The position numbers were made by a program, and so were the translations under genes. Below, in pieces: positions 1 to 64,000 of a stretch of DNA of 64,000 nucleotides. A model generated the notes under the pieces. That model worked only from the letters and a program-made list of their open reading frames with translations, was not told where the DNA came from and made no database searches. The stretch is from Candidatus Schekmanbacteria bacterium (GTDB lineage Bacteria; Schekmanbacteria; GWA2-38-11; J061), in the NCBI GenBank assembly GCA_016219965.1, contig JACRJM010000003.1:256299-320298 (forward strand), in the 5' to 3' direction. Within the stretch, counting starts at the first letter, position 1; each line of letters starts with the position of its first letter.

Positions 1-196
1 AAGGAGCGGGAGCAGCTTCCCCGGTTTTTTGAGGTGGTTGCGGCGTTACAGGAACTTCTAATGCTTTTTGAGGTTGCGGTGAAGTAGCAGCAGGTTTTGC
101 TTCTTCAGCACAGGTTTTAAGGGTTGATACAGTTAGTAATGAAAATACAGTAATCAGCAGGATCAATGCGATCAGAGAAAAACGAGGTCTTAACAT
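1..196 (-). CDS. Secreted proline-rich protein, N-terminal part (gene runs off the left edge)
   Basis: Only the first 65 codons are in the window. The start is ATG at 196, preceded by a good GGAGG ribosome binding site six bases upstream. The protein opens with Arg residues and a hydrophobic stretch at about residues 7-25, ending near a Cys-Ala region, so it carries an export signal or membrane anchor. After it comes a low-complexity Pro/Ala/Gln/Lys segment (residues about 33-65) typical of a flexible linker in a periplasmic or envelope protein. No catalytic domain is visible in this part, so the function cannot be named. It is transcribed divergently from purE, with 123 bp of AT-rich DNA between the two starts. 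Confidence 0.7.
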   Translation of the reverse strand, partial: MLRPRFSLIALILLITVFSLLTVSTLKTCAEEAKPAATSPQPQKALEVPVTPQPPQKTGEAAPAP

Positions 197-319
197 TTTT
201 ATTTCCTCCATTTTATTTTTATTTGCCCGGTGATAGAATATATACAAGTTTTTTAACTATTCAAATGTTATTTTTTCTGTTAATATTTTATATATATAAA
301 CATTTTACAGGTCACATCA

Positions 320-823
320 ATGGGAAAAATTGCAGTTGAAATAGTAATGGGAAGCGAATCCGACTTGCAGACAATGCAGGAATGCGGAAATATTCTCGAA
401 CAATTCGGTCTTTCATATCGTTATAATATCATATCAGCCCACAGGACCCCTGATGAGGCAGCTCTATTCAGCAAATCTGCGGCAGGAAGAGGAGTAAAAA
501 TCATAATAGCAGGGGCAGGGTGTGCAGCACATCTTGCAGGTGTTATCGCATCGCACACAACTCTTCCCGTAATAGGAATTCCTATAAGCAGTCCCCCTTT
601 AAATGGTCTTGATTCACTTTTTTCAACTGTGCAGATGCCAGGAGGCATTCCTGTTGCAACTATGGCAATAGGAAGTGCAGGGGCGAAAAATGCCGCGCTT
701 TTCGCCATAAGGATGCTATCCGTTGATGACGGAAAACTTAGAAAAAAGCTTGAAGGCTACATCAGCAACATGAAGGAAAATGTAAAAAAACAGAATGAAA
801 AGGTTTCTGCCAAGCACGCCTGA
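320..823 (+). CDS. purE: N5-carboxyaminoimidazole ribonucleotide mutase (PurE)
   Basis: PurE catalyses the carboxylation step of de novo purine synthesis that yields 4-carboxy-AIR; class I enzymes rearrange N5-CAIR made by PurK. The 167-residue length is normal. Family motifs are clear: GSESD at residues 11-15, SAHRTP at 39-44 (the catalytic His region), the GAG-x-AAH loop at 65-71, and a LDSLFSTVQMP block near 97-107. An oddity is Cys68 where the common motif has Gly (GAGGAAH), with Ala replacing Pro in the following HLPG. No purK or other pur gene is adjacent. The ATG at 320 follows an AGGT-like site about nine bases upstream. It converges on the opp genes. Confidence 0.95.
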   Translation: MGKIAVEIVMGSESDLQTMQECGNILEQFGLSYRYNIISAHRTPDEAALFSKSAAGRGVKIIIAGAGCAAHLAGVIASHTTLPVIGIPISSPPLNGLDSLFSTVQMPGGIPVATMAIGSAGAKNAALFAIRMLSVDDGKLRKKLEGYISNMKENVKKQNEKVSAKHA

Positions 824-850
824 GTTTTTTATTCTCTCATCTGTCACTGA

Positions 851-1663
851 TTAGTCTTTCCTATACGGGTCCAGTACATCCCTTAGTCCCTCACCAATTA
901 AGTTAAAGGCAGTTATGCTTATGAATATCACCGCCGCAGGAAAAAGTATGAGATGGGGATAAAACCTCAATGATGCCCAGCCTTCATTGGCAAGCGTTCC
1001 CCAGCTTGAAAATGGCGGCGGCACTCCAAGCCCCAGAAAACTTAGTGAAGATTCTGCAAGTATTACCTGCGGTATCCTGAATGTAGCGGTTATTATGAGA
1101 GATGTTAAGGCACAAGGAAAGATGTGAAGGAATATTATTCGTGTCTTACCTGCGCCTATTGTCTTTGCAGCTTCTACGAAGTCCTGCACTTTAATCCTGA
1201 TGACCTCGCCGCGCATAACCCTTGCCACAGTTACCCAGCTAACAAGGGAAAGACTCAGTGTGATCCCTGTTATACCCCTGCCAATCATTATTGATATCAG
1301 GATTATGATAAGAAGGTCAGGGATACAATATACTACATCAACAAAGCGCATCATGGCACTCTCCGTCTTCCCGGCTATGAATCCTGCGCATGCCCCATAA
1401 ACTGCGCCGAACAGAACTGCAATGGCCGAAGAAATTATAGCTACAGTAAGCGATATCCTCGCACCATAGATTATGCGGCTTAAGATATCTCTGCCAAGCC
1501 TGTCTGTCCCAAAGTAATGTGACGCGGAAGGAGCTTGAAGCAAAGCTTTGGTATCCTGATATTCATAGGGAAAAGGCGCGATAAAATCAGCAAAAAGCGC
1601 TGTGAACGAAAGAATGGCTATGAAAAAAACTGCAACAGCCGCGAGCTTATTTTTTTTAAGCAT
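851..1663 (-). CDS. Oligopeptide/dipeptide ABC transporter permease, OppC/DppC type
   Basis: Inner-membrane permease of a peptide importer. The N-terminal segment (about residues 5-30) matches the OppC N-terminal membrane helix, followed by a periplasmic loop with the GTDRLGRDILSR signature and five further membrane segments. The ABC-contact loop is visible as EAAKTIGAG followed by I-x-x-HIFP. An upstream ATG at 1672 sits directly on the AAGGA sequence. The ATG at 1663 has that site nine bases upstream and is preferred, giving 270 residues and an 8-bp overlap with the oppB stop. It is the last gene of an oppA-oppB-oppC operon. No OppD/OppF ATPase genes follow: purE converges on it 27 bp further on. 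Confidence 0.9.
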   Translation of the reverse strand: MLKKNKLAAVAVFFIAILSFTALFADFIAPFPYEYQDTKALLQAPSASHYFGTDRLGRDILSRIIYGARISLTVAIISSAIAVLFGAVYGACAGFIAGKTESAMMRFVDVVYCIPDLLIIILISIMIGRGITGITLSLSLVSWVTVARVMRGEVIRIKVQDFVEAAKTIGAGKTRIIFLHIFPCALTSLIITATFRIPQVILAESSLSFLGLGVPPPFSSWGTLANEGWASLRFYPHLILFPAAVIFISITAFNLIGEGLRDVLDPYRKD

Positions 1664-2582
1664 TTTTAACATTCCTTATGCGCGGGTCAAGAAAGGCGTA
1701 TGAAATATCAACGGCAAAATTCGCAAGTACAAGTATTACAGAGTAAACTATGGTAATTCCCATGATCATCGGATAATCCCTGTCCGTGACCGCCAGGACA
1801 AAAAACTTCCCCATACCGGGAATAGAGAATATATGTTCCACGACAAAAGAGCCTGTCACAAGTGCGGCAAAGAGCGGTCCCAAAACAGTTACAACCGGTA
1901 TAAGGGAGTTAAAAAGAACATGTTTTATGAAGATTCTCTGTCTGCTTAAACCCTTGGCTTGTGCGGAAGAAACGAAGTTAGCATTGAAAGTGTCGAGTAT
2001 GCTTCCCCGCAGTAACCTTGCAAGATATGCGGCAGGCCCCATGGCAAGCGCAATAGATGGAAGAATTATGTAGCTTGCCCCTTCCCATAATGCCGGAGGA
2101 AAAATCCCGAACATGATGGAAAACACTGATATCAGCAATGCAGAAAGCACAAAGCTTGGCAATGATATTCCGCATATTGAAGCAAACTGCACAAAATAAT
2201 CAGCTGTCTTATCCGCTCTTAAGGCTGAAATTATTCCGCCTGCAAATCCGAGCAAAAGGCAAAATAAAAATGACACCATTCCGAGCAGTGCTGATACAGG
2301 GAATGCGTCTCCAATAATATCAGAGACAGATCTTCCTGTGTATTTGTATGACGGACCAAAATCACCGTAACAAATCCCTTCAACATAGTTAATAAACTGC
2401 TGTTCTAATGGCAGGTCGAGCTTGAATTTCTTCTCTACGTTTGCCTTAACAAGCTCCGGAAGTTTCTTTTCCCTGTCAAATGGCCCGCCCGGAACGGAGT
2501 GCATTATAAGAAACGAGATAAGTATGACTGCGAGGATTACAGCGATATTGAGAATTGTTCTTTTAACAACAAACTGCAGCAT
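1656..2582 (-). CDS. Oligopeptide/dipeptide ABC transporter permease, OppB/DppB type
   Basis: Second permease half of the peptide importer; it pairs with the OppC-type protein encoded next to it. At 308 residues it has the family length, an N-terminal membrane helix (about residues 8-30) followed by the HSVPGGPF motif, and about six membrane spans. The cytoplasmic coupling loop is visible as SAQAKGLSRQRIF-x-x-H. The ATG at 2582 has a GGAG site 11 bases upstream. It lies 20 bp after the stop of the binding-protein gene, so the three genes very likely form one transcript. Substrate specificity (oligopeptide, dipeptide or another solute) cannot be decided from sequence alone. Confidence 0.92.
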   Translation of the reverse strand: MLQFVVKRTILNIAVILAVILISFLIMHSVPGGPFDREKKLPELVKANVEKKFKLDLPLEQQFINYVEGICYGDFGPSYKYTGRSVSDIIGDAFPVSALLGMVSFLFCLLLGFAGGIISALRADKTADYFVQFASICGISLPSFVLSALLISVFSIMFGIFPPALWEGASYIILPSIALAMGPAAYLARLLRGSILDTFNANFVSSAQAKGLSRQRIFIKHVLFNSLIPVVTVLGPLFAALVTGSFVVEHIFSIPGMGKFFVLAVTDRDYPMIMGITIVYSVILVLANFAVDISYAFLDPRIRNVKNA

Positions 2583-2602
2583 GCTGATTTATTCTCCTCT
2601 AT

Positions 2603-4177
2603 TTATTTTTTTCTTCTGAACATATTGTAGTAGTAGGTATCAAGGGGGCTAAAGCTTGTTCCGGTTATATACGGCTTTACAAGTATATTCTTACTGCCCA
2701 CAAAAAGCGGGATTATGGGCACATCCTCCTCGCAGAGAATCTTCTGGGCTTTGTTGTAAATTTCCAATCTTTTCCCGTTATCCCCTGTCTCAGCACCTTC
2801 TGTTATCAGCCGGTCATATTCTTCATTTCCCCAGCCTGTGTTGTTGTTGCCGCTTGAGCTTGTAAATATGCGCATGAAATTATCCGGGTCAGGAAAATCT
2901 GCGCCCCATCCTAATCTAAATATATCCGGACAGTCATTTTTAAGCTTCGTGAGATAGACCTTCCATTCAAGGTTATCAAGGTTAGCGTGTATTCCAAGGT
3001 TTCTTGAAAGCTGTGACTGGATGTTCTCCGCTACAATGCGGTTTTCCTCTGATGAGTTAAAAGCAATCGTTAATTCCGGAAACTTTTTCCCTCCGGCGTA
3101 GCCCGCCTCGGCAAGTAATTTCCTGCCTTTCTCCGGGTTAAAACTTATTCCTATGGCATTGTTTTCTGCGAACATCCCCTGCGGTATCCATGATGTCACC
3201 GGAATATCGCCGCTGTTTAAGGAGTTCACTATCTCGTTTCTGTCAATTGCGCTGACTAAAGCCCTTCTCACAATGCTGTTGTTGAAAGGAGCTTTTTTTG
3301 TGTTAAAGCCATAATAGTATCCGCGAAGTATGGAGTATCTTTTGTATTCAGGGTTTGTCTTAAGCTTTGACACTGCTATGGAAGGAAGTTCAACTATATC
3401 CAGCGCGCCTGTTTCATAAAGAAGAAGTGCAGTATTAGGCTCGCTTACCATGAAGATATCCACTTCTTTAAAGTCAGGCTTTGCTCCTTTATAGTGGGGA
3501 TTTTCGCTTAGCTCTATCTTGTAGTCATGCTCCCATTTCTTAAGATGATAAGGTCCGTTTCCTATCATATTGTCCGGCTCAGTCCAGCGCTCGCCGTATT
3601 TTTCCACGATGTCCTGTCTTAACGGGAATGTTACCATAAAAGCCGTTAACGCCGGGAAAAACACAAGCGGCCTCTCAAGTGTCACTTCAAGCACTGTGTC
3701 AGAGATGGCTTTCACTCCAACGCTGTCAGAGTTTTTGAGTTTCCCTGCATTATAGAGATAGGCGTTTTTTATATCATAAAGAAAATAAGCATATTCAGCG
3801 GCTGTTTCAGGGGCAAGGAGTCTTTTCCACGAATATTCAAAGTCTCTTGCGGTTACAGGCCTGCCATCGCTCCACCGGCTTTTCTCATTTATATAGAATC
3901 TGTATCTTGTGAATGAGCTAAAGCTTTCCCATCTTGATGCTACCGATGGAATGACATTCATCTTCTCGTCAAAGCGCGTAAGGCCTTCCATAATATTGTT
4001 TATCACAGTGAATGAAACATTGTCTGTCGCAAGGTTCCAGTCAAGGGTTGGAGGCTCAGAGGATATGGCGACGCGAAGTCTCGCCATGTCATTTTTTTCA
4101 ACATCTGCTTTGCAGCCATAAAGAAAAAGAATGCACAAACATAATACAATTCTTATATGTAATTTATTTTTTTTCAT
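2603..4177 (-). CDS. Peptide ABC transporter substrate-binding lipoprotein, OppA/DppA family (SBP_bac_5)
   Basis: Extracytoplasmic receptor that hands peptides (or related solutes) to the OppBC-type permeases downstream. The N-terminus is a lipoprotein signal with lipobox LYGC, Cys22 being the lipidated residue. The 524-residue mature body shows the SBP_bac_5 hallmarks: the LDWNLATDN start, RWSDGRPVTARDFEYSW near residues 105-120, a GNGPYHLKKWEHD block, and RRALVSAIDR. First gene of the operon. There is no recognisable Shine-Dalgarno before the ATG at 4177, but a TATAAT box ends only eight bases upstream, so translation may begin on a nearly leaderless mRNA. Confidence 0.92.
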   Translation of the reverse strand: MKKNKLHIRIVLCLCILFLYGCKADVEKNDMARLRVAISSEPPTLDWNLATDNVSFTVINNIMEGLTRFDEKMNVIPSVASRWESFSSFTRYRFYINEKSRWSDGRPVTARDFEYSWKRLLAPETAAEYAYFLYDIKNAYLYNAGKLKNSDSVGVKAISDTVLEVTLERPLVFFPALTAFMVTFPLRQDIVEKYGERWTEPDNMIGNGPYHLKKWEHDYKIELSENPHYKGAKPDFKEVDIFMVSEPNTALLLYETGALDIVELPSIAVSKLKTNPEYKRYSILRGYYYGFNTKKAPFNNSIVRRALVSAIDRNEIVNSLNSGDIPVTSWIPQGMFAENNAIGISFNPEKGRKLLAEAGYAGGKKFPELTIAFNSSEENRIVAENIQSQLSRNLGIHANLDNLEWKVYLTKLKNDCPDIFRLGWGADFPDPDNFMRIFTSSSGNNNTGWGNEEYDRLITEGAETGDNGKRLEIYNKAQKILCEEDVPIIPLFVGSKNILVKPYITGTSFSPLDTYYYNMFRRKK

Positions 4178-4185
4178 TGTAAGCT

Positions 4186-4191
4186 ATTATA
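4186..4191 (-). promoter_or_regulatory. Candidate -10 box for the oppABC operon
   Basis: A perfect TATAAT on the minus strand ends eight bases before the oppA start codon. No convincing -35 hexamer is seen at 16-18 bp. If it is used, the transcript would begin two or three bases before the ATG, which fits the missing Shine-Dalgarno. Weak evidence. Confidence 0.3.
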
Positions 4192-4229
4192 ACTTTTCTC
4201 TTAACAACTGAACAGCGGAAGGATAATTT

Positions 4230-5471
4230 ATGTTTTTCAATCTTCCCCGCGACGGTAGACTTTTATTCGTTACCCGTGCCGCAAGACTTTTTTCCTATGG
4301 ATTCATCTCTGTTATACTTGTCCTCTATCTCGTTGAACTTCATTTCAGCCAGGCAGAGATTGGGCTTCTCCTCACGCTGACTTTAATAGGCGACACTGTC
4401 ATCTCGCTCTGGCTTACAACAAGGGCTGACCGTATTGGGAGGAAGAAGATTCTGATAGCAGGTGCATTTCTTATGATTTTCGGCGGTGTCATGTTCGCAT
4501 TGACGGACAACATCCTGCTCCTTCTGATTGCCGCAACAATCGGGGTTATAAGCCCAAGCGGAAATGAGGTGGGACCATTTCTTTCGGTTGAGCAGGCAGC
4601 GCTTTCACAGGTAGTTTCCAATGAAGAGAGAACTAAGACCTTTGCATGGTACTCCCTCGCAGGCTCATTTGCGACTGCCACCGGGGCATTGAGTGTGGGT
4701 GCACTTGTTAATTTTTTAGTTCAGTCAGGTGTAAGCGCAGTTTCAAGCTACCGTATTGTTGTTATCTGCTATGCTTGCGGAGGTGCGATTCTTGCTATTA
4801 TTTTCAGTCGTCTTACTTCGTCTGTTGAAGTAGAGGTTGATCATGAAAAATCATCTAATTCCCCCGGCATATTGCAAAACATTACCGGGTTAAGCAGTTC
4901 AAGAAAAATGGTGTTAAAGCTTTCAGCTCTTTTTACCATAGACTCATTTGCCGGCGGCTTTGTAATACAGAGTCTCATGGCTTACTGGCTTCATCTTCGT
5001 TTCGGAGCTGAACCTGTAGCACTTGGAGGGATCTTCTTTGGTGCCAATGTTCTTGCAGGACTTTCAGCCCTGCTCGCAGCACGCATTGCTGAACGGATAG
5101 GGCTTATTAACACCATGGTGTTTACACACCTTCCGTCTAACATACTTCTCATACTTGTACCGCTTATGCCAAATCTTGAGCTTGCAGTAGTCATGCTGTT
5201 CTTACGGTTCAGCATATCGCAGATGGATGTTCCAACACGGCAGTCCTATACAATGGCTGTAGTTAAACCCGAGGAACGTTCCGCAGCAGCAGGTGTTACT
5301 GGTGTGGCGAGAACAACAGGTGCAGCTATCTCGCCATCAATTGCTTCAATAATGCTGGGGAGCACCGCTCTTCTGAGCATGCCGTTTTTCATAGCAGGGG
5401 GGTTAAAGATTATCTATGATCTGATGTTGTACTATAGTTTCATAACTCAGAAGCCGCCGGAAGAGGTGTAA
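4230..5471 (+). CDS. Major facilitator superfamily transporter
   Basis: Twelve-helix secondary transporter of the inner membrane, 413 residues. The cytoplasmic loop between helices 2 and 3 has the MFS motif A as ADRIGRKK (about residues 70-77), and the second half has a shorter counterpart, ARIAERIG. Substrate cannot be assigned; the general appearance resembles drug/efflux MFS proteins. The ATG at 4230 has an AAGGA site eight bases upstream. It is divergent from oppA with a 52-bp gap. Five bases after its stop codon begins a copy of the 125-bp hairpin repeat, followed by a weak AT-rich stem (5605-5614 with 5632-5641) and a T run that might serve as its terminator. Confidence 0.88.
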   Translation: MFFNLPRDGRLLFVTRAARLFSYGFISVILVLYLVELHFSQAEIGLLLTLTLIGDTVISLWLTTRADRIGRKKILIAGAFLMIFGGVMFALTDNILLLLIAATIGVISPSGNEVGPFLSVEQAALSQVVSNEERTKTFAWYSLAGSFATATGALSVGALVNFLVQSGVSAVSSYRIVVICYACGGAILAIIFSRLTSSVEVEVDHEKSSNSPGILQNITGLSSSRKMVLKLSALFTIDSFAGGFVIQSLMAYWLHLRFGAEPVALGGIFFGANVLAGLSALLAARIAERIGLINTMVFTHLPSNILLILVPLMPNLELAVVMLFLRFSISQMDVPTRQSYTMAVVKPEERSAAAGVTGVARTTGAAISPSIASIMLGSTALLSMPFFIAGGLKIIYDLMLYYSFITQKPPEEV

Positions 5472-5476
5472 CTGTA

Positions 5477-5601
5477 GCGAATTCAATTTTTGGCGTGATA
5501 CTTCGTCAGTGACCAGCTCGCAAATCCTCATGTACAGAAAAGTACACTCCGGTATTGCTCGCTACCCACTTCCTCGTCTTCCATCCAAAACTTGAATCCG
5601 C
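5477..5601 (-). repeat. Hairpin repeat family 1, copy 1 (full length, 125 bp)
   Basis: A 125-bp element bounded by imperfect terminal inverted repeats (GCGAATTCAATTTTTGG at 5477 and CCAAAACTTGAATCCGC at 5585). Read on the minus strand it holds GAGGAAGTG, then ATACCGGA, an apical hairpin GTGTAC-TTTTCT-GTACAT, then GAGGAT and CTGACGAAG. The same order of blocks is found at 6695, 7328, 19711 and 19837. It begins five bases after the MFS stop codon. Whether it acts as DNA (a MITE-like element) or as RNA (a 3' structure) is not known. See findings. Confidence 0.85.
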
Positions 5602-5642
5602 AGGAAAAAATCATTCCTTGCTTGATTGAAGATGATTTTTTT

Positions 5643-5682
5643 ATTGTCATAGCGAACGCCGATCAGGAGTGCGGCAATCTCA
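5643..5682. repeat. Degenerate GTCATTGCGA...GCAATCTC-type dispersed repeat fragment
   Basis: The stretch reads ATTGTCATAGCGAACG, then a short spacer, then GCGGCAATCTCATTAATTC. This resembles a dispersed palindromic repeat (GTCATTGCGAG...GCAATCTC) common in many bacterial genomes. Only one diverged copy is present, so the assignment rests on recall of the pattern. The rest of the gap up to the DUF4145 stop at 5804 holds nothing I can identify. Confidence 0.35.
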
Positions 5683-5803
5683 TTAATTCAATTAACTAAT
5701 TATTTTTCACACCAGAGGTTTTGTAAATAATGAAGATCTGACCCTTTTTACTTTTTAAATTATGAAACGTAGCGTAATTGTCACATCTGAGTTGATGTGG
5801 TTG

Positions 5804-6511
5804 TTAGGGTGCCTTTACTGTTCCCTTCTTCACCTGATCCTTATGCTCTGCAACCTCCTTGATTCGCAGAAGGCGTGACTTCCGTTCTTCACGGACAACG
5901 TACCAATCACGAATCAGAGTTTCGATTAGACCAATAAGAAGCTCTGCTTCATTCGGATCTACATCGATAATCATATTAATGTCTTTCTCCATGTGAGCAC
6001 CGATGTTGCCTACCTTACGAACAGAGTCAATAGCCTCCCAAGTCAGGGGATCTGTCTTGTCCTTAATCTGTTTAATTTCATCAACGAGCAGACTAGGTTT
6101 GACCTTCCAGAAGTCTCGGATAATCCCTTGGAGGCAACGTCGAGAAAGTGTAGCCGAAGCTTTGGGACTCGTGTCACGGATGAGGCAAGCCTCGTTATAA
6201 TCGTTGATGATAGACTGTGGAACATAGTCAGGAAACGCTAAGGCGAGAGATGCAGGGATGAGATTCCATTGATTCAAGCATTTATCGGCGAAGGGTTTGT
6301 TCCATTGATCTTTTGACAGGATGTGTAAAGAAACAGAGAGCGTAATTTTTTTACATTTCGGATTAGGGCAAATAATGAACAGCAGCTGCAACCGCCTTGA
6401 TCCATCAGCATTTGGAATAATAAGATCTGTAAAGTCAGAATGGAAGCTTTCTTTCGTAATGGTAGTATCGCGGTTGCAGAAAGAACACGTCCAATGAAAT
6501 ACCTCACTCAC
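5804..6511 (-). CDS. DUF4145 domain protein with N-terminal zinc ribbon
   Basis: A 235-residue cytoplasmic protein. The N-terminus carries a putative zinc-binding pair, C-x-x-C at about residues 9-12 and CPNPKC near 48-53. The middle and C-terminal part (about 95-220) match the DUF4145 pattern: FPDYVPQSIINDYNEA, then ATLSRRCLQGIIRD, then VRKVGNIGAHM. DUF4145 occurs alone and as an accessory domain of restriction or defence proteins; no function can be given here. The GTG at 6511 has a GGTGAG site about eight bases upstream. The gene stands alone, flanked by oppositely oriented copies of the hairpin repeat (5477-5601 and 6695-6817), which suggests an accessory insertion. Confidence 0.8.
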   Translation of the reverse strand: MSEVFHWTCSFCNRDTTITKESFHSDFTDLIIPNADGSRRLQLLFIICPNPKCKKITLSVSLHILSKDQWNKPFADKCLNQWNLIPASLALAFPDYVPQSIINDYNEACLIRDTSPKASATLSRRCLQGIIRDFWKVKPSLLVDEIKQIKDKTDPLTWEAIDSVRKVGNIGAHMEKDINMIIDVDPNEAELLIGLIETLIRDWYVVREERKSRLLRIKEVAEHKDQVKKGTVKAP

Positions 6512-6567
6512 TTAGTCTCTCACCTTTCCTTAATATACATTTTTATATTGTTTCTATGCTTTAATGT

Positions 6568-6596
6568 CTTGTACTGTCCCAGAAAGTAGTTGTCAA
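6568..6596 (-). promoter_or_regulatory. Candidate sigma-70 promoter for the DUF4145 gene
   Basis: On the minus strand TTGACA (6591-6596) is followed after 17 bp by TACAAG (6568-6573). The -35 is perfect and the -10 matches four of six consensus positions. It would give a leader of about 50 nt before the GTG at 6511. Prediction from sequence only. Confidence 0.4.
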
Positions 6597-6694
6597 TAAT
6601 ATCTTATGTAAATGTAGAATTATGCTTGAAATGTCTTCTTCAAATAGAAATGTAGGTTTTGAATAATGTAAATAGAAGGGTATTAAGCTTTTCC

Positions 6695-6817
6695 GCAGAC
6701 GCAAGATTTGAGTATCAGGCGAGGAAGCGGAGGATTAGCATACCGGAGCATACTTTTCTGTATGTGAGGATTGCTAACCGGACGCTGACGAAGCATCATG
6801 CCAAATATTGAGTCTGC
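6695..6817 (+). repeat. Hairpin repeat family 1, copy 2 (full length, 123 bp)
   Basis: Terminal inverted repeats are GCAGACGCAAGATTTG (6695) and CAAATATTGAGTCTGC (6802). The interior reads GAGGAAGCG, then TTAGCA pairing with TGCTAA, the apical hairpin GCATAC-TTTTCT-GTATGT (6748-6765), GAGGAT and GCTGACGAAG. It lies 27 bp past the bacteriohemerythrin stop codon, on the side where that gene's transcript would continue. The rest of the 6512-6844 gap, besides this element and the candidate promoter, shows no gene. Confidence 0.85.
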
Positions 6818-6844
6818 TACTTTCTCCCCCCTATCAAAGCGGCT

Positions 6845-7237
6845 TCACATCACAAAAGAAACATACTTCCTGTCTTCCTCGAGAATGTGATTGAGGAACC
6901 AGTCCCTTAGAAATGATAGAACACCATTAAACTTTTCAGCGTGTTGCTGAACCTGCGCATCCTCTAACTCCAAAATACGCGACTCAAAATATTTGTGCTG
7001 TTTCTGGTGTGGTTCCAATTCCTTGTAACTAATAAGCTGGAGCATGCTCTCTTCATATTTGAAGTGTGTTGCAACATATGTTTTAAGTTTCCCAATCAGT
7101 TCCTCGTTGACAATAGCTTTCTTGTCTTTAGATATAAGGTTGTAGTACGCGTTTAAAGTTTCCAGGAATGACCTGTGCTGTTGGTCTATCTCATCGATGC
7201 CAGTATTGAAGCTGTCTTTCCATATAAAAAATCCCAT
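6845..7237 (-). CDS. Bacteriohemerythrin (O2-binding di-iron protein)
   Basis: Small cytoplasmic four-helix protein that binds O2 at a non-heme di-iron site; in other anaerobes and microaerophiles such proteins carry or sense oxygen. From the chosen start the iron ligands are all visible: His21 (DEIDQQHR), His58 and Glu62 (HFKYEE), His77 and His81 (HQKQH), His117 and Asp122 (FLNHILEED). The frame stays open to 7309, but those 24 extra residues are encoded partly by a fragment of the hairpin repeat. The ATG at 7237 has an AAGGAG site seven bases upstream, giving the usual size of 130 residues. Single-gene transcript by position. Confidence 0.92.
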   Translation of the reverse strand: MGFFIWKDSFNTGIDEIDQQHRSFLETLNAYYNLISKDKKAIVNEELIGKLKTYVATHFKYEESMLQLISYKELEPHQKQHKYFESRILELEDAQVQQHAEKFNGVLSFLRDWFLNHILEEDRKYVSFVM

Positions 7238-7281
7238 TGTTTTCTCCTTGGTTAAGGATTTTATTTTATACCGATTTTTCA

Positions 7282-7317
7282 GCAGACGCAAGATTTGTGT
7301 ATCAGGCAAGGAAGCGG
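7282..7317 (+). repeat. Hairpin repeat family 1, fragment (left arm only)
   Basis: GCAGACGCAAGATTTG followed by TATCAGGCAAGGAAGCGG nearly repeats the left arm of the copy at 6695, then stops. The next full copy starts 11 bp further on (7328). It looks like a truncated element left by insertion or recombination between copies. Confidence 0.75.
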
Positions 7318-7327
7318 TTTTTTTATT

Positions 7328-7454
7328 GGCGAATTCAAGTTTTAGATGTTAGACAAGGAAGTGGATGACAAGCAATACCGGAGCATACTTTTCTGTATGT
7401 GAGCATTTGCGAGCTGGCAGATGACGCAGTATAACTCTAAAAATTGCATTCGCC
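7328..7454 (+). repeat. Hairpin repeat family 1, copy 3 (full length, 127 bp)
   Basis: Ends GGCGAATTCAAGTTTTAG and CTAAAAATTGCATTCGCC form terminal inverted repeats. The interior has AAGGAAGTGG, AGCAATACCGGA, the apical hairpin GCATAC-TTTTCT-GTATGT, GAGCATTTGCGAGC and ATGACGCAG. Its right end directly abuts the stop codon (7455-7457) of the lipoprotein gene transcribed towards it. Confidence 0.85.
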
Positions 7455-7940
7455 CTATAGTGTTCCTTCTATTCCAATACTGATCATGGGCCTTAAGGTT
7501 AAACACCCCTTGGGTTTCTCCCACTGGTAAATCTCTATGGATTTTAAAAGCAGGTATTTTTTCTTTCCCCCTTCAAAATCTTCTTCTCTTGTCCCAATAA
7601 CTTCGCCAAAGACAGAGATTGGGGTACCTCCTGAATATTCAGAACCTGTATCAATGAGAAAGTAGCCGTTTCCTGGCAAATAAGTCTGCGGTTTTCCAGT
7701 TATGTCCAAAGGCTTTTCAGACACTATAAGCAGTTTATCAGAAGATGCCCCTCCGGCAAGACCACCGAGAAGTATTCTCTTCCCTGTAAATCTATCAACA
7801 TCCTTCATTACTGTAGAAAGGTTCTGTATCTGCATGATATTGCCTGCCGGTATTTTTGTGGCTGCACAGGAAAGTAGAATAACTGAAGATATAGAGATTA
7901 AAAAATATGGAATATAATTTTTTTTGCGCATGAGAGGCAT
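7455..7940 (-). CDS. Slp-like outer-membrane lipoprotein
   Basis: Predicted lipoprotein with a Lys/Arg-rich start, a hydrophobic stretch and lipobox LLSC about 20 residues in. The body resembles the Slp family: an early segment on residues such as RILLGGLAGG, a FGEVIGTREEDFEGGKK block and a final KSIEIYQWEKP motif. A paralogue is encoded at 21510-22088 (its IEEIYAWEEK matches IEIYQWEKP). The open frame extends upstream to 8066, but that part overlaps tldD and is not plausible. ATG at 7940 (after CAGGGG) or at 7931 are the likely starts. It follows tldD by 17 bp and is probably co-transcribed. Slp proteins are envelope lipoproteins induced by starvation or acid in E. coli; the role here is unknown. 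Confidence 0.75.
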   Translation of the reverse strand: MPLMRKKNYIPYFLISISSVILLSCAATKIPAGNIMQIQNLSTVMKDVDRFTGKRILLGGLAGGASSDKLLIVSEKPLDITGKPQTYLPGNGYFLIDTGSEYSGGTPISVFGEVIGTREEDFEGGKKKYLLLKSIEIYQWEKPKGCLTLRPMISIGIEGTL

Positions 7941-7957
7941 TGCCCCTGCAATCACTG

Positions 7958-9394
7958 CTATTGGTTTTTTGGCTGTGGTGAAGCTTCGCCGCCGACTACT
8001 ATGCTTTTTATCCTGAGAGTCGGCTGTGCGTCTGAAACAGGAACTCCCTGGCTGTCTTTGCCGCATGTTCCTATTCCAAAGCCAAGGTCATTTCCAACCA
8101 TATCTATTTCAAGGAGAACTTTCGGCCCGTTTCCGGCAAGCGTTGCACCTCTCACAGGTGTGGTGATTTTTCCGCCTGATATAAGATATCCTTCGCTTAC
8201 CTCGAATATGAAATCTCCGTTTACCGGGTTCACCTGTCCTCCCCCCATTTTTCTTACGAACAGCCCTGAGTCTGTTGAAGATAAAATTTCCTTTGGATCG
8301 TGAGTGCCGGACTTGATAAACGTGTTGCTCATGCGGGGAATTGGTTTGCACTTGTATGATTCTCTTCTGCCGTTTCCTGTTGAATGTACATTATCTTTCC
8401 ATGATGAGAGCCTGTCGTAGAGATAGTTCTTTAGAACTCCCTTTTCAATGAGGACATTATGCCCCGGCTTTGTCCCCTCGTCGTCTACCCTGTAAGTTCC
8501 TCTTTTACCGGGGAGTGTCGGGTCATCTGCAACTGTGACTAACGGTGATGCTATTAGCTCCCCTTTTTTATGCGAATAAACTGAAAGCCCCTCCTGTGCA
8601 TAATCAGCCTCGAATCCATGCCCCACTGCTTCGTGTATCATCGTGCCTCCCGCCTCGCTTGAAAGCACAACAGGCATTGTTCCTCCCGGAGCTTTGGGAG
8701 CTTTAAGTATGAGCATTGCCCTTTCATAGGCTTTCCCTACAACATCGCGAAGGCTGATAGAGCTAAACATCGCGAACCCTTCGCTTCCGCCCACCGGTTC
8801 ATAGCCTGTCTGGATAAGCTCGCCGTCAGATACGACAAGGTGAACGAGAAAAATCGAGTTGATCCTTTTATCTGTTGCTTCCCCGTCAAGAGAGTTTATT
8901 ATTGCCACGTCCTGAACTGAATCTGAAAATACGAGCCTGTAATGGCGCAGAGACTTGTCTCCCAGAGGCAGGAATGATTCAGCTTCTTTTAATTTTTCCA
9001 CCTTCGCATCAAGGGATGCCTTTATAAAATCAGGCATAAGGGATTTGGCATGTTCCTCTTTTTTGATTGCATAAAGCTCTGTAAGGTCCCTGCCATAGCG
9101 GTCGCTTGAGATAGCACTGGAAATCCCTGAAGCAAGTTCTATAAGATTTTTATTTTCAAATGAGTTGGTATGGGCAAAGAAGGTCTTGCCATCGTTTATA
9201 ACACGCAAGCCTATGCCGCGGTCAATCCCTCCGACTATTTCCTCGATTTTACCATCCTCAAGGACCACTGATGAGAATGACTTATTTTCAAAGAAAAGCT
9301 CTGAGAACTGCCCGCCCCCGGAAAGAGATAGTTTCAGGATTTCATCTATCTCTATATTCCCAAGGAGATCTTTAATGTCTTTTATTTCAGCCAT
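7958..9394 (-). CDS. tldD: Metalloprotease TldD (PmbA/TldD family)
   Basis: Cytoplasmic zinc-dependent protease subunit; with TldE/PmbA it matures peptides such as microcin precursors and degrades unfolded peptides. At 478 residues it has the family length. The zinc-binding HEAVGH motif lies at residues 254-259 (GGTMIHEAVGHGFEAD), and the C-terminal domain shows the expected VRGATLAGNGPKVL and GTCGKDSQGVPV segments. The ATG at 9394 lies within the last codons of the upstream DUF4911 gene (8-bp overlap), implying translational coupling. No tldE/pmbA partner is present in the window, although the two are often neighbours; it may be elsewhere in the genome. Confidence 0.93.
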   Translation of the reverse strand: MAEIKDIKDLLGNIEIDEILKLSLSGGGQFSELFFENKSFSSVVLEDGKIEEIVGGIDRGIGLRVINDGKTFFAHTNSFENKNLIELASGISSAISSDRYGRDLTELYAIKKEEHAKSLMPDFIKASLDAKVEKLKEAESFLPLGDKSLRHYRLVFSDSVQDVAIINSLDGEATDKRINSIFLVHLVVSDGELIQTGYEPVGGSEGFAMFSSISLRDVVGKAYERAMLILKAPKAPGGTMPVVLSSEAGGTMIHEAVGHGFEADYAQEGLSVYSHKKGELIASPLVTVADDPTLPGKRGTYRVDDEGTKPGHNVLIEKGVLKNYLYDRLSSWKDNVHSTGNGRRESYKCKPIPRMSNTFIKSGTHDPKEILSSTDSGLFVRKMGGGQVNPVNGDFIFEVSEGYLISGGKITTPVRGATLAGNGPKVLLEIDMVGNDLGFGIGTCGKDSQGVPVSDAQPTLRIKSIVVGGEASPQPKNQ

Positions 9395-9617
9395 GACTTA
9401 TCGCATTGTCAATGAATTCGATTTCCTCGCCAAGGGAGGTAATCACTTCGAAAAATTCCTTTTCAAAAAATGGAGACACCATGAATTCTACCAGTCCGCT
9501 CTTAGCATCGATAGTCCTCATTATTCCCATTCCCTCATGAGATTCTATTATCCAGCTGAACAAAACAATATTTTCTTTTTTGATTCTGGCTTTTACTATT
9601 AGTGTCTGAAGCTGCAA
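9387..9617 (-). CDS. Small DUF4911-like protein
   Basis: 76-residue soluble protein with no signal peptide or membrane segment. It starts with a beta-strand-like stretch, has an ESHEGMGIMRTID motif in the middle and an acidic C-terminus, which I recognise as DUF4911, a family of unknown function. The only usable start is TTG at 9617, ten bases after the stop of the polyprenyl synthase gene; there is no in-frame ATG until about residue 30. Its end overlaps tldD by 8 bp, so prenyl synthase, DUF4911, tldD and the lipoprotein form a probable four-gene operon. Confidence 0.65.
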   Translation of the reverse strand: MQLQTLIVKARIKKENIVLFSWIIESHEGMGIMRTIDAKSGLVEFMVSPFFEKEFFEVITSLGEEIEFIDNAISHG

Positions 9618-9626
9618 GTCGGCTGT

Positions 9627-10595
9627 CTAGTTATCTCTGTTTACAATGAACTGAGAAAGATTACTAAGGGCATTTTTTTCCGGACTGTCAGGCAGGGATT
9701 TAAGGTTTTCCCTTCCCATGGCAGCATATTTGCCTGCCGTCGCGATGGTGTGTTCTATGGAGTCATGCTTTGATACAAGTCCCATGATGAAACCGACCTC
9801 ATCCTGATCAAGCTCATGTTTCCGGAGTATATCTTCTATCTTGCCGCGGGCTCCGTTCTTTTCAGCTTCAAGGACATGGAGAAGCGGCATGGTGATCTTC
9901 CCTTCCCGTATGTCGTTGCAGATCGGTTTGCCGAGTTTCTTCCTGTCGGCAATGAAATCAAGTGTGTCGTCTATAAGCTGGAATGCAATTCCTATATTCT
10001 TTCCGTAAGAGTGCATTGCCTTTATCTGTTCCTCGGAAGCGCCCCCTATTATGGCACCTACTTCACAGCAGGATGCGATTAGCTCTGCGGTTTTCTTGGT
10101 GACAATGTCTATGTAGCTCTCATTGCTCAGGTTGATGTCATACCTGCTCATCAACTGCTGGACTTCTCCTTCTGCCATCTTCATGGAAGCATTGGCAAGG
10201 GATGCCATAATGCGGTTGTCATTTTCGTTTACCATTATGGAAAAAGATTTTGAAAACAGATAATCCCCGACAAGTATGCTTGCCTCATTTCCCCATCTGC
10301 AGTTTGCTGACGGCGACCCCCGCCTCATGTCGGCTCCGTCTATCACATCATCATGAAGAAGTGTCGCGATGTGAATGAATTCAACTGCACATGCAAGATT
10401 TATGCTTTTTTCACCTGTATATCCGAAAGCCCTGGAAGTGAGCAATACAAGGGCAGGTCTCAATCTTTTCCCGCCGTTCTTGGCAATATACGAACCTATA
10501 CTGGTAACGAGTGCTGCATCGCTTACAAGATTGTTAATTGCGGCATTTTCAACATGTTCAAGTTCTTTTTGAATTGGCTCAAACAAATCAAGCAT
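9627..10595 (-). CDS. Long-chain polyprenyl diphosphate synthase
   Basis: Trans-isoprenyl diphosphate synthase that adds IPP units to make the C30-C50 tail of quinones. The first Asp-rich motif is DDVID at residues 82-86 (DDVIDGADMRRG), the second DDTLD at 209-213, with the GGKRLRP binding motif at 41-47. The two-residue spacing inside the first motif (DDxxD) and small residues before it are typical of medium/long-chain enzymes (IspB/HepT), unlike the IspA-type gene at 15722. Chain length cannot be read directly. First gene of the operon leading to tldD. The 10596-10709 gap upstream holds an AAGCTTAAGCTT palindrome but no clear promoter. Confidence 0.92.
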   Translation of the reverse strand: MLDLFEPIQKELEHVENAAINNLVSDAALVTSIGSYIAKNGGKRLRPALVLLTSRAFGYTGEKSINLACAVEFIHIATLLHDDVIDGADMRRGSPSANCRWGNEASILVGDYLFSKSFSIMVNENDNRIMASLANASMKMAEGEVQQLMSRYDINLSNESYIDIVTKKTAELIASCCEVGAIIGGASEEQIKAMHSYGKNIGIAFQLIDDTLDFIADRKKLGKPICNDIREGKITMPLLHVLEAEKNGARGKIEDILRKHELDQDEVGFIMGLVSKHDSIEHTIATAGKYAAMGRENLKSLPDSPEKNALSNLSQFIVNRDN

Positions 10596-10709
10596 CTTTT
10601 AGTTCCTATTTTCAACATCCTGTTTCAGTTAGTTATCTTCTAATCATCATCGGGCACTTAGCCAAGCTTAAGCTTAGAAGGAGGAATCTATTTAAAAGAT
10701 ACACCTCTG

Positions 10710-11684
10710 TCAAGGGAATTTATCCCCGACCTTTCTTCTCCAGTAATTAAGTATATCGAGCAGGGTTTGCTTCAAAGGGATTTCCGGTTTCCATCCGGTG
10801 GCTTTGCAGAACTTTGAGTTATCTCCGCAAAGCACAGGAAGGTCTGACGGTCTTAGCCTTTGTGGGTCTGTCTTTATGGAAACTTTGATGTCTGTATAAG
10901 AAAGAAGGATTTCAAGTATCTCTCTTATACTGTAATCAGCACCTGTGCAGATGTTATACACCTCGCCCGGCTCGCACTTTTCAAGGGCTACCCAGTAGGC
11001 ACGCACCATATCCCTTACATCAGTAAAGTCCCTGCGTGCATCAAGATTTCCGGTATATATCACAGGAGGGTTTTTACCTCTCTCTATTTCTGCGATCTGT
11101 TTTGCAAAATTGGATGATACGAAGACATCGCCCCGCCTTGGCCCGGTGTGGTTAAAAGCCCGTGTCCTTACTACATTAATCCCGTAGCTCTTAAAATACT
11201 GGTAGCTTAGCATATCCTGCCCGACCTTGCTTACTGCATAGGGGCTTAAAGGTCTTAGAGGATTTTCTTCTTTCACGGGGATTTCGCCTGCGTTTACAAT
11301 ACCATATTCCTCACTCGAACATGCTGTGAGAATAAATGGATTTATTCCAAGAGTCTTTACAGATTCTAAGATGTTGAGGTTGCCAATAATGTTTGTTGAT
11401 AAAGTCTCCTCAGGCATATTCCATGAGGTAGGGACAAAACTTTGCGCTGCAAGATGGAATATCCTGTCCGGTTTGATAGAGCCTATGGCATTTGTGACTG
11501 AGTAAGAATCTCTGATATCGCATTCTACAAGATGGATTTCCGACGCAGTATGATGTTCGATGTTTTCCATCCTGCTGCGCCATCTGTAGAAGCCGTAAAG
11601 CTCTGAATCTTTTTTATTGGCAAGGATGAAATCTGCAAGATGGCTTCCGGCAAAACCGGTTATTCCTGTAATTAATATTTTCAT
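10710..11684 (-). CDS. NAD(P)-dependent sugar-nucleotide dehydratase/reductase, GDP-mannose 4,6-dehydratase/RMD-like
   Basis: Short-chain dehydrogenase-type enzyme acting on a nucleotide sugar, probably GDP-mannose or GDP-4-keto-6-deoxymannose, in cell-surface glycan synthesis. The Rossmann motif TGITGFAGSHL is at residues 6-16, the catalytic YAVSK motif is in the middle, and RAFNHTGPRR, RRDFTDVRDMV and RLRPSDLP are family blocks. It has features of both the dehydratase and the GDP-6-deoxymannose reductase, so the exact reaction is open. The frame extends to a TTG at 11705, but the ATG at 11684 starts exactly at the Rossmann fold with AGGG nearby. A palindromic repeat and the RmlC-like gene lie upstream on the same strand. 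Confidence 0.82.
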   Translation of the reverse strand: MKILITGITGFAGSHLADFILANKKDSELYGFYRWRSRMENIEHHTASEIHLVECDIRDSYSVTNAIGSIKPDRIFHLAAQSFVPTSWNMPEETLSTNIIGNLNILESVKTLGINPFILTACSSEEYGIVNAGEIPVKEENPLRPLSPYAVSKVGQDMLSYQYFKSYGINVVRTRAFNHTGPRRGDVFVSSNFAKQIAEIERGKNPPVIYTGNLDARRDFTDVRDMVRAYWVALEKCEPGEVYNICTGADYSIREILEILLSYTDIKVSIKTDPQRLRPSDLPVLCGDNSKFCKATGWKPEIPLKQTLLDILNYWRRKVGDKFP

Positions 11685-11714
11685 CTTAACCCTTTTGTAC
11701 ATCAATAATATTGA

Positions 11715-11798
11715 AAAGGCTTGGCAGTCCCTGCAGAAGGCACCTGCTGTTTAGTGTCATCTTGTAACATTAAACAGAGCAGGACTGGCAAGCCTTTA
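11715..11798 (-). repeat. Palindromic repeat family 2, copy 1 (84 bp)
   Basis: Outer arms AAAGGCTTGGCAGTCCC at 11715 and GGACTGGCAAGCCTTT ending at 11798 pair almost fully. Inside, CTGTTTAGTG pairs with CATTAAACAG around an 11-base loop. On the minus strand it shares CTTGCCAGTCC, ACAGCAGGTGCCT and the closing arm with the element at 49415. It starts 25 bp after the stop of the RmlC-like gene, in the same relative orientation as the second copy after glnA. Confidence 0.8.
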
Positions 11799-11823
11799 AA
11801 ACACTCTTTGCACGCATCGTGTT

Positions 11824-12279
11824 TTACCTGTTCTTCAGGCTCCAGTCATACGGAATGTCAGGCGATGAAATATCAATTCTGTGTTCATCAGGTGATGTGT
11901 AGTTATAAAGCTCTGTAGGGCAGTTCACCACCAGGGCTTCCGATTCGCTTATGCATTTAAATCCATGAATTACCATTGCAGGTATCTGAAGGAGAATTGG
12001 ATTATGCTCCCCCATGAAAAACTCGTTTATCTCCCCCTTTGTTGGTGAACCTTCCCTGCTGTCGTAAAGAACTACCTTCATCATCCCTCTGACCACAACA
12101 AAATTATCAATCTGTTTCTTGTGGTAATGCCATCCTTTCACTACTCCGGGATAGGCTGTTGTAAGGTAAGACTGACCGAATTTGATAAACATCTCATCAT
12201 CGTTCCGTATCATTTCCATTAGCCTGCCGCGCTCATCAGGGATAACACGAAGTTTCTTTGTCTTTACATCAGCTATCAT
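11824..12279 (-). CDS. dTDP-4-dehydrorhamnose 3,5-epimerase-like cupin (RmlC family)
   Basis: 151-residue cupin of the RmlC/sugar 3,5-epimerase family. The start has the usual RGRLMEM segment (about residues 18-24). GWHYHKKQIDNF contains the His expected at the active site (here GWHYH rather than the classical GLHYQ). LQIPAMVIHGFKC corresponds to the cupin second motif. The substitutions mean it may be a sugar-nucleotide isomerase or epimerase other than true RmlC. Together with the dehydratase-like gene 140 bp downstream it suggests a deoxysugar pathway for surface polysaccharide; no rmlA, rmlB or rmlD is seen in the window. ATG at 12279 with GGAGG about six bases upstream. Confidence 0.8.
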   Translation of the reverse strand: MIADVKTKKLRVIPDERGRLMEMIRNDDEMFIKFGQSYLTTAYPGVVKGWHYHKKQIDNFVVVRGMMKVVLYDSREGSPTKGEINEFFMGEHNPILLQIPAMVIHGFKCISESEALVVNCPTELYNYTSPDEHRIDISSPDIPYDWSLKNR

Positions 12280-12326
12280 CTTATTTCCTCCAGCATTTCA
12301 AATGCGATTTGTTTGTATTATACTTT

Positions 12327-12363
12327 GTCATCTATCAGTTCGCAAATACTCATATAGAAAAAA
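12327..12363 (-). repeat. Hairpin repeat family 1, truncated copy
   Basis: GTCATCTATCAGTTCG followed by CAAATACTCATATAGAAAA matches the complement of the right half of the copy at 7328 (GTCATCTGCCAGCTCG, CAAATGCTCACATACAGAAAA), and stops at the hairpin loop. A decayed half-element between the RmlC-like gene and the cytochrome gene. Confidence 0.65.
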
Positions 12364-12366
12364 TTA

Positions 12367-13683
12367 TTAGTGCATCACCTTCGGGACAAACTCTTCAAAT
12401 ATGAATTTCGGGTCCTTGTCGGTTGTGTGGCAGACGACACAGACGTTTTCAGTTATTTCTGCTTCAGAGCTTTTGCTTTGAGGATGGTTATCTGTGACTT
12501 TGTGGCAAGCAGTGCAGCCTACGTTAATCATCTCCGGGGTTTTTGTGAAATTGATATAACCTCCTTTTCTTCCGTAGCCTATAGTGTGACAATAGAGGCA
12601 TTCAGGGTCAAAATCGCGTCCATCTTTTATGAGAGTTTGAAAGGCTTCTGCATGTTTTGTGTTTGACCACTGATCATATTGTTCGCTGTGGCACTCTGCG
12701 CATTTTTCATTGGGCATATAAATATTTCCCATCCCTGCCCTGTACGCCTCATACTCCGGTATCGTTTCCCCCTCTGAGGAAGTTTTTTTGACTTCATCAA
12801 GATATTGGAGAAAAAGCTTTTCTACTTTTTTATCCGCAGGGAGAACTTTTGAAAGGGGAATGAATTCATCGTCTATTTTTTCAATCCTGTTTTTATCATC
12901 GAGACTGATTTTGAGCTTGCCAAGATATTCCCCGTCTTTTCTGGCATTAAAAATCGGCACTGACTTATGAACCGTTTTATGAGGATAATCTTTGTCCCAG
13001 TGTCCTTCTATTATAAGAGAAACTTGCGGATATTTTTCAATTAAGATTTTGTCTGTAGCCAAGTCCGCGTGCGAGACAATTATGATAATATCAGTTTTTG
13101 ATTTTAAATAATCGAGATAAGCTTTTATGCGGCTTGTTTGCGAGCTAACTGTGACAGATTCAATATTTCTATCTGTCCCATCTGTCAATGAAAGGACTCC
13201 AATCTTTACTCCATCAATATCTTTTATTGTGTAGGGAGAGAAAAGGAGTGAAGTGCTTTCATGTGAGAAGAGCGATGCTGATATAAAAGGAAGTAAGTTC
13301 TGCCCGGTTTCATCCATAAGATACTTAAGCCCCAAGTTAAAATCCATCTCTCCGGGAGCAATGGCATCGTAGTGCATTACGGAATAGGCTTTAAGGATAT
13401 ACTGGAGTTTCCTTTTCTCAAAATCTGATTTACCGGCCGGAAATATATCTCCCCCGTCAAGGAGAAGTAAATCTTTGCTCTGGTTTCTCAAAGTTTCTAT
13501 CATGTAAGCCCTCTGCGATATCCCGCCAAATGGATTTCCCGGACATCCGCAGGCAAGAAAAACATTGCGCGTGCTTCCCGTAAATAGGATTGTGAAGTCT
13601 TTTGCGTCTATGACAAAGGGGAACAGAAACAGAATTATAATAATTAATGCCGGGCTTTTTTTCATATTTTTATAATAATTCAT
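12367..13683 (-). CDS. Exported UshA-like protein fused to a tetraheme cytochrome c domain
   Basis: Periplasmic protein of 438 residues. A signal peptide spans about residues 7-27. The N-terminal half has the fold pattern of the 5'-nucleotidase/metallophosphatase family (ILFTGSTRN, LLLDGGDIF, GEMDFN, VSHADL, IIEGHWD). Key metal ligands look changed: no D-x-H in the first block, GEMD where GNHE/D is usual, GHWD where GHxH is usual, and an early ACGC pair. The C-terminal 115 residues hold four c-type heme sites: CAECH 328-332, CLYCH 362-366, CTACH 390-394, CVVCH 415-419. It is therefore more likely an electron-transfer protein than a nucleotidase. Start at 13683 or the ATG at 13665; neither has a clear ribosome site. 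Confidence 0.85.
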   Translation of the reverse strand: MNYYKNMKKSPALIIIILFLFPFVIDAKDFTILFTGSTRNVFLACGCPGNPFGGISQRAYMIETLRNQSKDLLLLDGGDIFPAGKSDFEKRKLQYILKAYSVMHYDAIAPGEMDFNLGLKYLMDETGQNLLPFISASLFSHESTSLLFSPYTIKDIDGVKIGVLSLTDGTDRNIESVTVSSQTSRIKAYLDYLKSKTDIIIIVSHADLATDKILIEKYPQVSLIIEGHWDKDYPHKTVHKSVPIFNARKDGEYLGKLKISLDDKNRIEKIDDEFIPLSKVLPADKKVEKLFLQYLDEVKKTSSEGETIPEYEAYRAGMGNIYMPNEKCAECHSEQYDQWSNTKHAEAFQTLIKDGRDFDPECLYCHTIGYGRKGGYINFTKTPEMINVGCTACHKVTDNHPQSKSSEAEITENVCVVCHTTDKDPKFIFEEFVPKVMH

Positions 13684-13839
13684 TTAAAAAATAAAAACTA
13701 CTAAACAGGTTACCTGATTTAGCAAATTTTAAAACCATATTCTTCAGGGCTAAAGCTTTTGAACAGGCAGACATTGAAAAAAATGAATTTATTGAGCATA
13801 CTTTAATTAAGAAGGATTTAAGCAATTGAGGTGAAAAAT

Positions 13840-14016
13840 ATGTTTACCTTGCATCCTGAATTTATGACAAAAGAGGGGAACAAAAAGTTTGTTGTCCTCC
13901 CTTATGAAGAATTTACCGCCCTACAGGAATTGATAAGAAAATATGAGGCTGAGAGTGAGTTTACTGTTCAGCCTTCGTTGATATTTGACAATGTAGAACG
14001 GGATCTTGGCCTTTAA
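13840..14016 (+). CDS. Phd/YefM-like antitoxin without a toxin gene
   Basis: A 58-residue protein. The pattern HPEFMTKEGNKKF followed by VVLPYEEFTALQELI and a C-terminal SLIFDNVERDLGL is typical of short Phd/YefM-type antitoxins, which normally bind their toxin through the C-terminal tail and repress their own promoter. The ATG at 13840 has a GAGGTG site six bases upstream; a GTG at 13831 in frame lies inside that site. The usual RelE/HigB-like toxin gene should follow directly, but only 97 bp without an open frame separate it from xseA. It is thus an orphan or relic. Confidence 0.55.
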   Translation: MFTLHPEFMTKEGNKKFVVLPYEEFTALQELIRKYEAESEFTVQPSLIFDNVERDLGL

Positions 14017-14113
14017 ATGAGTAATTGAGTCCAACCTGTATAGAAATGACGGAGAAAAATTGCATTTTTAGCTTGATAAAAATGCTTTTTAGCGGTTACT
14101 TGTTGCTGATAAA

Positions 14114-15466
14114 ATGCAAAATGTATCCGTTTATACTGTCTCCGATATTACAAGGCTCATCAAGGGTAAGCTTGAAAGAGAATTTCCTGAACTCTGGATA
14201 GAGGGGGAAATATCCAATCTCAGCAAGCCTGTCTCAGGCCACATCTATTTTACCTTAAAAGATGATAAAGCCCAGTTGCAGGTTGCCATGTTCCGTCCAA
14301 AACCTTCTTTCATTAAGTTCAACCTTGAAGACGGGATGAAAGTCCTTGTAAACGGAAGGATCACAGTCTATGAGGCAAGGGGAAATTACCAGCTCATAGC
14401 AAACCAGATTGAACCCCGCGGCATAGGCGCCCTCCAGCTTGCCTTTGAGAAACTCAAAAAAAAACTTGCAGCCGAAGGACTTTTCTCAGAAGAACATAAA
14501 AAAGAGCTCCCATCATTCCCTGAGACAATCGGCGTGATAACATCTTCTACAGGTGCTGCAATAAGGGATATTTTGAACATCCTCAAAAGACGTGCTCCGC
14601 GGATCCGCGTAATAATATATCCTGTGCGGGTGCAAGGGGAGGAATCAGCCGGCGAGATAGAGGCAGGGCTTAAAACTTTAAACACTATCGATGAGATAGA
14701 TGTCATAATCCTTGCCAGAGGCGGAGGTTCCCTCGAAGACCTCTGGTCATTTAATGAAGAGATTGTCGCAAGGGCAATCTTTGCATCCGAAAAACCGGTC
14801 ATCTCAGCAGTCGGACATGAAATAGACTACACTATCTCAGATTTTGTAGCTGATCTTCGCGCTCCCACGCCATCTGCGGCGGCAGAGCTTGTGATCCCGT
14901 CAAAGGATGAGCTTAAAAACAGACTTATTTCAAACTGCAAACACATTGTAAACGCGATGCGTTCATGTATCTCACAGCAAAAGCAGGAGCTTGAAAGCGC
15001 TTCTTCAAAGTTAGCACATCTTTCTCCTCAAAACAAAATTGAGTCCCTTCAGCAGCTTGTTGATGACATGCTTCACAGGATAGAGGTAAGAGCAAGGGAA
15101 ATGATTTCAAAGGGAAGGTTAAGGACAAATCATAATTATATTGAAATCCTGCGCCATGATCCCAAACATCTCCTTTCAGAGAAAAAAGGAGAACTTTCAT
15201 CCCTGCTTCTTAAAATGAGAAGGATAATTGAGATAAAACTCTTTAGAATAAACACATCTCTTAAGGAGAAGGAAGGGGTGCTCGGCATATTGTCCCCTTA
15301 TTCACAGATTGAGAGGGGTTACATGATAGCAAGGAAAATGCCCGGAATGTCACTTGTTAAAAGCATAACAGATGTAACAGCGGGTGAACGGCTAAGCCTC
15401 CTTGCCAGGGGAGGAGAGATAAACTGCACTATTAATGAAATAACAGAAAAAATATGGAGTAAATAA
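14114..15466 (+). CDS. xseA: Exodeoxyribonuclease VII large subunit
   Basis: Large, catalytic subunit of exonuclease VII, which degrades single-stranded DNA from both ends in DNA repair. The N-terminal OB-fold (about residues 3-100) contains WIEGEISNLSKPVSGHIYFTLKD. The central nuclease domain has GVITSSTGAAIRDI, the ILARGGGSLEDLWSFN block and the SAVGHEIDYTISDFVAD block, followed by the coiled-coil region and a C-terminal GYMIAR segment. At 450 residues it is full length. The start ATG at 14114 has only a weak ribosome site. First gene of a tight run xseA-xseB-ispA-dxs-DUF362; xseB starts two bases after its stop. Confidence 0.96.
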   Translation: MQNVSVYTVSDITRLIKGKLEREFPELWIEGEISNLSKPVSGHIYFTLKDDKAQLQVAMFRPKPSFIKFNLEDGMKVLVNGRITVYEARGNYQLIANQIEPRGIGALQLAFEKLKKKLAAEGLFSEEHKKELPSFPETIGVITSSTGAAIRDILNILKRRAPRIRVIIYPVRVQGEESAGEIEAGLKTLNTIDEIDVIILARGGGSLEDLWSFNEEIVARAIFASEKPVISAVGHEIDYTISDFVADLRAPTPSAAAELVIPSKDELKNRLISNCKHIVNAMRSCISQQKQELESASSKLAHLSPQNKIESLQQLVDDMLHRIEVRAREMISKGRLRTNHNYIEILRHDPKHLLSEKKGELSSLLLKMRRIIEIKLFRINTSLKEKEGVLGILSPYSQIERGYMIARKMPGMSLVKSITDVTAGERLSLLARGGEINCTINEITEKIWSK

Positions 15467-15467
15467 A

Positions 15468-15716
15468 ATGAAAAAAAACAGCTTTGAAGAATCATTCAGT
15501 AAACTTGAAGAAATAGTAAAAAAGCTTGAAGAAGGAAACATCTCTCTTGAAGAATCTGTCGCACTCTTCCAGGAAGGGATAAAACTTAACAAGATTTGCA
15601 ATGCCAAGCTTGAGGAAGCAGAGAAAAAAATAGAAATCCTGCTAAAAGATGCTGATGGGAATATCACCTATGCGCCTTTTGAGGTTAAGGAAGATGATAA
15701 AGAAGAAGACGAATAA
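15468..15716 (+). CDS. xseB: Exodeoxyribonuclease VII small subunit
   Basis: 82-residue helical small subunit that binds the coiled-coil stalk of XseA. The family signature is clear: SFEESFSKLEEIVKKLE, GNISLEESVALFQEGIKL and CNAKLEEAEKKIEIL in order. The C-terminus is acidic and longer than the core. The ATG at 15468 follows the xseA stop by one base, so expression is translationally coupled, and ispA starts five bases after its stop. Confidence 0.95.
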   Translation: MKKNSFEESFSKLEEIVKKLEEGNISLEESVALFQEGIKLNKICNAKLEEAEKKIEILLKDADGNITYAPFEVKEDDKEEDE

Positions 15717-15721
15717 ATAAA

Positions 15722-16612
15722 ATGGAAACAAAAGAATATCTGAAATCCAGACAAAAAATACTGGATGTTGAGCTTAAACGCCTTCTTCCAAAAACAACTG
15801 TTTATCCTCAGACAATCAGAAAATCCATGAGATACAGTACATTTGCCGGAGGTAAAAGACTTCGTCCCATGCTCTGTATGGCAGCATGCGAGTCTTTTGG
15901 CGGAAGCTATAAAAAAGCACTCCCTTTTGCCTGTGCGCTTGAAATAATACATACTTATTCTCTCATCCATGACGACCTTCCGGCCATTGACAATGATGAC
16001 TTGCGCCGGGGAATGCCAACTAACCATAAGATATTCGGCGAGGCAATGGCAATTCTTGCCGGAGATGCCCTTCTTACGCTGGCTTTCAAAATATCTTCTG
16101 GAAAAGAGGCTGTAAAGGCCGTGGGGACAGAGAGCGCATTGCGGATAACCCATGAGATTGCCAATTATGCAGGGGTAGACGGAATGGTTGGCGGACAGGT
16201 TGCAGACATTGAATCGGAGCATAGGAAGGTACCGGCAAATAGGGTGACTTTCATACATATGAACAAAACAGCAGCCCTTATCACCGCCTCTGTAAGGGCA
16301 GGCGCCATTGCCGCAGGCTGCCAGGAGAAGATTATTCAAAAATTAACTGTTTTCAGTGAAAAAATTGGTTTGGCTTTTCAGATTACTGATGATATTTTAA
16401 ATGTTGAGGGTGATGAGCAGATTATAGGCAAGAGTGTTGGCAGCGATGCTAAGCTCGGAAAAGCAACTTATCCTGCTGTATTTGGACTTGAAAAATCAAG
16501 GCAAATAGCATTAAAGCTTGTACGGGATTCTATGGATATGATTGATTCAGTTAAACCAAAAACCTTTTATCTGAAAGAGATAGCAGGTCTCATTGTTGCC
16601 CGCAGAAGATAA
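15722..16612 (+). CDS. ispA: Farnesyl/geranyl diphosphate synthase, IspA type
   Basis: Short-chain trans-prenyltransferase condensing IPP with DMAPP/GPP to C15 (possibly C20) diphosphate. The first Asp-rich motif has the bacterial DDxxxxD form: DDLPAIDNDD at residues 84-93, preceded by AGGKRLRP at 42-49. The second motif is DDILN at 223-227, followed by GKSVGSDAKLGKATYP. Length 296 is normal. It sits between xseB and dxs, the widespread xseB-ispA-dxs arrangement, so precursor synthesis and elongation are co-expressed. Product length cannot be fixed from sequence. Confidence 0.95.
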   Translation: METKEYLKSRQKILDVELKRLLPKTTVYPQTIRKSMRYSTFAGGKRLRPMLCMAACESFGGSYKKALPFACALEIIHTYSLIHDDLPAIDNDDLRRGMPTNHKIFGEAMAILAGDALLTLAFKISSGKEAVKAVGTESALRITHEIANYAGVDGMVGGQVADIESEHRKVPANRVTFIHMNKTAALITASVRAGAIAAGCQEKIIQKLTVFSEKIGLAFQITDDILNVEGDEQIIGKSVGSDAKLGKATYPAVFGLEKSRQIALKLVRDSMDMIDSVKPKTFYLKEIAGLIVARRR

Positions 16613-16636
16613 CTGATGGTCTTACAAGAAAGTTAA

Positions 16637-18574
16637 ATGGCTAAAATACTTGATAAAATAAATTTTCCCTCTGATATAAAATCCCTTCCTCTTGAGGAAC
16701 TTGATGAGCTTGCAGGGGATGTAAGGGAACTGATAATAGATGTAATATCGAGAAACGGTGGACATCTTGCATCTAGCCTCGGAGTCGTTGAACTGACGAT
16801 TGCGCTACATTATGTCTTTGATACCCCGGTGGACAAGATAATCTGGGATGTGGGTCACCAGGCATATGCCCATAAGATACTGACTGGAAGAAAAGACAGG
16901 TTCAATACGATCCGGAAATACGGTGGATTGAGCGGCTTTCCCCATCCGGAGGAAAGCGAGTATGATTCCTTTGTGGCAGGACATGCAAGCACTGCCATCT
17001 CAGTTGCACTCGGGATACTCGAGGGGATCGAAAAGAACGAAAAACCGGGCAAGGTTGTGGCGGTTGTCGGAGACGGTTCCCTTACAGGGGGAATGGCTTT
17101 TGAAGGCCTTAATCAGGCAGGTCATATAAAGAATAATTTTACTGTCATACTCAATGACAACAAGATGTCTATCTCGCCTAATGTGGGTGCTCTTGCTGCT
17201 TATTTGTCTAAGGTCACGACAGGCACAAAATACATGAAATTCAGAAAAGATGTTGAAGCGCTTCTTGCAAGCTTTCCTAAAATCGGCTCTCAGTTAGTAA
17301 AGAAAGTAAAACAGGTTGAAGAGGCTTTAAAAAGCCTCATAGTCCCCGGGATACTTTTTGAAGAACTTGGATTTAAATATGTGGGACCCATAGATGGACA
17401 TAATATCAACCATCTCATTGAAACGCTGAAGAATGTAAAAAAACTTGAAGGTCCTGTTCTTGTCCATGTAATCACTATGAAGGGAAAGGGGTACCATCAT
17501 GCGGAAGATGATCCGTCCACATTTCACGGCGTAGCGCCCTTTGACATAGTGAGCGGTGAGTTTGACGGTAACGGAGGAGCAGTTTCCTATACCCAGATAT
17601 TCTCAGAAACACTTATAAAGATTGCGGAAAAAGATAAAAGAATTGTGGCAGTTACTGCTGCCATGGCCGAGGGAACGGGGCTTTGTATCTTCAGGGAAAA
17701 ATTCCCTGAACGTTTTTATGATGTTGGAATTGCGGAACAACATGCTGTGACATTTTCTGCCGGCCTTGCATCGCAGGGAATGAAGCCGGTTGTTGCTATA
17801 TATTCAACATTTTTACAAAGAGCCTATGACCAGATCATACACGATACATGCATCCCGCATCTTCCGGTTGTCTTCGCTGTTGACAGGGCAGGCATAGTCG
17901 GGGCTGACGGCGTCACGCATCAGGGGACACTCGATATTTCGTACCTCAGGCTTATACCCGGCATTACCTTAATGGCCCCGAAGGATGAGAATGAGCTCCA
18001 GCATATGCTGTTTACTGCTTTTACAATCAACGGACCTGTGGTCTTACGATATCCGCGCAGTGTTTGCGAAGGTGTGGTTATGGATGAGGAGTTAAAGCTC
18101 ATTCCTGTCGGGAAAGCGGAGATAATGACTGAAGGAAATGACATACTTATCATCGCCTCCGGTAATATGGTGCATCCTGCTTTGTGTGCAGGAGAAAAAC
18201 TTAAAAAAGAAGGGATAAGCTCGACGGTTTTGAATTTAAGATTCATAAAGCCCTTGGACAGCGAAACAATTTTGAAATTAGCCGGAAAAATTACTACTAT
18301 TTTAACAGTAGAAGAAAACACTATCCCGGGAGGAATGGGAAGCGCTATTATAGAAATGCTCGCAGAGAAGGGAATAACAAACCTTAATATAAAGCTGATG
18401 GGGATACCGGACGAATTTGTCCCGCACGGTTCTCAAAAACAGCTCCGTGAGAGATACGGTCTTACCATAGAAGGAATTGTATCAGCAGCAAAGAGCATGA
18501 TAGAAAATAAAAAAGTTTCAGAACTCTCAATTAAGAGAAAAATAAAGGAGGTTGGCATAATTGGCAAAAACTAA
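16637..18574 (+). CDS. dxs: 1-deoxy-D-xylulose-5-phosphate synthase
   Basis: Thiamine-diphosphate enzyme that joins pyruvate and glyceraldehyde 3-phosphate, the first step of the MEP isoprenoid pathway. Visible landmarks: DVGHQAYAHK with His74, the thiamine-diphosphate motif GDGSLTGG at 145-152 running on to the ILNDN segment, the pyrimidine-domain sequence DVGIAEQHAVTFSAGLA, and the transketolase C-terminal domain from about residue 500. Length 645 is slightly above the typical 620-640 because of a basic C-terminal tail. The ATG at 16637 is 24 bp after ispA; the next gene starts inside its end. Confidence 0.97.
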   Translation: MAKILDKINFPSDIKSLPLEELDELAGDVRELIIDVISRNGGHLASSLGVVELTIALHYVFDTPVDKIIWDVGHQAYAHKILTGRKDRFNTIRKYGGLSGFPHPEESEYDSFVAGHASTAISVALGILEGIEKNEKPGKVVAVVGDGSLTGGMAFEGLNQAGHIKNNFTVILNDNKMSISPNVGALAAYLSKVTTGTKYMKFRKDVEALLASFPKIGSQLVKKVKQVEEALKSLIVPGILFEELGFKYVGPIDGHNINHLIETLKNVKKLEGPVLVHVITMKGKGYHHAEDDPSTFHGVAPFDIVSGEFDGNGGAVSYTQIFSETLIKIAEKDKRIVAVTAAMAEGTGLCIFREKFPERFYDVGIAEQHAVTFSAGLASQGMKPVVAIYSTFLQRAYDQIIHDTCIPHLPVVFAVDRAGIVGADGVTHQGTLDISYLRLIPGITLMAPKDENELQHMLFTAFTINGPVVLRYPRSVCEGVVMDEELKLIPVGKAEIMTEGNDILIIASGNMVHPALCAGEKLKKEGISSTVLNLRFIKPLDSETILKLAGKITTILTVEENTIPGGMGSAIIEMLAEKGITNLNIKLMGIPDEFVPHGSQKQLRERYGLTIEGIVSAAKSMIENKKVSELSIKRKIKEVGIIGKN

Positions 18575-19640
18575 AGTAGCTGTAATAAAAACCAAACCTG
18601 AATCCGCAGTGGAAGACTATGGCAAACTTCTTGAGATGGCAGAGTTCGAAAAATTTCTCACTAAGGGGAAACCTGTCATTCTTAAGGAGAATATCTCATG
18701 GCATTTCCCTTATCCTGGGGCCAATACTACGCCGTGGCAGCTTGAAGGAACAATCAAGAAACTTAGAGAAAAAGGATACGGCGATCTTGTGGCTGTTTCG
18801 AATGAGACAGTTGTCACAAATGCATTTAAAGGTGAGAAGCTTAACAAGTTCACCCCTGTCTTTGAAAAATACAACATCCCAGTGAAATATAATTTCCTCC
18901 CAAAAGATATAAAATGGGTTCGCTATGAGCCAAAGGCAAAGATGATGGTGCTTGATAAGATTTTCCCGGATGGCATCTATCTGCCGGACTTCTTCTTCGA
19001 CAAAAATATAGTTCATCTGCCGACTGTGAAATGCCATATATATACTACGACTACGGGAGCTATGAAAAATGCCTTCGGCGGACTGCTCAACACACGCAGG
19101 CATTATACGCATAGCGACATCCACAGAACATTGGTTGACCTCCTGAAGATCCAGAAAGAGATTCACTCAGGGATTTTTGCGGTAATGGACGGCACTACCT
19201 GCGGCAACGGCCCGGGACCCCGCACTATGATTCCTGTAGAAAAAGATTACATCCTTGCAAGCGGTGATTGTGTTGCGATCGATGCTGTGGCAAGCAAGAT
19301 GATGGGGTTTGATCCGATGAAGCTCGACTATATCAGGGTTGCACACGAAGAAGGCCTGGGAACAGGAAGATTGGACGAAATAGAAATAGTAGGGGAAGAT
19401 ATATCAAAGGTGGATTTCAAATTCTATGTAGGCGACAACCTGGCGAGCCATGTGGGCGACCTTCTCTGGTTCAGCCCGCTAAAGATTATGCAAAAGCTGT
19501 TTTTCCATACGCCGCTTGTTTATCTCTTTGTTTTCGGTTCCTTCTTCTACCATGACTATCTCTGGTATCCGGTCTTTGGAAGGAAAGCTGTAAACAATTT
19601 CCTGAAAACCAAGTGGGGAAAGCTTTTCGCCAGCTATTGA
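18561..19640 (+). CDS. DUF362 domain protein
   Basis: 359-residue protein with DUF362 features: VILKENISWHFPYPGANT near the start, VHLPTVKCHIYTTTTGAMKN FGG-type block in the middle, and ILASGDCVAIDAVASKMMGFDP later. DUF362 is often linked to iron-sulfur proteins, but no C-x-x-C-x-x-C cluster motif is present here. The C-terminal 60 residues contain an aromatic, hydrophobic segment (LVYLFVFGSFFYHDYLW) that could associate with the membrane. The start is TTG at 18561, placed by a strong GGAGG nine bases upstream and overlapping dxs by 14 bp, so it belongs to the dxs operon. Its link to isoprenoid synthesis is unknown. Confidence 0.85.
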   Translation: MAKTKVAVIKTKPESAVEDYGKLLEMAEFEKFLTKGKPVILKENISWHFPYPGANTTPWQLEGTIKKLREKGYGDLVAVSNETVVTNAFKGEKLNKFTPVFEKYNIPVKYNFLPKDIKWVRYEPKAKMMVLDKIFPDGIYLPDFFFDKNIVHLPTVKCHIYTTTTGAMKNAFGGLLNTRRHYTHSDIHRTLVDLLKIQKEIHSGIFAVMDGTTCGNGPGPRTMIPVEKDYILASGDCVAIDAVASKMMGFDPMKLDYIRVAHEEGLGTGRLDEIEIVGEDISKVDFKFYVGDNLASHVGDLLWFSPLKIMQKLFFHTPLVYLFVFGSFFYHDYLWYPVFGRKAVNNFLKTKWGKLFASY

Positions 19641-19657
19641 TTAGTTAAAGAAAATTC

Positions 19658-19709
19658 AACCACAGAGGTCACAGATTACAAAACAATCTGCAGCTTCTGT
19701 GGTTTTTTA
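19658..19709 (+). terminator. Rho-independent terminator of the xseA-dxs-DUF362 operon
   Basis: AACCACAGA pairs with TCTGTGGTT, ending in a run of six T. The loop is long (about 30 bases, with an inner ACAGATT/AATCTG pairing). It starts 17 bp after the DUF362 stop codon. Confidence 0.65.
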
Positions 19710-19710
19710 T

Positions 19711-19835
19711 ATTCCAGCCCATAGTCAAAAGTAGACCGAGGCGACAAGGAGGAAGCGACGCAGGCGTACTGTTTTGTACGTCGAGGAGCTGACGACGCAG
19801 GCAACGAAGGGATACAAATGAATATTGGCTGGAAT
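19711..19835 (+). repeat. Hairpin repeat family 1, divergent copy (125 bp)
   Basis: Terminal inverted repeat ATTCCAGCC (19711) and GGCTGGAAT (ending 19835). The interior keeps the family order: GAGGAAGCG, the apical hairpin GCGTAC-TGTTTT-GTACGT, CGAGGA and GCTGACGACG. The termini differ from the other copies, so it is a subfamily. It lies directly head-to-tail with the next copy, one base apart, between the DUF362 terminator and nadA. Confidence 0.75.
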
Positions 19836-19836
19836 T

Positions 19837-19960
19837 GCGAATGCAAGATTTGTGCGTCAGGCGAGGAAGCGGAGGATTAGCATACCGGAGCATATTTCTG
19901 GATATGTGAGGATTGCTAACCGGACGCTGACAAAGCATCACGCCAAAGCTTGCGTTCGCC
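19837..19960 (+). repeat. Hairpin repeat family 1, copy 5 (full length, 124 bp)
   Basis: Terminal arms GCGAATGCAAGATTTG and CCAAAGCTTGCGTTCGC pair with each other. The interior is nearly identical to the copy at 6695 (GAGGAAGCGGAGGATTAGCA, TACCGGA), but the apical stem is GCATAT-TTCTGG-ATATGT, a compensated change. It ends one base from the nadA stop codon (19962-19964). The 19641-19961 gap is filled by the terminator and the two repeats. Confidence 0.88.
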
Positions 19961-19961
19961 C

Positions 19962-20930
19962 TTAGTCACGCGGGATTTCGAGCATGCGTTTGAGAGATAA
20001 ATACGCCCTCCCCCTCACCGGCTCCTCAACCTTAATGACAGGCTCAAGGCGTTCAAGGGCAAGGACAATATCCACAAGCCTTGTGAGCTTCATGTTAGGG
20101 CAGATCATCCGTGTCCTTGATGGATGAATAAATTCCTTTTCCGGGTTATCTTTTTTAAGCCTGTAAAAAATCCCCTCCTCGGTACCTATTATAAATTTTT
20201 TTGCAGGACTCTCTTTTACATACGTTAGCATTCCTGATGTGCTGCATATGTGGTCTGCAAACTCAAGGACTTCAGGCGGACATTCCGGATGAGCTACAAA
20301 AAGCGCGTCAGGATTTTCTTTTTTTACCCTTTCAACATCATTAACGCGCAGGAGATGATGCGTGGGGCAGAACCCCTCCCAGGGGATGACTTTTTTTGCT
20401 GTATGTTTTGCAGTATAAAGGGCAAGATTTTTATCAGGCACCATGAGCACAGTGTCTTCTTTAACGGAATTTACCACGTTTACCGCATTGGCAGATGTAC
20501 AGCAGATATCACTTATGGATTTTACAAGAGCTGAAGAATTTACATAGCAGACTGTTGGCACGCCCGGAAGTTCAGCCTGTTTTTTTTTAAGTTCTTCTTC
20601 TGTTACCATGTCAGCCATCGGGCATCCGGCATCGATTCTGGGAAGTATTACTTTTTTTCCGGGTGAAAGTATACTTGCGCTTTCAGCCATGAAATGCACG
20701 CCGCAGAATATTATTATCTCTGCACTGCTCTTTGATGCCTCGATGCTTAAGCCAAGGGAGTCTCCGCAAATATCTGCGATTTCCTGAACCTCATCGCGCT
20801 GGTAGTTATGGGCAAGGATTATTGCATTTTTAGATTTTCTGAGTTTATTAATACGATCGGCAAGAATTGTATCGCTCAGGGTGTTCAGCATTCCCTCTAT
20901 ATTGCCATCAGCTTTGTTATTTATAGCCAA
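19962..20930 (-). CDS. nadA: Quinolinate synthase
   Basis: Oxygen-sensitive [4Fe-4S] enzyme that makes quinolinate from iminoaspartate and dihydroxyacetone phosphate in NAD synthesis. Motifs: [12 protein letters not shown], then [21 protein letters not shown] (first cluster Cys), the region HPECP and the late CPNMKLT Cys. Length 322 fits the long bacterial form. The start is TTG at 20930, directly after the pgpA stop codon with an AAGG site eight bases upstream, implying coupling to pgpA. No nadB or nadC is nearby. The stop codon is followed one base later by a hairpin repeat. Confidence 0.95.
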
Positions 20931-21392
20931 TTAATAAACCTTAATCAAAATCTGCATTATTATATTTGAATAAATACCCGCAACAACATCATCAAGCATA
21001 ACCCCTGTGCCGCCGCTCAGCTTTTCCATCCTTCTTCCGGGAAAAGGTTTTATAATGTCCATAATCCTGAAAATCACGAAGGCCGCTATCATATATTTCC
21101 ACTTAAATGGAATAAGAAAGAGGCTTATCAGCATTCCCGCCACTTCATCTATGACTATTTCCGAGCTGTCTTTCGTGCCGAAATACTTTTCGCTGTATGA
21201 GGCTGCGAATATTCCGGCAATGGTTATGAAAACTATGGAAGCCGCAACAGAGTAGTTAGAAAGCCCTTCCGGAGAAAATCTTTCTATAAAATAATAAATT
21301 ATTAAACCGCCAAGGCTTCCTGCAGTTCCCGGGACAATAGGAGAATAGCCGAGATAGCATGCCGTGGAAAAAAATATTATTAATTTTTTCAT
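20931..21392 (-). CDS. pgpA: Phosphatidylglycerophosphatase A
   Basis: Inner-membrane lipid phosphatase that dephosphorylates phosphatidylglycerol phosphate to phosphatidylglycerol. The family pattern is visible: GYSPIVPGTAGSLGGL near the N-terminus, EIVIDEVAGMLISL in the middle, FRIMDIIKPFPGRRME and GGTGVMLDDVVAGIYSN at the end, with about four membrane helices. The open frame starts at a TTG at 21416; the ATG at 21392 gives the conventional start (153 residues), though without a strong ribosome site. Co-transcribed with nadA, which abuts its stop codon. Confidence 0.92.
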   Translation of the reverse strand: MKKLIIFFSTACYLGYSPIVPGTAGSLGGLIIYYFIERFSPEGLSNYSVAASIVFITIAGIFAASYSEKYFGTKDSSEIVIDEVAGMLISLFLIPFKWKYMIAAFVIFRIMDIIKPFPGRRMEKLSGGTGVMLDDVVAGIYSNIIMQILIKVY

Positions 21393-21449
21393 CTTGTGGA
21401 ATATATTAGATATCAATGACTGTTGTCAAATTCAGGGATTCAAAAAAAT

Positions 21450-21481
21450 GTAGATTCCTTACGCCTTTATAAGGAATCTAC
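21450..21481 (-). terminator. Rho-independent terminator of the Slp lipoprotein gene
   Basis: A perfect 12-bp stem, GTAGATTCCTTA at 21450 with TAAGGAATCTAC ending at 21481, loop of eight bases. On the minus strand it is followed by ATTTTTTT. It lies 28 bp after the stop of the lipoprotein gene. Confidence 0.85.
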
Positions 21482-21509
21482 AATCAAGCGTGCAATTTAT
21501 TCATCTTAA

Positions 21510-22088
21510 CTACTTATTCTTTTTCCCTTTCTGAATAATCACTACAGGGGAACGATAATAGTCATAACCCCAATATGGATATCCTCCCCAATAAGGATAA
21601 TACCATGATGGATACATCGGAGTTGCGTAATTTGTGTTTTCAACCTTCTCTTCCCAGGCATATATCTCTTCTATTGAGAAAACAGGATAACTGTATTCCA
21701 TCTCTTCTATTTTGTTTTTTCTCACTTCAATGAATCTTCCCGCAAGAGTTACCTCTTTCCCCTGACGGTATATGAGAGGATCAATCAACCCTTTGTCTTT
21801 GGAAAGTACCGCAAGGAACCTGGTATTAGTAGGTTTTGAGCTTGAAAAATTACCCCTCTCATCTACAGGAACATAGGCAGCTTCTATTACTGATCCTTCC
21901 TCTGAAAATTTTGTGTTGGCTACTATACCGCCTAGAATAAAGAGCTTCCCTTTGTAAAAGTCAGGATTTTCTTTTATGGCTTGAAGAGGCAATTCTCTTG
22001 TGCCCGCCAGCATAAGCTCTTTTTTCAGGACTGAAGTGCAAGACAAAAGAACCAGAGGAATGATAAGGAAAATAAGTGTCTTTTTCAT
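21510..22088 (-). CDS. Slp-family outer-membrane lipoprotein
   Basis: 192-residue lipoprotein with lipobox LLSC (Cys17). It matches the Slp (starvation lipoprotein) family: an early YKGKLFILGGIVAN segment, the GKEVTLAGRFIEVRK block and FSIEEIYAWEEK. A C-terminal extension (about residues 155-185) is rich in Tyr, Pro, Trp and Gly (WYYPYWGGYPYWGYDYY), a feature sometimes seen at the end of outer-membrane Slp proteins. The shorter paralogue at 7455-7940 lacks this tail. ATG at 22088 follows GGGGA. Monocistronic: it has its own promoter at 22125-22153 and its own terminator at 21450-21481. Function in this organism unknown. Confidence 0.85.
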   Translation of the reverse strand: MKKTLIFLIIPLVLLSCTSVLKKELMLAGTRELPLQAIKENPDFYKGKLFILGGIVANTKFSEEGSVIEAAYVPVDERGNFSSSKPTNTRFLAVLSKDKGLIDPLIYRQGKEVTLAGRFIEVRKNKIEEMEYSYPVFSIEEIYAWEEKVENTNYATPMYPSWYYPYWGGYPYWGYDYYRSPVVIIQKGKKNK

Positions 22089-22124
22089 CTTCTATTCCCC
22101 CTTTCATCACTACCCCACGCTTTA

Positions 22125-22153
22125 TTAATATGCTCTATTTTATTAATTGTCAA
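22125..22153 (-). promoter_or_regulatory. Sigma-70 promoter for the Slp lipoprotein gene
   Basis: On the minus strand a perfect TTGACA (22148-22153) and TATTAA (22125-22130) are separated by 17 bp. The start of transcription would fall near 22118, giving a leader of about 30 nt. Confidence 0.65.
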
Positions 22154-22244
22154 TGCTTCCGGCAGTTCATTATTATTTAGACATAGCGCAGAAAATACTT
22201 TTTACTTTTGCTTATTTTTTCATATGTAATATAAGAATTTTAAT

Positions 22245-23645
22245 ATGTATAAAAAGGTAAATGACAAGCTTTTAGACAGGCTTGAAAAAGAAACAGGGAA
22301 TGATGTTGTCTTTTCTTCGGAAGAATCATTAGAGCCTTATTCGCGTGATCAGACCAAAGGATTGGAGTTTTACCCTGATATCGTAGTAAAGGCGAGAACT
22401 GTTGCTCATATCCGGTCAGCCCTTCAGCTTGCAAATGAATATAAGATTCCTGTTACCCCCAGAGGCCTTGGCTATGGATTGAGCGGAGGTTGTGTCCCGG
22501 TTTACGGCGGGATAGTTATTTCCATGGAAAGAATGGACAAGTTCCTTGAGCTTGACGAGGATAATCTCATGGCAGTTGTTGAGCCCGGGATAATCACTGG
22601 AAATTTTCACAGAGAAATAGAATCCGCAGGGCTTTTCTATCCGCCTGATCCTGCAAGCCTTGACAGCTGCAGCCTCGGAGGGAATATTGCCGAGGGTGCC
22701 GGAGGTCCCCAGGCTGTAAAATACGGGACCACAAAGGATTATGTCTGCGGACTCGAGGTTGTACTTGCCGGCGGCGAACTGATAAAAACCGGAGGTAAGG
22801 TAGTAAAAGACGCGACCGGATATAACTTCACACAGCTTTTTGTCGGCTCTGAAGGGACTCTTGGAATTCTTACAAAAGCAATTCTAAGACTGCTCCCGCT
22901 ACCACCTGCAAGGGCTGACCTTTTAGTTGCATATTCATCTGTTGATAATGCCTCAAAGACTGTTTCAGCTTTAATAAAGAAAAGGATAATCCCCTCTGCC
23001 CTTGAACTTATGGATGCAGCCGCTTTGAAGCTTGGCGAGAATTTCTTGGGACAGGAACCTCCATTCCCTGACGCAAAGGCACATCTTCTTATCACGCTTC
23101 ATGGAATGGAGAAAAGTGAACTTGACAGGGACATTGCAGTCATAGGAGAAGTGTGCGACGAAAACGGTGCAGTAGATGTTCTGCTGTCTCAGGGGAGCGA
23201 AAGCAGGGAAAGGCTCTGGAAATTCAGGCGCTGTTTATTTGAGGCTGCCGGAGCAAAAAGCCTGCTTTGCAGGAGTCTTGATCCTGTAGTGCCGCGTTCT
23301 TCAATACCTGAACTGATATCATATATGAAAGGATTATCAGAAAGAGAAGGTTTCGAGGCTTCATGCTTTGGCCATGCAGGGGACGGGAATATCCATGTGA
23401 CATTATTTCCCGGAAAATATGAGGAAGCGCTATGGCTAAAAAAATATCCTGATTTCTGCAGGCAGATATATGAAAAGACCATAAGCCTTGGCGGAAAGAT
23501 AGCCGCCGAACATGGCATAGGGATGATAAGAAAAGCCTATCTCCCCATGGCAATAGAACCTGCCCAGATGGACCTTCTTAAGAATACCAAGAGAGCATTC
23601 GACCCTCTGTGCATAATGAATCCCGGAAAGATTTTTGACTTGTAG
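22245..23645 (+). CDS. FAD-binding oxidoreductase, glycolate/D-lactate dehydrogenase (GlcD) type
   Basis: Flavoprotein that oxidises a 2-hydroxy acid such as glycolate or D-lactate. The FAD-binding PCMH domain covers about residues 30-215 (PRGLGYGLSGGCVP, LGGNIAEGAGGPQAVKYGTT, KDATGYNFTQLFVGSEGTLGI). The C-terminal FAD-oxidase domain ends with CFGHAGDGNIHV, GGKIAAEHGIG and PLCIMNPGKIFD. Length 466 is normal for GlcD. Neither a GlcE/GlcF partner nor an Fe-S subunit is adjacent. The ATG at 22245 has no obvious Shine-Dalgarno. Physiological substrate and electron acceptor are not determinable here. Confidence 0.92.
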   Translation: MYKKVNDKLLDRLEKETGNDVVFSSEESLEPYSRDQTKGLEFYPDIVVKARTVAHIRSALQLANEYKIPVTPRGLGYGLSGGCVPVYGGIVISMERMDKFLELDEDNLMAVVEPGIITGNFHREIESAGLFYPPDPASLDSCSLGGNIAEGAGGPQAVKYGTTKDYVCGLEVVLAGGELIKTGGKVVKDATGYNFTQLFVGSEGTLGILTKAILRLLPLPPARADLLVAYSSVDNASKTVSALIKKRIIPSALELMDAAALKLGENFLGQEPPFPDAKAHLLITLHGMEKSELDRDIAVIGEVCDENGAVDVLLSQGSESRERLWKFRRCLFEAAGAKSLLCRSLDPVVPRSSIPELISYMKGLSEREGFEASCFGHAGDGNIHVTLFPGKYEEALWLKKYPDFCRQIYEKTISLGGKIAAEHGIGMIRKAYLPMAIEPAQMDLLKNTKRAFDPLCIMNPGKIFDL

Positions 23646-23756
23646 GATATTGTTAATAAATACCGCACCTGATTTTATCAATCCCGTATTCTCATTGACA
23701 TTCATGTTATTACCGATAAAAGTCATACAATTTTTTGAAAAATAAAGAGGCGAAAT

Positions 23757-24506
23757 ATGGTAATAACCGGTGTAAAGAAGTTATTGTTCTTTTTTTCAGC
23801 TCTTATTTTTTTAGTATATCCATTGCATTCACGTGCTGAAAGACCCCATGTAACAGAAGACCTTGGAACTACCGAGCCGGGGAAGTTTGAACTCGAGATA
23901 GGAACACAATTTGAAAACCTTGGCGGCAGCGAAGAAAAAGCTGTAATAAACGAATATGCCCTGATTACAGGAATCTACAATCGGGTAGAATTGAATGTGA
24001 TAGTGCCTTTTCAGCTACATAACTCTGAGAATGATCATGAGGGATTAGGTGATATGCATTTTCTTCTTAAAAGCAGGTTTTTGGATGAGGGAGATTATAC
24101 TCCGGCCATAGGTGCGCTTTTTGAAGTTTTTGTCCCGTCGGGAGATGAAGAGAAGGATTTAGGCTCAGGGCATACTGATTACGTGGCTAAAGTTCTTTTT
24201 GAAAAAAATATTGGGAAGCTTATGCTTGATATAAATGGCGGATATTCTTTCATCAAGGAAGGCGTTGATAAATTCTTCTATGCTGCATCTGCTCACTATG
24301 CGCTTTTTGACAGATTTCACATTGTTTCTGAGCTTGTAGGCGAAGCAGACCACAAGGCTAAAAACGAAGACCCTCTTTTCATAATGGGTGGATTTCAGGC
24401 TCATTTTACATGTGAAACATTTATGGATATAGGAATGAGGTTTGGACTGACAAAGGACTCCCCAGATTATACTCTGGCTATTGGTATCACGATTCCTCTG
24501 AATTAA
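23757..24506 (+). CDS. Outer-membrane beta-barrel protein, MetA-pathway/transporter-like
   Basis: 249 residues with a signal peptide (about 1-27, ending HSRAERPH). The mature part is a series of alternating amphipathic strands (for example FELEIGTQFENL, VELNVIVPFQLH, AIGALFEVFVPSG) ending in ITIPLN, consistent with a small outer-membrane barrel. It resembles the family annotated as MetA-pathway of phenol degradation / putative transporter. The ATG at 23757 follows AGAGGCG at a suitable distance. A decayed duplicate of its residues 130-160 lies just downstream (24544-24663). It converges on the znu-type genes. Confidence 0.75.
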   Translation: MVITGVKKLLFFFSALIFLVYPLHSRAERPHVTEDLGTTEPGKFELEIGTQFENLGGSEEKAVINEYALITGIYNRVELNVIVPFQLHNSENDHEGLGDMHFLLKSRFLDEGDYTPAIGALFEVFVPSGDEEKDLGSGHTDYVAKVLFEKNIGKLMLDINGGYSFIKEGVDKFFYAASAHYALFDRFHIVSELVGEADHKAKNEDPLFIMGGFQAHFTCETFMDIGMRFGLTKDSPDYTLAIGITIPLN

Positions 24507-24543
24507 ATCCAACTGCAACTCTAAGACGAATAGTTTTTTTAAC

Positions 24544-24663
24544 AAACCATTTAGGAAAAAAGAAAAAGATTTGGAGTCAGGATATACAAGCTATGAGGCA
24601 AAGCTTCTTCTTGAGAAACACATCGGGAAACTGAGGCTATATTTTTCTCTCAATTTTTTTTGA
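24544..24663 (+). pseudogene. Remnant of a duplicated outer-membrane protein gene
   Basis: An open stretch without a start codon translates as KKEKDLESGYTSYEAK, then LLLEKHIGKLRLYFSL and a TGA stop at 24661-24663. It aligns with the intact neighbour's EEKDLGSGHTDYVAK and VLFEKNIGKLMLDING (DNA 24150-24235), with matching spacing. The remnant therefore derives from a second copy of the gene at 23757, most of which has been lost. It overlaps the end of the opposite-strand permease gene by 14 bp. Confidence 0.75.
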
Positions 24664-25468
24664 TAAAAAACCTCGCAACAGCGCTTAATAAAAGTGTGAT
24701 ACCGAAGGCTGAAACCAGGGCTGCCCCTGTCGGAAAATCATACTTTCCTGATAAACCAAGCCCGATAGCGGACGCAACAATGGCTATCCCCCATGCGATT
24801 ATCATTCCCTTAACAAATTTGTTCACAAAAAAAAGCGAGCAGACGGCAGGGATGACAAGGAAACTGAATACAAGAAGAACTCCTGCAACTCTCACTGACC
24901 TTGTTACCATAACTCCGAAGATGCAATAAAAAATAAAATCCCAGAGCCTTCTTCCTTTGTCTGTTTTTACAATCTTTCCGGAAAGAGTTGATATATCCCA
25001 GAACTTTTTATGAAAAATCAGACAGAAGACCCCGAGAACAACATATAGGGCAAGAAGTTCAAATACATCCTGCCAGTTGACAAAGAGGATGTTTCCGACA
25101 AGCATTGTCTTCATCTCATCAAGTCCATGAGGAGACTTATCGAGTACAAGGACAGTAAGCGCCGTAGATACCACATAAACTATCCCGATAATCGCCTCAT
25201 GCGGTACAGCCTCATCTTTAAAACGCCCGATAGCAAAAAGGGCAGCTCCAAAAAAAGTAAATGCCAGAGAAAGAGCATAGGCGCTTAAACTTTCTTCATC
25301 ATATCCTTTGAGAAGACCTATACTTGCTCCAAGAGCTGCACATTGAGCAAGGGCAATGTCAACGAAAATTACCCCTCTCCTGACAATGTGCATCCCCATG
25401 TAACAGTGAATTGCCGCAATCAAAAGACATGCAAAAAAAGGTATTATCAGCAACTGAATATTTTCCAT
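24650..25468 (-). CDS. znuB: Zinc/manganese-type ABC transporter permease (ZnuB family)
   Basis: Inner-membrane permease of a divalent-metal importer of the ABC-3 family, 272 residues with about eight hydrophobic segments. Family sequences: GMHIVRRGVIFVDIALAQ near residue 25, SPHGLDEMKTMLVGNIL in the middle, RVAGVLLVFSFLVIPAV (coupling loop) and SGKYDFPTGAAL near the end. The ATG at 25468 has a GGAG site, 27 bp after the binding-protein stop. Last gene of the operon. An ATPase gene (znuC), normally between or beside these two, is absent. Confidence 0.9.
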   Translation of the reverse strand: MENIQLLIIPFFACLLIAAIHCYMGMHIVRRGVIFVDIALAQCAALGASIGLLKGYDEESLSAYALSLAFTFFGAALFAIGRFKDEAVPHEAIIGIVYVVSTALTVLVLDKSPHGLDEMKTMLVGNILFVNWQDVFELLALYVVLGVFCLIFHKKFWDISTLSGKIVKTDKGRRLWDFIFYCIFGVMVTRSVRVAGVLLVFSFLVIPAVCSLFFVNKFVKGMIIAWGIAIVASAIGLGLSGKYDFPTGAALVSAFGITLLLSAVARFFIKKN

Positions 25469-25495
25469 TATTCATCTCCGCCAGATTGTAATAAG

Positions 25496-26530
25496 TTAAT
25501 TCTTCATAGCCGCAACAATACTTTGCAGGATAGCATCAATAAGAGAAACGTAATCCTTCGCTTTGTCGCTTCCTCCCACCGAGTTTGGCGCCACGACAAT
25601 TTTTGCACCCGTCTTTTCAGCGACAAGTTTTGCCGGTTTATCAGCATAAAAAGGCTCCATAAGTATCACCTTTACATTCCCGGATTTCATCTGTTCAATG
25701 ACTTCATTTATATGTGTTGGACCCGGAGGTATTCCCGGTTTGGGCTCGAGCTGATCTATGATATGTAACCCAAACCTTGAAGCGAAATATGGCCAGGAAT
25801 TGTGATAGGTAACGATCTTTGCATTCTGGAATGGCATCACCTCGGCCATCCAGCCGCCAAGTTCTCCCTGAAGATTATTTGACTTGATAAACTCATAGAA
25901 TTTTCCCCCTGCAAGAAGATCTGACAATTTTTCACCACCAACCTTATCAGTTAGTTTTTTCCCAAAAAGAGCTTCATCAATACGACTGTTAAAAAGCGAA
26001 AGATTCTTCTGAAAGTATGGTGCGTCAGAAGGATAAATAGAGCACAGACGGTTCGTTATATTCTTTGCAATGATTTTACCGTTAAGCGGATCAGTCCAGT
26101 AATGAGGATTCCCGCAAGGATGGATATCTCCCATTGAGCGGTCAATCTTGCCAGTCGGCACTTGTAGCCTCATAACTCCCTCAGACACGTCAAGATTGCC
26201 CTGAGCCCCCGGCTGTATCTTAGGATTCCTTGAACCTTCAATAATCAGTGACTCCCAGCCAATCTCAAGCTCAAGACCTACCTTGATAAACAAATCAGCG
26301 CGCTTTGCCTTGATCATATAGCTTGGCTTTGCATCAATGAAATGAGGGTCCTGGTAACCTGTGGAAATGCTCGTTACACTAACTTTATCACCGCCGATAT
26401 ATTCTGTTATAGACTTAAGATCAGGCGTAGTTGTCACAACCTCAATAGAGGCTGAATGTGCAGGTTGAAAAGACATCAAAAAAATAACAGCGCTTGAAAG
26501 CAAAACAATTATCATTAATCTTATTTTCAT
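25496..26530 (-). CDS. znuA: Metal-binding periplasmic protein of an ABC importer (ZnuA/TroA family)
   Basis: Periplasmic receptor that captures Zn2+ or Mn2+ for the ZnuB-type permease. Cleavable signal peptide, residues about 1-27 (ends PAHSAS). Candidate metal ligands are the His in GYQDPHFIDAKPS, the His in GNPHYWTDPLNG, the His in VTYHNSWPYFA and the acidic residue in LMEPFYADKPA. It lacks the long His-rich loop of many ZnuA proteins, so Zn versus Mn cannot be decided. The ATG at 26530 has GGAG nine bases upstream. It lies 10 bp downstream of the porin gene, in the same operon. Confidence 0.9.
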   Translation of the reverse strand: MKIRLMIIVLLSSAVIFLMSFQPAHSASIEVVTTTPDLKSITEYIGGDKVSVTSISTGYQDPHFIDAKPSYMIKAKRADLFIKVGLELEIGWESLIIEGSRNPKIQPGAQGNLDVSEGVMRLQVPTGKIDRSMGDIHPCGNPHYWTDPLNGKIIAKNITNRLCSIYPSDAPYFQKNLSLFNSRIDEALFGKKLTDKVGGEKLSDLLAGGKFYEFIKSNNLQGELGGWMAEVMPFQNAKIVTYHNSWPYFASRFGLHIIDQLEPKPGIPPGPTHINEVIEQMKSGNVKVILMEPFYADKPAKLVAEKTGAKIVVAPNSVGGSDKAKDYVSLIDAILQSIVAAMKN

Positions 26531-26540
26531 TTTTTATCTC

Positions 26541-27896
26541 CTAATATTTATGAGCCCTGTGAGGACCCATACCGAAATCGAGCTGCAGCCAGACTTCATC
26601 AGAGTCATTGTCAAAATTCCTGTCTGTATGTTTGTATTCAAGCCTCCAGAAGGCAAACTCACTCTGCGCAAAAGTAAGATTTGCCGTATAACCATTGTCA
26701 TATTTTGAGCTGTCGTGCGGATATTCTGAGTAATCATAACGCACGCCGGCAGTCCATCTTCTCTCGAACTGATATTGCAGTGACGAATACATCCCGAAAC
26801 TGTTTTCTTCAATCCTGTCATGTTTATTGTTCTGGGATGCGAGAAACTCAGTCTGCCATGTAAAAGATTTATAAAGCCCTTCCCTTTCCGGCCTCCATTT
26901 ATAGGTAAGGTCGATTCCTTCAAGGTTAGTCCTTTGCCTGCCGTGCCCATTGTCATTAGGTCCTGTGGCTCCGCTCAAACCCAGCTCAAGAGTGGAACTT
27001 TGAGACAGATCAAAGAAATTTTTAAGGTGCCCCAGATAAACTAGATCATTGGATTTTTTCCCGCCGAAACTTTTCTCATTGCCGTTATTGAAGGCTTCAA
27101 CAGTAAGCTCGATATATTTATCCCAGGGGTTAGGAATAAGATAGTTTGCCGACACTCCGGCTTCTGCCATCTGGTCAGGTCCGAAATAGTGATTTATGAA
27201 ATCAGGGTTTGTAACCCATGGTCTCCGATGGGTATGATATGTATTTGCCTTGCCAAAGGCTGCCTTGAATTTTCCGAGCCTTGCCTGCAAATCTGCAGGA
27301 AGATTGAGAAATGTTACATAACCTTCTTCAACATCAATTTCATAGCTTCCTCTATCCTCTTCGATGGCAAGAAATATATCTCCCCTTGCATATGGGTCGA
27401 TGGCAGCGGAAAAGGCAACCTCTACCTCTCTAAGTGAAAACCTGTCTTCATTTTGCTCTCTAAATCCTTTGTTGCTGATATGACCTGTAAGGTCGCCTAT
27501 GACAGACATGTCCGGATTAAAACTCTGCACAGCCCTTACCAAATCTGTAGTGACTGCCGGAGTCTGCATAGACTGAGCAGTTTCAGCAATTGCAGGAGAT
27601 TTTTCCTCTTTAACCTTCTGCTCTTCAGCAACAATATCTTTCCTCTGTTCCTGAACAGGTTCTGTCGTAGTTAATTTTTCATCATTTTGTTTTTGAAGTT
27701 TCAGAAGGACAGCCTGCTGGTTCTCTATTATCTCCTGCATTTTTTTCATTGTTTCCTTCAACTGCGACATCTCATCTTTTAACGTCTTTATCTCTTCATC
27801 GCGATTTTTCATCTCTCCAGCTCCTGCCGCGCCGGTCATCAGTATGAGATTGAAAAATACTAAAACAATAGTACAAATAAAAAGTTTATATTTCAT
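26541..27896 (-). CDS. Outer-membrane porin-like protein linked to metal uptake
   Basis: Signal peptide (MKYKLFIC start, ending GAAGAGE), then a predicted trimerisation coiled coil at about residues 25-80 (heptads such as IKTLKDEMSQLKETMKKMQ), a linker, and a beta-barrel of about 300 residues with aromatic girdles ending near LQLDFGMGPHRAHKY. This resembles coiled-coil-anchored porins of the phosphate/zinc porin type. The open frame begins at 27953, but the ATG at 27896 has GGAGGG just upstream and starts exactly at the signal peptide. It is followed by znuA after 10 bp, so its role is probably to let the metal or its complex cross the outer membrane. Confidence 0.8.
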   Translation of the reverse strand: MKYKLFICTIVLVFFNLILMTGAAGAGEMKNRDEEIKTLKDEMSQLKETMKKMQEIIENQQAVLLKLQKQNDEKLTTTEPVQEQRKDIVAEEQKVKEEKSPAIAETAQSMQTPAVTTDLVRAVQSFNPDMSVIGDLTGHISNKGFREQNEDRFSLREVEVAFSAAIDPYARGDIFLAIEEDRGSYEIDVEEGYVTFLNLPADLQARLGKFKAAFGKANTYHTHRRPWVTNPDFINHYFGPDQMAEAGVSANYLIPNPWDKYIELTVEAFNNGNEKSFGGKKSNDLVYLGHLKNFFDLSQSSTLELGLSGATGPNDNGHGRQRTNLEGIDLTYKWRPEREGLYKSFTWQTEFLASQNNKHDRIEENSFGMYSSLQYQFERRWTAGVRYDYSEYPHDSSKYDNGYTANLTFAQSEFAFWRLEYKHTDRNFDNDSDEVWLQLDFGMGPHRAHKY

Positions 27897-28005
27897 GCCC
27901 TCCCTCCATAAAAAAACAAGTTCTTTCGCTGATAATAAATTGCCACAGCGCACAGAAGAAATATATTAACCCTGAAATCAAAAAATATGAGTAAGTACTG
28001 GCCTA

Positions 28006-28320
28006 TCAGAAAGTGTATGCTTGGACAGGAGGGGAGCGAAGCTTTGGCAAGAAAAAGAGATTACTGAGGCATGTTATCCTGCTGATCATAATTTGAATAA
28101 AATCGCAGGCAAAATGGCAGTAGAGGACTGGAGAAATTAGAATCACTCCAATTAGAACCTGAATCAATTTGCAGTTCATACAATCTGTGTGGAAAATGTC
28201 TGATTCAATATAATGGATGTGCGTGGTTGCAATAAAAAGAGCTGTAACAAAAAATATTAGGCACAGAACCAGCAGGAAAGGATAATATTTGGAGATGATT
28301 TTTGCTCTTGGTTCTTTCAT
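28006..28320 (-). CDS. Small membrane protein with H-x-H and C-x-x-C motifs, upstream of the metal uptake genes
   Basis: About 104 residues. A basic N-terminus (KEPRAK) leads into a membrane helix (LLVLCLIFFVTALFIA), then THIHYIES and DCMNC on the outer side, then a second helix (LIQVLIGVILISPVLYC). Small proteins with this helix-HxH-Cxx C layout occur beside metal transporters, but I cannot name a family. The frame is open further upstream to 28515, overlapping the LOG gene, and there is no clear ribosome site at 28320. It ends about 110 bp before the porin start, on the same strand. It may be part of the same operon or regulon. Confidence 0.5.
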   Translation of the reverse strand: MKEPRAKIISKYYPFLLVLCLIFFVTALFIATTHIHYIESDIFHTDCMNCKLIQVLIGVILISPVLYCHFACDFIQIMISRITCLSNLFFLPKLRSPPVQAYTF

Positions 28321-28390
28321 AGATTTAGTTAATAATAAATAAAAAATTTGTGCAAGAATTTTTAAACACAGACTTTTAGGAGAAACAAAA

Positions 28391-29071
28391 ATGGTTGAAG
28401 AAGTAAGAACTAATGACCTTTGGATGGTATTTAAGATAATGGGAGAGTTTGTTGAAGGATTTGAAACTCTTTCTAAAATCGGCCCTGCTGTTTCAGTCTT
28501 CGGAGGTGCGCGCATAAAAAAGGGAACGAAATATTACAAGCTTGCTGTTGCAGTTTCTGAGGCGATATCAAAGACAGGATTTTCCGTAATTTCCGGCGGC
28601 GGCGGCGGCATCATGGAAGCGTGCAATCTTGGTGCAAAAAAGGGAAACGGAAAATCAATAGGATTAAATATAAAGCTCCCCTTTGAGCAAAAACCAAATA
28701 AATATTCAGAAGTTAAAATGAATTTTGATTACTTTTTTGTCCGTAAGGTGATGTTTGTAAAGTATGCAACCGGGTATGTAATTTTCCCCGGAGGATTCGG
28801 GACATTAGATGAAGCCTTTGAGGCTCTTACGTTAATACAGACAGGGAAAATATCAAATTTCCCTGTTATATTCGTTGGGAAAAAATATTGGAGCGGGCTT
28901 ATAAGATGGATAAAAAATAATATGATAAGAGAAGGCACTATCTCTGAGTCTGACCTTGATCTTATTCACATGACTGATGACCCGGAAGAGGTAGTGCAAA
29001 TTATAGGCAATTATTTCTATGAGAAAAACGGCAAAGCGGTAGAAAGTCGCCGCACCGTAATGATAATCTGA
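28391..29071 (+). CDS. LOG family protein (cytokinin riboside phosphoribohydrolase-like)
   Basis: Rossmann-fold protein of the LOG/TIGR00730 family, which hydrolyses nucleoside 5'-monophosphates to free base and ribose 5-phosphate. Signature motifs are GGGGGIMEACNLGA at about residues 66-79 and PGGFGTLDE at about 134-142, the latter carrying the catalytic Glu. Length 226 is normal. The ATG at 28391 has AGGAG eight bases upstream. Single gene, divergent from the metal-uptake genes. Bacterial substrates are usually AMP-like nucleotides; the cell role here is unknown. Confidence 0.92.
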   Translation: MVEEVRTNDLWMVFKIMGEFVEGFETLSKIGPAVSVFGGARIKKGTKYYKLAVAVSEAISKTGFSVISGGGGGIMEACNLGAKKGNGKSIGLNIKLPFEQKPNKYSEVKMNFDYFFVRKVMFVKYATGYVIFPGGFGTLDEAFEALTLIQTGKISNFPVIFVGKKYWSGLIRWIKNNMIREGTISESDLDLIHMTDDPEEVVQIIGNYFYEKNGKAVESRRTVMII

Positions 29072-29097
29072 TTTAGCTGCTAACCCACAAATTTAAA

Positions 29098-29136
29098 AGA
29101 GACATCCTCTCCTTGTTACAAGAAGAGGATGTCTCT
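29098..29136 (-). terminator. Terminator of gdhA, possibly bidirectional
   Basis: A 13-bp perfect stem, AGAGACATCCTCT (29098) with AGAGGATGTCTCT (ending 29136). On the minus strand it is followed by TTTTAAATTT, matching termination of gdhA, which ends 19 bp upstream. There is no T run on the plus strand after LOG. Confidence 0.75.
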
Positions 29137-29155
29137 CATTATCTCAATTGGCTTC

Positions 29156-30526
<1,371 letters not shown>

Positions 30527-30680
30527 TTATAATTACATTCCCTGAAGAAGAATATAAACAAAAGTATCTCTTAAAAGTTTGAAAAAATTGTCTCGTTATC
30601 TGTCTATTTGTAAGGAGATCTTTACATATTACGCAGGATGCAAAAGGGGTTTTATTATGAAGATAAAAATGATATTCACA

Positions 30681-31244
30681 TCAATAGAAATTTGCTCTCC
30701 ACCAGTCATAGGGAGCCTTAGTCCTGGCTTCTTCTTTGAAGGCATCATATTTTTGCTTTGCCATTTCATATTGCTGTTTTGCTATTTCAACTTTCTTTGC
30801 CGCAGCGTCACGGTCTGCATTGGTATATGTTTTCCTTGAATAGGAATTTACCGTTCTTGCTTTGAAAGCTTCAGCATCATCAAGTGCGCTTTTGGCAGCA
30901 GAGAGTTCTCCTTCCACTTTAGACTTAGTTTCTTCCCATTTTTTCAGCTCTTCACCCTTTTTCTCTTCTTCTGTTTTCCCTCCTGCCTCTCCTTCCGCAG
31001 CTTTAGGGGCAGTTGCTTTTTCAATAAGCTCTTTATATTCAGGCTGGGGTTCCTTAGCTTCACCTGTCTCTATCCTCTGCTCAATTTTCTCCTTGTATTC
31101 CTGCGGGATCTTGTCTGGAGTATCAACGAGGTGAATCACTCCATCCTTGTCTTTGTAGCGGAAAATAGTCTCAGGATTAACAATATCTAAAGTAAATGTA
31201 AAAAGAAAAACCGGAAATAAAAATATCATTATCCGCCATTTCAT
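30681..31244 (-). CDS. DUF4124 domain protein, exported
   Basis: 187 residues. Signal peptide at about 1-22, then the DUF4124 segment ETIFRYKDKDGVIHLVDTPD (residues about 25-44), named for a short beta-hairpin that occurs in many periplasmic proteins. The rest is a charged, mostly helical and probably coiled-coil region rich in Glu, Lys and Ala (about 55-175). The ATG at 31244 has GGAGGG about nine bases upstream, and it starts four bases after the aroC stop, so the two are co-transcribed. Function unknown. Confidence 0.8.
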   Translation of the reverse strand: MKWRIMIFLFPVFLFTFTLDIVNPETIFRYKDKDGVIHLVDTPDKIPQEYKEKIEQRIETGEAKEPQPEYKELIEKATAPKAAEGEAGGKTEEEKKGEELKKWEETKSKVEGELSAAKSALDDAEAFKARTVNSYSRKTYTNADRDAAAKKVEIAKQQYEMAKQKYDAFKEEARTKAPYDWWRANFY

Positions 31245-31248
31245 AACG

Positions 31249-32451
31249 CTATTCCCTCCCTGCGTATTTTAATATGGCTTCTGTATATGCTTTAAAATTA
31301 TTTTCCATTTCCATCAAGCTGTCTCCGCCTAACTTTTCCATAAAGGCATTTGCCACTTCAAATGCCACAACAGCCTCTGCAACAACAGCGGCTGCCGGGA
31401 CTGCGCAAACATCAGACCTTTCAATAGCTGCTTTAAAAGGCTTTCTTGTCTTAATATCAACTGACCGGAGCGGCTTCATAAGGGTAGGAATAGGTTTCAT
31501 TACTGCTCTTATTATTATATTTTCTCCATTGGTTATTCCTCCCTCTATACCGCCTGCATTATTTGTCATCCGGTAAAAACCTCCTCCCCATGGGTTTCTT
31601 CCCTTGTGAGGCTGGTTAGGTTTTCTTAAGAATATCTCATCATGGTAAGCTGAACCTAACATATCAGCAGAGTTAAACCCTGCACCAATCTCGACCCCCT
31701 TTATTGCCTGAATGCTCATAACCGCATAGGCAAGCTTTGCATCAAGTTTTCTGTCCCAATGGAAAGTATTACCAAGCCCTGCCAGCGGGTTTTTTACTAT
31801 TATTTCGAAAATCCCTCCAAGGGAATCACCATTCTCTTTTGCCTTGTCTATGGCAGCTTTCATTTTCTCGGAAGATTTCCTGTCTGCACAGCGCACTTCT
31901 GAATGTTCAGCCCTGCGGAAAAGCTCAACCGGATTACGGGACAGGTCCTTTGCCTCTACTCCGCCGATATTGGTGACGTGACTTATGACCATAACTCCAA
32001 AATGATTAAGCAGGCTTTTGGCTACTGCTCCTACTGCAACGCGGCATGCAGTCTCCCTCGCGCTTGAACGCTCAAGGATATTTCTTAAATCATGCTCAAG
32101 ATATTTCAAGCCGCCTGCAAGATCAGCATGCCCGGGACGCGGATGGACAAGAAGCTGTACCTCCTCGTTGCGCGGCATAATAGACATCTTGGTTCGCCAG
32201 TTTTCCCAGTCCCGGTTTCTTATGAGAAGCGAGACCGGTGCTCCTGTTGTTTTCCCGAAACGCACGCCCGAGGTTATTTCAACTTCATCCCTCTCTATCT
32301 TCATACGGCCGCCTCTGCCATAGCCCATCTGGCGGCGGCGCAGTTCCAGGTTAATTTCCTCCCCTGTAATTGGAAGTCCCGAAGGAGCACCTTCGATTAT
32401 TGCGTTTATAAGTTTCCCGTGCGATTCACCTGCAGTCAAGTATCTCAACAT
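31249..32451 (-). CDS. aroC: Chorismate synthase
   Basis: Last step of the shikimate pathway: FMN-dependent elimination of EPSP to chorismate. Motifs include TAGESHGKLINAII at residues 6-19, RRQMGYGRGGRMKIE, RPGHADLAGGLKY, RSSARETACRVAVGAVAK and GGIEGGITNGENI, all diagnostic of the family. Length 400 is normal. The ATG at 32451 has a GGAAG site. No other aro gene is near. Co-transcribed with the DUF4124 gene. Confidence 0.97.
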   Translation of the reverse strand: MLRYLTAGESHGKLINAIIEGAPSGLPITGEEINLELRRRQMGYGRGGRMKIERDEVEITSGVRFGKTTGAPVSLLIRNRDWENWRTKMSIMPRNEEVQLLVHPRPGHADLAGGLKYLEHDLRNILERSSARETACRVAVGAVAKSLLNHFGVMVISHVTNIGGVEAKDLSRNPVELFRRAEHSEVRCADRKSSEKMKAAIDKAKENGDSLGGIFEIIVKNPLAGLGNTFHWDRKLDAKLAYAVMSIQAIKGVEIGAGFNSADMLGSAYHDEIFLRKPNQPHKGRNPWGGGFYRMTNNAGGIEGGITNGENIIIRAVMKPIPTLMKPLRSVDIKTRKPFKAAIERSDVCAVPAAAVVAEAVVAFEVANAFMEKLGGDSLMEMENNFKAYTEAILKYAGRE

Positions 32452-32506
32452 GATTGATCAGCTTCCTTCTCTTCTAAAAATTTATTTATATTATACATAT
32501 AAAAGA

Positions 32507-32534
32507 GAGGGCTCTCAACATATTGAGAGCCCTC
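32507..32534 (-). terminator. Terminator after the Ig-repeat adhesin gene
   Basis: A perfect 12-bp stem, GAGGGCTCTCAA with TTGAGAGCCCTC and a 4-base loop, followed on the minus strand by TCTTTTATAT. It separates the pil-adhesin transcript from aroC. Confidence 0.8.
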
Positions 32535-32559
32535 CATACTGCAAAGATTATGTGTAGCA

Positions 32560-34926
32560 TTACGGCCATGTAATAAAAGTACTCTGATTGGTTATATTCT
32601 TTCCTTCATCAGAATCTCTTCGCGGAAGAACAAGATACTGACCATCGCTGTCGATAACTCCTCCGCTTTCGGCAGTAAGCCTTACCTGGAACCTTTCAAC
32701 AAAGTTTACCCCATAACGAAGGTCGCCAACTGCCACTCCGTCAACTGTCTCGGATGATGTTGTAACTATCGAGGAAGCAGATATATTGACATCCAAACGT
32801 CCATTGCCGTTTATATCCTCATCAATGTCAAGGATACCATTTCCATTTACATCTTCTCCCGGATCAAGGACACCATTACTATTTGTGTCTTCATTAACAT
32901 CGAGAACACCATTACCGTTAATATCTTCTATTGTATCTATCACCCTGTTGCCATTAAGGTCTTCGCCGGAGTTAAGTATTCCATTTGTGTTGACATCTTC
33001 AGAAGAAAGCAAAATCTTATCTAATTTATCGAGATCACCATTGATATCAACATCTATGTCAGCTTCGTTTGCCACAATCTGTGTTGTAGCAACTCCAAAT
33101 GATACAAGCGTGCCGTCGGCCACCGGGTTTCCATGCACATCACTTACAAGTGCAGCCATGGGACAGGATAATGTACCGTCGCCATTTTCAGTAAGAGGTG
33201 TCCCAAAATCGTTAAAAACCAATGCCACATGGAAAGGCTCCCCTGAGATTGTAAGGAATGTAGAAGAAGTAACAGATGTATTTTTAGCAACATAAGCATT
33301 AATTTTAATCCCGTTAAAAAGCGGTGTAGTTAATTCTCCTGCTATAAAATTAACCGAAGCAATTCCATTGGCATCTGTAACTGCCATTGATGTGTCGAGG
33401 GTTTCTGTTCCGCCGGGTTTATTGTCGAGAGTGAAACCAACCTCAGTCCCGGCAACCGGATTGCCATCAGCATCCTTGACCAATGCTGTTATAACCGCCT
33501 GCCCTGAACCTGCACGTACATTATCAGGGGTTGCACTGACAGTAATTGATGCAGGTGTGTCTGAAGTTATTGTTACATTAATGCTTCCCTCAATCCTGCT
33601 ATTTGTTATAGCATCGTAGTATGAGACTTTCACTACTGCAATGCCTGTAAGTTTTCCTGCTATGAGAGTTACAGAGGCTGTCCCGTCCGGGGCAATTGCA
33701 ACATCATTTACCGAGACGTTGCCCAGCGATGTCGTGAATATGGCATTCCCTGATGTAATGTTTGAAAATGTAGCGGTAATTGCTGTAGAGCCGCCATTAA
33801 CCAGAATGGAACTGCTGCCGGACACAAGTCCTACATTTTTTACCTCGCCGGCTGCAACTGCATTTACAGTAGTATTATTTATTGTCCCGCTGCTAGACGC
33901 CTCGACCACTATTGTACCGGTCACAATTGATGTCAGTGTCGTAGTAATCACTCCATCTTTGTCTGTAGTACCTGTAGTTGGAGACAGGCTTCCATAATCA
34001 AGAGTGTCACCTGCAGAAATTGTCCCGTCACCGTCATTGTCCAGAGCATTGCGGAAATCAACAGTTTCTCCGGCAACAGGGTTTCCGTTTGCATCAGTAA
34101 TCGTAACGGTAATTGTTGAAGCATCAGCCCCATCTGCGGTTATATTGCCGGGAACCGCTGTCATTACAAGATTAATTACTCCTGCTGATACGAACTCTAT
34201 CGTTACAGTTGCCGTTGTATCAATATATGTCGCTGTCACTACAACATTGCCGTTAAAGTTCTCGCTTATTAAATTCACCGAAGCCATTCCATTCGAATCT
34301 GTTGTCGCTGAAGCCGGTATTATTCCCTTTTCCGTTGCAAATTCTACGGTAGCATCAATTATTGGATTGTTTTTTTCATTTCTTAGAAGTGCGGTGATTT
34401 TTGCTGTGCTTGTACCATCAGCAGACAGTTTTGTCTTATCTGACGAAAGGACCAGGTTCGATGTCTGGACTGCCGTTACTGATATAGCTAATAATTTTTT
34501 CTTCTTTGGCAGAATATTTTTTGTTTTGACAAGCACCAGAACAGTCCCTTCGGTTGAGCTCGTAAGCTCAATTGTAGCCCTGCCGTTATTGTCGGTAGTT
34601 GCCGTATTGGCAGAAAGCGTTCCTTCTCCTGATGCTATGGTAAATCCTAATTTTATACCTTTGAGCGGTTTTCCTTTCTTGTTTTCCATGAGCACTGTAA
34701 GAGTTGCAGCTGTTTCACCATCGGCAGGGATGGAGTCACTGTCAGACACGAAATAGATTACAGAAGATATCCTTTTGCTTTTTTTAAAAAGTTCCTTGCT
34801 GTCATTTGACTTTGCTGTTTCTGCAAAAACTATTCCTGCAAAGAACATCAAGGAGAGGAACAAACCTATACAAAATAACCATGAGCGCGAAATTTTGAAC
34901 TGTATGCTTTTTTTCTTTTTATTCAT
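32560..34926 (-). CDS. Secreted multi-Ig (Big_1/invasin-type) repeat protein with calcium-loop repeats
   Basis: 788 residues. A signal peptide with long hydrophobic core (about 12-36, ending VFAET) is followed by five to six bacterial Ig-like domains of roughly 90-110 residues each (starts near 53, 155, 250, 365, 460 and 570). Each has the Big_1 pattern with A-D-G or V-N-G at the start (such as SADGTSTAKITALLRNEKNN) and TDxxGxAxVxL at the end. Inside the last domain lie six 12-residue repeats of Asp/Asn-rich loops. No sortase motif, PEP-CTERM or barrel is seen. Likely a surface or pilus-associated adhesin. GGAG precedes the ATG. It follows pilQ and a small secreted-protein gene on the same strand. 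Confidence 0.85.
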   Translation of the reverse strand: MNKKKKSIQFKISRSWLFCIGLFLSLMFFAGIVFAETAKSNDSKELFKKSKRISSVIYFVSDSDSIPADGETAATLTVLMENKKGKPLKGIKLGFTIASGEGTLSANTATTDNNGRATIELTSSTEGTVLVLVKTKNILPKKKKLLAISVTAVQTSNLVLSSDKTKLSADGTSTAKITALLRNEKNNPIIDATVEFATEKGIIPASATTDSNGMASVNLISENFNGNVVVTATYIDTTATVTIEFVSAGVINLVMTAVPGNITADGADASTITVTITDANGNPVAGETVDFRNALDNDGDGTISAGDTLDYGSLSPTTGTTDKDGVITTTLTSIVTGTIVVEASSSGTINNTTVNAVAAGEVKNVGLVSGSSSILVNGGSTAITATFSNITSGNAIFTTSLGNVSVNDVAIAPDGTASVTLIAGKLTGIAVVKVSYYDAITNSRIEGSINVTITSDTPASITVSATPDNVRAGSGQAVITALVKDADGNPVAGTEVGFTLDNKPGGTETLDTSMAVTDANGIASVNFIAGELTTPLFNGIKINAYVAKNTSVTSSTFLTISGEPFHVALVFNDFGTPLTENGDGTLSCPMAALVSDVHGNPVADGTLVSFGVATTQIVANEADIDVDINGDLDKLDKILLSSEDVNTNGILNSGEDLNGNRVIDTIEDINGNGVLDVNEDTNSNGVLDPGEDVNGNGILDIDEDINGNGRLDVNISASSIVTTSSETVDGVAVGDLRYGVNFVERFQVRLTAESGGVIDSDGQYLVLPRRDSDEGKNITNQSTFITWP
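32785..33000 (-). repeat. Six tandem 36-bp repeats encoding Ca-binding-like loops
   Basis: Six in-frame units of exactly 12 codons, each starting Glu-Asp and following the pattern ED-x-N-x-N-G-x-L/I-D-x-x (for example EDINGNGVLDVN and EDVNGNGILDID). The Asp/Asn spacing resembles calcium-binding loops of EF-hand/dockerin or thrombospondin type 3 repeats. The units differ by base substitutions, so this is an old expansion that selection maintains rather than a recent slippage. Confidence 0.85.
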
Positions 34927-35005
34927 GCCTTATCTCCAGCATTTTTTATTGAGCTTAACCACATGTCCCAAATAGGGATTATTGTGTAATTTAATTCATA
35001 AACTT

Positions 35006-35683
35006 TTAAGATGAACAGTTATCAACATCTGCAAGAGTCACAGGAAGCTCTACCTCTGTATCGACTTTATTCCCATAAGGGATTTCTTTCCCTTTTACCT
35101 TTATTTTAATCTTGTACCTGAGGTAAGGACTGGGTACGGAAGTAGAGCCAAATTTTGAAAAATATTTTTGAGCATACCTGTTATAGATGATTTCTTTCTG
35201 TGATTTTGAAAAAATAGTTAAAGTAAGATCAAGCGACCCGTCCTGTGGAATTATTCCGCCGCTTGATATTTTGCTGAATTTTATTTTTGGGGTAAGGCTT
35301 TTCTTTGCAGCGCCGCCCATTTTTTTGGCTGTAACCTCAACACTCGTGATCTGCACATCATGGTTTGTTGGATCCGGATAATTGGGATGCCCTTGGTTTT
35401 TGATGGTCATGGTAACCTTAAAATCAGCGAATTGTTCTTTATCCGTAGTAGTGGTACTCCCGTCGCCGGTGCAGTCCAGGTTCCTTACAATATCAATACT
35501 TCCGGCACCATTGTCTCCCTGGTCTGTTGAGGTCATGTCGCTGACAATAAGATAAGTTAAAACTCCCTTATTACTGCGTTCAGACTGGGAATTGCTGTCT
35601 CCTGCAAATACAGGCTGAAAAAAACCAAACACAACTGCTGCAAGTATTATAGAAAATAAAAAGGGGATTTTTTTTAACTTCAT
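35006..35683 (-). CDS. Secreted protein of unknown function in the pilus gene cluster
   Basis: 225 residues. Signal peptide at about 1-27 (ends PVFAGDSNS). The mature part has beta-rich segments (VLTYLIVSDM, ADFKVTMTIKNQG, VQITSVEVTAKK, SLDLTLTIFSKSQKE, LRYKIKIKVKG) suggesting a beta-sandwich. It has two Cys, one near residue 71 and one near 222. I do not recognise a family. The ATG at 35683 has a GGAG site, and the gene lies between pilQ (44 bp upstream) and the Ig-repeat adhesin. A role in pilus function or as a partner of the adhesin is only inferred from position. Confidence 0.7.
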   Translation of the reverse strand: MKLKKIPFLFSIILAAVVFGFFQPVFAGDSNSQSERSNKGVLTYLIVSDMTSTDQGDNGAGSIDIVRNLDCTGDGSTTTTDKEQFADFKVTMTIKNQGHPNYPDPTNHDVQITSVEVTAKKMGGAAKKSLTPKIKFSKISSGGIIPQDGSLDLTLTIFSKSQKEIIYNRYAQKYFSKFGSTSVPSPYLRYKIKIKVKGKEIPYGNKVDTEVELPVTLADVDNCSS

Positions 35684-35726
35684 CTTTTATCTCCAGTTAA
35701 TTATGTGAAGATCGCGCTGTACTGTT

Positions 35727-37646
35727 TTATTGCATATACGCCTCAACTATGCGCGGTGTGAGGAATATAAGTATTTCAGAACTTGACTGCGATGTTGTCC
35801 TGTTTTTAAAGAAATTCCCTATAAGAGGAACCTTTGAGAGAAAAGGTGTCCTGCTGCTTGACGTATCATCTGTCTTTTCTGTGAGTCCGCCTATAACTGC
35901 TGTTTCACCGCTCTTTATTAAAACCTTTGTCTGCGATTCTGTCTTTACTATTGAATAATGCTGCCCGGTCTGTATCTGTACATTCGAACCCTGTCGGGAC
36001 TTCTCAAGGCTTACATCCATGAATATAGAGCCGTCGGCAGTAATCTGCGGCGTTACCTCCAGGATTATTCCTATATCCTTCCACTCTATGCTCTGCTTTC
36101 CCTGTTCATCGATTATTACCGACGGGAGTTGGTTACCTACCTGAATTTTTGCTTTTTCATTATCAACAACAAGAAGCTTCGGGTTATTAAGAAGTTTTAC
36201 CTTGTTCTGGCTTTCAAGGGCAGACAACTGAACCTCAAGGTTAAATGTGTTGTTCACATTGCCGAGTATGAGCCCAAGGCCGCTTGTCTTGTCCGCGATA
36301 GGCAGATTAACAAGAAAATCCTTGCCTGATTGGGAAGGATTATTCTCGTCGCCCACTATTCCGGAAAGATTGATGCTGTTCGGGAATTCATGTCCTGTAG
36401 CATTGCCGGTAGCCGGGCTCTTTACAAGATTTGCTCCCCACTGGATTCCAAGAGCTCTGTCAAAACCTTCATCTATTTCAACGATCTTAGCTAAGATCTC
36501 AACCTCAGGTGTGGGTCTGTCAAGCTGGCGAATTACATTTTCTATCTGCTCCACACTTGGAATTATATCCTTTATTATGAGGGAATTGGTCCTCTCGTCT
36601 GTTGTCAAAAGCGCATCAGTTTTAACCCTGCTGGACATGAAGTTTTTAACGACCGGCTCTATTGTTTTAGCCTTGGCATAGCTCAGCCTTATAGTCTTTG
36701 TAATAAGAGGCTGAACAGCTTCCTCAGCTTCCTTTTCCTCTTTGCGCACAACAGCTTCTTCAGCTTTCTCCTTCCTTATCCTTTTGCTTTTATCCAAAGT
36801 CATTACCCTGTAGATTCCCTCATCTTTAACGAGGACAAGCTGCGGTGTATTTATCTTAAGAACCAGATCAAGCGCCTGGTCCCAGGGTGTGTTGTCGAGC
36901 TTGATATTTATTTTTCCCCTTACTCCTTCTTCTATTACAAAATTCATACCGCTTATTTCCGCAATTAGCCTTATTACATCTTCAACATCTGCATTCTGCA
37001 GATCAAGCGATATCTTATCCCCTGAAAAACCGGCTGGTTTAGCTCTGGCATATTCTTTTTCACGGCTTATTTCAGTTGTAAGGGATTTTTTCCCCTCTTC
37101 ATTTCCCATTAGAGCTTCTTTGATTTTCTTTACATCTGATTCAGATCCCGAAGCTTCAGCTTCCACTGCCTCATTTTCATCTCCCTGGGGATTTTTTATC
37201 GTTATGGTTATAAAGTTTCCGTTTGATTCTATTTTTCTTTCCGCATTCTTTAAAAGTTCTATTTCAGCCTTCACTATTTTTGTCATACCTTCTTCTTCTT
37301 TAAGCGTAACACCTGTAACAACCGCGCCATTTACAGATGTCATTTCAGGTACGCCCGGAGAAAGGCGTGAATCTGTAACTTCAAGAACTATACGGACAGG
37401 ATCAGAAAGAAGATAGGAACTATACTCCACAGGTTTTGAAACTTTTAACGTTATAATTGTATCAGCTGTAGTGTTGATAAAATTAATACCTTCCACAAGA
37501 GTTTCTGACCTCAGTGGTTCAGCGGAAACACCGGGTTCCTGTTTGTTTATTTCATTTTTTGTCCCGGTACTACAACCAGATAAAACAATACAACCTATGA
37601 AAACAAATAAGAACAACCTTAAACATTTTATTTTTTTTAATCCCAT
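35727..37646 (-). CDS. pilQ: Type IV pilus secretin PilQ
   Basis: Outer-membrane channel through which the type IV pilus is extruded. The 639 residues show a lipoprotein-type signal with LSGC (Cys25), an AMIN domain (about 55-150), the STN/N0 domain (about 215-285, ISLDLQNADVEDVIRLIAEI), one N1/secretin short domain (about 315-385) and the C-terminal secretin domain (about 400-635; VKLLNNPKLLVVDNEKA, GIILEVTPQIT, SGETAVIGGL, VPLIGNFFKNR). The lipobox is unusual for a PilQ, since many rely on a separate pilotin. The ATG at 37646 has GGGGG nine bases upstream. Ends the pilMNOPQ run. Confidence 0.95.
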   Translation of the reverse strand: MGLKKIKCLRLFLFVFIGCIVLSGCSTGTKNEINKQEPGVSAEPLRSETLVEGINFINTTADTIITLKVSKPVEYSSYLLSDPVRIVLEVTDSRLSPGVPEMTSVNGAVVTGVTLKEEEGMTKIVKAEIELLKNAERKIESNGNFITITIKNPQGDENEAVEAEASGSESDVKKIKEALMGNEEGKKSLTTEISREKEYARAKPAGFSGDKISLDLQNADVEDVIRLIAEISGMNFVIEEGVRGKINIKLDNTPWDQALDLVLKINTPQLVLVKDEGIYRVMTLDKSKRIRKEKAEEAVVRKEEKEAEEAVQPLITKTIRLSYAKAKTIEPVVKNFMSSRVKTDALLTTDERTNSLIIKDIIPSVEQIENVIRQLDRPTPEVEILAKIVEIDEGFDRALGIQWGANLVKSPATGNATGHEFPNSINLSGIVGDENNPSQSGKDFLVNLPIADKTSGLGLILGNVNNTFNLEVQLSALESQNKVKLLNNPKLLVVDNEKAKIQVGNQLPSVIIDEQGKQSIEWKDIGIILEVTPQITADGSIFMDVSLEKSRQGSNVQIQTGQHYSIVKTESQTKVLIKSGETAVIGGLTEKTDDTSSSRTPFLSKVPLIGNFFKNRTTSQSSSEILIFLTPRIVEAYMQ

Positions 37647-37722
37647 TTATACAAACCCCCAAATAGTGTCAGGAATAACTCAGGATTTGCTTTCCCTTAT
37701 AGTTAAATCAAACAAGATTTCT

Positions 37723-38388
37723 TTATGTGTTATGCAACGACATTACAATTTCCTTTTTCTCCTTTCTGGTTGTTACATTTCCGAAGTCATCACTCGCTTT
37801 CAATGTATATTCTTCCTCAATAATTACTTTTGACTTAAGTATTTTTTTTACAATCCCAGCAGGGCCAACCTTTGATTTCTCTCTCAATATATATATTCTC
37901 CCATCCGGCGCTTTAACCATAGCAACATGCTCTTTTCCTTTAATTATAATACCCGTCAACTGAAGTGCATTTGCCTTGAACTGCTGCAACCCTTCAAGTG
38001 TTATCTTTTCCTCTTCGCTTACAAGCTGAGTAGTTGTTTTTTCCTCCATATAAGGCGACCTGAAAGGGTCCCTTTTCCCGCGCGGGTCATAAAAATATGC
38101 TGCCTTTGATTTTTCAATTTGTTTTAAAGCCTCTTTACTTTGCTGTGCGATGTTGTCGGCAGACGAAGGAGACTGAGGCAAAGATGGATTAGAAGATTGG
38201 GCTGCTGCAGATTGAGCCGGTGATGCCGCTGCCGGCTCAGGCTTTGCCGGAGAAGGAGCCTTTGATGGTTCTGCGGCGCCAAGAATAAGAGGGAAAACAA
38301 TAACTAATAGAAAACTACTCACTCCCCAAAGAGGCATACCAATGCTATCAGGATTTTTATTAAACATATCTTTTATTTTTGTGGTCAT
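37723..38388 (-). CDS. pilP: Type IV pilus assembly protein PilP
   Basis: Periplasmic linker between the PilMNO inner-membrane platform and the secretin PilQ. 221 residues: a membrane helix at about 17-38, an Ala/Pro/Ser/Gln-rich linker (about 40-80), and the PilP core starting at YDPRGKRDPFRSP. The core ends in a beta-domain with ALQLTGIIIKGKEHVAMVKAPDGRIYILREKSKVG. It has no lipobox Cys, whereas many PilP proteins are lipoproteins, so here it seems anchored by the N-terminal helix. It overlaps pilO by 4 bp (ATGA). Confidence 0.92.
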   Translation of the reverse strand: MTTKIKDMFNKNPDSIGMPLWGVSSFLLVIVFPLILGAAEPSKAPSPAKPEPAAASPAQSAAAQSSNPSLPQSPSSADNIAQQSKEALKQIEKSKAAYFYDPRGKRDPFRSPYMEEKTTTQLVSEEEKITLEGLQQFKANALQLTGIIIKGKEHVAMVKAPDGRIYILREKSKVGPAGIVKKILKSKVIIEEEYTLKASDDFGNVTTRKEKKEIVMSLHNT

Positions 38389-38954
38389 GACCTTGAAAAT
38401 ATCCTCAGGCTCATGGCTCCTTTTAATACAATAGTCCCTTCTTTTTGAACTGGCTCGGTAAGAGACAGATTCTCTATATTAACTATTCTCTTCATCTTCC
38501 TTATGGAATCAACAAAAAGGGAAATATCCTTATAAGCCCCTTCAACGTTAATAGCTATCTTCATCTCATTATAATACTGCCCCTGGGTAAGAGCCGCCGG
38601 AGTAAACGATTTAATCTTGATATTAAACTGTTTGGAGATATCAACAATAGAATTCAGAAGATTAGGCAGTTCTTCGGAAGGAGGCAATATCTCGGTCTGC
38701 GCCAAGTATTGCACCTGAAGCTGTGCATTTTCTTTTTTGAACTTCTCTATTTCACCTTTCATCCTGTCCAAGGTTGCAACCTTTGAAGAAAGGACATCTT
38801 TTTCTTTTGATGCTTTGTCAATGGCTTCACTTAATGGGAAATAAAACCACCATAAGTATGATATAAGAATAAGCAGTGCCGTTACTCCCAAAATGGTATA
38901 TTTTTGCCATTTGGGAAGTGTAAACATGAAATCAAGTTTAAGCTCCAGAGCCAT
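38385..38954 (-). CDS. pilO: Type IV pilus assembly protein PilO
   Basis: Bitopic inner-membrane protein that dimerises with PilN. 189 residues: a membrane helix at about residues 18-38, a coiled-coil segment (about 40-80, DKASKEKDVLSSKVATLDRM), then a ferredoxin-like periplasmic domain (about 85-185) with the typical ILPPSEELPNLLNSIVDIS start and IEGAYKDISLFVD-like block. The ATG at 38954 lies five bases after pilN. Part of pilMNOPQ. Confidence 0.92.
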   Translation of the reverse strand: MALELKLDFMFTLPKWQKYTILGVTALLILISYLWWFYFPLSEAIDKASKEKDVLSSKVATLDRMKGEIEKFKKENAQLQVQYLAQTEILPPSEELPNLLNSIVDISKQFNIKIKSFTPAALTQGQYYNEMKIAINVEGAYKDISLFVDSIRKMKRIVNIENLSLTEPVQKEGTIVLKGAMSLRIFSRS

Positions 38955-38959
38955 TATTT

Positions 38960-39610
38960 CTAACCTTTCTTCTGTTGAGTCTCATTCCCGGGAACCTGCT
39001 GGGGTACGCTTTGGGAAGGAGCTCCCTGCGGCTGAGCATTTACTTCCGCTTGTGTTCTATGAATTTTCAGATCCTTTGTTGTGCCGCTAATTTTGAATTT
39101 ATAAGTAGGCCTTCCAGCCTCTGTTCCGGCCTCGGCTATAGAGGGAAAAGGTCCTATGGTAAAGAGACTTGACTCTTTCACTTTGTTGTAAAACTGTGAC
39201 ACATCGTAATATGACGCTGCATTGCAGCCAAAAGAGTACGATGTACCGGTAAAATCCAAAGTATCCAGCCATATCCCGCCAGGAATCAGCAAAGACAACT
39301 CATCGAGATGTTTTATAAATGTCGTTTCTGACTCAGTCACCATCAAAACAGAGTCAAGTTTTGTGGTAAGCTTTGCCTTTTCATCCTGTATGCTCGTATG
39401 AAGAGCCTCTACATCCTTCATTGAATTAACCTTCTGGGTAAGATTTTCTACCTCAGCGGTTAAGGAAGAAAGAGTCGATTGCCTTACTACATTTAGAATA
39501 AAGAGAAGAATCACCAACACAAAAACTGTGGCTAAATATATTGATAATTCAATTGTCGCCCGAGCCTGCTTTATCTCCCTCTCTATAGGGAGAAGATTTA
39601 TTTTTATCAC
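38960..39610 (-). CDS. pilN: Type IV pilus assembly protein PilN
   Basis: Inner-membrane partner of PilO and PilM. 216 residues. The cytoplasmic N-terminus carries the PilM-binding motif INLLPIERE (residues 3-11), followed by a membrane helix at about 24-45, a coiled coil (about 47-85) and a ferredoxin-like domain. The C-terminal 30 residues are Gln/Pro-rich and disordered. The start is GTG at 39610 directly adjoining the pilM stop codon (39611-39613), so translation is coupled. Confidence 0.93.
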   Translation of the reverse strand: MIKINLLPIEREIKQARATIELSIYLATVFVLVILLFILNVVRQSTLSSLTAEVENLTQKVNSMKDVEALHTSIQDEKAKLTTKLDSVLMVTESETTFIKHLDELSLLIPGGIWLDTLDFTGTSYSFGCNAASYYDVSQFYNKVKESSLFTIGPFPSIAEAGTEAGRPTYKFKISGTTKDLKIHRTQAEVNAQPQGAPSQSVPQQVPGNETQQKKG

Positions 39611-40663
39611 TTAACTGTCTCCCACTCTTCTCATCGCAAGTCCGATACCAACAGCGGCAAGAGGTGCAATATCAGTAAGCTTAGCTATATCTATAGCTTT
39701 GCTTATTTTTATGTTTTTGAAAGGATTAAGTATAGTGACATCAACACTTGCCCTTTCTTTTATTAACTCATCAAGACCCTTTACTTTTGCACATCCGCCG
39801 CTTAGATAGATCTTGTCAATCTGGCCTTCTCTGGCAGTATTACGGAAAAAATCCATAGACCTTATCACTTCCTGGCACAACTCCTCGGAAACAGAACTTA
39901 TTATTGTCTTGATATCTTCGTAACTATAACCGTCAACAGCTTCACCTTTTTTAAGCCTTTCAGCTTCTTCAAAGTTTATCTGGAGATCTTTTTGGATTGC
40001 TTCGGTATAATTTTTCCCGCCCAGGTTTATATCGCGTACAAAGACAGGTATTTTATCCTTCATGATATTTATATTTATGCGTGACGAACCTATGTTCACC
40101 ATGGCTATTATCTTGTTAGGTTCATCCTCGTAGTTTAAGAGGTAGCAGTTCTCAAGGGCAAAAGAATCAATATCAACCATTACAGGATTCAATCCTGAAT
40201 TTCTAAGGATATTTGCATACTCATCTACCTGCTCTTTCTTTGCTGCTACCAGAAGAACATTCATGAGTGTCTCATCTTTTGGATCAGGACCTATTATATG
40301 GAAGTCTATATAGACTTCTTCAACATCGAAGGGGATATACTGCTCAGCTTCAACCATTATGGTTTCTTTAAGTTCCTCTTTAGTCATCATATTCGTAGTT
40401 ATGGTCTTCACTATGACAGAGTGGCCGGAGATGGAGGTTGCTACATTGTTCCCTTTTATCTTCATCTCTGCCACAACTTCCTTTATCGCCTCCTGCACTG
40501 AAAGCGAATCCATTATGGAACCGTCAACAATGGAATCAGGAACTACGGGCTTTAAAGTGAACTTTTCAAGGATGAAGCCTTTGGAACTATCCTTGAGCAT
40601 AAAAGCCTTTATCGAACTTGAACCAAGATCAAGACCGACAAGCGATTTAGAGAGACTAATCAT
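39611..40663 (-). CDS. pilM: Type IV pilus assembly protein PilM (actin-like ATPase)
   Basis: Cytoplasmic actin-fold protein that binds the PilN tail. 350 residues with VGLDLGSSSIKAFML at residues 9-23 (phosphate-1 motif), VEEVYIDFHIIG, the NIGSSRININIMKD block and the adenosine motif YLSGGCAKVKGLDELI. First gene of pilMNOPQ, with its own strong promoter. The ATG at 40663 is placed by family alignment; a GGGGG site lies rather far (14 bases) upstream. The motor and pilin genes (pilB, pilT, pilC, pilA) are not in the window. Confidence 0.95.
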   Translation of the reverse strand: MISLSKSLVGLDLGSSSIKAFMLKDSSKGFILEKFTLKPVVPDSIVDGSIMDSLSVQEAIKEVVAEMKIKGNNVATSISGHSVIVKTITTNMMTKEELKETIMVEAEQYIPFDVEEVYIDFHIIGPDPKDETLMNVLLVAAKKEQVDEYANILRNSGLNPVMVDIDSFALENCYLLNYEDEPNKIIAMVNIGSSRININIMKDKIPVFVRDINLGGKNYTEAIQKDLQINFEEAERLKKGEAVDGYSYEDIKTIISSVSEELCQEVIRSMDFFRNTAREGQIDKIYLSGGCAKVKGLDELIKERASVDVTILNPFKNIKISKAIDIAKLTDIAPLAAVGIGLAMRRVGDS

Positions 40664-40703
40664 GTATTCGAATTACACCCCCTTCTTTTATGTTAATAGT
40701 GAG

Positions 40704-40733
40704 ATTATATTTCCTGCAATAAATCAGTGTCAA
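40704..40733 (-). promoter_or_regulatory. Sigma-70 promoter of the pilMNOPQ operon
   Basis: On the minus strand TTGACA (40728-40733) and TATAAT (40704-40709), both perfect, are spaced 18 bp. The leader to the pilM start would be about 34 nt. Confidence 0.7.
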
Positions 40734-40863
40734 GCCTTTTGACATTTTAAGTGATATTTTAAATGTTGTAACAAAACTCACACGCTTAATTATTTTTGAA
40801 CTTTATCGGGTTGACTCATCGTTAATAGTCAGATAGGAAATGAGCAAAGGAGATTTTATATTA

Positions 40864-42186
40864 ATGGCTCAAAGCTATAAAGAAATAATGGCATATCTTA
40901 AGAGCTTCAAGCCTAAGGGTATGGTTCTTGGGCTTGACAGGATAAGAAGGCTGGCATCTGATTTAGGCAATCCTCAGAATGATTATCCGTCAATAATAGT
41001 GGGAGGAACAAACGGGAAAGGGTCTACCTCGGCTATGATTGCTTCCATTCTCAAAGAGGCGGGATTCACTGCCGGCCTATACACATCACCTCACCTTATA
41101 GATATAAGGGAAAGAATAAGAATAAGCGGCAAAATGGTAAAAAAGGAAGATTTCTGTAAGGCAGTCTCTGATGTTAAAAGAGCCGGAACTGATGAGATCA
41201 CTTTTTTTGAACTCCTAACGGTTGTCGCATTTCTCATTTTTAAAAGAGCAAAAGCAGATGCCTCTGTTCTGGAAGTAGGACTTGGTGGAAGGCTTGATGC
41301 CACCATCATTGCCCCTTCAAAGACATCCGTAATCACCAACATAGGATTTGATCATGTTGAAATCCTGGGCAACACTCTTGAAAAAATAGCCTTTGAGAAA
41401 GCAGGAATAATATCAGATAACAGCGCTGTTTTTACCTGTGAAAGAAAGCCTTCTGCATTCAATGTAATAAAAGATAAATGTAAAAATACAGGTTCCAGAC
41501 TTTTTGGTTATGGAAAGGACTTTTCAGCCTCAAACATATCTCCCGTGAGAGGAGGTATCAATTTTGACTTCGAATCTGAAAATTTCCATATAAAAAATAT
41601 TCATGTCCCCCTTGAAGGAGAGTTCCAGATATACAACGCATCCATAGCCATAGCAGCAACCCTTGAATTTGCAAAAGACAAAAAAACCATCTCTGAAGAT
41701 ATTTTAAGAAAGGGACTGGCAAATGTCAGATGGCGGGGAAGGATGGAACATATCAACATTGGCAGAGAAGTCCTTTTTGACTGTGCACACAACAGTCATG
41801 CGGCCAGGTATCTCGCAGACTATCTCAACAAAGAGTGCCATAAAAGGGAAATAGTGCTGGTTTATGGTACTGTTGAAGAGAAAGATTACAGGGAAACACT
41901 TTCGATGCTTGCCACTAAAGGGAGAAAAATAATACTGACACGTCCCGTAAATCCCCGTGCAAAGAATCCGGAATCTATAAAAAATGAACTTTTCAGAGAT
42001 GAAAAAGACATTGAAGTAGAAGATGACCCGCTTGCTGCATTAAAGCTTGCCTGCCAAAAATGCCCTACGGATGGCATTATCTGTGTTACAGGGTCGATAT
42101 TTCTGGTTGCTCCGTTAATTGAATACGCAGATAAAGTGCTTGAACATGCAGATAAGCAACAAAAGAAAAAAATTGATATTATTTGA
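40864..42186 (+). CDS. folC: Folylpolyglutamate synthase / dihydrofolate synthase
   Basis: Mur-ligase-fold enzyme adding glutamate to dihydropteroate and folates. Motifs: the ATP-binding VGGTNGKGSTSAMIASIL at about residues 44-61, TSPHLIDIRERIRI, EVGLGGRLDAT, and TNIGFDHVEILGNTLEKIAFEKAGI. The C-terminal domain shows VLFDCAHNSHAA. The ATG at 40864 begins the typical YKEIMAYLKSF sequence and has GGAG 11 bases upstream; an in-frame ATG at 40840 is also possible. Length 440. Divergent from pilM. lptD starts 25 bp after its stop. Confidence 0.95.
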   Translation: MAQSYKEIMAYLKSFKPKGMVLGLDRIRRLASDLGNPQNDYPSIIVGGTNGKGSTSAMIASILKEAGFTAGLYTSPHLIDIRERIRISGKMVKKEDFCKAVSDVKRAGTDEITFFELLTVVAFLIFKRAKADASVLEVGLGGRLDATIIAPSKTSVITNIGFDHVEILGNTLEKIAFEKAGIISDNSAVFTCERKPSAFNVIKDKCKNTGSRLFGYGKDFSASNISPVRGGINFDFESENFHIKNIHVPLEGEFQIYNASIAIAATLEFAKDKKTISEDILRKGLANVRWRGRMEHINIGREVLFDCAHNSHAARYLADYLNKECHKREIVLVYGTVEEKDYRETLSMLATKGRKIILTRPVNPRAKNPESIKNELFRDEKDIEVEDDPLAALKLACQKCPTDGIICVTGSIFLVAPLIEYADKVLEHADKQQKKKIDII

Positions 42187-42211
42187 TCTTCCATATAAAA
42201 CTTTCCTTCCT

Positions 42212-44758
42212 ATGAAAAATTGTTCAGCCTTTATAATTGTAATGATTGCTCTATGCTTTCTGCTTTCCATGCCAGAATTATGTCATTCGGCAGACAAGGG
42301 AATGGATAGCGGAGAACGTTTTGAAGAAAGATTTAAAAGCATAGAAATCGAAAAAGGGGAAAACGTCAATTTCTACGGAGAAACGCTTGATTATCTCCGC
42401 GACGACAACCTGCTCATAGGCCGCGGGGCTGTTGACATAGAATATGAAGGAATGAACCTGCAGGCAGATTATGTTGAGTACAATCTTGAAACCGCAGACG
42501 TTAAGGCAAGAGGGAATGTTGTAGTTGAAGATGGCTCAAGCGTGCTTTTCTGTGAAGAGATAAACTTCAATATCAAAACAAAAATAGGGGTGATCTACAA
42601 TGGTGAAGTTTTTCTCGAACCAACCTATTACCTCACAGGCGTTGAGATAAGAAGGCTTGGCCTTGAACGCTACAAGGTGATCAAAGGTTACTATACGGCT
42701 TGCCAGGCAGAGGTCCCTGCATGGTCAATAAAAACCAGCGAAGCAGATGCCAAAGTTAACGGACTCTTAAAAGCAAAAGACTCCTCCTTCCAGATAAAAC
42801 ATATACCCGTGCTTTATTCCCCTCTGCTTTATTTTCCTCTGAAAAAAGACCGTTCTTCTGGATTTCTTCTTCCCAAGGTCGGTTACAGCCAGAGAAAAGG
42901 AGCGAGATGGAAACAGCCATTTTTCTGGGCCTTTAATGATTATTCTGATGCCACTTTCACAGCCGACCTGCAAGGAAAAAATGGCTTGGCCGGAGAATTG
43001 AATTTTAATTACCTGATAGATAAAGACAGCTCAGGTGCAGCCAATGCTTATTATATATCCCAAAAGAATTCATCTAACAATAACAACGGAGGAAATAGCG
43101 GAGGAAGAGAAGACAGATGGAATATCTTTCTTTTCCACAAGCAGGAGCTTGGCAATGGCATGCGGATTGTAGGGAAGATAGATGCAAAGAGCGACCAAAA
43201 CTTTAATCAGGATTTTGGCGAAAGTGAGGAAGACAGGTCCCGAGGTTCTGATACAAAGCTTGACACTTATGTAACTTTGAGCAAGTCGTGGGACAGGTAT
43301 TTCTATGAATTTGGTGCGGCAAGGCACGATGAAAGAATAAAATCATTCCCCGGATTATGGGATAATAAGAAAAATGATATCAGCTTTCATGATGTAATCA
43401 CAAAAAAAACATACCAGTATCTCCCCAATGTTCAATTCATAGCTCTTGAACAGCCGGTTTTTGGCAGCGACGGTTTGATAAAAGGTCTTGATAAGCTAAA
43501 CGATTATTTGCCCTTAAAATTCAGGCTCGACTCATCATTCGCTTCAATGAGAAGCAAGATTAAGAGCAAAGACTATACCTCTGATACAAGGGGCGTTGAA
43601 AATTTCGACCAGATGAGACTTGATTTTCATCCGCAGGTAATATTGCCTGTAAACATAAAGGATATTCTCACAGTTACCACCAAGCTTGGCATAAGGGAAA
43701 CATTCTATACAAATAGGGACACAGGGAACAGCAAAGACAAAGCTTTTTCTAATGATGGCACATTGAAGAAAGTCAACCTTTCAGACAACTCCGATGCTAC
43801 GAGGGAACTTTTTGACATAAACATAAGGGCAGACGGCCCGGCAGCCTATGCTGTCATGAAAACCGGAACAGGGGACCTGCAGAAAATAAAGCATGTCATA
43901 CAACCCTCAATTGAATATTCGTATATCCCCAATGTAAGACAGAGAAATAAAATACTTCAGGGGGATGACCTCGACTTTATCAGGGGGAGAGAGTATCTCA
44001 AGTGGATCCTTTCCAACACCTTTTACGGAAATTTTGCCGGCACCTCGGGAGGAGAAGACACGAACCGAGAAATAGCAAGACTTTCGCTAAGCCAGTTTTA
44101 TGACTTTGAAAAGGACAATGGGAAATACAGAAGATTGATTGAAAGCAAACAACGTTTCAGAAGACAGGTAAACAATACGCGTGCACTCTCAGATATGAAT
44201 ATTGATTTAGATCTCTTCCCCTATCAGGGGACGCAATTCTCATTTTCAGGATATGTAGACCCTGTTAACAGTGACCTTGACAGGGCAATTGCATCCATGC
44301 GCGTTTCAAGAGACATGCTTGGAGCCAAAACAACCTTCTCCCTCTCCACAAGATGGACATCACCTCTTGTTAACCAGGCATTGGACTGGGATGAACCGGA
44401 TTTCAATCCTCTGTTTGATTTCGAAAAGCCCTATGAAAATGTTTTCACCACATTCAAACTTGATGTGGCATTCCCTGCAGGATGGGAGTTTGGATATTTA
44501 GCGAGGTTCTACAATACCCAGAAGGGAACGAACAATTTCTTAGATACAGACCTTTTTGATCTGAAACAGAGAGAATATAACCTTAGGGTAAAATATATTG
44601 CCCAGTGCTGGAGTGTAGAAGGGACCTATGGGGTGAGGGAATATTTCAGAGAAGGACATACCCTTCTTTCAAAAGATAACAGCATGAGAGATGACCAGTT
44701 CTTCTGGCTTCTTGTAGAGCTTAAAACCCTCGGAGAAATTTCTTCACTCGGAATGTAG
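42212..44758 (+). CDS. lptD: LPS-assembly outer-membrane protein LptD
   Basis: Outer-membrane barrel that inserts lipopolysaccharide into the outer leaflet. From the ATG at 42212 it has 848 residues: signal peptide (about 1-27, ends CHSAD), the LptA-like OstA N-domain (about 45-140; GETLDYLRDDNLLIGRG, LQADYVEYNLETADVKARGN), then the LptD barrel domain beginning at IPVLYSPLLYFPLKKDR and SGFLLPKVGYSQRKGAR. The open frame runs 31 codons further upstream into folC, but the signal peptide marks this start. Presence of LptD implies an outer membrane with LPS. Confidence 0.9.
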   Translation: MKNCSAFIIVMIALCFLLSMPELCHSADKGMDSGERFEERFKSIEIEKGENVNFYGETLDYLRDDNLLIGRGAVDIEYEGMNLQADYVEYNLETADVKARGNVVVEDGSSVLFCEEINFNIKTKIGVIYNGEVFLEPTYYLTGVEIRRLGLERYKVIKGYYTACQAEVPAWSIKTSEADAKVNGLLKAKDSSFQIKHIPVLYSPLLYFPLKKDRSSGFLLPKVGYSQRKGARWKQPFFWAFNDYSDATFTADLQGKNGLAGELNFNYLIDKDSSGAANAYYISQKNSSNNNNGGNSGGREDRWNIFLFHKQELGNGMRIVGKIDAKSDQNFNQDFGESEEDRSRGSDTKLDTYVTLSKSWDRYFYEFGAARHDERIKSFPGLWDNKKNDISFHDVITKKTYQYLPNVQFIALEQPVFGSDGLIKGLDKLNDYLPLKFRLDSSFASMRSKIKSKDYTSDTRGVENFDQMRLDFHPQVILPVNIKDILTVTTKLGIRETFYTNRDTGNSKDKAFSNDGTLKKVNLSDNSDATRELFDINIRADGPAAYAVMKTGTGDLQKIKHVIQPSIEYSYIPNVRQRNKILQGDDLDFIRGREYLKWILSNTFYGNFAGTSGGEDTNREIARLSLSQFYDFEKDNGKYRRLIESKQRFRRQVNNTRALSDMNIDLDLFPYQGTQFSFSGYVDPVNSDLDRAIASMRVSRDMLGAKTTFSLSTRWTSPLVNQALDWDEPDFNPLFDFEKPYENVFTTFKLDVAFPAGWEFGYLARFYNTQKGTNNFLDTDLFDLKQREYNLRVKYIAQCWSVEGTYGVREYFREGHTLLSKDNSMRDDQFFWLLVELKTLGEISSLGM

Positions 44759-44894
44759 CAAAGCGCTCTACTTTCCTGCTTTACAAAAAAAAAATTGTCC
44801 TATAGAGAATCCATAATTTATTTACAAAAAAAAATTAGCCTTTCATACTAATGAAAGAGATAATGTAATTTATAAATAAGCGGAGGTGCAGTTT

Positions 44895-46520
44895 ATGAAA
44901 AAAAGATTCAACATAATCCGGATAAAAAAATGGACATATTTGGCATTAGTTTTGATCGCGATTATATCTGTCTCCTTTGAATATACCGCAAGAGCTGAAG
45001 GCGAGGAAAAACCTGCTGGAAATTCCAAAGTTGAAATGACCATTAAGCAGGCAATAGAGATGGCAATTTCCAAAAACCTTGATATAAAAGTGGAAAAATT
45101 AAATCCTCTCTGGAAGCAGGAAGATGTAATAAACGAAAAGGCTCAGTTTGATCCGTCATATTATCTGAATTCAAGCTTTGACAAAAGCATAAAACCTACC
45201 GGGTCATCTCTTGCCGGTGCTCCGACAGTCGTTAATAAGAATTACAAATGGGATACGGGATTTAGAACTGATGCTGTTACAGGTGCAAACATGAGCCTTG
45301 ATTTTACAAACACCCGCGCAAAAACCAATTCAACATTTTCAACACTGAATCCCAGCTACACATCGGAGTTAAAACTTAATGTTACCCAGCCAATCCTGAA
45401 AAACTTCGGCATAGGAGTAAACAAAACAAAAATAAGACTGGCTATAAATAACGAGAAGGTCTCAATTCAAAATCTTAAACAGAATGTCATTGATACTGTA
45501 ACCAATGTTAAAAAATATTATTGGGATCTTGTTTTTTCCATAGACGACAAAAAGGTAAAGGATCTCTCCCTTAAAAGGGCCATTGATTTTCTTGAAAGGA
45601 CCAGAAAACAGGTTGAAGTAGGGACCCTGGCCCCGATAGATATAGTCCAGTCTGAAGCCGAAGTAGCATCAAGACAGGAGGGAGTTATAGTAGCGGAAAA
45701 CAATATAAAAAATGCTGATGACAAATTAAAACAGATAATAAACATCGTTGACGATCAGGGGTGGGATGTAGAGATAACACCGACTGACAAGCCGGATTAC
45801 AATCCTGTGCCAATAGATGCAACATCAACAATCAGTGTTGCAATGGCAAAACGGCCTGACATAAACCAGGCAAAGCTTAGTTTTGACAACAGCGCCATAT
45901 CGTTACAGTATGCAAAAAACCAGCTTCTTCCAAAACTCGATTTCGTAAGTTCTTTTGGCATCAATGGTTTGAGTGGACGGAAAAGGCCGTCTGCTTTCGG
46001 AAGCTCTTCCTCAAGCGCTCCATTCGAACGCCATGATAATCCTCTCGGAGAAAGCTACGAAGAAACCCTGAAGAGAATCGGCACAGGGAATTACTATTCA
46101 TGGTCTGTTGGAATACAGCTCGAAATTCCGCTCGGAAACAGAGCTGCAAAAAGCAGTTTATCAAAGAGCACCATAGAAAACGAGCAGGCACAGCTTACCC
46201 TCAACAGCACAAAACAGAAAGCAATGGTTGATGTAAGGACAGCCATAAGAAATGTTGAGACAAATATAAAAAGAATAGATACCACAAAAAAGGCACGCCA
46301 GCTGGCAAAAGAAAAGCTCGATGCTGAAGAGAAGAAATATGAAGTCGGAATGTCAACAACTCATGACGTCCTCCAGTTTCAGGAAGACCTTGCAACTGCA
46401 GAAGCAAATGAACTCAATGCTATAATCGATTACAACAAATCTCTTGTTGATCTTGAAAAATCAACTGGTACAACACTAGAAAGCGAAAGTATAGAATTGC
46501 CTGAAGAAAAGATGCTGTAA
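44895..46520 (+). CDS. TolC-family outer-membrane efflux channel
   Basis: Outer-membrane/periplasmic tunnel protein for efflux or type I secretion. 541 residues with a signal peptide (about 1-38, with a long basic start; ends ARAEGE). Two OEP repeats follow: MTIKQAIEMAISKNLDIKVEK (start of repeat 1), VEVGTLAPIDIVQSEAEVASRQ, and in the second half KLDAEEKKYEVGMSTTHDVLQFQEDLATAE, IIDYNKSLVDLEKSTG. The ATG at 44895 has GGAGG eight bases upstream. The 127-bp leader region contains TTTACA (44821) with CATACT 17 bp on as a possible promoter. No RND or ABC partner lies beside it; the next gene is an exchanger. Confidence 0.93.
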   Translation: MKKRFNIIRIKKWTYLALVLIAIISVSFEYTARAEGEEKPAGNSKVEMTIKQAIEMAISKNLDIKVEKLNPLWKQEDVINEKAQFDPSYYLNSSFDKSIKPTGSSLAGAPTVVNKNYKWDTGFRTDAVTGANMSLDFTNTRAKTNSTFSTLNPSYTSELKLNVTQPILKNFGIGVNKTKIRLAINNEKVSIQNLKQNVIDTVTNVKKYYWDLVFSIDDKKVKDLSLKRAIDFLERTRKQVEVGTLAPIDIVQSEAEVASRQEGVIVAENNIKNADDKLKQIINIVDDQGWDVEITPTDKPDYNPVPIDATSTISVAMAKRPDINQAKLSFDNSAISLQYAKNQLLPKLDFVSSFGINGLSGRKRPSAFGSSSSSAPFERHDNPLGESYEETLKRIGTGNYYSWSVGIQLEIPLGNRAAKSSLSKSTIENEQAQLTLNSTKQKAMVDVRTAIRNVETNIKRIDTTKKARQLAKEKLDAEEKKYEVGMSTTHDVLQFQEDLATAEANELNAIIDYNKSLVDLEKSTGTTLESESIELPEEKML

Positions 46521-46522
46521 TT

Positions 46523-47749
46523 GTGAAAAAACTAATAACCGCTTTCTGCACCCAGGTCATCAAAGCTGTACAGGGCACCAGTGCTGCAACAGCCGGCGCA
46601 ATATCTGCACTCTGGACATTCCCTTCCATACTTGCAGGTTCATTTGTAATTGCCTGGGCTGCTGAGGCAGGGCAGTTTCTTGTTTCTCAGGGAATGGCTC
46701 TGGCAATTCTTGCATGGCTCCAGACACTCCCTGAATTTGCAGTCGAAGCCGTCATTGCCTGGGAAGCTGGCAAAGACCCTGAAAAGATACACCTTGTCAC
46801 GGCAAACTTTACCGGCTCGCTAAGATTACTCACCGGCCTCGGATGGCCAATGATTTACTTTGTCGCAGCCTTGTTCAACAGGAGAAAAAATGGCGGTATA
46901 AAACTAAAGAAGATTCGCCTCGAAGATGAACATTCAGTGGAGGTTGTAAGCCTCATCATTCCCATCCTCTATTTCTTTTACATCTATTATAAGGCAACCC
47001 TTACCATAGTTGACTCAATAATCCTCACTTGCCTGTATATTGCCTACATCTGGCTTTTAAACAAGATACCTCCTAAAGACGCGGAGTCGGAAGAGGAAAT
47101 GGGATATATCCCGAGGAAGATCCTCGCTTTACCTGAAAAACAAAAGAAACTGTCTGTTGCAGGGCTTTTTATTTTAGGGGGTGTTATAATTTACCTTGTT
47201 GCCGAACCGTTTTTTCACAGCATGCTTGCGCTTTCAGTAACTTTGGGAATATCGAATTTCATTTTTATTCAGTGGGTAGCTCCTTTTCTGTCAGAGTTTC
47301 CGGAAAAGTTAAGCGCCTTTTACTGGGCCAAGAGGATCGTTCATGCCCCAATGGCCCTTATGAACATGGTATCTTCAAATATAAACCAGTGGACAGTTCT
47401 TGTTGCCATGATTCCCATTGTTTTTGGAATGAGCAGCGGATGGGAAGAGTCAATCCGTTTTGATCAGCATCAGCAGGCCGAGATTCTGCTTACAATCTCC
47501 CAGTCTCTTATGGGTTTTTGCTTTCTAGTAAATATGGTTTTCCACTGGTACGAAGCAGTGACAATATTTATATTGTGGTTAGCTCAATTTTTAATTCCAA
47601 ATCTTCGGGAAGAGATAACAATAATAAATTTTGTAGCTTCTGTAGCTGCTTTGTTAATCGCCGGCAAAAGGGGGAATATGTTTAGTGCATTCTCTATTTT
47701 CCGTAAAGTTGCCAGAAAACATTTTAGAAAAAAGAGCACTGCTCATTAA
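46523..47749 (+). CDS. CaCA-family (Na+/Ca2+-type) cation exchanger homologue
   Basis: Polytopic inner-membrane protein, 408 residues, about ten hydrophobic segments. Two regions look like the alpha-repeats of Ca2+/cation antiporters: LQTLPEFAVEAVIAWEAGKD in the first half and APFLSEFPEKLSAFYWAKR with SSNINQWTVLVAMIPI in the second. Both keep a P-E acidic core, but several usual polar residues (GTSLPE, GSN) differ, so ion specificity is uncertain. The start is GTG at 46523, two bases after the tolC-like stop, suggesting coupled translation. How an efflux channel and a cation exchanger act together is not obvious. Confidence 0.75.
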   Translation: MKKLITAFCTQVIKAVQGTSAATAGAISALWTFPSILAGSFVIAWAAEAGQFLVSQGMALAILAWLQTLPEFAVEAVIAWEAGKDPEKIHLVTANFTGSLRLLTGLGWPMIYFVAALFNRRKNGGIKLKKIRLEDEHSVEVVSLIIPILYFFYIYYKATLTIVDSIILTCLYIAYIWLLNKIPPKDAESEEEMGYIPRKILALPEKQKKLSVAGLFILGGVIIYLVAEPFFHSMLALSVTLGISNFIFIQWVAPFLSEFPEKLSAFYWAKRIVHAPMALMNMVSSNINQWTVLVAMIPIVFGMSSGWEESIRFDQHQQAEILLTISQSLMGFCFLVNMVFHWYEAVTIFILWLAQFLIPNLREEITIINFVASVAALLIAGKRGNMFSAFSIFRKVARKHFRKKSTAH

Positions 47750-47851
47750 TTGAACAATTCACAGGTACTTTGATAAGAAAAAGAGCACTTCATGCATATT
47801 CAAAACAACTACTATCTTATTAATTTCAATGAGTTAGCGCAAACAGACAGA

Positions 47852-47867
47852 TGGCATGAATATTGCG
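47852..47867 (+). promoter_or_regulatory. Sigma-54 promoter of glnA
   Basis: TGGCAT-GAATA-TTGCG places GG (47853-47854) and GC (47865-47866) with the exact 10-base gap of -24/-12 promoters. Transcription would begin near 47878, leaving a leader of about 40 nt before the ATG. This is the classical nitrogen-regulated arrangement. I did not find a clear NtrC site upstream. Confidence 0.8.
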
Positions 47868-47917
47868 ATAGCTGACAGGACACAGAACTAATTATTTATT
47901 TACCGGAGGATATTGTG

Positions 47918-49330
47918 ATGAAGCCAAAAGAGGTTGTTGAGTTTGCTAAAAAAAATAATGTAAAAATGGTGGATCTGAGATTTATGGATTTCCCTGGCAT
48001 GTGGCAGCATTTTTCAGTGCCGCTTGTCGAGCTCACAGAAGCTAGCTTTGAAGAAGGTTTCGGTTTTGATGGATCAAGCATCAGGGGATGGCAGCCCATT
48101 AATGCAAGCGATATGCTTGTAATTCCTGACCCTGAAACAGCAATCATGGATCCCATGCTTAAATACCCTACTCTGGCCATGATATGCAGCATAGTCGACC
48201 CCATCACAAAAGAAAAATATTCAAGGGATCCGCGCAACATCGCACAAAAAGCGGAAAGCTATGTGAAGGCCACAAAACTTGCAGACACTGCTTATTTTGG
48301 ACCTGAGGCTGAGTTTTTTATTTTTGATGATGTCAGATTCGACCAGAACGAGCATCAGGGATTCTATTTTCTTGATTCATCTGAAGGAAGATGGAACTCC
48401 GGAAGAGATGAAAAACCAAACCTTGGCTATAAGCCGCGATACAAGGAAGGATATTTCCCTGTGCCGCCAACAGACAGCCAGCAGGATTTAAGGGCTGAAA
48501 TGGTTCTCTACATGCAGCAGGTAGGAATTGAAATAGAATGTCAGCACCATGAAGTTGCAACAGCAGGGCAGGCTGAAATAGACATGAAGTATAATACTCT
48601 TGTAAAGTCTGCAGACAATCTTATGTGGTACAAGTATATCTGCAAGAATGTTGCAAGGGCAAACAACAAGACCGTAACTTTCATGCCAAAGCCTGTCTTC
48701 AGGGATAATGGCTCTGGTATGCACACCCATATGTCGCTCTGGAAAAATGGACAGCCGTTGTTCGCTGGAAATGAATATGGCGGAATAAGCGAAATGGCAA
48801 TGTACTATATCGGCGGAGTCTTAAAACATGCTTCGTCTCTTTGTGCATTCGTTGCACCTACAACCAACTCATATAAACGCCTTGTCCCCGGATATGAAGC
48901 ACCGGTTAACCTTGCATACTCAAGCAGGAACAGGAGCGCGAGCATAAGAATACCAATGTACTCGGTAAGCCCGAAATCAAAGAGAATCGAAGTGAGATTC
49001 CCTGATCCATCATGCAACGGCTACCTTGCTTTCTCGGCACTTCTTATGGCAGGTCTTGACGGCATTGAAAACAAGATCCACCCCGGCGACCCGCTTGACA
49101 AGGATATCTATGAGCTCGGACCAGAAGAACTTGCAGGTGTGCCTTCAGTTCCGGGCTCCCTTGAAGATGCACTTACCGCTCTTGAAGAAGACCATGACTA
49201 TCTTCTAAAAGGTGATGTCTTCACGCAGGATGCAATAGATATGTGGATCGAGTACAAACGCAAGAACGAAGTAGATCCCATGAGACTGAGACCGCATCCA
49301 TACGAGTTTGCACTTTACTTTGACATATAA
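47918..49330 (+). CDS. glnA: Glutamine synthetase, type I
   Basis: Dodecameric enzyme forming glutamine from glutamate, ammonia and ATP. 470 residues. Motifs: [11 protein letters not shown] (substrate-binding loop near residue 50), [11 protein letters not shown], the ATP-binding [19 protein letters not shown] and the [13 protein letters not shown] segment, with [22 protein letters not shown] near residue 395 contains the Tyr that is adenylylated in regulated GSI enzymes. The ATG at 47918 has GGAGGA seven bases upstream; a GTG three bases earlier is too close. Transcription from a sigma-54 promoter and a strong terminator make it a single-gene unit. Confidence 0.97.
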
Positions 49331-49346
49331 CTGAAAAAGTTCAAAG

Positions 49347-49381
49347 CCGCCGGAATGCAGAATATTTCCGGCGGTTTTTTT
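49347..49381 (+). terminator. Rho-independent terminator of glnA
   Basis: A perfect 9-bp GC-rich stem, CCGCCGGAA with TTCCGGCGG, around a 10-base loop, followed by seven T. It starts 16 bp after the glnA stop. Confidence 0.92.
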
Positions 49382-49414
49382 ATTTGTTTTAATTGTTTGT
49401 CACTTGAATGCGAC

Positions 49415-49480
49415 ATGGGCTTGCCAGTCCCGCTCTGGCACTGAACAGCAGGTGCCTGCCGCGGGAGCAGTCAAGCCCAT
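49415..49480 (+). repeat. Palindromic repeat family 2, copy 2 (66 bp)
   Basis: Outer arms ATGGGCTTGCCAGTCCCGC and GCGGGAGCAGTCAAGCCCAT pair imperfectly. Inside, GCAC pairs with GTGC around TGAACAGCAG. It shares CTTGCCAGTCC, GCTCTG, AACAGCAGGTGCCT and the closing arm with the 11715 element, but lacks about 17 bases of the inner stem. It lies after the glnA terminator; the rest of the gap to 49525 is empty. Confidence 0.75.
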
Positions 49481-49525
49481 TGTTGATGGCAGTTTGTATG
49501 GAATTTTTAGGTAACAGTCAATTAA

Positions 49526-49897
49526 TTATGAATTTGCTGGCAGGGCTTTATCTATGGCCTCGAGAAGGCTTGCCATTTTTACAGGTTTGCTGAAATACTG
49601 AAAAGCTCCGGCCCTGAGAGATTCCTCTTTAAACTTTTTATCTCCGAATGCAGTTGTAATTATAACAGGGATCTTGGGATAAGTTTCTTTGATCTTCAAT
49701 ATAACATCAACACCCCCAAGGCCGGGCATATTCTTATCTGTAATAACAAGGTTAACATTCTCTTTTTCGAGGAGTTTTATAGCATCGCTTCCGCTAAAAG
49801 ATTTGCATACAACATACCCCTTCAGCCCCAGCACATCTTCCAGCATGGAACAGAATTCCCGGTCATCATCAACTATCAGTATCTTTATTTCTGCCAT
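49526..49897 (-). CDS. Single-domain response regulator (CheY-like receiver)
   Basis: About 123 residues consisting of one receiver domain only: KILIVDDDREFCSML at the start (acidic pocket), LVITDKNMPGLGG with the phosphorylatable Asp, VIITTAFGD with the switch Thr, and FSKPVKM with the conserved Lys. No output domain. The ATG at 49897 starts at the fold; the frame extends 11 codons further without a ribosome site. It lies downstream of the NtrC-type regulator and the histidine kinase on the same strand, separated from the former by 193 bp, so it may be part of the same signalling pathway. Confidence 0.9.
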   Translation of the reverse strand: MAEIKILIVDDDREFCSMLEDVLGLKGYVVCKSFSGSDAIKLLEKENVNLVITDKNMPGLGGVDVILKIKETYPKIPVIITTAFGDKKFKEESLRAGAFQYFSKPVKMASLLEAIDKALPANS

Positions 49898-50090
49898 AGG
49901 AAGCCTGTAAATTGCATGTATCTCTACCATTTAATACTTTGAAAAGCAGGATTCATGCCAAAGGAAATAAAAAATGCAGAAATGGGATAGAATGCTGAAT
50001 TTTAATGAATTTATTTATATCTAATTAGGGAGAGAATCTTAAATAAAGATGCCAAGTAGTCGTGGGCGATGACAATTTGTCTTTTTTTAT

Positions 50091-51464
50091 TTACTCTTCT
50101 TCATCATCTTCTTCTGAAAACAATCTCTTCTCTTTCCTGTAAAGAGTTCTTGAGCTGATGCCAAGTATCTCCGCTGCCTTTTGTTTATTGCCGCCTACAT
50201 CATTCAATATAGCGTTTATGTAATCCCTTTCAAAATCTTCAAGCGTTAGCTTCTTTTTAATCGCATCTGAAATATCCCGGGACGTAGTCTGATCATGCAA
50301 AGGCAGGTCAGGTATTTCAATTATATCTTTCTTGCAGAGCATTACAGTCCGTTCTATGAAATTCTCAAGTTCTCTCACATTCCCTTTCCATTCAAGGTTT
50401 GACAGCACCTCAACAGCTTCCTGTGTAATGGTTTTCTTTACTCCCTGCTCTTTAGAAATCTTATCAAGGAAATGTTCTATGAGCACCGGAATATCCTCTT
50501 TTCTCTCGCTTAAAGGAGGGATAGTAATTGGAATAACATTGAGTCTGTAAAAAAGATCTTCCCTGAAATTCTTATTTTCAATTTCTTCATGGAGATTTTT
50601 GTTGGTTGCTGCAATTATCCTGACATCTATAGTGATTGTTTCGACACTTCCTACGGGGCGTATCACCCTGTCCTGAAGCACGCGCAGAAGTTTTCCCTGA
50701 AGACCAAGACCCATATCTCCGATTTCGTCGAGGAAAAGAGTGCCTCCATTGGCTTTGACGAAGAGCCCCTGCTTTGCACCTACAGCACCTGTAAAAGCTC
50801 CCTTTACATGTCCGAAAAGCTCACTCTCAAGCAGTCCCTCAGGTATGGCAGTGCAGTTTATCGGGACAAATGGCTTGTTCCTTCGTTTGCCGTTATAGTG
50901 TATAGCCTTTGCAACAAGTTCTTTTCCTGTTCCGCTCTGGCCGTAAATAACAACATTGCTTGCATTCTCAGAAACAAGCTGTATGAGGTCAAAGACATTC
51001 TGTATCGCACTGCTTTTGCCAATGATGTTATGAAAATTATATTTTCTCTCTATTTCATTTCTGAGATAGGCATTCTCAAGCTGGAGTTTCTGTTTTTCGA
51101 GAGCTTTCCTGACAACCAGAAGGATTTCCTTAATCTTGAAAGGCTTTGTAATATAGTGATAGGCCCCTTTTTTTACGGCTTCAACTGCGGTTTCAATGGA
51201 GCCAAAGGCCGTAATCATTATGACTTCCACCTCAGGTTTTTCGCTCTTGATCTTCTTAAGGAGCTGCATTCCATTCATCTCCGGCATCTTCATGTCTGTA
51301 ATTGCCAGAGCAAAATCCTCGTTTTCTATCAGTTCAATGGCTTCTTTCCCGTTTTTGGCTATAGCCACATCGAATCCTTCGGTCACAAGAAAATCCTTAA
51401 GGACTTCCGCCATCTCTATGTCATCATCAACAACAAGTACTCTGTCTTTTCTTTCATTGTTCAT
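50091..51464 (-). CDS. NtrC-family sigma-54-dependent response regulator
   Basis: Transcription activator for sigma-54 promoters, 457 residues. Receiver domain (1-120; VLVVDDDIEM, LAITDMKMPEMNG with the phospho-Asp, YITKPFKIKE), AAA+ domain (about 145-380; GQSGTGKELVA Walker A, GAFTGA sigma-54 contact loop, FLDEIGDMGLGLQ Walker B), and a Fis-type HTH at the C-terminus (LTLEDFERDYI... KAAEILGISSRTLYRKEK). It overlaps the kinase gene by 4 bp, so the two form a cognate pair. Target genes unknown; glnA, with its sigma-54 promoter, lies 0.8 kb away but general NtrB/NtrC identity is not proven, since the kinase has a membrane sensor. Confidence 0.94.
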   Translation of the reverse strand: MNNERKDRVLVVDDDIEMAEVLKDFLVTEGFDVAIAKNGKEAIELIENEDFALAITDMKMPEMNGMQLLKKIKSEKPEVEVIMITAFGSIETAVEAVKKGAYHYITKPFKIKEILLVVRKALEKQKLQLENAYLRNEIERKYNFHNIIGKSSAIQNVFDLIQLVSENASNVVIYGQSGTGKELVAKAIHYNGKRRNKPFVPINCTAIPEGLLESELFGHVKGAFTGAVGAKQGLFVKANGGTLFLDEIGDMGLGLQGKLLRVLQDRVIRPVGSVETITIDVRIIAATNKNLHEEIENKNFREDLFYRLNVIPITIPPLSERKEDIPVLIEHFLDKISKEQGVKKTITQEAVEVLSNLEWKGNVRELENFIERTVMLCKKDIIEIPDLPLHDQTTSRDISDAIKKKLTLEDFERDYINAILNDVGGNKQKAAEILGISSRTLYRKEKRLFSEEDDEEE

Positions 51465-53662
51465 ATGGCAACACTTTCTTTTTTCTCTTTCCTGCAGGGG
51501 AATGTAATATAAAAACTTGTTCCCGTATTTACTTTGCTTATAACATCAATTGTACCGCCATGGTCTTTAATAATTCCATATGTCACTGCAAGCCCCAGTC
51601 CTGTTCCCTTTCCAATCTCTTTTGTAGTAAAAAAAGGATCAAATATGCGTGAAATATTTTTTTCTTCTATCCCTGCTCCCGTATCAGAAACAACGATCTC
51701 TATGGTGCCTGATTTTCCGGATTCATTGTTCCACTTTGTTTTAATTTCAAGCTCGCCGCCTTCCGGCATTGCATGCAGAGCGTTTAAAAATAGATTTATA
51801 AAAACCTGTTGTATCTGGTTTTCATCGCCTTCCATAAGCGGGATATCTTCAGAAAAGATTTTGTTTACCATTACGCCTGACTTGTCAAGTTTAGTTTCAA
51901 GGAGCAAAAGCGTATCCTTGATCACCCGGTTTATATCCAGCTCCCTGCTTTCCCTTTTTTCCGAGCGGGTAAATTTAAGAAGCTGCTGGATGAGAAGCGT
52001 TATCCTGTCAATCTGCCTGATTATTGATTTAAGTCCGGAAGTTATCTTGGGTTCATCCTTTACAAGAGAGAGAAGATACTCTGCTCTTCCAGATATTATG
52101 TTTAACGGAGTACCTATCTCATGAGCAAGCCCTGCAGTAAGCTCCCCGACGGCAGAAAGTTTTTCAGACTGAATGAGCTGTTTTTCAAGGTTCTTCTTCT
52201 CCGTAATGTCCCTGACTATCGAAGAACAGCCTATTATATTTCCATCGCTGTCGCGAAGGACTGTTCTTGTCACTGCGACTTGTATTCTCTGCCCTGATTT
52301 TGTTATGCGCTCTGTCTCGTAGTTTTTTATAACTCCCTTTTTTTCAGTTTCCTTTACAAGCCATTCGAGTTCCCGCTTCTCGAGAAGGTCTGGTGGAATA
52401 AGGAATTCAAAATGTCTCCCCAGCACTTCATCCTTCCCGTATCCGAACATCTCTTCAGCGCCCCTGTTCCATGTGGTTATATAATTATTGTTATCCAGGC
52501 TTATTATGGCATCAACGGAGCTCTCGGTAATGTTGGTTATAAAACGTTCCCGGCTCAGCACCTTTTCTTCAAGCCTGTCCGCCATGATATTAAAAGCAAG
52601 GGCTGTGTCCCCTATCTCATCTCCGGGTTTAAATTTTACTCTTCTCGAAAAATCACCTTTCCCGATCTCGCGCGCAGCAACTGCAAGCTCCTGTATAGGT
52701 TTTGTTATCCCCTTTGTAATGTAATAGGCAACTCCAATAAGGATAAAGAACAGGAACACACCGAACGCGATTGCCTGGTTTCTTAGTATGATAAGTGGTT
52801 TAAAAGCTTCATCCTCATCAACCTCGCATGCCAAAACCCATCCAAGCCTTGATATCAGACGATACGCTGCGGCAACACGCTTTTCTTTGCTGGTTTCAAA
52901 ATTTCCGGTCACACTCTTCTTCTGAAAAGCCTCATAGACTCCCTCAGATTTGACCGTATCCTCATTGCCTCCATCATATTCCTTAAGAACTGAAAACTCG
53001 GAATTTATAAAATAAAGACGGCTGCTCTGCCCCAGCCTTTCTCCTTCCTTTAAGAGCTCAAAGAGCTTTGAGATGTTCACCTTTTTTACAAGCACTCCGA
53101 GGAACTCTCCTTTTTCACTCTGGACCGGGGCGCATATACTTATTGTAGGAACAGATTTGCTATAAGAAATAGATGTGGAAAGTGATATGGAACCTTTCTT
53201 GAAATAATCTGATTTTGATCTGTCCATTCCCATTACAGCCGGATTAAGAGAGGCTAAAATCTTACCATCCTTTCCCAACACAATAATGTCATAGCTGTTC
53301 TCATCTTCCATTTCTTTTTTTGCAAGATGGTCTATAAGTCCTGTTGTTGCCTTTTCTTTCTGTTTTTGTGATGAAAGGGGATTTTCAATCGTCTTAACAC
53401 AATCAATCATATATTCGTTGCCTGCAAGGATGGAGCTTAAGTTGAGTTCCCGCTCCTGTACGAAATAAGTTATGCTATTCTCTATATAACGGGAAACCGT
53501 TTCTATCTGGAGGAGTATGCGCTCCCTCATGGCATTTCGGCTGTTCGTATAGCCCTGATATATGGAAAGAGTAAGCGGCAGGAGCGAAAAAAGAAGGAAC
53601 GCGGCAAAAAGCTTTCTTCCAATTCCGCTAAGTATCAGAAACCTTTCTGTTCTTCTGCTCAT
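51461..53662 (-). CDS. Membrane sensor histidine kinase with dCache, HAMP and PAS domains
   Basis: About 733 residues. First membrane helix about 10-30, a large periplasmic sensor of the dCache type (about 35-295), second helix (about 300-320), HAMP (about 325-375, PIQELAVAAREIGKGDFSRRV), PAS/PAC (about 385-500, SSVDAIISLDNNNYITTWN), HisKA with the phospho-His (SEKLSAVGELTAGLAHEIGTP) and the HATPase domain (INLFLNALHAMP, DTGAGIEEK, GTGLGLAV). The frame starts at TTG 53677, but ATG at 53662 is preferred. Partner of the NtrC-type regulator (4-bp overlap). The ligand of the sensor domain is unknown. Confidence 0.93.
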   Translation of the reverse strand: MSRRTERFLILSGIGRKLFAAFLLFSLLPLTLSIYQGYTNSRNAMRERILLQIETVSRYIENSITYFVQERELNLSSILAGNEYMIDCVKTIENPLSSQKQKEKATTGLIDHLAKKEMEDENSYDIIVLGKDGKILASLNPAVMGMDRSKSDYFKKGSISLSTSISYSKSVPTISICAPVQSEKGEFLGVLVKKVNISKLFELLKEGERLGQSSRLYFINSEFSVLKEYDGGNEDTVKSEGVYEAFQKKSVTGNFETSKEKRVAAAYRLISRLGWVLACEVDEDEAFKPLIILRNQAIAFGVFLFFILIGVAYYITKGITKPIQELAVAAREIGKGDFSRRVKFKPGDEIGDTALAFNIMADRLEEKVLSRERFITNITESSVDAIISLDNNNYITTWNRGAEEMFGYGKDEVLGRHFEFLIPPDLLEKRELEWLVKETEKKGVIKNYETERITKSGQRIQVAVTRTVLRDSDGNIIGCSSIVRDITEKKNLEKQLIQSEKLSAVGELTAGLAHEIGTPLNIISGRAEYLLSLVKDEPKITSGLKSIIRQIDRITLLIQQLLKFTRSEKRESRELDINRVIKDTLLLLETKLDKSGVMVNKIFSEDIPLMEGDENQIQQVFINLFLNALHAMPEGGELEIKTKWNNESGKSGTIEIVVSDTGAGIEEKNISRIFDPFFTTKEIGKGTGLGLAVTYGIIKDHGGTIDVISKVNTGTSFYITFPCRKEKKESVAI

Positions 53663-53780
53663 GTTTTTTTTATACAATAACTATGTCAAAATGTCATTTA
53701 GAGAGATGGTTAACCAACTTTTTAGTGACCATATTAATAGTTCTTTTTTCTTATTTTTTATACTTTACTCTTATCTTACT

Positions 53781-53813
53781 TGTCATCACCGCGAAAGCGG
53801 GGAGCCAGAAATC
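53781..53813. repeat. CCCGCGAAAGCGGG-type dispersed repeat fragment
   Basis: TGTCATCACCGCGAAAGCGG followed by GGAGCCAGAAATC resembles the widely dispersed GTCATTCCCGCGAAAGCGGGAATCCAG palindrome of many proteobacterial genomes. Only a single degenerate copy is present, next to the toxin-antitoxin module. Identification rests on recall of the motif. Confidence 0.5.
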
Positions 53814-53848
53814 AACAGAGCAGTTCATTTTTTATGGTAACCGGATTC

Positions 53849-53883
53849 TTGACAAATAAATATGTTATATTTACAATGTAAAT
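53849..53883 (+). promoter_or_regulatory. Promoter and probable autoregulatory operator of brnTA
   Basis: TTGACA (53849-53854), 17 bp, TACAAT (53872-53877). A perfect palindrome ATTTACA-A-TGTAAAT (53869-53883) covers the -10 box and the predicted start of transcription, as expected for an operator bound by BrnA. Only three bases separate it from the brnT start codon, so the mRNA would be leaderless or nearly so. Confidence 0.75.
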
Positions 53884-53886
53884 ACA

Positions 53887-54180
53887 ATGCATGTCACTAT
53901 TGAATGGGATGAGAATAAAAACTCCATTAACAAAAGGAAACATGGAATTTCATTTGAGGAAGCCCAAACGGTCTTTGTTGATGAAAAAGCTTTATTGATA
54001 CATGATCCGGATCATTCGGATAAAGAAGATCGGTTTATTCTTATGGGAGTAAGCGCAAAGCTAAGAATTTTAGTGGTTTGCCACTGTTATAGAACAACTA
54101 ACGAAACAATAAGAATTATTTCTGCTCGTAAGGCAAACCGAACAGAGCAGAAGAAGTATTGGAAGGAGTGGAAAACATGA
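53887..54180 (+). CDS. brnT: BrnT-family toxin
   Basis: RelE-like ribonuclease toxin that inhibits translation. 97 residues with family landmarks: EWDENKNSINKRKHGISFEEAQTVF at the N-terminus (first 20 or so residues diagnostic), EDRFILMGVS, LRILVVCHCYR, IRIISARKANRTEQ and a Tyr close to the end. No Shine-Dalgarno precedes the ATG at 53887; the promoter predicts a leaderless mRNA. The stop overlaps the antitoxin start (ATGA). Toxin-first order is the normal BrnT-BrnA layout. Flanking genes are chromosomal regulators and a secreted protein, so the module is a small mobile-type insertion. Confidence 0.9.
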   Translation: MHVTIEWDENKNSINKRKHGISFEEAQTVFVDEKALLIHDPDHSDKEDRFILMGVSAKLRILVVCHCYRTTNETIRIISARKANRTEQKKYWKEWKT

Positions 54181-54392
54181 GAAAAGAATACGATTTTTCA
54201 AAGGCACAAAAAAACCCGTATGCTGCCAAACTAAAGCGTCAAGTTACTATCCGTATGGATGAGAATACAGTCAAATATTTCAAGGAACTGGCTCAAGATA
54301 TTGGCATACCTTATCAGACGCTTATCAATCTGTATCTTCGAGATTGTGCTGCTGCGCATAAAAAACTATCCTTGCAGTGGAAGCACGCTTGA
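54177..54392 (+). CDS. brnA: BrnA-family antitoxin
   Basis: Antitoxin that binds BrnT and represses the operon. From the ATG at 54177 it has 71 residues: an N-terminal MRKEYDFSKAQKNPY segment that contacts the toxin, then a ribbon-helix-helix DNA-binding domain (QVTIRMDENTVKYFKELAQ, GIPYQTLINLYLRDC). The ribosome site AGGAG lies in the end of brnT, nine bases upstream, and the 4-bp overlap couples translation. The RHH domain fits the palindrome found at 53869. Confidence 0.9.
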   Translation: MRKEYDFSKAQKNPYAAKLKRQVTIRMDENTVKYFKELAQDIGIPYQTLINLYLRDCAAAHKKLSLQWKHA

Positions 54393-54413
54393 TGATGGAA
54401 CTACTATAACGGC

Positions 54414-55505
54414 TTAACCTTTATTCTTCTTTTTAAGAAACCCTATGAGCCCTAAGAATCCAACTGTAATCAGAAGAAACGTCGAAGGTTCCGGAACGGG
54501 ATTTGTACTTCCGGAATCGTCCGGAGGTGGTGGTGGTGGCAGAATTTGTGAATCACCAAAATATGCATCTGAACCAAATTCAAAAATTGCTCCATTTTCT
54601 TTTAAATATGAGAGCAAGGAAGTTGTATCGCAGTTGTTAGTCAAGTCTATGCCAGAGATTGTAAGATAAGAAGTTATCGAATTGTATATTGCTCCAATCC
54701 CTTCTACAGGAAGAACTCCATTTGTCAATCCTCCCTCAGGTCCGCCAAGATTTACAGATTTGTCGAGATTTGTCCCCGGAGGAATACTGAGAAAAGGTGT
54801 AGTATGTGAAGTCATGGAAGAAATAAAATTCAAATGACTCTCAAAACCGGTATTTCCCAAGTTCCCATATCCCCATTCTGTAGACACATCAGCTCCGCTT
54901 CCAAGCTGAACCTGAACTTCGCTGAAGTTAACTGAATAACTCTCTTTACCTATGACGACTGATCCTCCTGATATCGCAGTTCCTGCCGGCAGTGAAAAAG
55001 CAAATGAGGTAAGAAGCTGGTCTGAATTACTGAACCCTGATGGTACTCCAAGCGATGTATTCATCAATTCAATAACAATCTGGTCATTTCCAACAGATAC
55101 TTTTGCAGAAGCACCAAGGCCGGATGAATCTTTAAATGTGAATGTTACCGGAGAGGGCTTAGGGCAACATTGAGATGAGTCATCGTCTCCTTCATCATCA
55201 TTTGAATCTCCATCATGGAGGTTGCCGGAATCACCTTCATGATTATCAGAATCATTATCTGAATTGCCGTTGCCACCCGAATGACTGTCGTCGCTGTCGC
55301 CTGAGTTATCATGGTCACTATTGCCGGAACTGCCATCATGACTATTTGAATCGCCCGAATGACTGTCATCATCGTTGTCCGAATTATCCTTGTACGTCTG
55401 TCCAGTTTCATCTGAAGAGTTACTTTTAGCATAGGCACAAAAACCCCAACCTAATATCAGAAGAACTGATAAACATGATATTACTTTTGTAATCTTTTTA
55501 GACAT
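54414..55505 (-). CDS. PEP-CTERM exported protein with Ser/Asp/Asn-rich region
   Basis: About 363 residues. Signal peptide (about 1-28, ends CAYAKS), a low-complexity Ser/Asp/Asn/Gly/His tract (about 30-110) with many SGDSD-like units, a Cys-Cys pair (QCCPK) and a beta-rich domain (about 120-320). The C-terminus is a complete PEP-CTERM sorting signal: NPVPEPSTFLLITVGFLGLI followed by the basic tail KKKNKG. Such proteins are processed by an exosortase and delivered to the surface with exopolysaccharide. No exosortase gene is in the window. ATG at 55505 follows GAGAGAG. Its own substrate or role is unknown. Confidence 0.88.
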   Translation of the reverse strand: MSKKITKVISCLSVLLILGWGFCAYAKSNSSDETGQTYKDNSDNDDDSHSGDSNSHDGSSGNSDHDNSGDSDDSHSGGNGNSDNDSDNHEGDSGNLHDGDSNDDEGDDDSSQCCPKPSPVTFTFKDSSGLGASAKVSVGNDQIVIELMNTSLGVPSGFSNSDQLLTSFAFSLPAGTAISGGSVVIGKESYSVNFSEVQVQLGSGADVSTEWGYGNLGNTGFESHLNFISSMTSHTTPFLSIPPGTNLDKSVNLGGPEGGLTNGVLPVEGIGAIYNSITSYLTISGIDLTNNCDTTSLLSYLKENGAIFEFGSDAYFGDSQILPPPPPPDDSGSTNPVPEPSTFLLITVGFLGLIGFLKKKNKG

Positions 55506-55578
55506 GGTCAAAGCTCTCTCTATAAGTTTTTTCCTTATTGATTTCGTCTCATTAGCTTGAACAACATAGCAATTTTAA

Positions 55579-55598
55579 TACCAAGTGATTTGCCATTG
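55579..55598 (-). promoter_or_regulatory. Weak sigma-54-like site before the PEP-CTERM gene
   Basis: On the minus strand TGGCAA-ATCAC-TTGGT keeps the -24 GG and the spacing, but the -12 element reads GG where GC is expected. It lies 74 bp or more before the start codon. PEP-CTERM genes in other genomes are often sigma-54 controlled, which is the only added reason to record it. The adjacent A/T palindrome CATTGAAAAAAA (55595) with TTTTTTTCAATG (to 55621) is of unknown role. Confidence 0.25.
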
Positions 55599-55774
55599 AA
55601 AAAAATCTTTTTTTTCAATGAGATACACTTAAAAATAATTTAATTGATAAACTTGCATTTTGCGGTAGTGTCCAAAATATCGACTATAATCTTCTGTATT
55701 TTTTGCAACACATCAATTAAATCAAAATGTTACAATGTCCAAAAAACAGACATTATTCTTGTAATTCGTTAAAT

Positions 55775-55796
55775 GTTAAACGGACAACTGTTTAAC
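55775..55796. promoter_or_regulatory. Palindrome GTTAAAC-N8-GTTTAAC, candidate operator
   Basis: A perfect 7-bp inverted repeat with an 8-bp spacer (GGACAACT), in the AT-rich 455-bp gap between the divergent PEP-CTERM and aldolase genes. Besides this, the sigma-54-like site and the A/T palindrome, the gap shows no gene. The two TGTCCAAAA words at about 55671 and 55736 may be further binding sites. Confidence 0.35.
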
Positions 55797-55960
55797 TGTT
55801 ATTTAATGAAAAGATCTAAATGTTCATTTTTATAAATATTTTGAATTGATTTTGTAAGCTATTGTGCTATGTCTGGTATTGTTGTAATTTCTCATTCTAA
55901 TTGTTGAGTGCTTATGCGGATGAAAAGATATTTTAAGACCTACAGAGGAGAACTAAAGAC

Positions 55961-56950
55961 ATGGCAAAGGAAAATGACTCTGAAAAAAAGGGCTCGTGGT
56001 TGACCTACCGTCCTGACATTAAGGTTATGGATTGCACAATCCGTGACGGCGGACTTATGACTAATTCGCGTTTTGATGATGAGTTTGTCCGCGCTGTCTA
56101 TCAGACATGCGTTGATGCCGGCATCGATTACATGGAATTAGGCTACAAAGGAGACAAAAAGATTTATTCACCGCAGGAATATGGCTCCTGGAAGTTTTGC
56201 TCTGAAGAAGATATCCGCCGCATAGTCGAGGATAACCCGACATCACTTAAACTTGCAGCAATGGCAGATGTTGACCGTACAGATTATCATAATGATATCC
56301 TGCCGAAATCTCAGAGCATCCTCGACATGATCCGGGTCGCCGCATATATCCACCAGATACCGGCAGCCATGGATATGATAAAAGATGCGCATGATAAAGG
56401 ATTTGAAACCACGATAAATCTTATGGCTACTTCAGTTGTAGCAGAATCAGAGCTTGACGAGGCATTGGGTCTCCTTTGTAAAACCGAGGTGGAGGTAATC
56501 TACCTTGTTGACAGCTACGGCTCACTTTATTCAGAGGAGATTCAGGCATTAACAAAAAAATATCTGAAATATGCAGAAGCGGCCGGAAAGAAAATTGGAA
56601 TTCACACACACAACAACCAGCAGCTTGCCTATGCCAATACTATTGAATCCCTTATCTTAGGGGCAAGTTATCTTGATTCCACTATGGGCGGATTAGGACG
56701 CGGTGCAGGGAATTGCCCCACAGAACTGCTGCTGGGTTTCCTCAAAAATCCCAAGTTCCATCTGCGTCCTGTAGTGCAATGCCTTCAGGACTATATAGTA
56801 CCGCTGAAACAGAAAGTGGAGTGGGGCTACGATATTCCATATATGCTTACCGGTCAGATGAATATGCACCCTCGCTCAGCCATGGCTTTTCTGGATAAAC
56901 AGCGGAAAGACTACGTCGCATTCTATGATTCGCTGTCAGATGAAGAGTAA
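55961..56950 (+). CDS. HMGL-like aldolase (4-hydroxy-2-oxovalerate aldolase-related)
   Basis: TIM-barrel carbon-carbon lyase/synthase family enzyme, 329 residues. MDCTIRDGGL at about residues 23-32 holds the metal-binding Asp and catalytic Arg, and GIHTHNNQQLAYAN near 210 has the two metal His. GGLGRGAGNCPTE is the expected C-terminal barrel motif. There is no regulatory or DRE-TIM domain added. The substrate is unknown; related enzymes act in pyruvate-derived aldol reactions. The ATG at 55961 has AGAGGAG upstream. Its 3' end overlaps the convergent AsmA gene by 28 bp. Confidence 0.85.
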   Translation: MAKENDSEKKGSWLTYRPDIKVMDCTIRDGGLMTNSRFDDEFVRAVYQTCVDAGIDYMELGYKGDKKIYSPQEYGSWKFCSEEDIRRIVEDNPTSLKLAAMADVDRTDYHNDILPKSQSILDMIRVAAYIHQIPAAMDMIKDAHDKGFETTINLMATSVVAESELDEALGLLCKTEVEVIYLVDSYGSLYSEEIQALTKKYLKYAEAAGKKIGIHTHNNQQLAYANTIESLILGASYLDSTMGGLGRGAGNCPTELLLGFLKNPKFHLRPVVQCLQDYIVPLKQKVEWGYDIPYMLTGQMNMHPRSAMAFLDKQRKDYVAFYDSLSDEE

Positions 56951-59241
56951 AAGTTAGAAGAAGAGTTTTTATTGAAAAGTTTAAAAAGTTTCTCCTTGAG
57001 AAGATTTTTTCCCTTCTCAATTATAGTCTTATTGACAGCTTTGCTTGAAAACCCGACGTTTGGCGAATCGGTAGTGCCTTTAAGCTTAAGCGGGACCGCT
57101 ACCCATCCGGAATCATCCTGAAGAAGAGAAACAAAATCATTGTTTTTCAGAATCTTTGATGAAAGGGCAGGGGAAACTTTTAGCTCAATGCGACAGTCCA
57201 GCGATTTGTCGAAACCTACATCGCCGTCTGATTTGACTTTAATTGAATCCCCGGTAAGCTTAAGCTCATCATATTTTACTTCACCATCATCTATCTTAAA
57301 TTTCACATCTCCGTCTTTAAATTGGATTTTCTTCAGTTCATCGAGTTTGAGAAAATCCGCTACCTTGTCAATCGCCTTTATGTTGCTTACCGTAATATTG
57401 CCAAATATAATTTTCCCCTCTCCCTGAAGCTTATCTTTTATCTTTTCCCACTTTGCCCCTGATCCGGAAACAGCTGCATTTCCTGTAATGGTTCCTTCAA
57501 TACTTCCCTTGAAATCAGGAGAAAGAATCTTGATTATGTCCGCAACGCCTCCCTTTTCTATATCTGCCTTGCCTGTATAGGAAGGTTCATCATTCGAAAG
57601 GTCAACATCGGCACTCCCAGAAACAGTTCCATCGTTAAGCCTAAACTGCAACGCATCAACTAAAAGCCTGCCGCCTGTGTATTTCATATTAGATTTGAGG
57701 TCATTGAATTTAACATTATTATACTGGACCGAGCTTGCTTTCAAATTCGCCTCTATATTTAAAGGCTCTTTTCCTCCGGCAGAATCTTTCTTCCCTGCAG
57801 ATTTTCCTTTATTCCCATTATGTTGCTTTCCCTTGTCTTTCCTCTTAACATCATTCTTAGCCATGCCTTTAATAATATTATCAATGTTCAGAAAAGGGGA
57901 TTTAATATCTAAAATAATGTTTTGCATTCCTTTGTCTTGAGAAACAGAAGTTCCTTTAATCTCAAAATCCGAGCCCGCAAGCTTTAATGGGTTCGCAATA
58001 AATGTTATCCCTTTGCTGTTTATTAAAGCAGATCCCTCAATATCCAAAGGCAATCCGGGATAATCTGAAATAAGACCCTTAACTGCGCGAAGCTTAACAT
58101 CACCATTATAAGATACTTTTGATTCTTCCTCGGATGAACCATTTACATTGAACACACCGTCAATGGTTCCTGATTTTATTTCAACGCCATCAAGCTTTTT
58201 TCTGGAATCTGCTGAAAGAAATGAAATCAATAAAGGGAGAGATGTATTCTTTACTGAAATATCCATCAGATAACGCGGCGTATTTTTAATATCCTTTAAT
58301 GTTGCGGTGACGGAAGGAGTGAACGTACCTGAAGAGCCGGAAATCTTAGGAGCTGATGAAATTTTTATCTCTTTTTCATAATCGTCTGCCAGAGCTGTAA
58401 ATGGAAAATCTGCGCTAATATCCTTAACCGAAATAAAATCAGTTAGAGAAGTGCCCACGTAATCGCTGAATGATGCAGGCTTTATCCCTTTAAGTTCTCC
58501 ATCAAGGTGAAATCCCCTTGCTTTAAAATCAACATTCCCCTTTAGAGCTATGGGAATACCTTTCCCTCCGCCCTTTACATCTTCCAGCATACCCTGCATT
58601 AAAACATCAACTGGTTCAGAAAATGACTTTCCTCTAAGTGTTAGATTGATGTCTGCAAGTTCAGACTTCAGGCTACCGTCAGGTTTTGTTTTTTTATCAA
58701 TAAATCTTACGAACCCGCCTTTAAAGATTATCTTGTTTATACTGAAATTGATGTTTTTGTTTTTTTCTCCTTCAGGCCCTTTTCCCTTACCTTTTGTTGA
58801 TTTATCAGACTCTCCCTTCTTATCAATGCGCTCAATGATATCAGAGAAATTATAAGTTCCGTCGCTATTCCTGATTATATTTATCTTTGGTTGAGAAAAA
58901 TATATGCTTTGAAGTACAAGCTCCCTTTTTAAGAGCTTCCACAGATTATATCTTATATCCACAGTGCCAAAGGTTATGAACTTCTCTCCCCCCGCGCTAT
59001 TTTTCTCTCCAGCCTTCTCTGCAACAGAAACACCCTTTACAGTTATTCCCGAAAATATACTTATTTTTATATCCTCAACATTGATCTTTCTCCCAATGTA
59101 TTCCTCGGCAACAGGGAGAAGATATTGCTTGATGGCATCAGAGCTAATAAGGCTTCTTAGCAGATAGGCAAAAACACCCATAGTGATTATGACTATTATA
59201 AGAACTGCGCCAATAATTTTGATGAGTTTATTAACTTTCAT
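56923..59241 (-). CDS. AsmA-family protein
   Basis: Large envelope protein of the AsmA/TamB-like superfamily, whose members move phospholipids between the two membranes. 772 residues: one N-terminal membrane helix (about 8-30), the AsmA N-domain (about 30-200: LLPVAEEYIGRKINVEDIKISIFSG), long beta-rich repeats and the AsmA-2-type C-domain (about 480-745; LKASSVQYNNVKFNDL, GKADIEKGGVADII, GTITGNAAVSGSGA). A low-complexity Lys/Gly segment lies near residue 460-490 and a Ser-rich tail ends it. Start overlaps the mnmE stop by 4 bp, so it extends the rpmH-mnmE operon. Confidence 0.85.
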   Translation of the reverse strand: MKVNKLIKIIGAVLIIVIITMGVFAYLLRSLISSDAIKQYLLPVAEEYIGRKINVEDIKISIFSGITVKGVSVAEKAGEKNSAGGEKFITFGTVDIRYNLWKLLKRELVLQSIYFSQPKINIIRNSDGTYNFSDIIERIDKKGESDKSTKGKGKGPEGEKNKNINFSINKIIFKGGFVRFIDKKTKPDGSLKSELADINLTLRGKSFSEPVDVLMQGMLEDVKGGGKGIPIALKGNVDFKARGFHLDGELKGIKPASFSDYVGTSLTDFISVKDISADFPFTALADDYEKEIKISSAPKISGSSGTFTPSVTATLKDIKNTPRYLMDISVKNTSLPLLISFLSADSRKKLDGVEIKSGTIDGVFNVNGSSEEESKVSYNGDVKLRAVKGLISDYPGLPLDIEGSALINSKGITFIANPLKLAGSDFEIKGTSVSQDKGMQNIILDIKSPFLNIDNIIKGMAKNDVKRKDKGKQHNGNKGKSAGKKDSAGGKEPLNIEANLKASSVQYNNVKFNDLKSNMKYTGGRLLVDALQFRLNDGTVSGSADVDLSNDEPSYTGKADIEKGGVADIIKILSPDFKGSIEGTITGNAAVSGSGAKWEKIKDKLQGEGKIIFGNITVSNIKAIDKVADFLKLDELKKIQFKDGDVKFKIDDGEVKYDELKLTGDSIKVKSDGDVGFDKSLDCRIELKVSPALSSKILKNNDFVSLLQDDSGWVAVPLKLKGTTDSPNVGFSSKAVNKTIIEKGKNLLKEKLFKLFNKNSSSNFYSSSDSES

Positions 59242-60632
59242 TTCCCTATGCAGAAACTCTCGAATATCCTGTCGAGAACCTCATCCGTAAAGGTTTTCCC
59301 GGTTATTTCTTCCAAAGCTCTTAAAGACGCCTTCAAATCATCTGCCGCAAATTCTTCAGAACCTCCGCCTTCAATAAGGTTTATGGCAGAACCGACCGCC
59401 TCAGAAACCCGCTGAAGGCAGTCCCTGTGCCTCATGTTTACGGTTATCTCCATATCGATTCCGGAAAGCTCATCTTCAATGGCTCTCGCAATCTCTTCTG
59501 TTAGCTTATCTATCCCTGTCCCATCTTTAGCTGAAACCCCGACAGTCCCAAGACTTTTAAACTCTTTGACAGCTCCATCAAAGTTTACCTTTTTCTCAAG
59601 ATCAGTCTTGTTAAGCACAGTTATCATTCTTACTTCTTCAGACTCTTTCACAATCTCACTGTATATTTCGCGGTCTTCAATTGAAATACCTTCTGATGCA
59701 TCAATTACAAAAAGCACAAGGTCTGCATTTTTCAGGATATCAAAGCTTCGCCTTATGCTTTCCTCCTCTGCCTTGTCTTTCCCTTCCATTATTCCGGCAG
59801 TATCAGCAAGCTTTACCGGGTAACCGTTAAGCTCAATCCCTTCAACAATAAAATCCCTTGTAGTGCCGGGAATCTCAGTCACTATGGCCCGCTCATAATC
59901 AAGTATCCTGTTAAAGAGACTTGATTTGCCGACATTAGCTCTTCCTGCTATGACGCATAAATACCCCTCTCTTAATATCCTTCCTGCGAGGGCTCCTTTT
60001 ATGAGTCCTGCTATCTCTTTATTTATAACATCCAGTGCGCTTATTTTTTCCTTAAGACGGGGAAGCTCAATCTCTTCTTCCGGAAAATCAATTGAGGCCT
60101 CAAGTTCGCTTAGAATGTCTACAATTTTTAGCCTTATCCCTTCTATCTTTTCGTGCAATCCTCCTGAAAGCTGCCGCAGAGCGCACTCTCCGCTCTTCCT
60201 TGTCCCTGCGTTAATCAGTGATTGAACGGCTTCAGCCTCTGTTAGGTCCATTTTGCCGTTTAAAAAGGCGCGCTTTGTGAACTCACCGGGCTCAGCAATC
60301 CTTGCGCCGGATTTAATAACAGAAGAAAGAATCTCCCGTAAAACAAAGGGGGAGCCGTGGCATTGTATCTCAACCATCTCCTCTCCCGTGTAGCTTGAAT
60401 GTTCATTCATATGGACTGCAAAAGCCTCGTCTATTACAGCGCCTGTGAGGCTGTTGCGGACAACTGAGAGATGCAATGTGCGTGTTGTAAGCTCTGAAAG
60501 TGGTTTGCCCTTTTTGGGGGCTATGAATTTTTCTGCAAGGCTAACACTCCCCGGACCGCTGAGCCTTATTATCCCGATGCCGCCTTTGCCCGGTGGTGTT
60601 GAAATTGCCGCGATTATATCATCCATTATCAT
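59238..60632 (-). CDS. mnmE: tRNA uridine-5-carboxymethylaminomethyl modification GTPase MnmE
   Basis: GTPase that with MnmG modifies wobble uridine of several tRNAs. 464 residues: N-terminal folate-binding domain (AAISTPPGKGGIGIIRLSGP), the helical domain, the inserted G domain (about 220-385; GRANVGKSSLFN as P-loop, DTAGIME, NKTD), and the C-terminal FCIGK motif holding the catalytic Cys. No strong ribosome site at 60632; an ATG two codons later is equally possible. Part of the rnpA-yidC-jag-mnmE block. Confidence 0.96.
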   Translation of the reverse strand: MIMDDIIAAISTPPGKGGIGIIRLSGPGSVSLAEKFIAPKKGKPLSELTTRTLHLSVVRNSLTGAVIDEAFAVHMNEHSSYTGEEMVEIQCHGSPFVLREILSSVIKSGARIAEPGEFTKRAFLNGKMDLTEAEAVQSLINAGTRKSGECALRQLSGGLHEKIEGIRLKIVDILSELEASIDFPEEEIELPRLKEKISALDVINKEIAGLIKGALAGRILREGYLCVIAGRANVGKSSLFNRILDYERAIVTEIPGTTRDFIVEGIELNGYPVKLADTAGIMEGKDKAEEESIRRSFDILKNADLVLFVIDASEGISIEDREIYSEIVKESEEVRMITVLNKTDLEKKVNFDGAVKEFKSLGTVGVSAKDGTGIDKLTEEIARAIEDELSGIDMEITVNMRHRDCLQRVSEAVGSAINLIEGGGSEEFAADDLKASLRALEEITGKTFTDEVLDRIFESFCIGK

Positions 60633-60736
60633 CTAACATTTTAATGGAAGAGCTATTCGATATCTGATTCGAAGCCTGATATGAGAAACGTATCTGCACC
60701 CGTAAGATTAATGAGTTTTAAACTGCATTATCCCCG

Positions 60737-61384
60737 TTAAACAGTCTTTCCGTTCTCTGCCTTGTCTTCCCCGGCAGGTTTGATCAATATTTTTTTTATT
60801 TTCCCGTTCCCCCTGCTGTGGGCTGAAACTCCGGGATCACTTTTCAAATATCTGTAAACAAGCATCCTTCCGTGGGAATCCATCTGCGGCAGGAACATTG
60901 GTTTACCTGTTTTTTTAACCTTCTCGCAAGTATCTTTCACCATCTGTTTAAGGGAATTCTCCCTTTTCTTCTTGTAGGAATCTATATCAATCTCAACCCT
61001 GATAGCTCTTTCTTCATCCTTTGCCAGAGAAACACTGATAATATGTTCAAGCGCCATAAGGGTCTGCCCTCTTTTTCCTATAAGGAGGGAGGATTTTTCT
61101 GATGAAACTTTAAGCAGCACCCTTTGTCCGGTTTTTTCTACCGTAACTTCTGCAGAAAAACCCATTCTTTTTATTATTTCTTCAAAAAGTTGTTTTACTT
61201 TTTTCTCTACCGGCTGCTTTAATACCTCTATCTCAACCTTTGCCGGTTTTGCCCCTATTCCTAAAAAACCTTTTCTCCCCGCATCAATAACAGTTACTTT
61301 AACATCATCACGGGAAACATTATGCTTCTTAAGTGCGCTTTCTATTGCTTCCGGAGCAGTCTTTCCTTCTTCAACATATTTCAT
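60737..61384 (-). CDS. jag: Jag (KhpB/EloR) RNA-binding protein
   Basis: Cytoplasmic RNA-binding protein of 215 residues: Jag_N domain (1-55; VEEGKTAPEAIESALKKHNV), a KH domain (about 80-145, LLIGKRGQTLMALEHIIS), and the R3H domain (about 160-205, DSHGRMLVYRYLKSDPGVSA). In other bacteria it affects envelope growth by binding mRNA. Its ATG overlaps the yidC stop by 4 bp. Confidence 0.92.
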   Translation of the reverse strand: MKYVEEGKTAPEAIESALKKHNVSRDDVKVTVIDAGRKGFLGIGAKPAKVEIEVLKQPVEKKVKQLFEEIIKRMGFSAEVTVEKTGQRVLLKVSSEKSSLLIGKRGQTLMALEHIISVSLAKDEERAIRVEIDIDSYKKKRENSLKQMVKDTCEKVKKTGKPMFLPQMDSHGRMLVYRYLKSDPGVSAHSRGNGKIKKILIKPAGEDKAENGKTV

Positions 61385-63105
61385 TTCTGGGTACCATCCT
61401 CCAACTTTTTCGTTTTACGCCTTTTTCTGCTGGACCTGCTTGCCCCTTCATCTTCTTTTGGCGTATCTTTTCTGTCGGTCATGAAGTACTGCTGTCCAAT
61501 GGTAAGAAGGTTATTAACTGTCCAGTAAATAACAAGCCCTACCGGGAATGACATGAACATGAAGGTAAATATGACAGGCATTATCATCATAATCTGCTGC
61601 TGTCTCGGGTCTCCCGCTGACGGAGTCATCTTCTGCTGAACAAGCATGGTAACTCCCATTATTATTGGCGTAATATAGTATGGGTCTTTGTCAGAAAGAT
61701 CCTTTATCCAGAGGAAGAATGTTGCGCCTCTTAGCTCTATGGCATTTAAAAGAACATTGTAAAAAGCAATGAACACAGGTATCTGCAGGAGCATGGGAAG
61801 ACAGCCTCCAAGAGGATTTACGCCATGCTGTTTATAAAGGAGCATCATCTCCTGATTCATTTTCTGTGCATCTGATTTATATCTTTCCCTTATGGCCTTC
61901 ATCTGGGGCTGTATGGTCTTCATCTTCTGCATCGAATTGAAGCTCTTCTGCGTGAGAGGTAGAAAAAGTATCTTTATGAAGATGGTTATAATAATTATGG
62001 AAAGTCCGTAGTTGCCAAGATATGTGTATATCCAGTTCAAAGCCACAAGAAGCGGTTTTCCCAGAACCCCGAACCACCCGAAATCAACAGCCTTTTCAAA
62101 ACCCATTTTTTCAAGTGTCTTATATTCTTTTGGCCCAAGATAGAATGAGTACTTAATTGAGCGGGTCTCAAGGGGTTTCAATTTTATTGAGCCGCTGTCA
62201 ATGCTTATGACAAAATCATCTATACCAGTTGGATATATGCCTACTGTCGCATTCCTGTCCGGAAGCTTGATACAGCCAAGGAAATACTTTGTCTCAAAGC
62301 CGCCCCACTCAACATCTGATGTATATATCTTCGGAGATTTAAGCTTGGCTGCTTCTTCAAGAACTACACCATCTTTTTTGGCAATGATTGGTCCTGAATG
62401 GCCGCTTGTCCTTCCAGCTGCAAGTCCATCTTTATAAAATCCCGGGCCTGTTAAAATCTGGGGATATATTTCCGCCCCTGCTTCAGAGCGGTTCCTGTAT
62501 GTAAGAATCATGTCAACAGAGTAGCCTGCACCACTCACTATAAATTTCTTCTCTATATCCACTCCGCCAGCAGTCCCTTTAAAAAGAACTTCTCCGGTCC
62601 CGCCTTCTGCAATAACAGTATCAGGCCTTCCGATAAACTCGTATTTTTCAGGTACATTGATTGTACCAGTTTCTGCGTCAGCTTTTGCTCCAGAAAATAT
62701 TAATGCTCCAAATTTAGATCCGCTTATCAGGGCAAGATCATTTCCGTCATCCCCTTTGAACTTTTTAAGCTTTGCTGAGGTTATATAGCCCTCGCTCTTA
62801 GAGAATTCGATATCAACTAGCTCTGTTCTTACTCTGCATTTGTCTTTACCTTCAGACTTATTAAGGTAGCTTATAGAATCTGCTATACTTCCCGAGGAAG
62901 GAGGAAGCGATGGCGTTACCCTTTCCGGTGATTGTTCTCCGGCTTTATTTCCAGCAGTACCCGGCAAAGGTGCTGTCTTGCCGCCTTCAACTACCTGTCC
63001 GGAAGCATCAGGTGCCGGAGGCTGGGGCATATAATAATACTGATACCCCAAAACCATCAGTGCGCTTAGAACTATGAAAAAAACCAATCTTAACTGCGTA
63101 TTCAT
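61381..63105 (-). CDS. yidC: Membrane protein insertase YidC
   Basis: Inner-membrane insertase for Sec-dependent and independent membrane proteins. 574 residues: N-terminal helix (about 5-24), a large periplasmic domain (about 60-330), then the conserved five-helix core (NYGLSIIIITIFIKILFLPLT, KMKTIQPQMKAIRERYK, GVNPLGGCLPMLLQIPVFIAFYNVL, VIYWTVNNLLTIGQQYF). C-terminal tail is basic. The Gram-negative type N-domain fits a diderm. AAGGA lies nine bases before the ATG at 63105. Confidence 0.97.
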   Translation of the reverse strand: MNTQLRLVFFIVLSALMVLGYQYYYMPQPPAPDASGQVVEGGKTAPLPGTAGNKAGEQSPERVTPSLPPSSGSIADSISYLNKSEGKDKCRVRTELVDIEFSKSEGYITSAKLKKFKGDDGNDLALISGSKFGALIFSGAKADAETGTINVPEKYEFIGRPDTVIAEGGTGEVLFKGTAGGVDIEKKFIVSGAGYSVDMILTYRNRSEAGAEIYPQILTGPGFYKDGLAAGRTSGHSGPIIAKKDGVVLEEAAKLKSPKIYTSDVEWGGFETKYFLGCIKLPDRNATVGIYPTGIDDFVISIDSGSIKLKPLETRSIKYSFYLGPKEYKTLEKMGFEKAVDFGWFGVLGKPLLVALNWIYTYLGNYGLSIIIITIFIKILFLPLTQKSFNSMQKMKTIQPQMKAIRERYKSDAQKMNQEMMLLYKQHGVNPLGGCLPMLLQIPVFIAFYNVLLNAIELRGATFFLWIKDLSDKDPYYITPIIMGVTMLVQQKMTPSAGDPRQQQIMMIMPVIFTFMFMSFPVGLVIYWTVNNLLTIGQQYFMTDRKDTPKEDEGASRSSRKRRKTKKLEDGTQK

Positions 63106-63159
63106 TTGTCTTCCTTAGAATATCCCGGAATACTCTTCCCTATGGCCCTATGGGAAAAT

Positions 63160-63381
63160 TCATTCCACAGGATCATAGCCTTTTCCCCCGAAGGGATTGC
63201 ATCTCAATAGCCTTTTTACTGCAAGAAAAGTCCCTTTAAAAATCCCGTACTTCATATAAGCCTCTTCTGCATAGCAGGAACAACTTGGCTCAAATCTGCA
63301 GGCTGGCAAAAAAAAGGGGGACAGTAATAGCTTGTATATTTTTATAAAAAAGACCGGCACTTTCCGTAATGCAAAAATCAC
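63160..63381 (-). CDS. yidD: Membrane protein insertion efficiency factor YidD
   Basis: 73-residue amphipathic protein that helps YidC. Motifs: [27 protein letters not shown] (three Cys) and [20 protein letters not shown]. The start is GTG at 63381, with AAAGGA just upstream, 11 bp after the rnpA stop. The C-terminal part is short, as in most YidD. Confidence 0.93.
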
Positions 63382-63392
63382 TTGCTATCCTT

Positions 63393-63749
63393 TTATCCTT
63401 TCAGCAGATCTTTCTTTTTAAGGACATCCATAAACTCAGCTTCAAGAGATTGAAATCTGCTTTCTCCAATTTCATCCTTGCCTATTATAAGAAAATCTCT
63501 GCCGTCTTTGATTTTTTCCCTGTTTAACCTGAATATTTCCCTCATCAACCTTTTTGCCCTGTTTCTCGCAGGGGAGGAACCGATCTTCCGGCTGACTGAA
63601 ATACATATACGGGTTACCTCAAGACCATTGTCCGCAAATTTCAGTTTGAAATGGGGAGCATCGACAGACTTGCCTGTTGCGATTATCCTTCTGATTTCTT
63701 TGGTTTTACTGAGCCTGAATTCACGTCCAAACCCGAATCGATTGGTCAT
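63393..63749 (-). CDS. rnpA: Ribonuclease P protein component
   Basis: Protein subunit of RNase P, which removes tRNA 5' leaders. 118 residues; the RNR motif is visible as SRKIGSSPARNRAKRLMREIFR (about 52-73), and FRLSKTKEIRRI marks the N-terminus. ATG at 63749 lies 32 bp after the rpmH stop. The RNA subunit gene (rnpB) is not in the window. Confidence 0.94.
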   Translation of the reverse strand: MTNRFGFGREFRLSKTKEIRRIIATGKSVDAPHFKLKFADNGLEVTRICISVSRKIGSSPARNRAKRLMREIFRLNREKIKDGRDFLIIGKDEIGESRFQSLEAEFMDVLKKKDLLKG

Positions 63750-63781
63750 AGCTCATGGAATAGTAAAGAGCTTCTCTGACG

Positions 63782-63919
63782 TCAGGCTGAGAGTACTGCC
63801 CGCCCTTTAGCTCTCCTTCTTTTTAAAACCCTTCTGCCGGCAGATGTACTCATTCTTGCGCGGAAGCCATGCACCCTCTTCCGTTTAAGATTGCTCGGTT
63901 TGCTATGTGTTATTGACAT
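63782..63919 (-). CDS. rpmH: 50S ribosomal protein L34
   Basis: 45-residue basic ribosomal protein, too short for many ORF callers. The translation contains [17 protein letters not shown] and [17 protein letters not shown], the typical L34 pattern, with a normal GR-LSA tail (ends RAVLSA). The ATG at 63919 has a perfect GGAGG eight bases upstream. First gene of the rpmH-rnpA-yidD-yidC-jag-mnmE run, which in most bacteria points at dnaA and oriC on the other side. Confidence 0.95.
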
Positions 63920-63970
63920 AAGCTTTCAATCCTCCTTCCTACAGCCAATGCTATGCTAGTTGCGCTGTCA

Positions 63971-63999
63971 TATATATATGAAACGTAGTTACATAGCAA
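63971..63999 (-). promoter_or_regulatory. Candidate promoter of rpmH
   Basis: On the minus strand TTGCTA (63994-63999), 17 bp, TATATA (63971-63976). The leader to the ATG would be about 45 nt. Prediction at the window edge; other signals may lie beyond it. Confidence 0.4.
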
Positions 64000-64000
64000 A

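Follow-up and report, generated by a model that had tools for sequence, protein, structure and literature searches.

The two abutting hairpins that lie beside nadA in this Candidatus Schekmanbacteria genome are most probably ERIC-like mobile hairpins of two subfamilies, and there is good evidence of a far wider superfamily. Each half is very probably a non-autonomous, MITE-like hairpin, and the large superfamily that contains it most likely includes the enterobacterial ERIC repeats. In what follows, the window is the whole stretch of DNA that was analysed (64,000 nucleotides).

The preliminary description had placed two hairpin repeats at 19711-19835 and 19837-19960, between a terminator and nadA. 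Coordinates, arms and folding energies confirmed the two elements, and the pair is indeed flanked by a terminator-like hairpin (19658-19704) and by the nadA stop codon (19962). The two arms of the type 1 outer stem occupy 19711-19727 and 19819-19835, respectively, the pairing of the type 2 hairpin spans 19837-19959, and a single T (19836) separates them. Type 1 starts 6 nt past the terminator-like hairpin of the DUF362 gene. nadA, carried by the opposite strand, runs towards the pair, and 1 nt separates its stop codon from the type 2 3′ end. Both are long imperfect hairpins in the same orientation, with ATTCC..GGAAT and GCGAA..TTCGC as element termini, and no shuffled sequence folded as well as either of them.

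Table 1. Coordinates of the hairpin elements and of the genes and hairpin beside the pair; positions are those of the window unless a contig is given, and R1 is the type 2 covariance model.
Feature	Position	Strand	Details
DUF362 gene	18561-19640		upstream of the pair, ahead of the terminator-like hairpin
Terminator-like hairpin with T-run, belonging to the DUF362 gene	19658..19704	+	inverted repeat, 80% complementary, then TTTTTTAT
Type 1 hairpin element, outer stem ATTCCAGCC..GGCTGGAAT	19711..19835	+	-45.3 kcal/mol, z -5.6; R1 23.9 bits
Type 2 hairpin element, outer stem GCGAATGC..GCGTTCGC	19836..19960	+	-56.0 kcal/mol, z -6.0; R1 135.1 bits
nadA (quinolinate synthase)	19962..20930	-	PF02445, E = 3e-119; ORF
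Full type 2 copy	5476..5602	-	R1 135.3 bits
Full type 2 copy	6694..6818	+	R1 138 bits
Partial type 2 5′ arm, then T-run	7282..7318	+	nhmmer match, model 2-38 (L024:2089-2125); directly upstream of the 7328..7454 copy
Full type 2 copy	7328..7454	+	R1 117.4 bits
Second type 1 copy	C4:456510-456632	-	DNA search and R1
C4 type 2 partner	C4:456634-456759	-	abuts the second type 1 copy

A DNA search with the pair revealed a dispersed family in its own genome. The covariance model R1 was built from 18 type 2 copies only (alignment A1). Thirty-three full-length type 2 copies scored 99-138 bits in this genome, and the next match below them, at 38 bits, was a real copy read antisense. The two type 1 copies of the genome were aligned end to end with 23.9 and 21.8 bits, the one in the window being matched over its full length (E = 5e-4 within the window), and no third type 1 copy was found at the DNA level in the genome. 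Since a model made from type 2 finds type 1, the two types share a fold. Local copies measure 125-127 nt, and those of type 2 lie nearly all between ORFs.

Three further observations concern the copies of this genome. The window carries at 12297-12405 (minus strand) a decayed copy with a weak R1 score (19.4 bits), whose 3′ half is well preserved (TGAGTATTTGCGAACTG..TGACAAAGTAT). Two copies, L035 (C1:64570-64696, minus strand) and L036 (C14:15498-15622, minus strand), have their 3′ ends 0-3 nt ahead of apparent tRNA genes of the same direction, as judged by eye. A second repeat type (GGATTCCC..GGGAATGACA / CGCGATGACA) is located directly upstream of several copies (L025, L032, L034, L045).

The fold is conserved far better than the sequence of the outer stem, which is highly variable yet stays paired, as with AAAAAAAA/TTTTTTTT in one copy. 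In alignment A1, 97% of cells are paired and double changes occur in 21 of the 34 pairs, compared to 10 in shuffles. In a cross-phylum set (A4), 33/34 pairs change on both sides, in an alignment that was fitted to the model structure and whose covariation counts therefore lean towards that structure. None of 500 shuffles reached the observed level of covariation, and slid controls collapsed. The conserved tip reads CGGAGCRTAY..RTAYGTGAG, one of its pairs being an invariant G-U (54/54), and the internal loops are also constant. The plus strand gives the more stable fold in 37/37 copies of this genome, in 37/38 of the distant genome G045 and in 76/89 other loci. This better folding of the plus strand, together with wobble pairs that fit it, therefore points to selection on a single folded strand of fixed polarity. 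The selected strand could be RNA or single-stranded DNA, the data being compatible with either.

T-runs are found 5′ of the plus-strand hairpin, with at least 5 T in 16/37 copies of this genome, compared to 1/37 for the control, A-runs on the 3′ side. This is the wrong side for a Rho-independent terminator, and this candidate was rejected. No Rfam family matched in the window at the gathering score, and a loose threshold (E up to 10) gave chance-level matches only. The candidate RF01699 (Clostridiales-1) was also rejected, with 25 bits against a cut-off of 48.

R1 also matched 38 places in G045, a genome of the same domain, and two in a genome of the same order. It had no match in another genus of the family, and no hairpins were found in one other genome of the order. 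A scan with the tip pattern had, among the matches listed, some in Proteobacteria, Bacillota, Bacteroidota, Planctomycetota (Scalindua), Nitrospirota, Myxococcota and others. The flanks of these matches, outside the searched pattern, fold on each other (mean z -5.5) and form hairpins of median 125 nt and 45 bp. R1 aligns end to end with most of those in other phyla. A second covariance model (R2), whose training took in the window type 1 copy and no known ERIC copy, gave 55.9 bits on that copy of its own training set and 40.1 bits on the second type 1 copy, which is outside the set. Among 386 sampled genomes, R2 detects members in 35, the richest of which has 54 copies.

No match to the type 1 tip pattern was found in viral contigs. 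A copy was observed in Yersinia phage vB_YenM_42.18 (L304:895-1020), between gpM and gpL, with a short ‘hypothetical protein’ annotated inside. This copy is a possible vehicle for transfer; its empty site was not found in the phage collection searched.

Filled and empty sites were compared among E. coli strains, where a present/absent difference reads as insertion or deletion. Some strains have the nfi-hemE copy (147 bp) and others lack it cleanly; it carries CTTAG on both sides, TTA being the hemE stop codon read on the other strand. The cysP-ucpA copy (146 bp) is strain-variable too. At this site, E. coli 2014C-3057 (L255) shows a third state, a 13-nt footprint resembling two element ends joined, possibly an imprecise excision product. 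In G045, a leader of ~18 nt and a T-rich stretch ahead of the hairpin are part of the unit, and flanking repeats of 4-5 bp, counted in 13/26, are more frequent than expected by chance (permuted mean 5.4, maximum 12). The test over all copies of the Schekmanbacteria genome was not significant for the set (p = 0.23). Single duplications could be read there: the C4 type 1 copy is flanked by CTATC, which includes the CTA stop of its neighbour, and CATCC lies on either side of a copy at C9:73509-73634, which adjoins an older copy's 3′ half. At the type 2 copy 19836-19960 no target duplication is readable. The elements are dispersed and their distribution is patchy between genomes. No mobilising protein was found. 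We propose that some trans-acting enzyme would recognise the folded single strand (ssDNA or RNA), probably through the tip and the internal loops and not through terminal sequence.

Incomplete and nested copies were also observed. Tandem 5′-arm fragments (~38 nt or half elements), with a T-rich spacer after each, lie directly upstream of a full copy at L049:1638-1851 (minus strand; C15 near 328138) and L047:1643-1785 (minus strand; C7 near 208698). One locus holds about five fragments and another two, and full elements at other places in the genome match some of the arms. Solitary short forms of G045 (L297, L298, L303) are composed of the leader, TTTTTT and the 5′ arm only, and at least L303 is directly ahead of a start codon. 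One full element sits within the tip of another at L030:1443-1674 (minus strand; C4 near 413763); the outer copy has kept both paired arms and lost its tip. Among the fragments of this genome, two stop at the tip and one starts at the tip. Such nested or tip-ended pieces would arise if an extruded hairpin broke or slipped at its tip.

The elements could also be SINE-like: a reverse transcriptase would have spread copies of a structured RNA by retroposition, instead of DNA being transposed as a hairpin. The plus-strand-specific folding, the invariant G-U pair and the compensatory changes are consistent with this, as are the tandem upstream 5′-arm fragments with their T-runs and the short, variable target duplications. 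However, no poly-A or poly-U is present at a constant terminus, and in G045 the T-run is located between leader and hairpin. Several truncations, moreover, have the hairpin tip as their end point, and cleavage or slippage at a DNA hairpin would account for this as well. Retroposition is, in our judgement, unlikely.

The genes beside the elements, called by a simple longest-ORF rule, show a marked asymmetry. Of 139 genes at the 3′ side, 100 lie on the opposite strand (p = 2e-7), the upstream neighbour being unbiased (71/138), and the 3′ gap to the stop codon of that gene is at most 15 nt for 25 copies in this genome and 25 in G045. Stop-codon adjacency could result from selection, by survival, instead of targeting: an element in the reverse orientation would give the mRNA the stronger hairpin immediately after the stop codon, which selection might disfavour. 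Alternatively, the elements would not be mobile DNA at all but regulatory RNAs of gene ends, or terminators, that selection maintains there. This would account for their strong tendency to abut stop codons in a single orientation, and ERIC at 3′ ends affects mRNA levels in Yersinia (PMC10969869, PMC2229807). Nevertheless, we hold it to be quite improbable in view of the clean filled and empty sites in E. coli and of a presence so patchy that another genus of the family and one other genome of the order have none. In addition, a terminator would have its T-run on the other side, and the conserved fold belongs to the antisense strand and not to the mRNA strand. For a mobile hairpin inserted at nadA, it is the weaker complement that would lie in the 3′ UTR of the gene, where it may affect the decay of the mRNA; such an effect has been reported for Yersinia ERIC.

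Type 1 and type 2 are paired at exactly two places in the genome, with the same orientation within each pair, in the order 1-2 at nadA (C3) and 2-1 on C4. Both type 1 copies thus abut a type 2 copy. The order of the two subfamilies, whose constancy the preliminary description had proposed to check, is not fixed, and the pair is therefore no fixed composite RNA. Two interpretations had been offered for the pair, two subfamilies with a shared fold or a composite 3′ structure of the riboswitch-like or protein-binding tandem kind. The first stands, as the model made from type 2 only matches type 1, and the second was rejected on order, context and copy number, Rfam also speaking against it. That the pair acts as one functional RNA regulating nadA or the DUF362 gene is thus most implausible: its halves share an orientation, abut and are both strongly folded with covariation, and each type 1 copy sits beside a type 2 copy, but 31/33 type 2 copies are outside such pairs, the second pair is reversed, the nadA pair is downstream of a terminator and antisense to nadA, copies adjoin unrelated genes, two of them abutting apparent tRNA genes, and Rfam has no match.

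Two mobile hairpins that inserted one after the other at one gene end are the better reading of the nadA pair. An element landing at a gene end would leave the stop codon duplicated, with a copy on the gene side, and a later element would then insert with the stop codon on one side and the older element on the other. Since each insertion would duplicate the stop codon, copies would come to abut in the same orientation and in either order, as in both pairs. At C4, type 2 would be the older and type 1 the later arrival, which the duplication supports. At nadA, type 2 would have come after type 1; we infer this order from position, no duplication being visible there. In an unrelated genome, another adjacent pair was observed in inverted orientation, its members 11 nt apart (G134:C9:2821-2945, minus strand, and 2957-3079, plus strand).

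ERIC repeats have served for decades in strain typing and, to our knowledge, their way of moving has not been understood since 1991. We tentatively suggest that ERIC and the hairpins studied here might be branches of a bacteria-wide superfamily whose machinery would read the shape of the folded strand (invariant tip, fixed G-U, G-A-rich internal loops) and target stop codons in a fixed orientation. If true, this would be a DNA-mobility system analogous to, and distinct from, integron attC and REP/RAYT. A wider, fold-defined superfamily would make ERIC movement testable, through hairpin-protein co-occurrence across phyla and with strain-variable E. coli insertions as an assay. Stop-codon placement with codon duplication would account for the spread of such elements through compact genomes with the genes left intact, as well as for the origin of pairs like that of nadA.

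Among known systems, the elements resemble ERIC/IRU/RU-1 (127 bp) in length, in forming a single long imperfect hairpin, in intergenic dispersal and in their location at gene 3′ ends. The ERIC tip, GGAGC-TTAC..GTAA-GTGA, is like the tip of the elements here. An ERIC locus of E. coli, located with the ERIC sequence printed in PMC2759123, was found by R2 (29.9 bits, E = 2e-6) and R1 (22.3 bits) at the correct place and strand. The models aligned its tip as GGAGC.UAC / GUA.GUGA, and likeness at the sequence level is confined to this tip, the ERIC outer stems being unrelated to those here. ERIC is described with 5′TA3′ at its termini (PMC2229807), whereas the elements here lack them and have readable duplications such as CTATC, CTTAG and similar. 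ERIC is reported from Enterobacteriaceae and Vibrionaceae (PMC10969869), in contrast to the distant bacterium studied here. Since the TA termini and the outer stem of ERIC are missing, we take ERIC as a relative and not as the family of these elements; this relationship is apparent mainly from the tip and the overall fold. As of a 2007 review, transposase-driven movement of ERIC had no experimental support yet (PMC2229807).

An unannotated ~142-bp repeat of E. coli, Salmonella, Klebsiella and Pantoea shares the tip, the fold and a 3′ end beside the opposite-strand hemE stop, along with strain-variable insertion and a 5-bp duplication. It differs in inner and outer stem sequences, and R1 gives only 25-35 bits on the E. 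coli copies. This repeat possibly corresponds to the RSA/BEE95 elements, which we know by a reference title in PMC3751351. In YPAL/RU-2 (Yersinia palindromic, 168 bp), also a mobile repeat with structure, the target duplications are short and variable (PMC2229807). YPAL/RU-2 was rejected as the family of these elements, its published sequence (PMC2759123) having, by eye, no GGAGC..GTGA tip.

REP/BIME with their RAYT (Y1) transposases are also structured intergenic repeats near gene 3′ ends. REPs, however, are 20-40 bp long with GTAG/CGTC tags (PMC3733652), compared to ~125 nt for the hairpins here, none of which was found within the ~1.5 kb flanks of 20 Y1 loci. A link to Y1 transposases was rejected, no hairpin lying beside the Y1 genes examined. 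As for a classical MITE, single arms near-matching the G045 element were, in the loci read, unpaired around any transposase. Integron attC sites are long imperfect hairpins, strand-specific and variable in their stems, and it is their structure that is recognised. No one-orientation cassette array is seen here, and the likeness to attC is an analogy in how the two would work.
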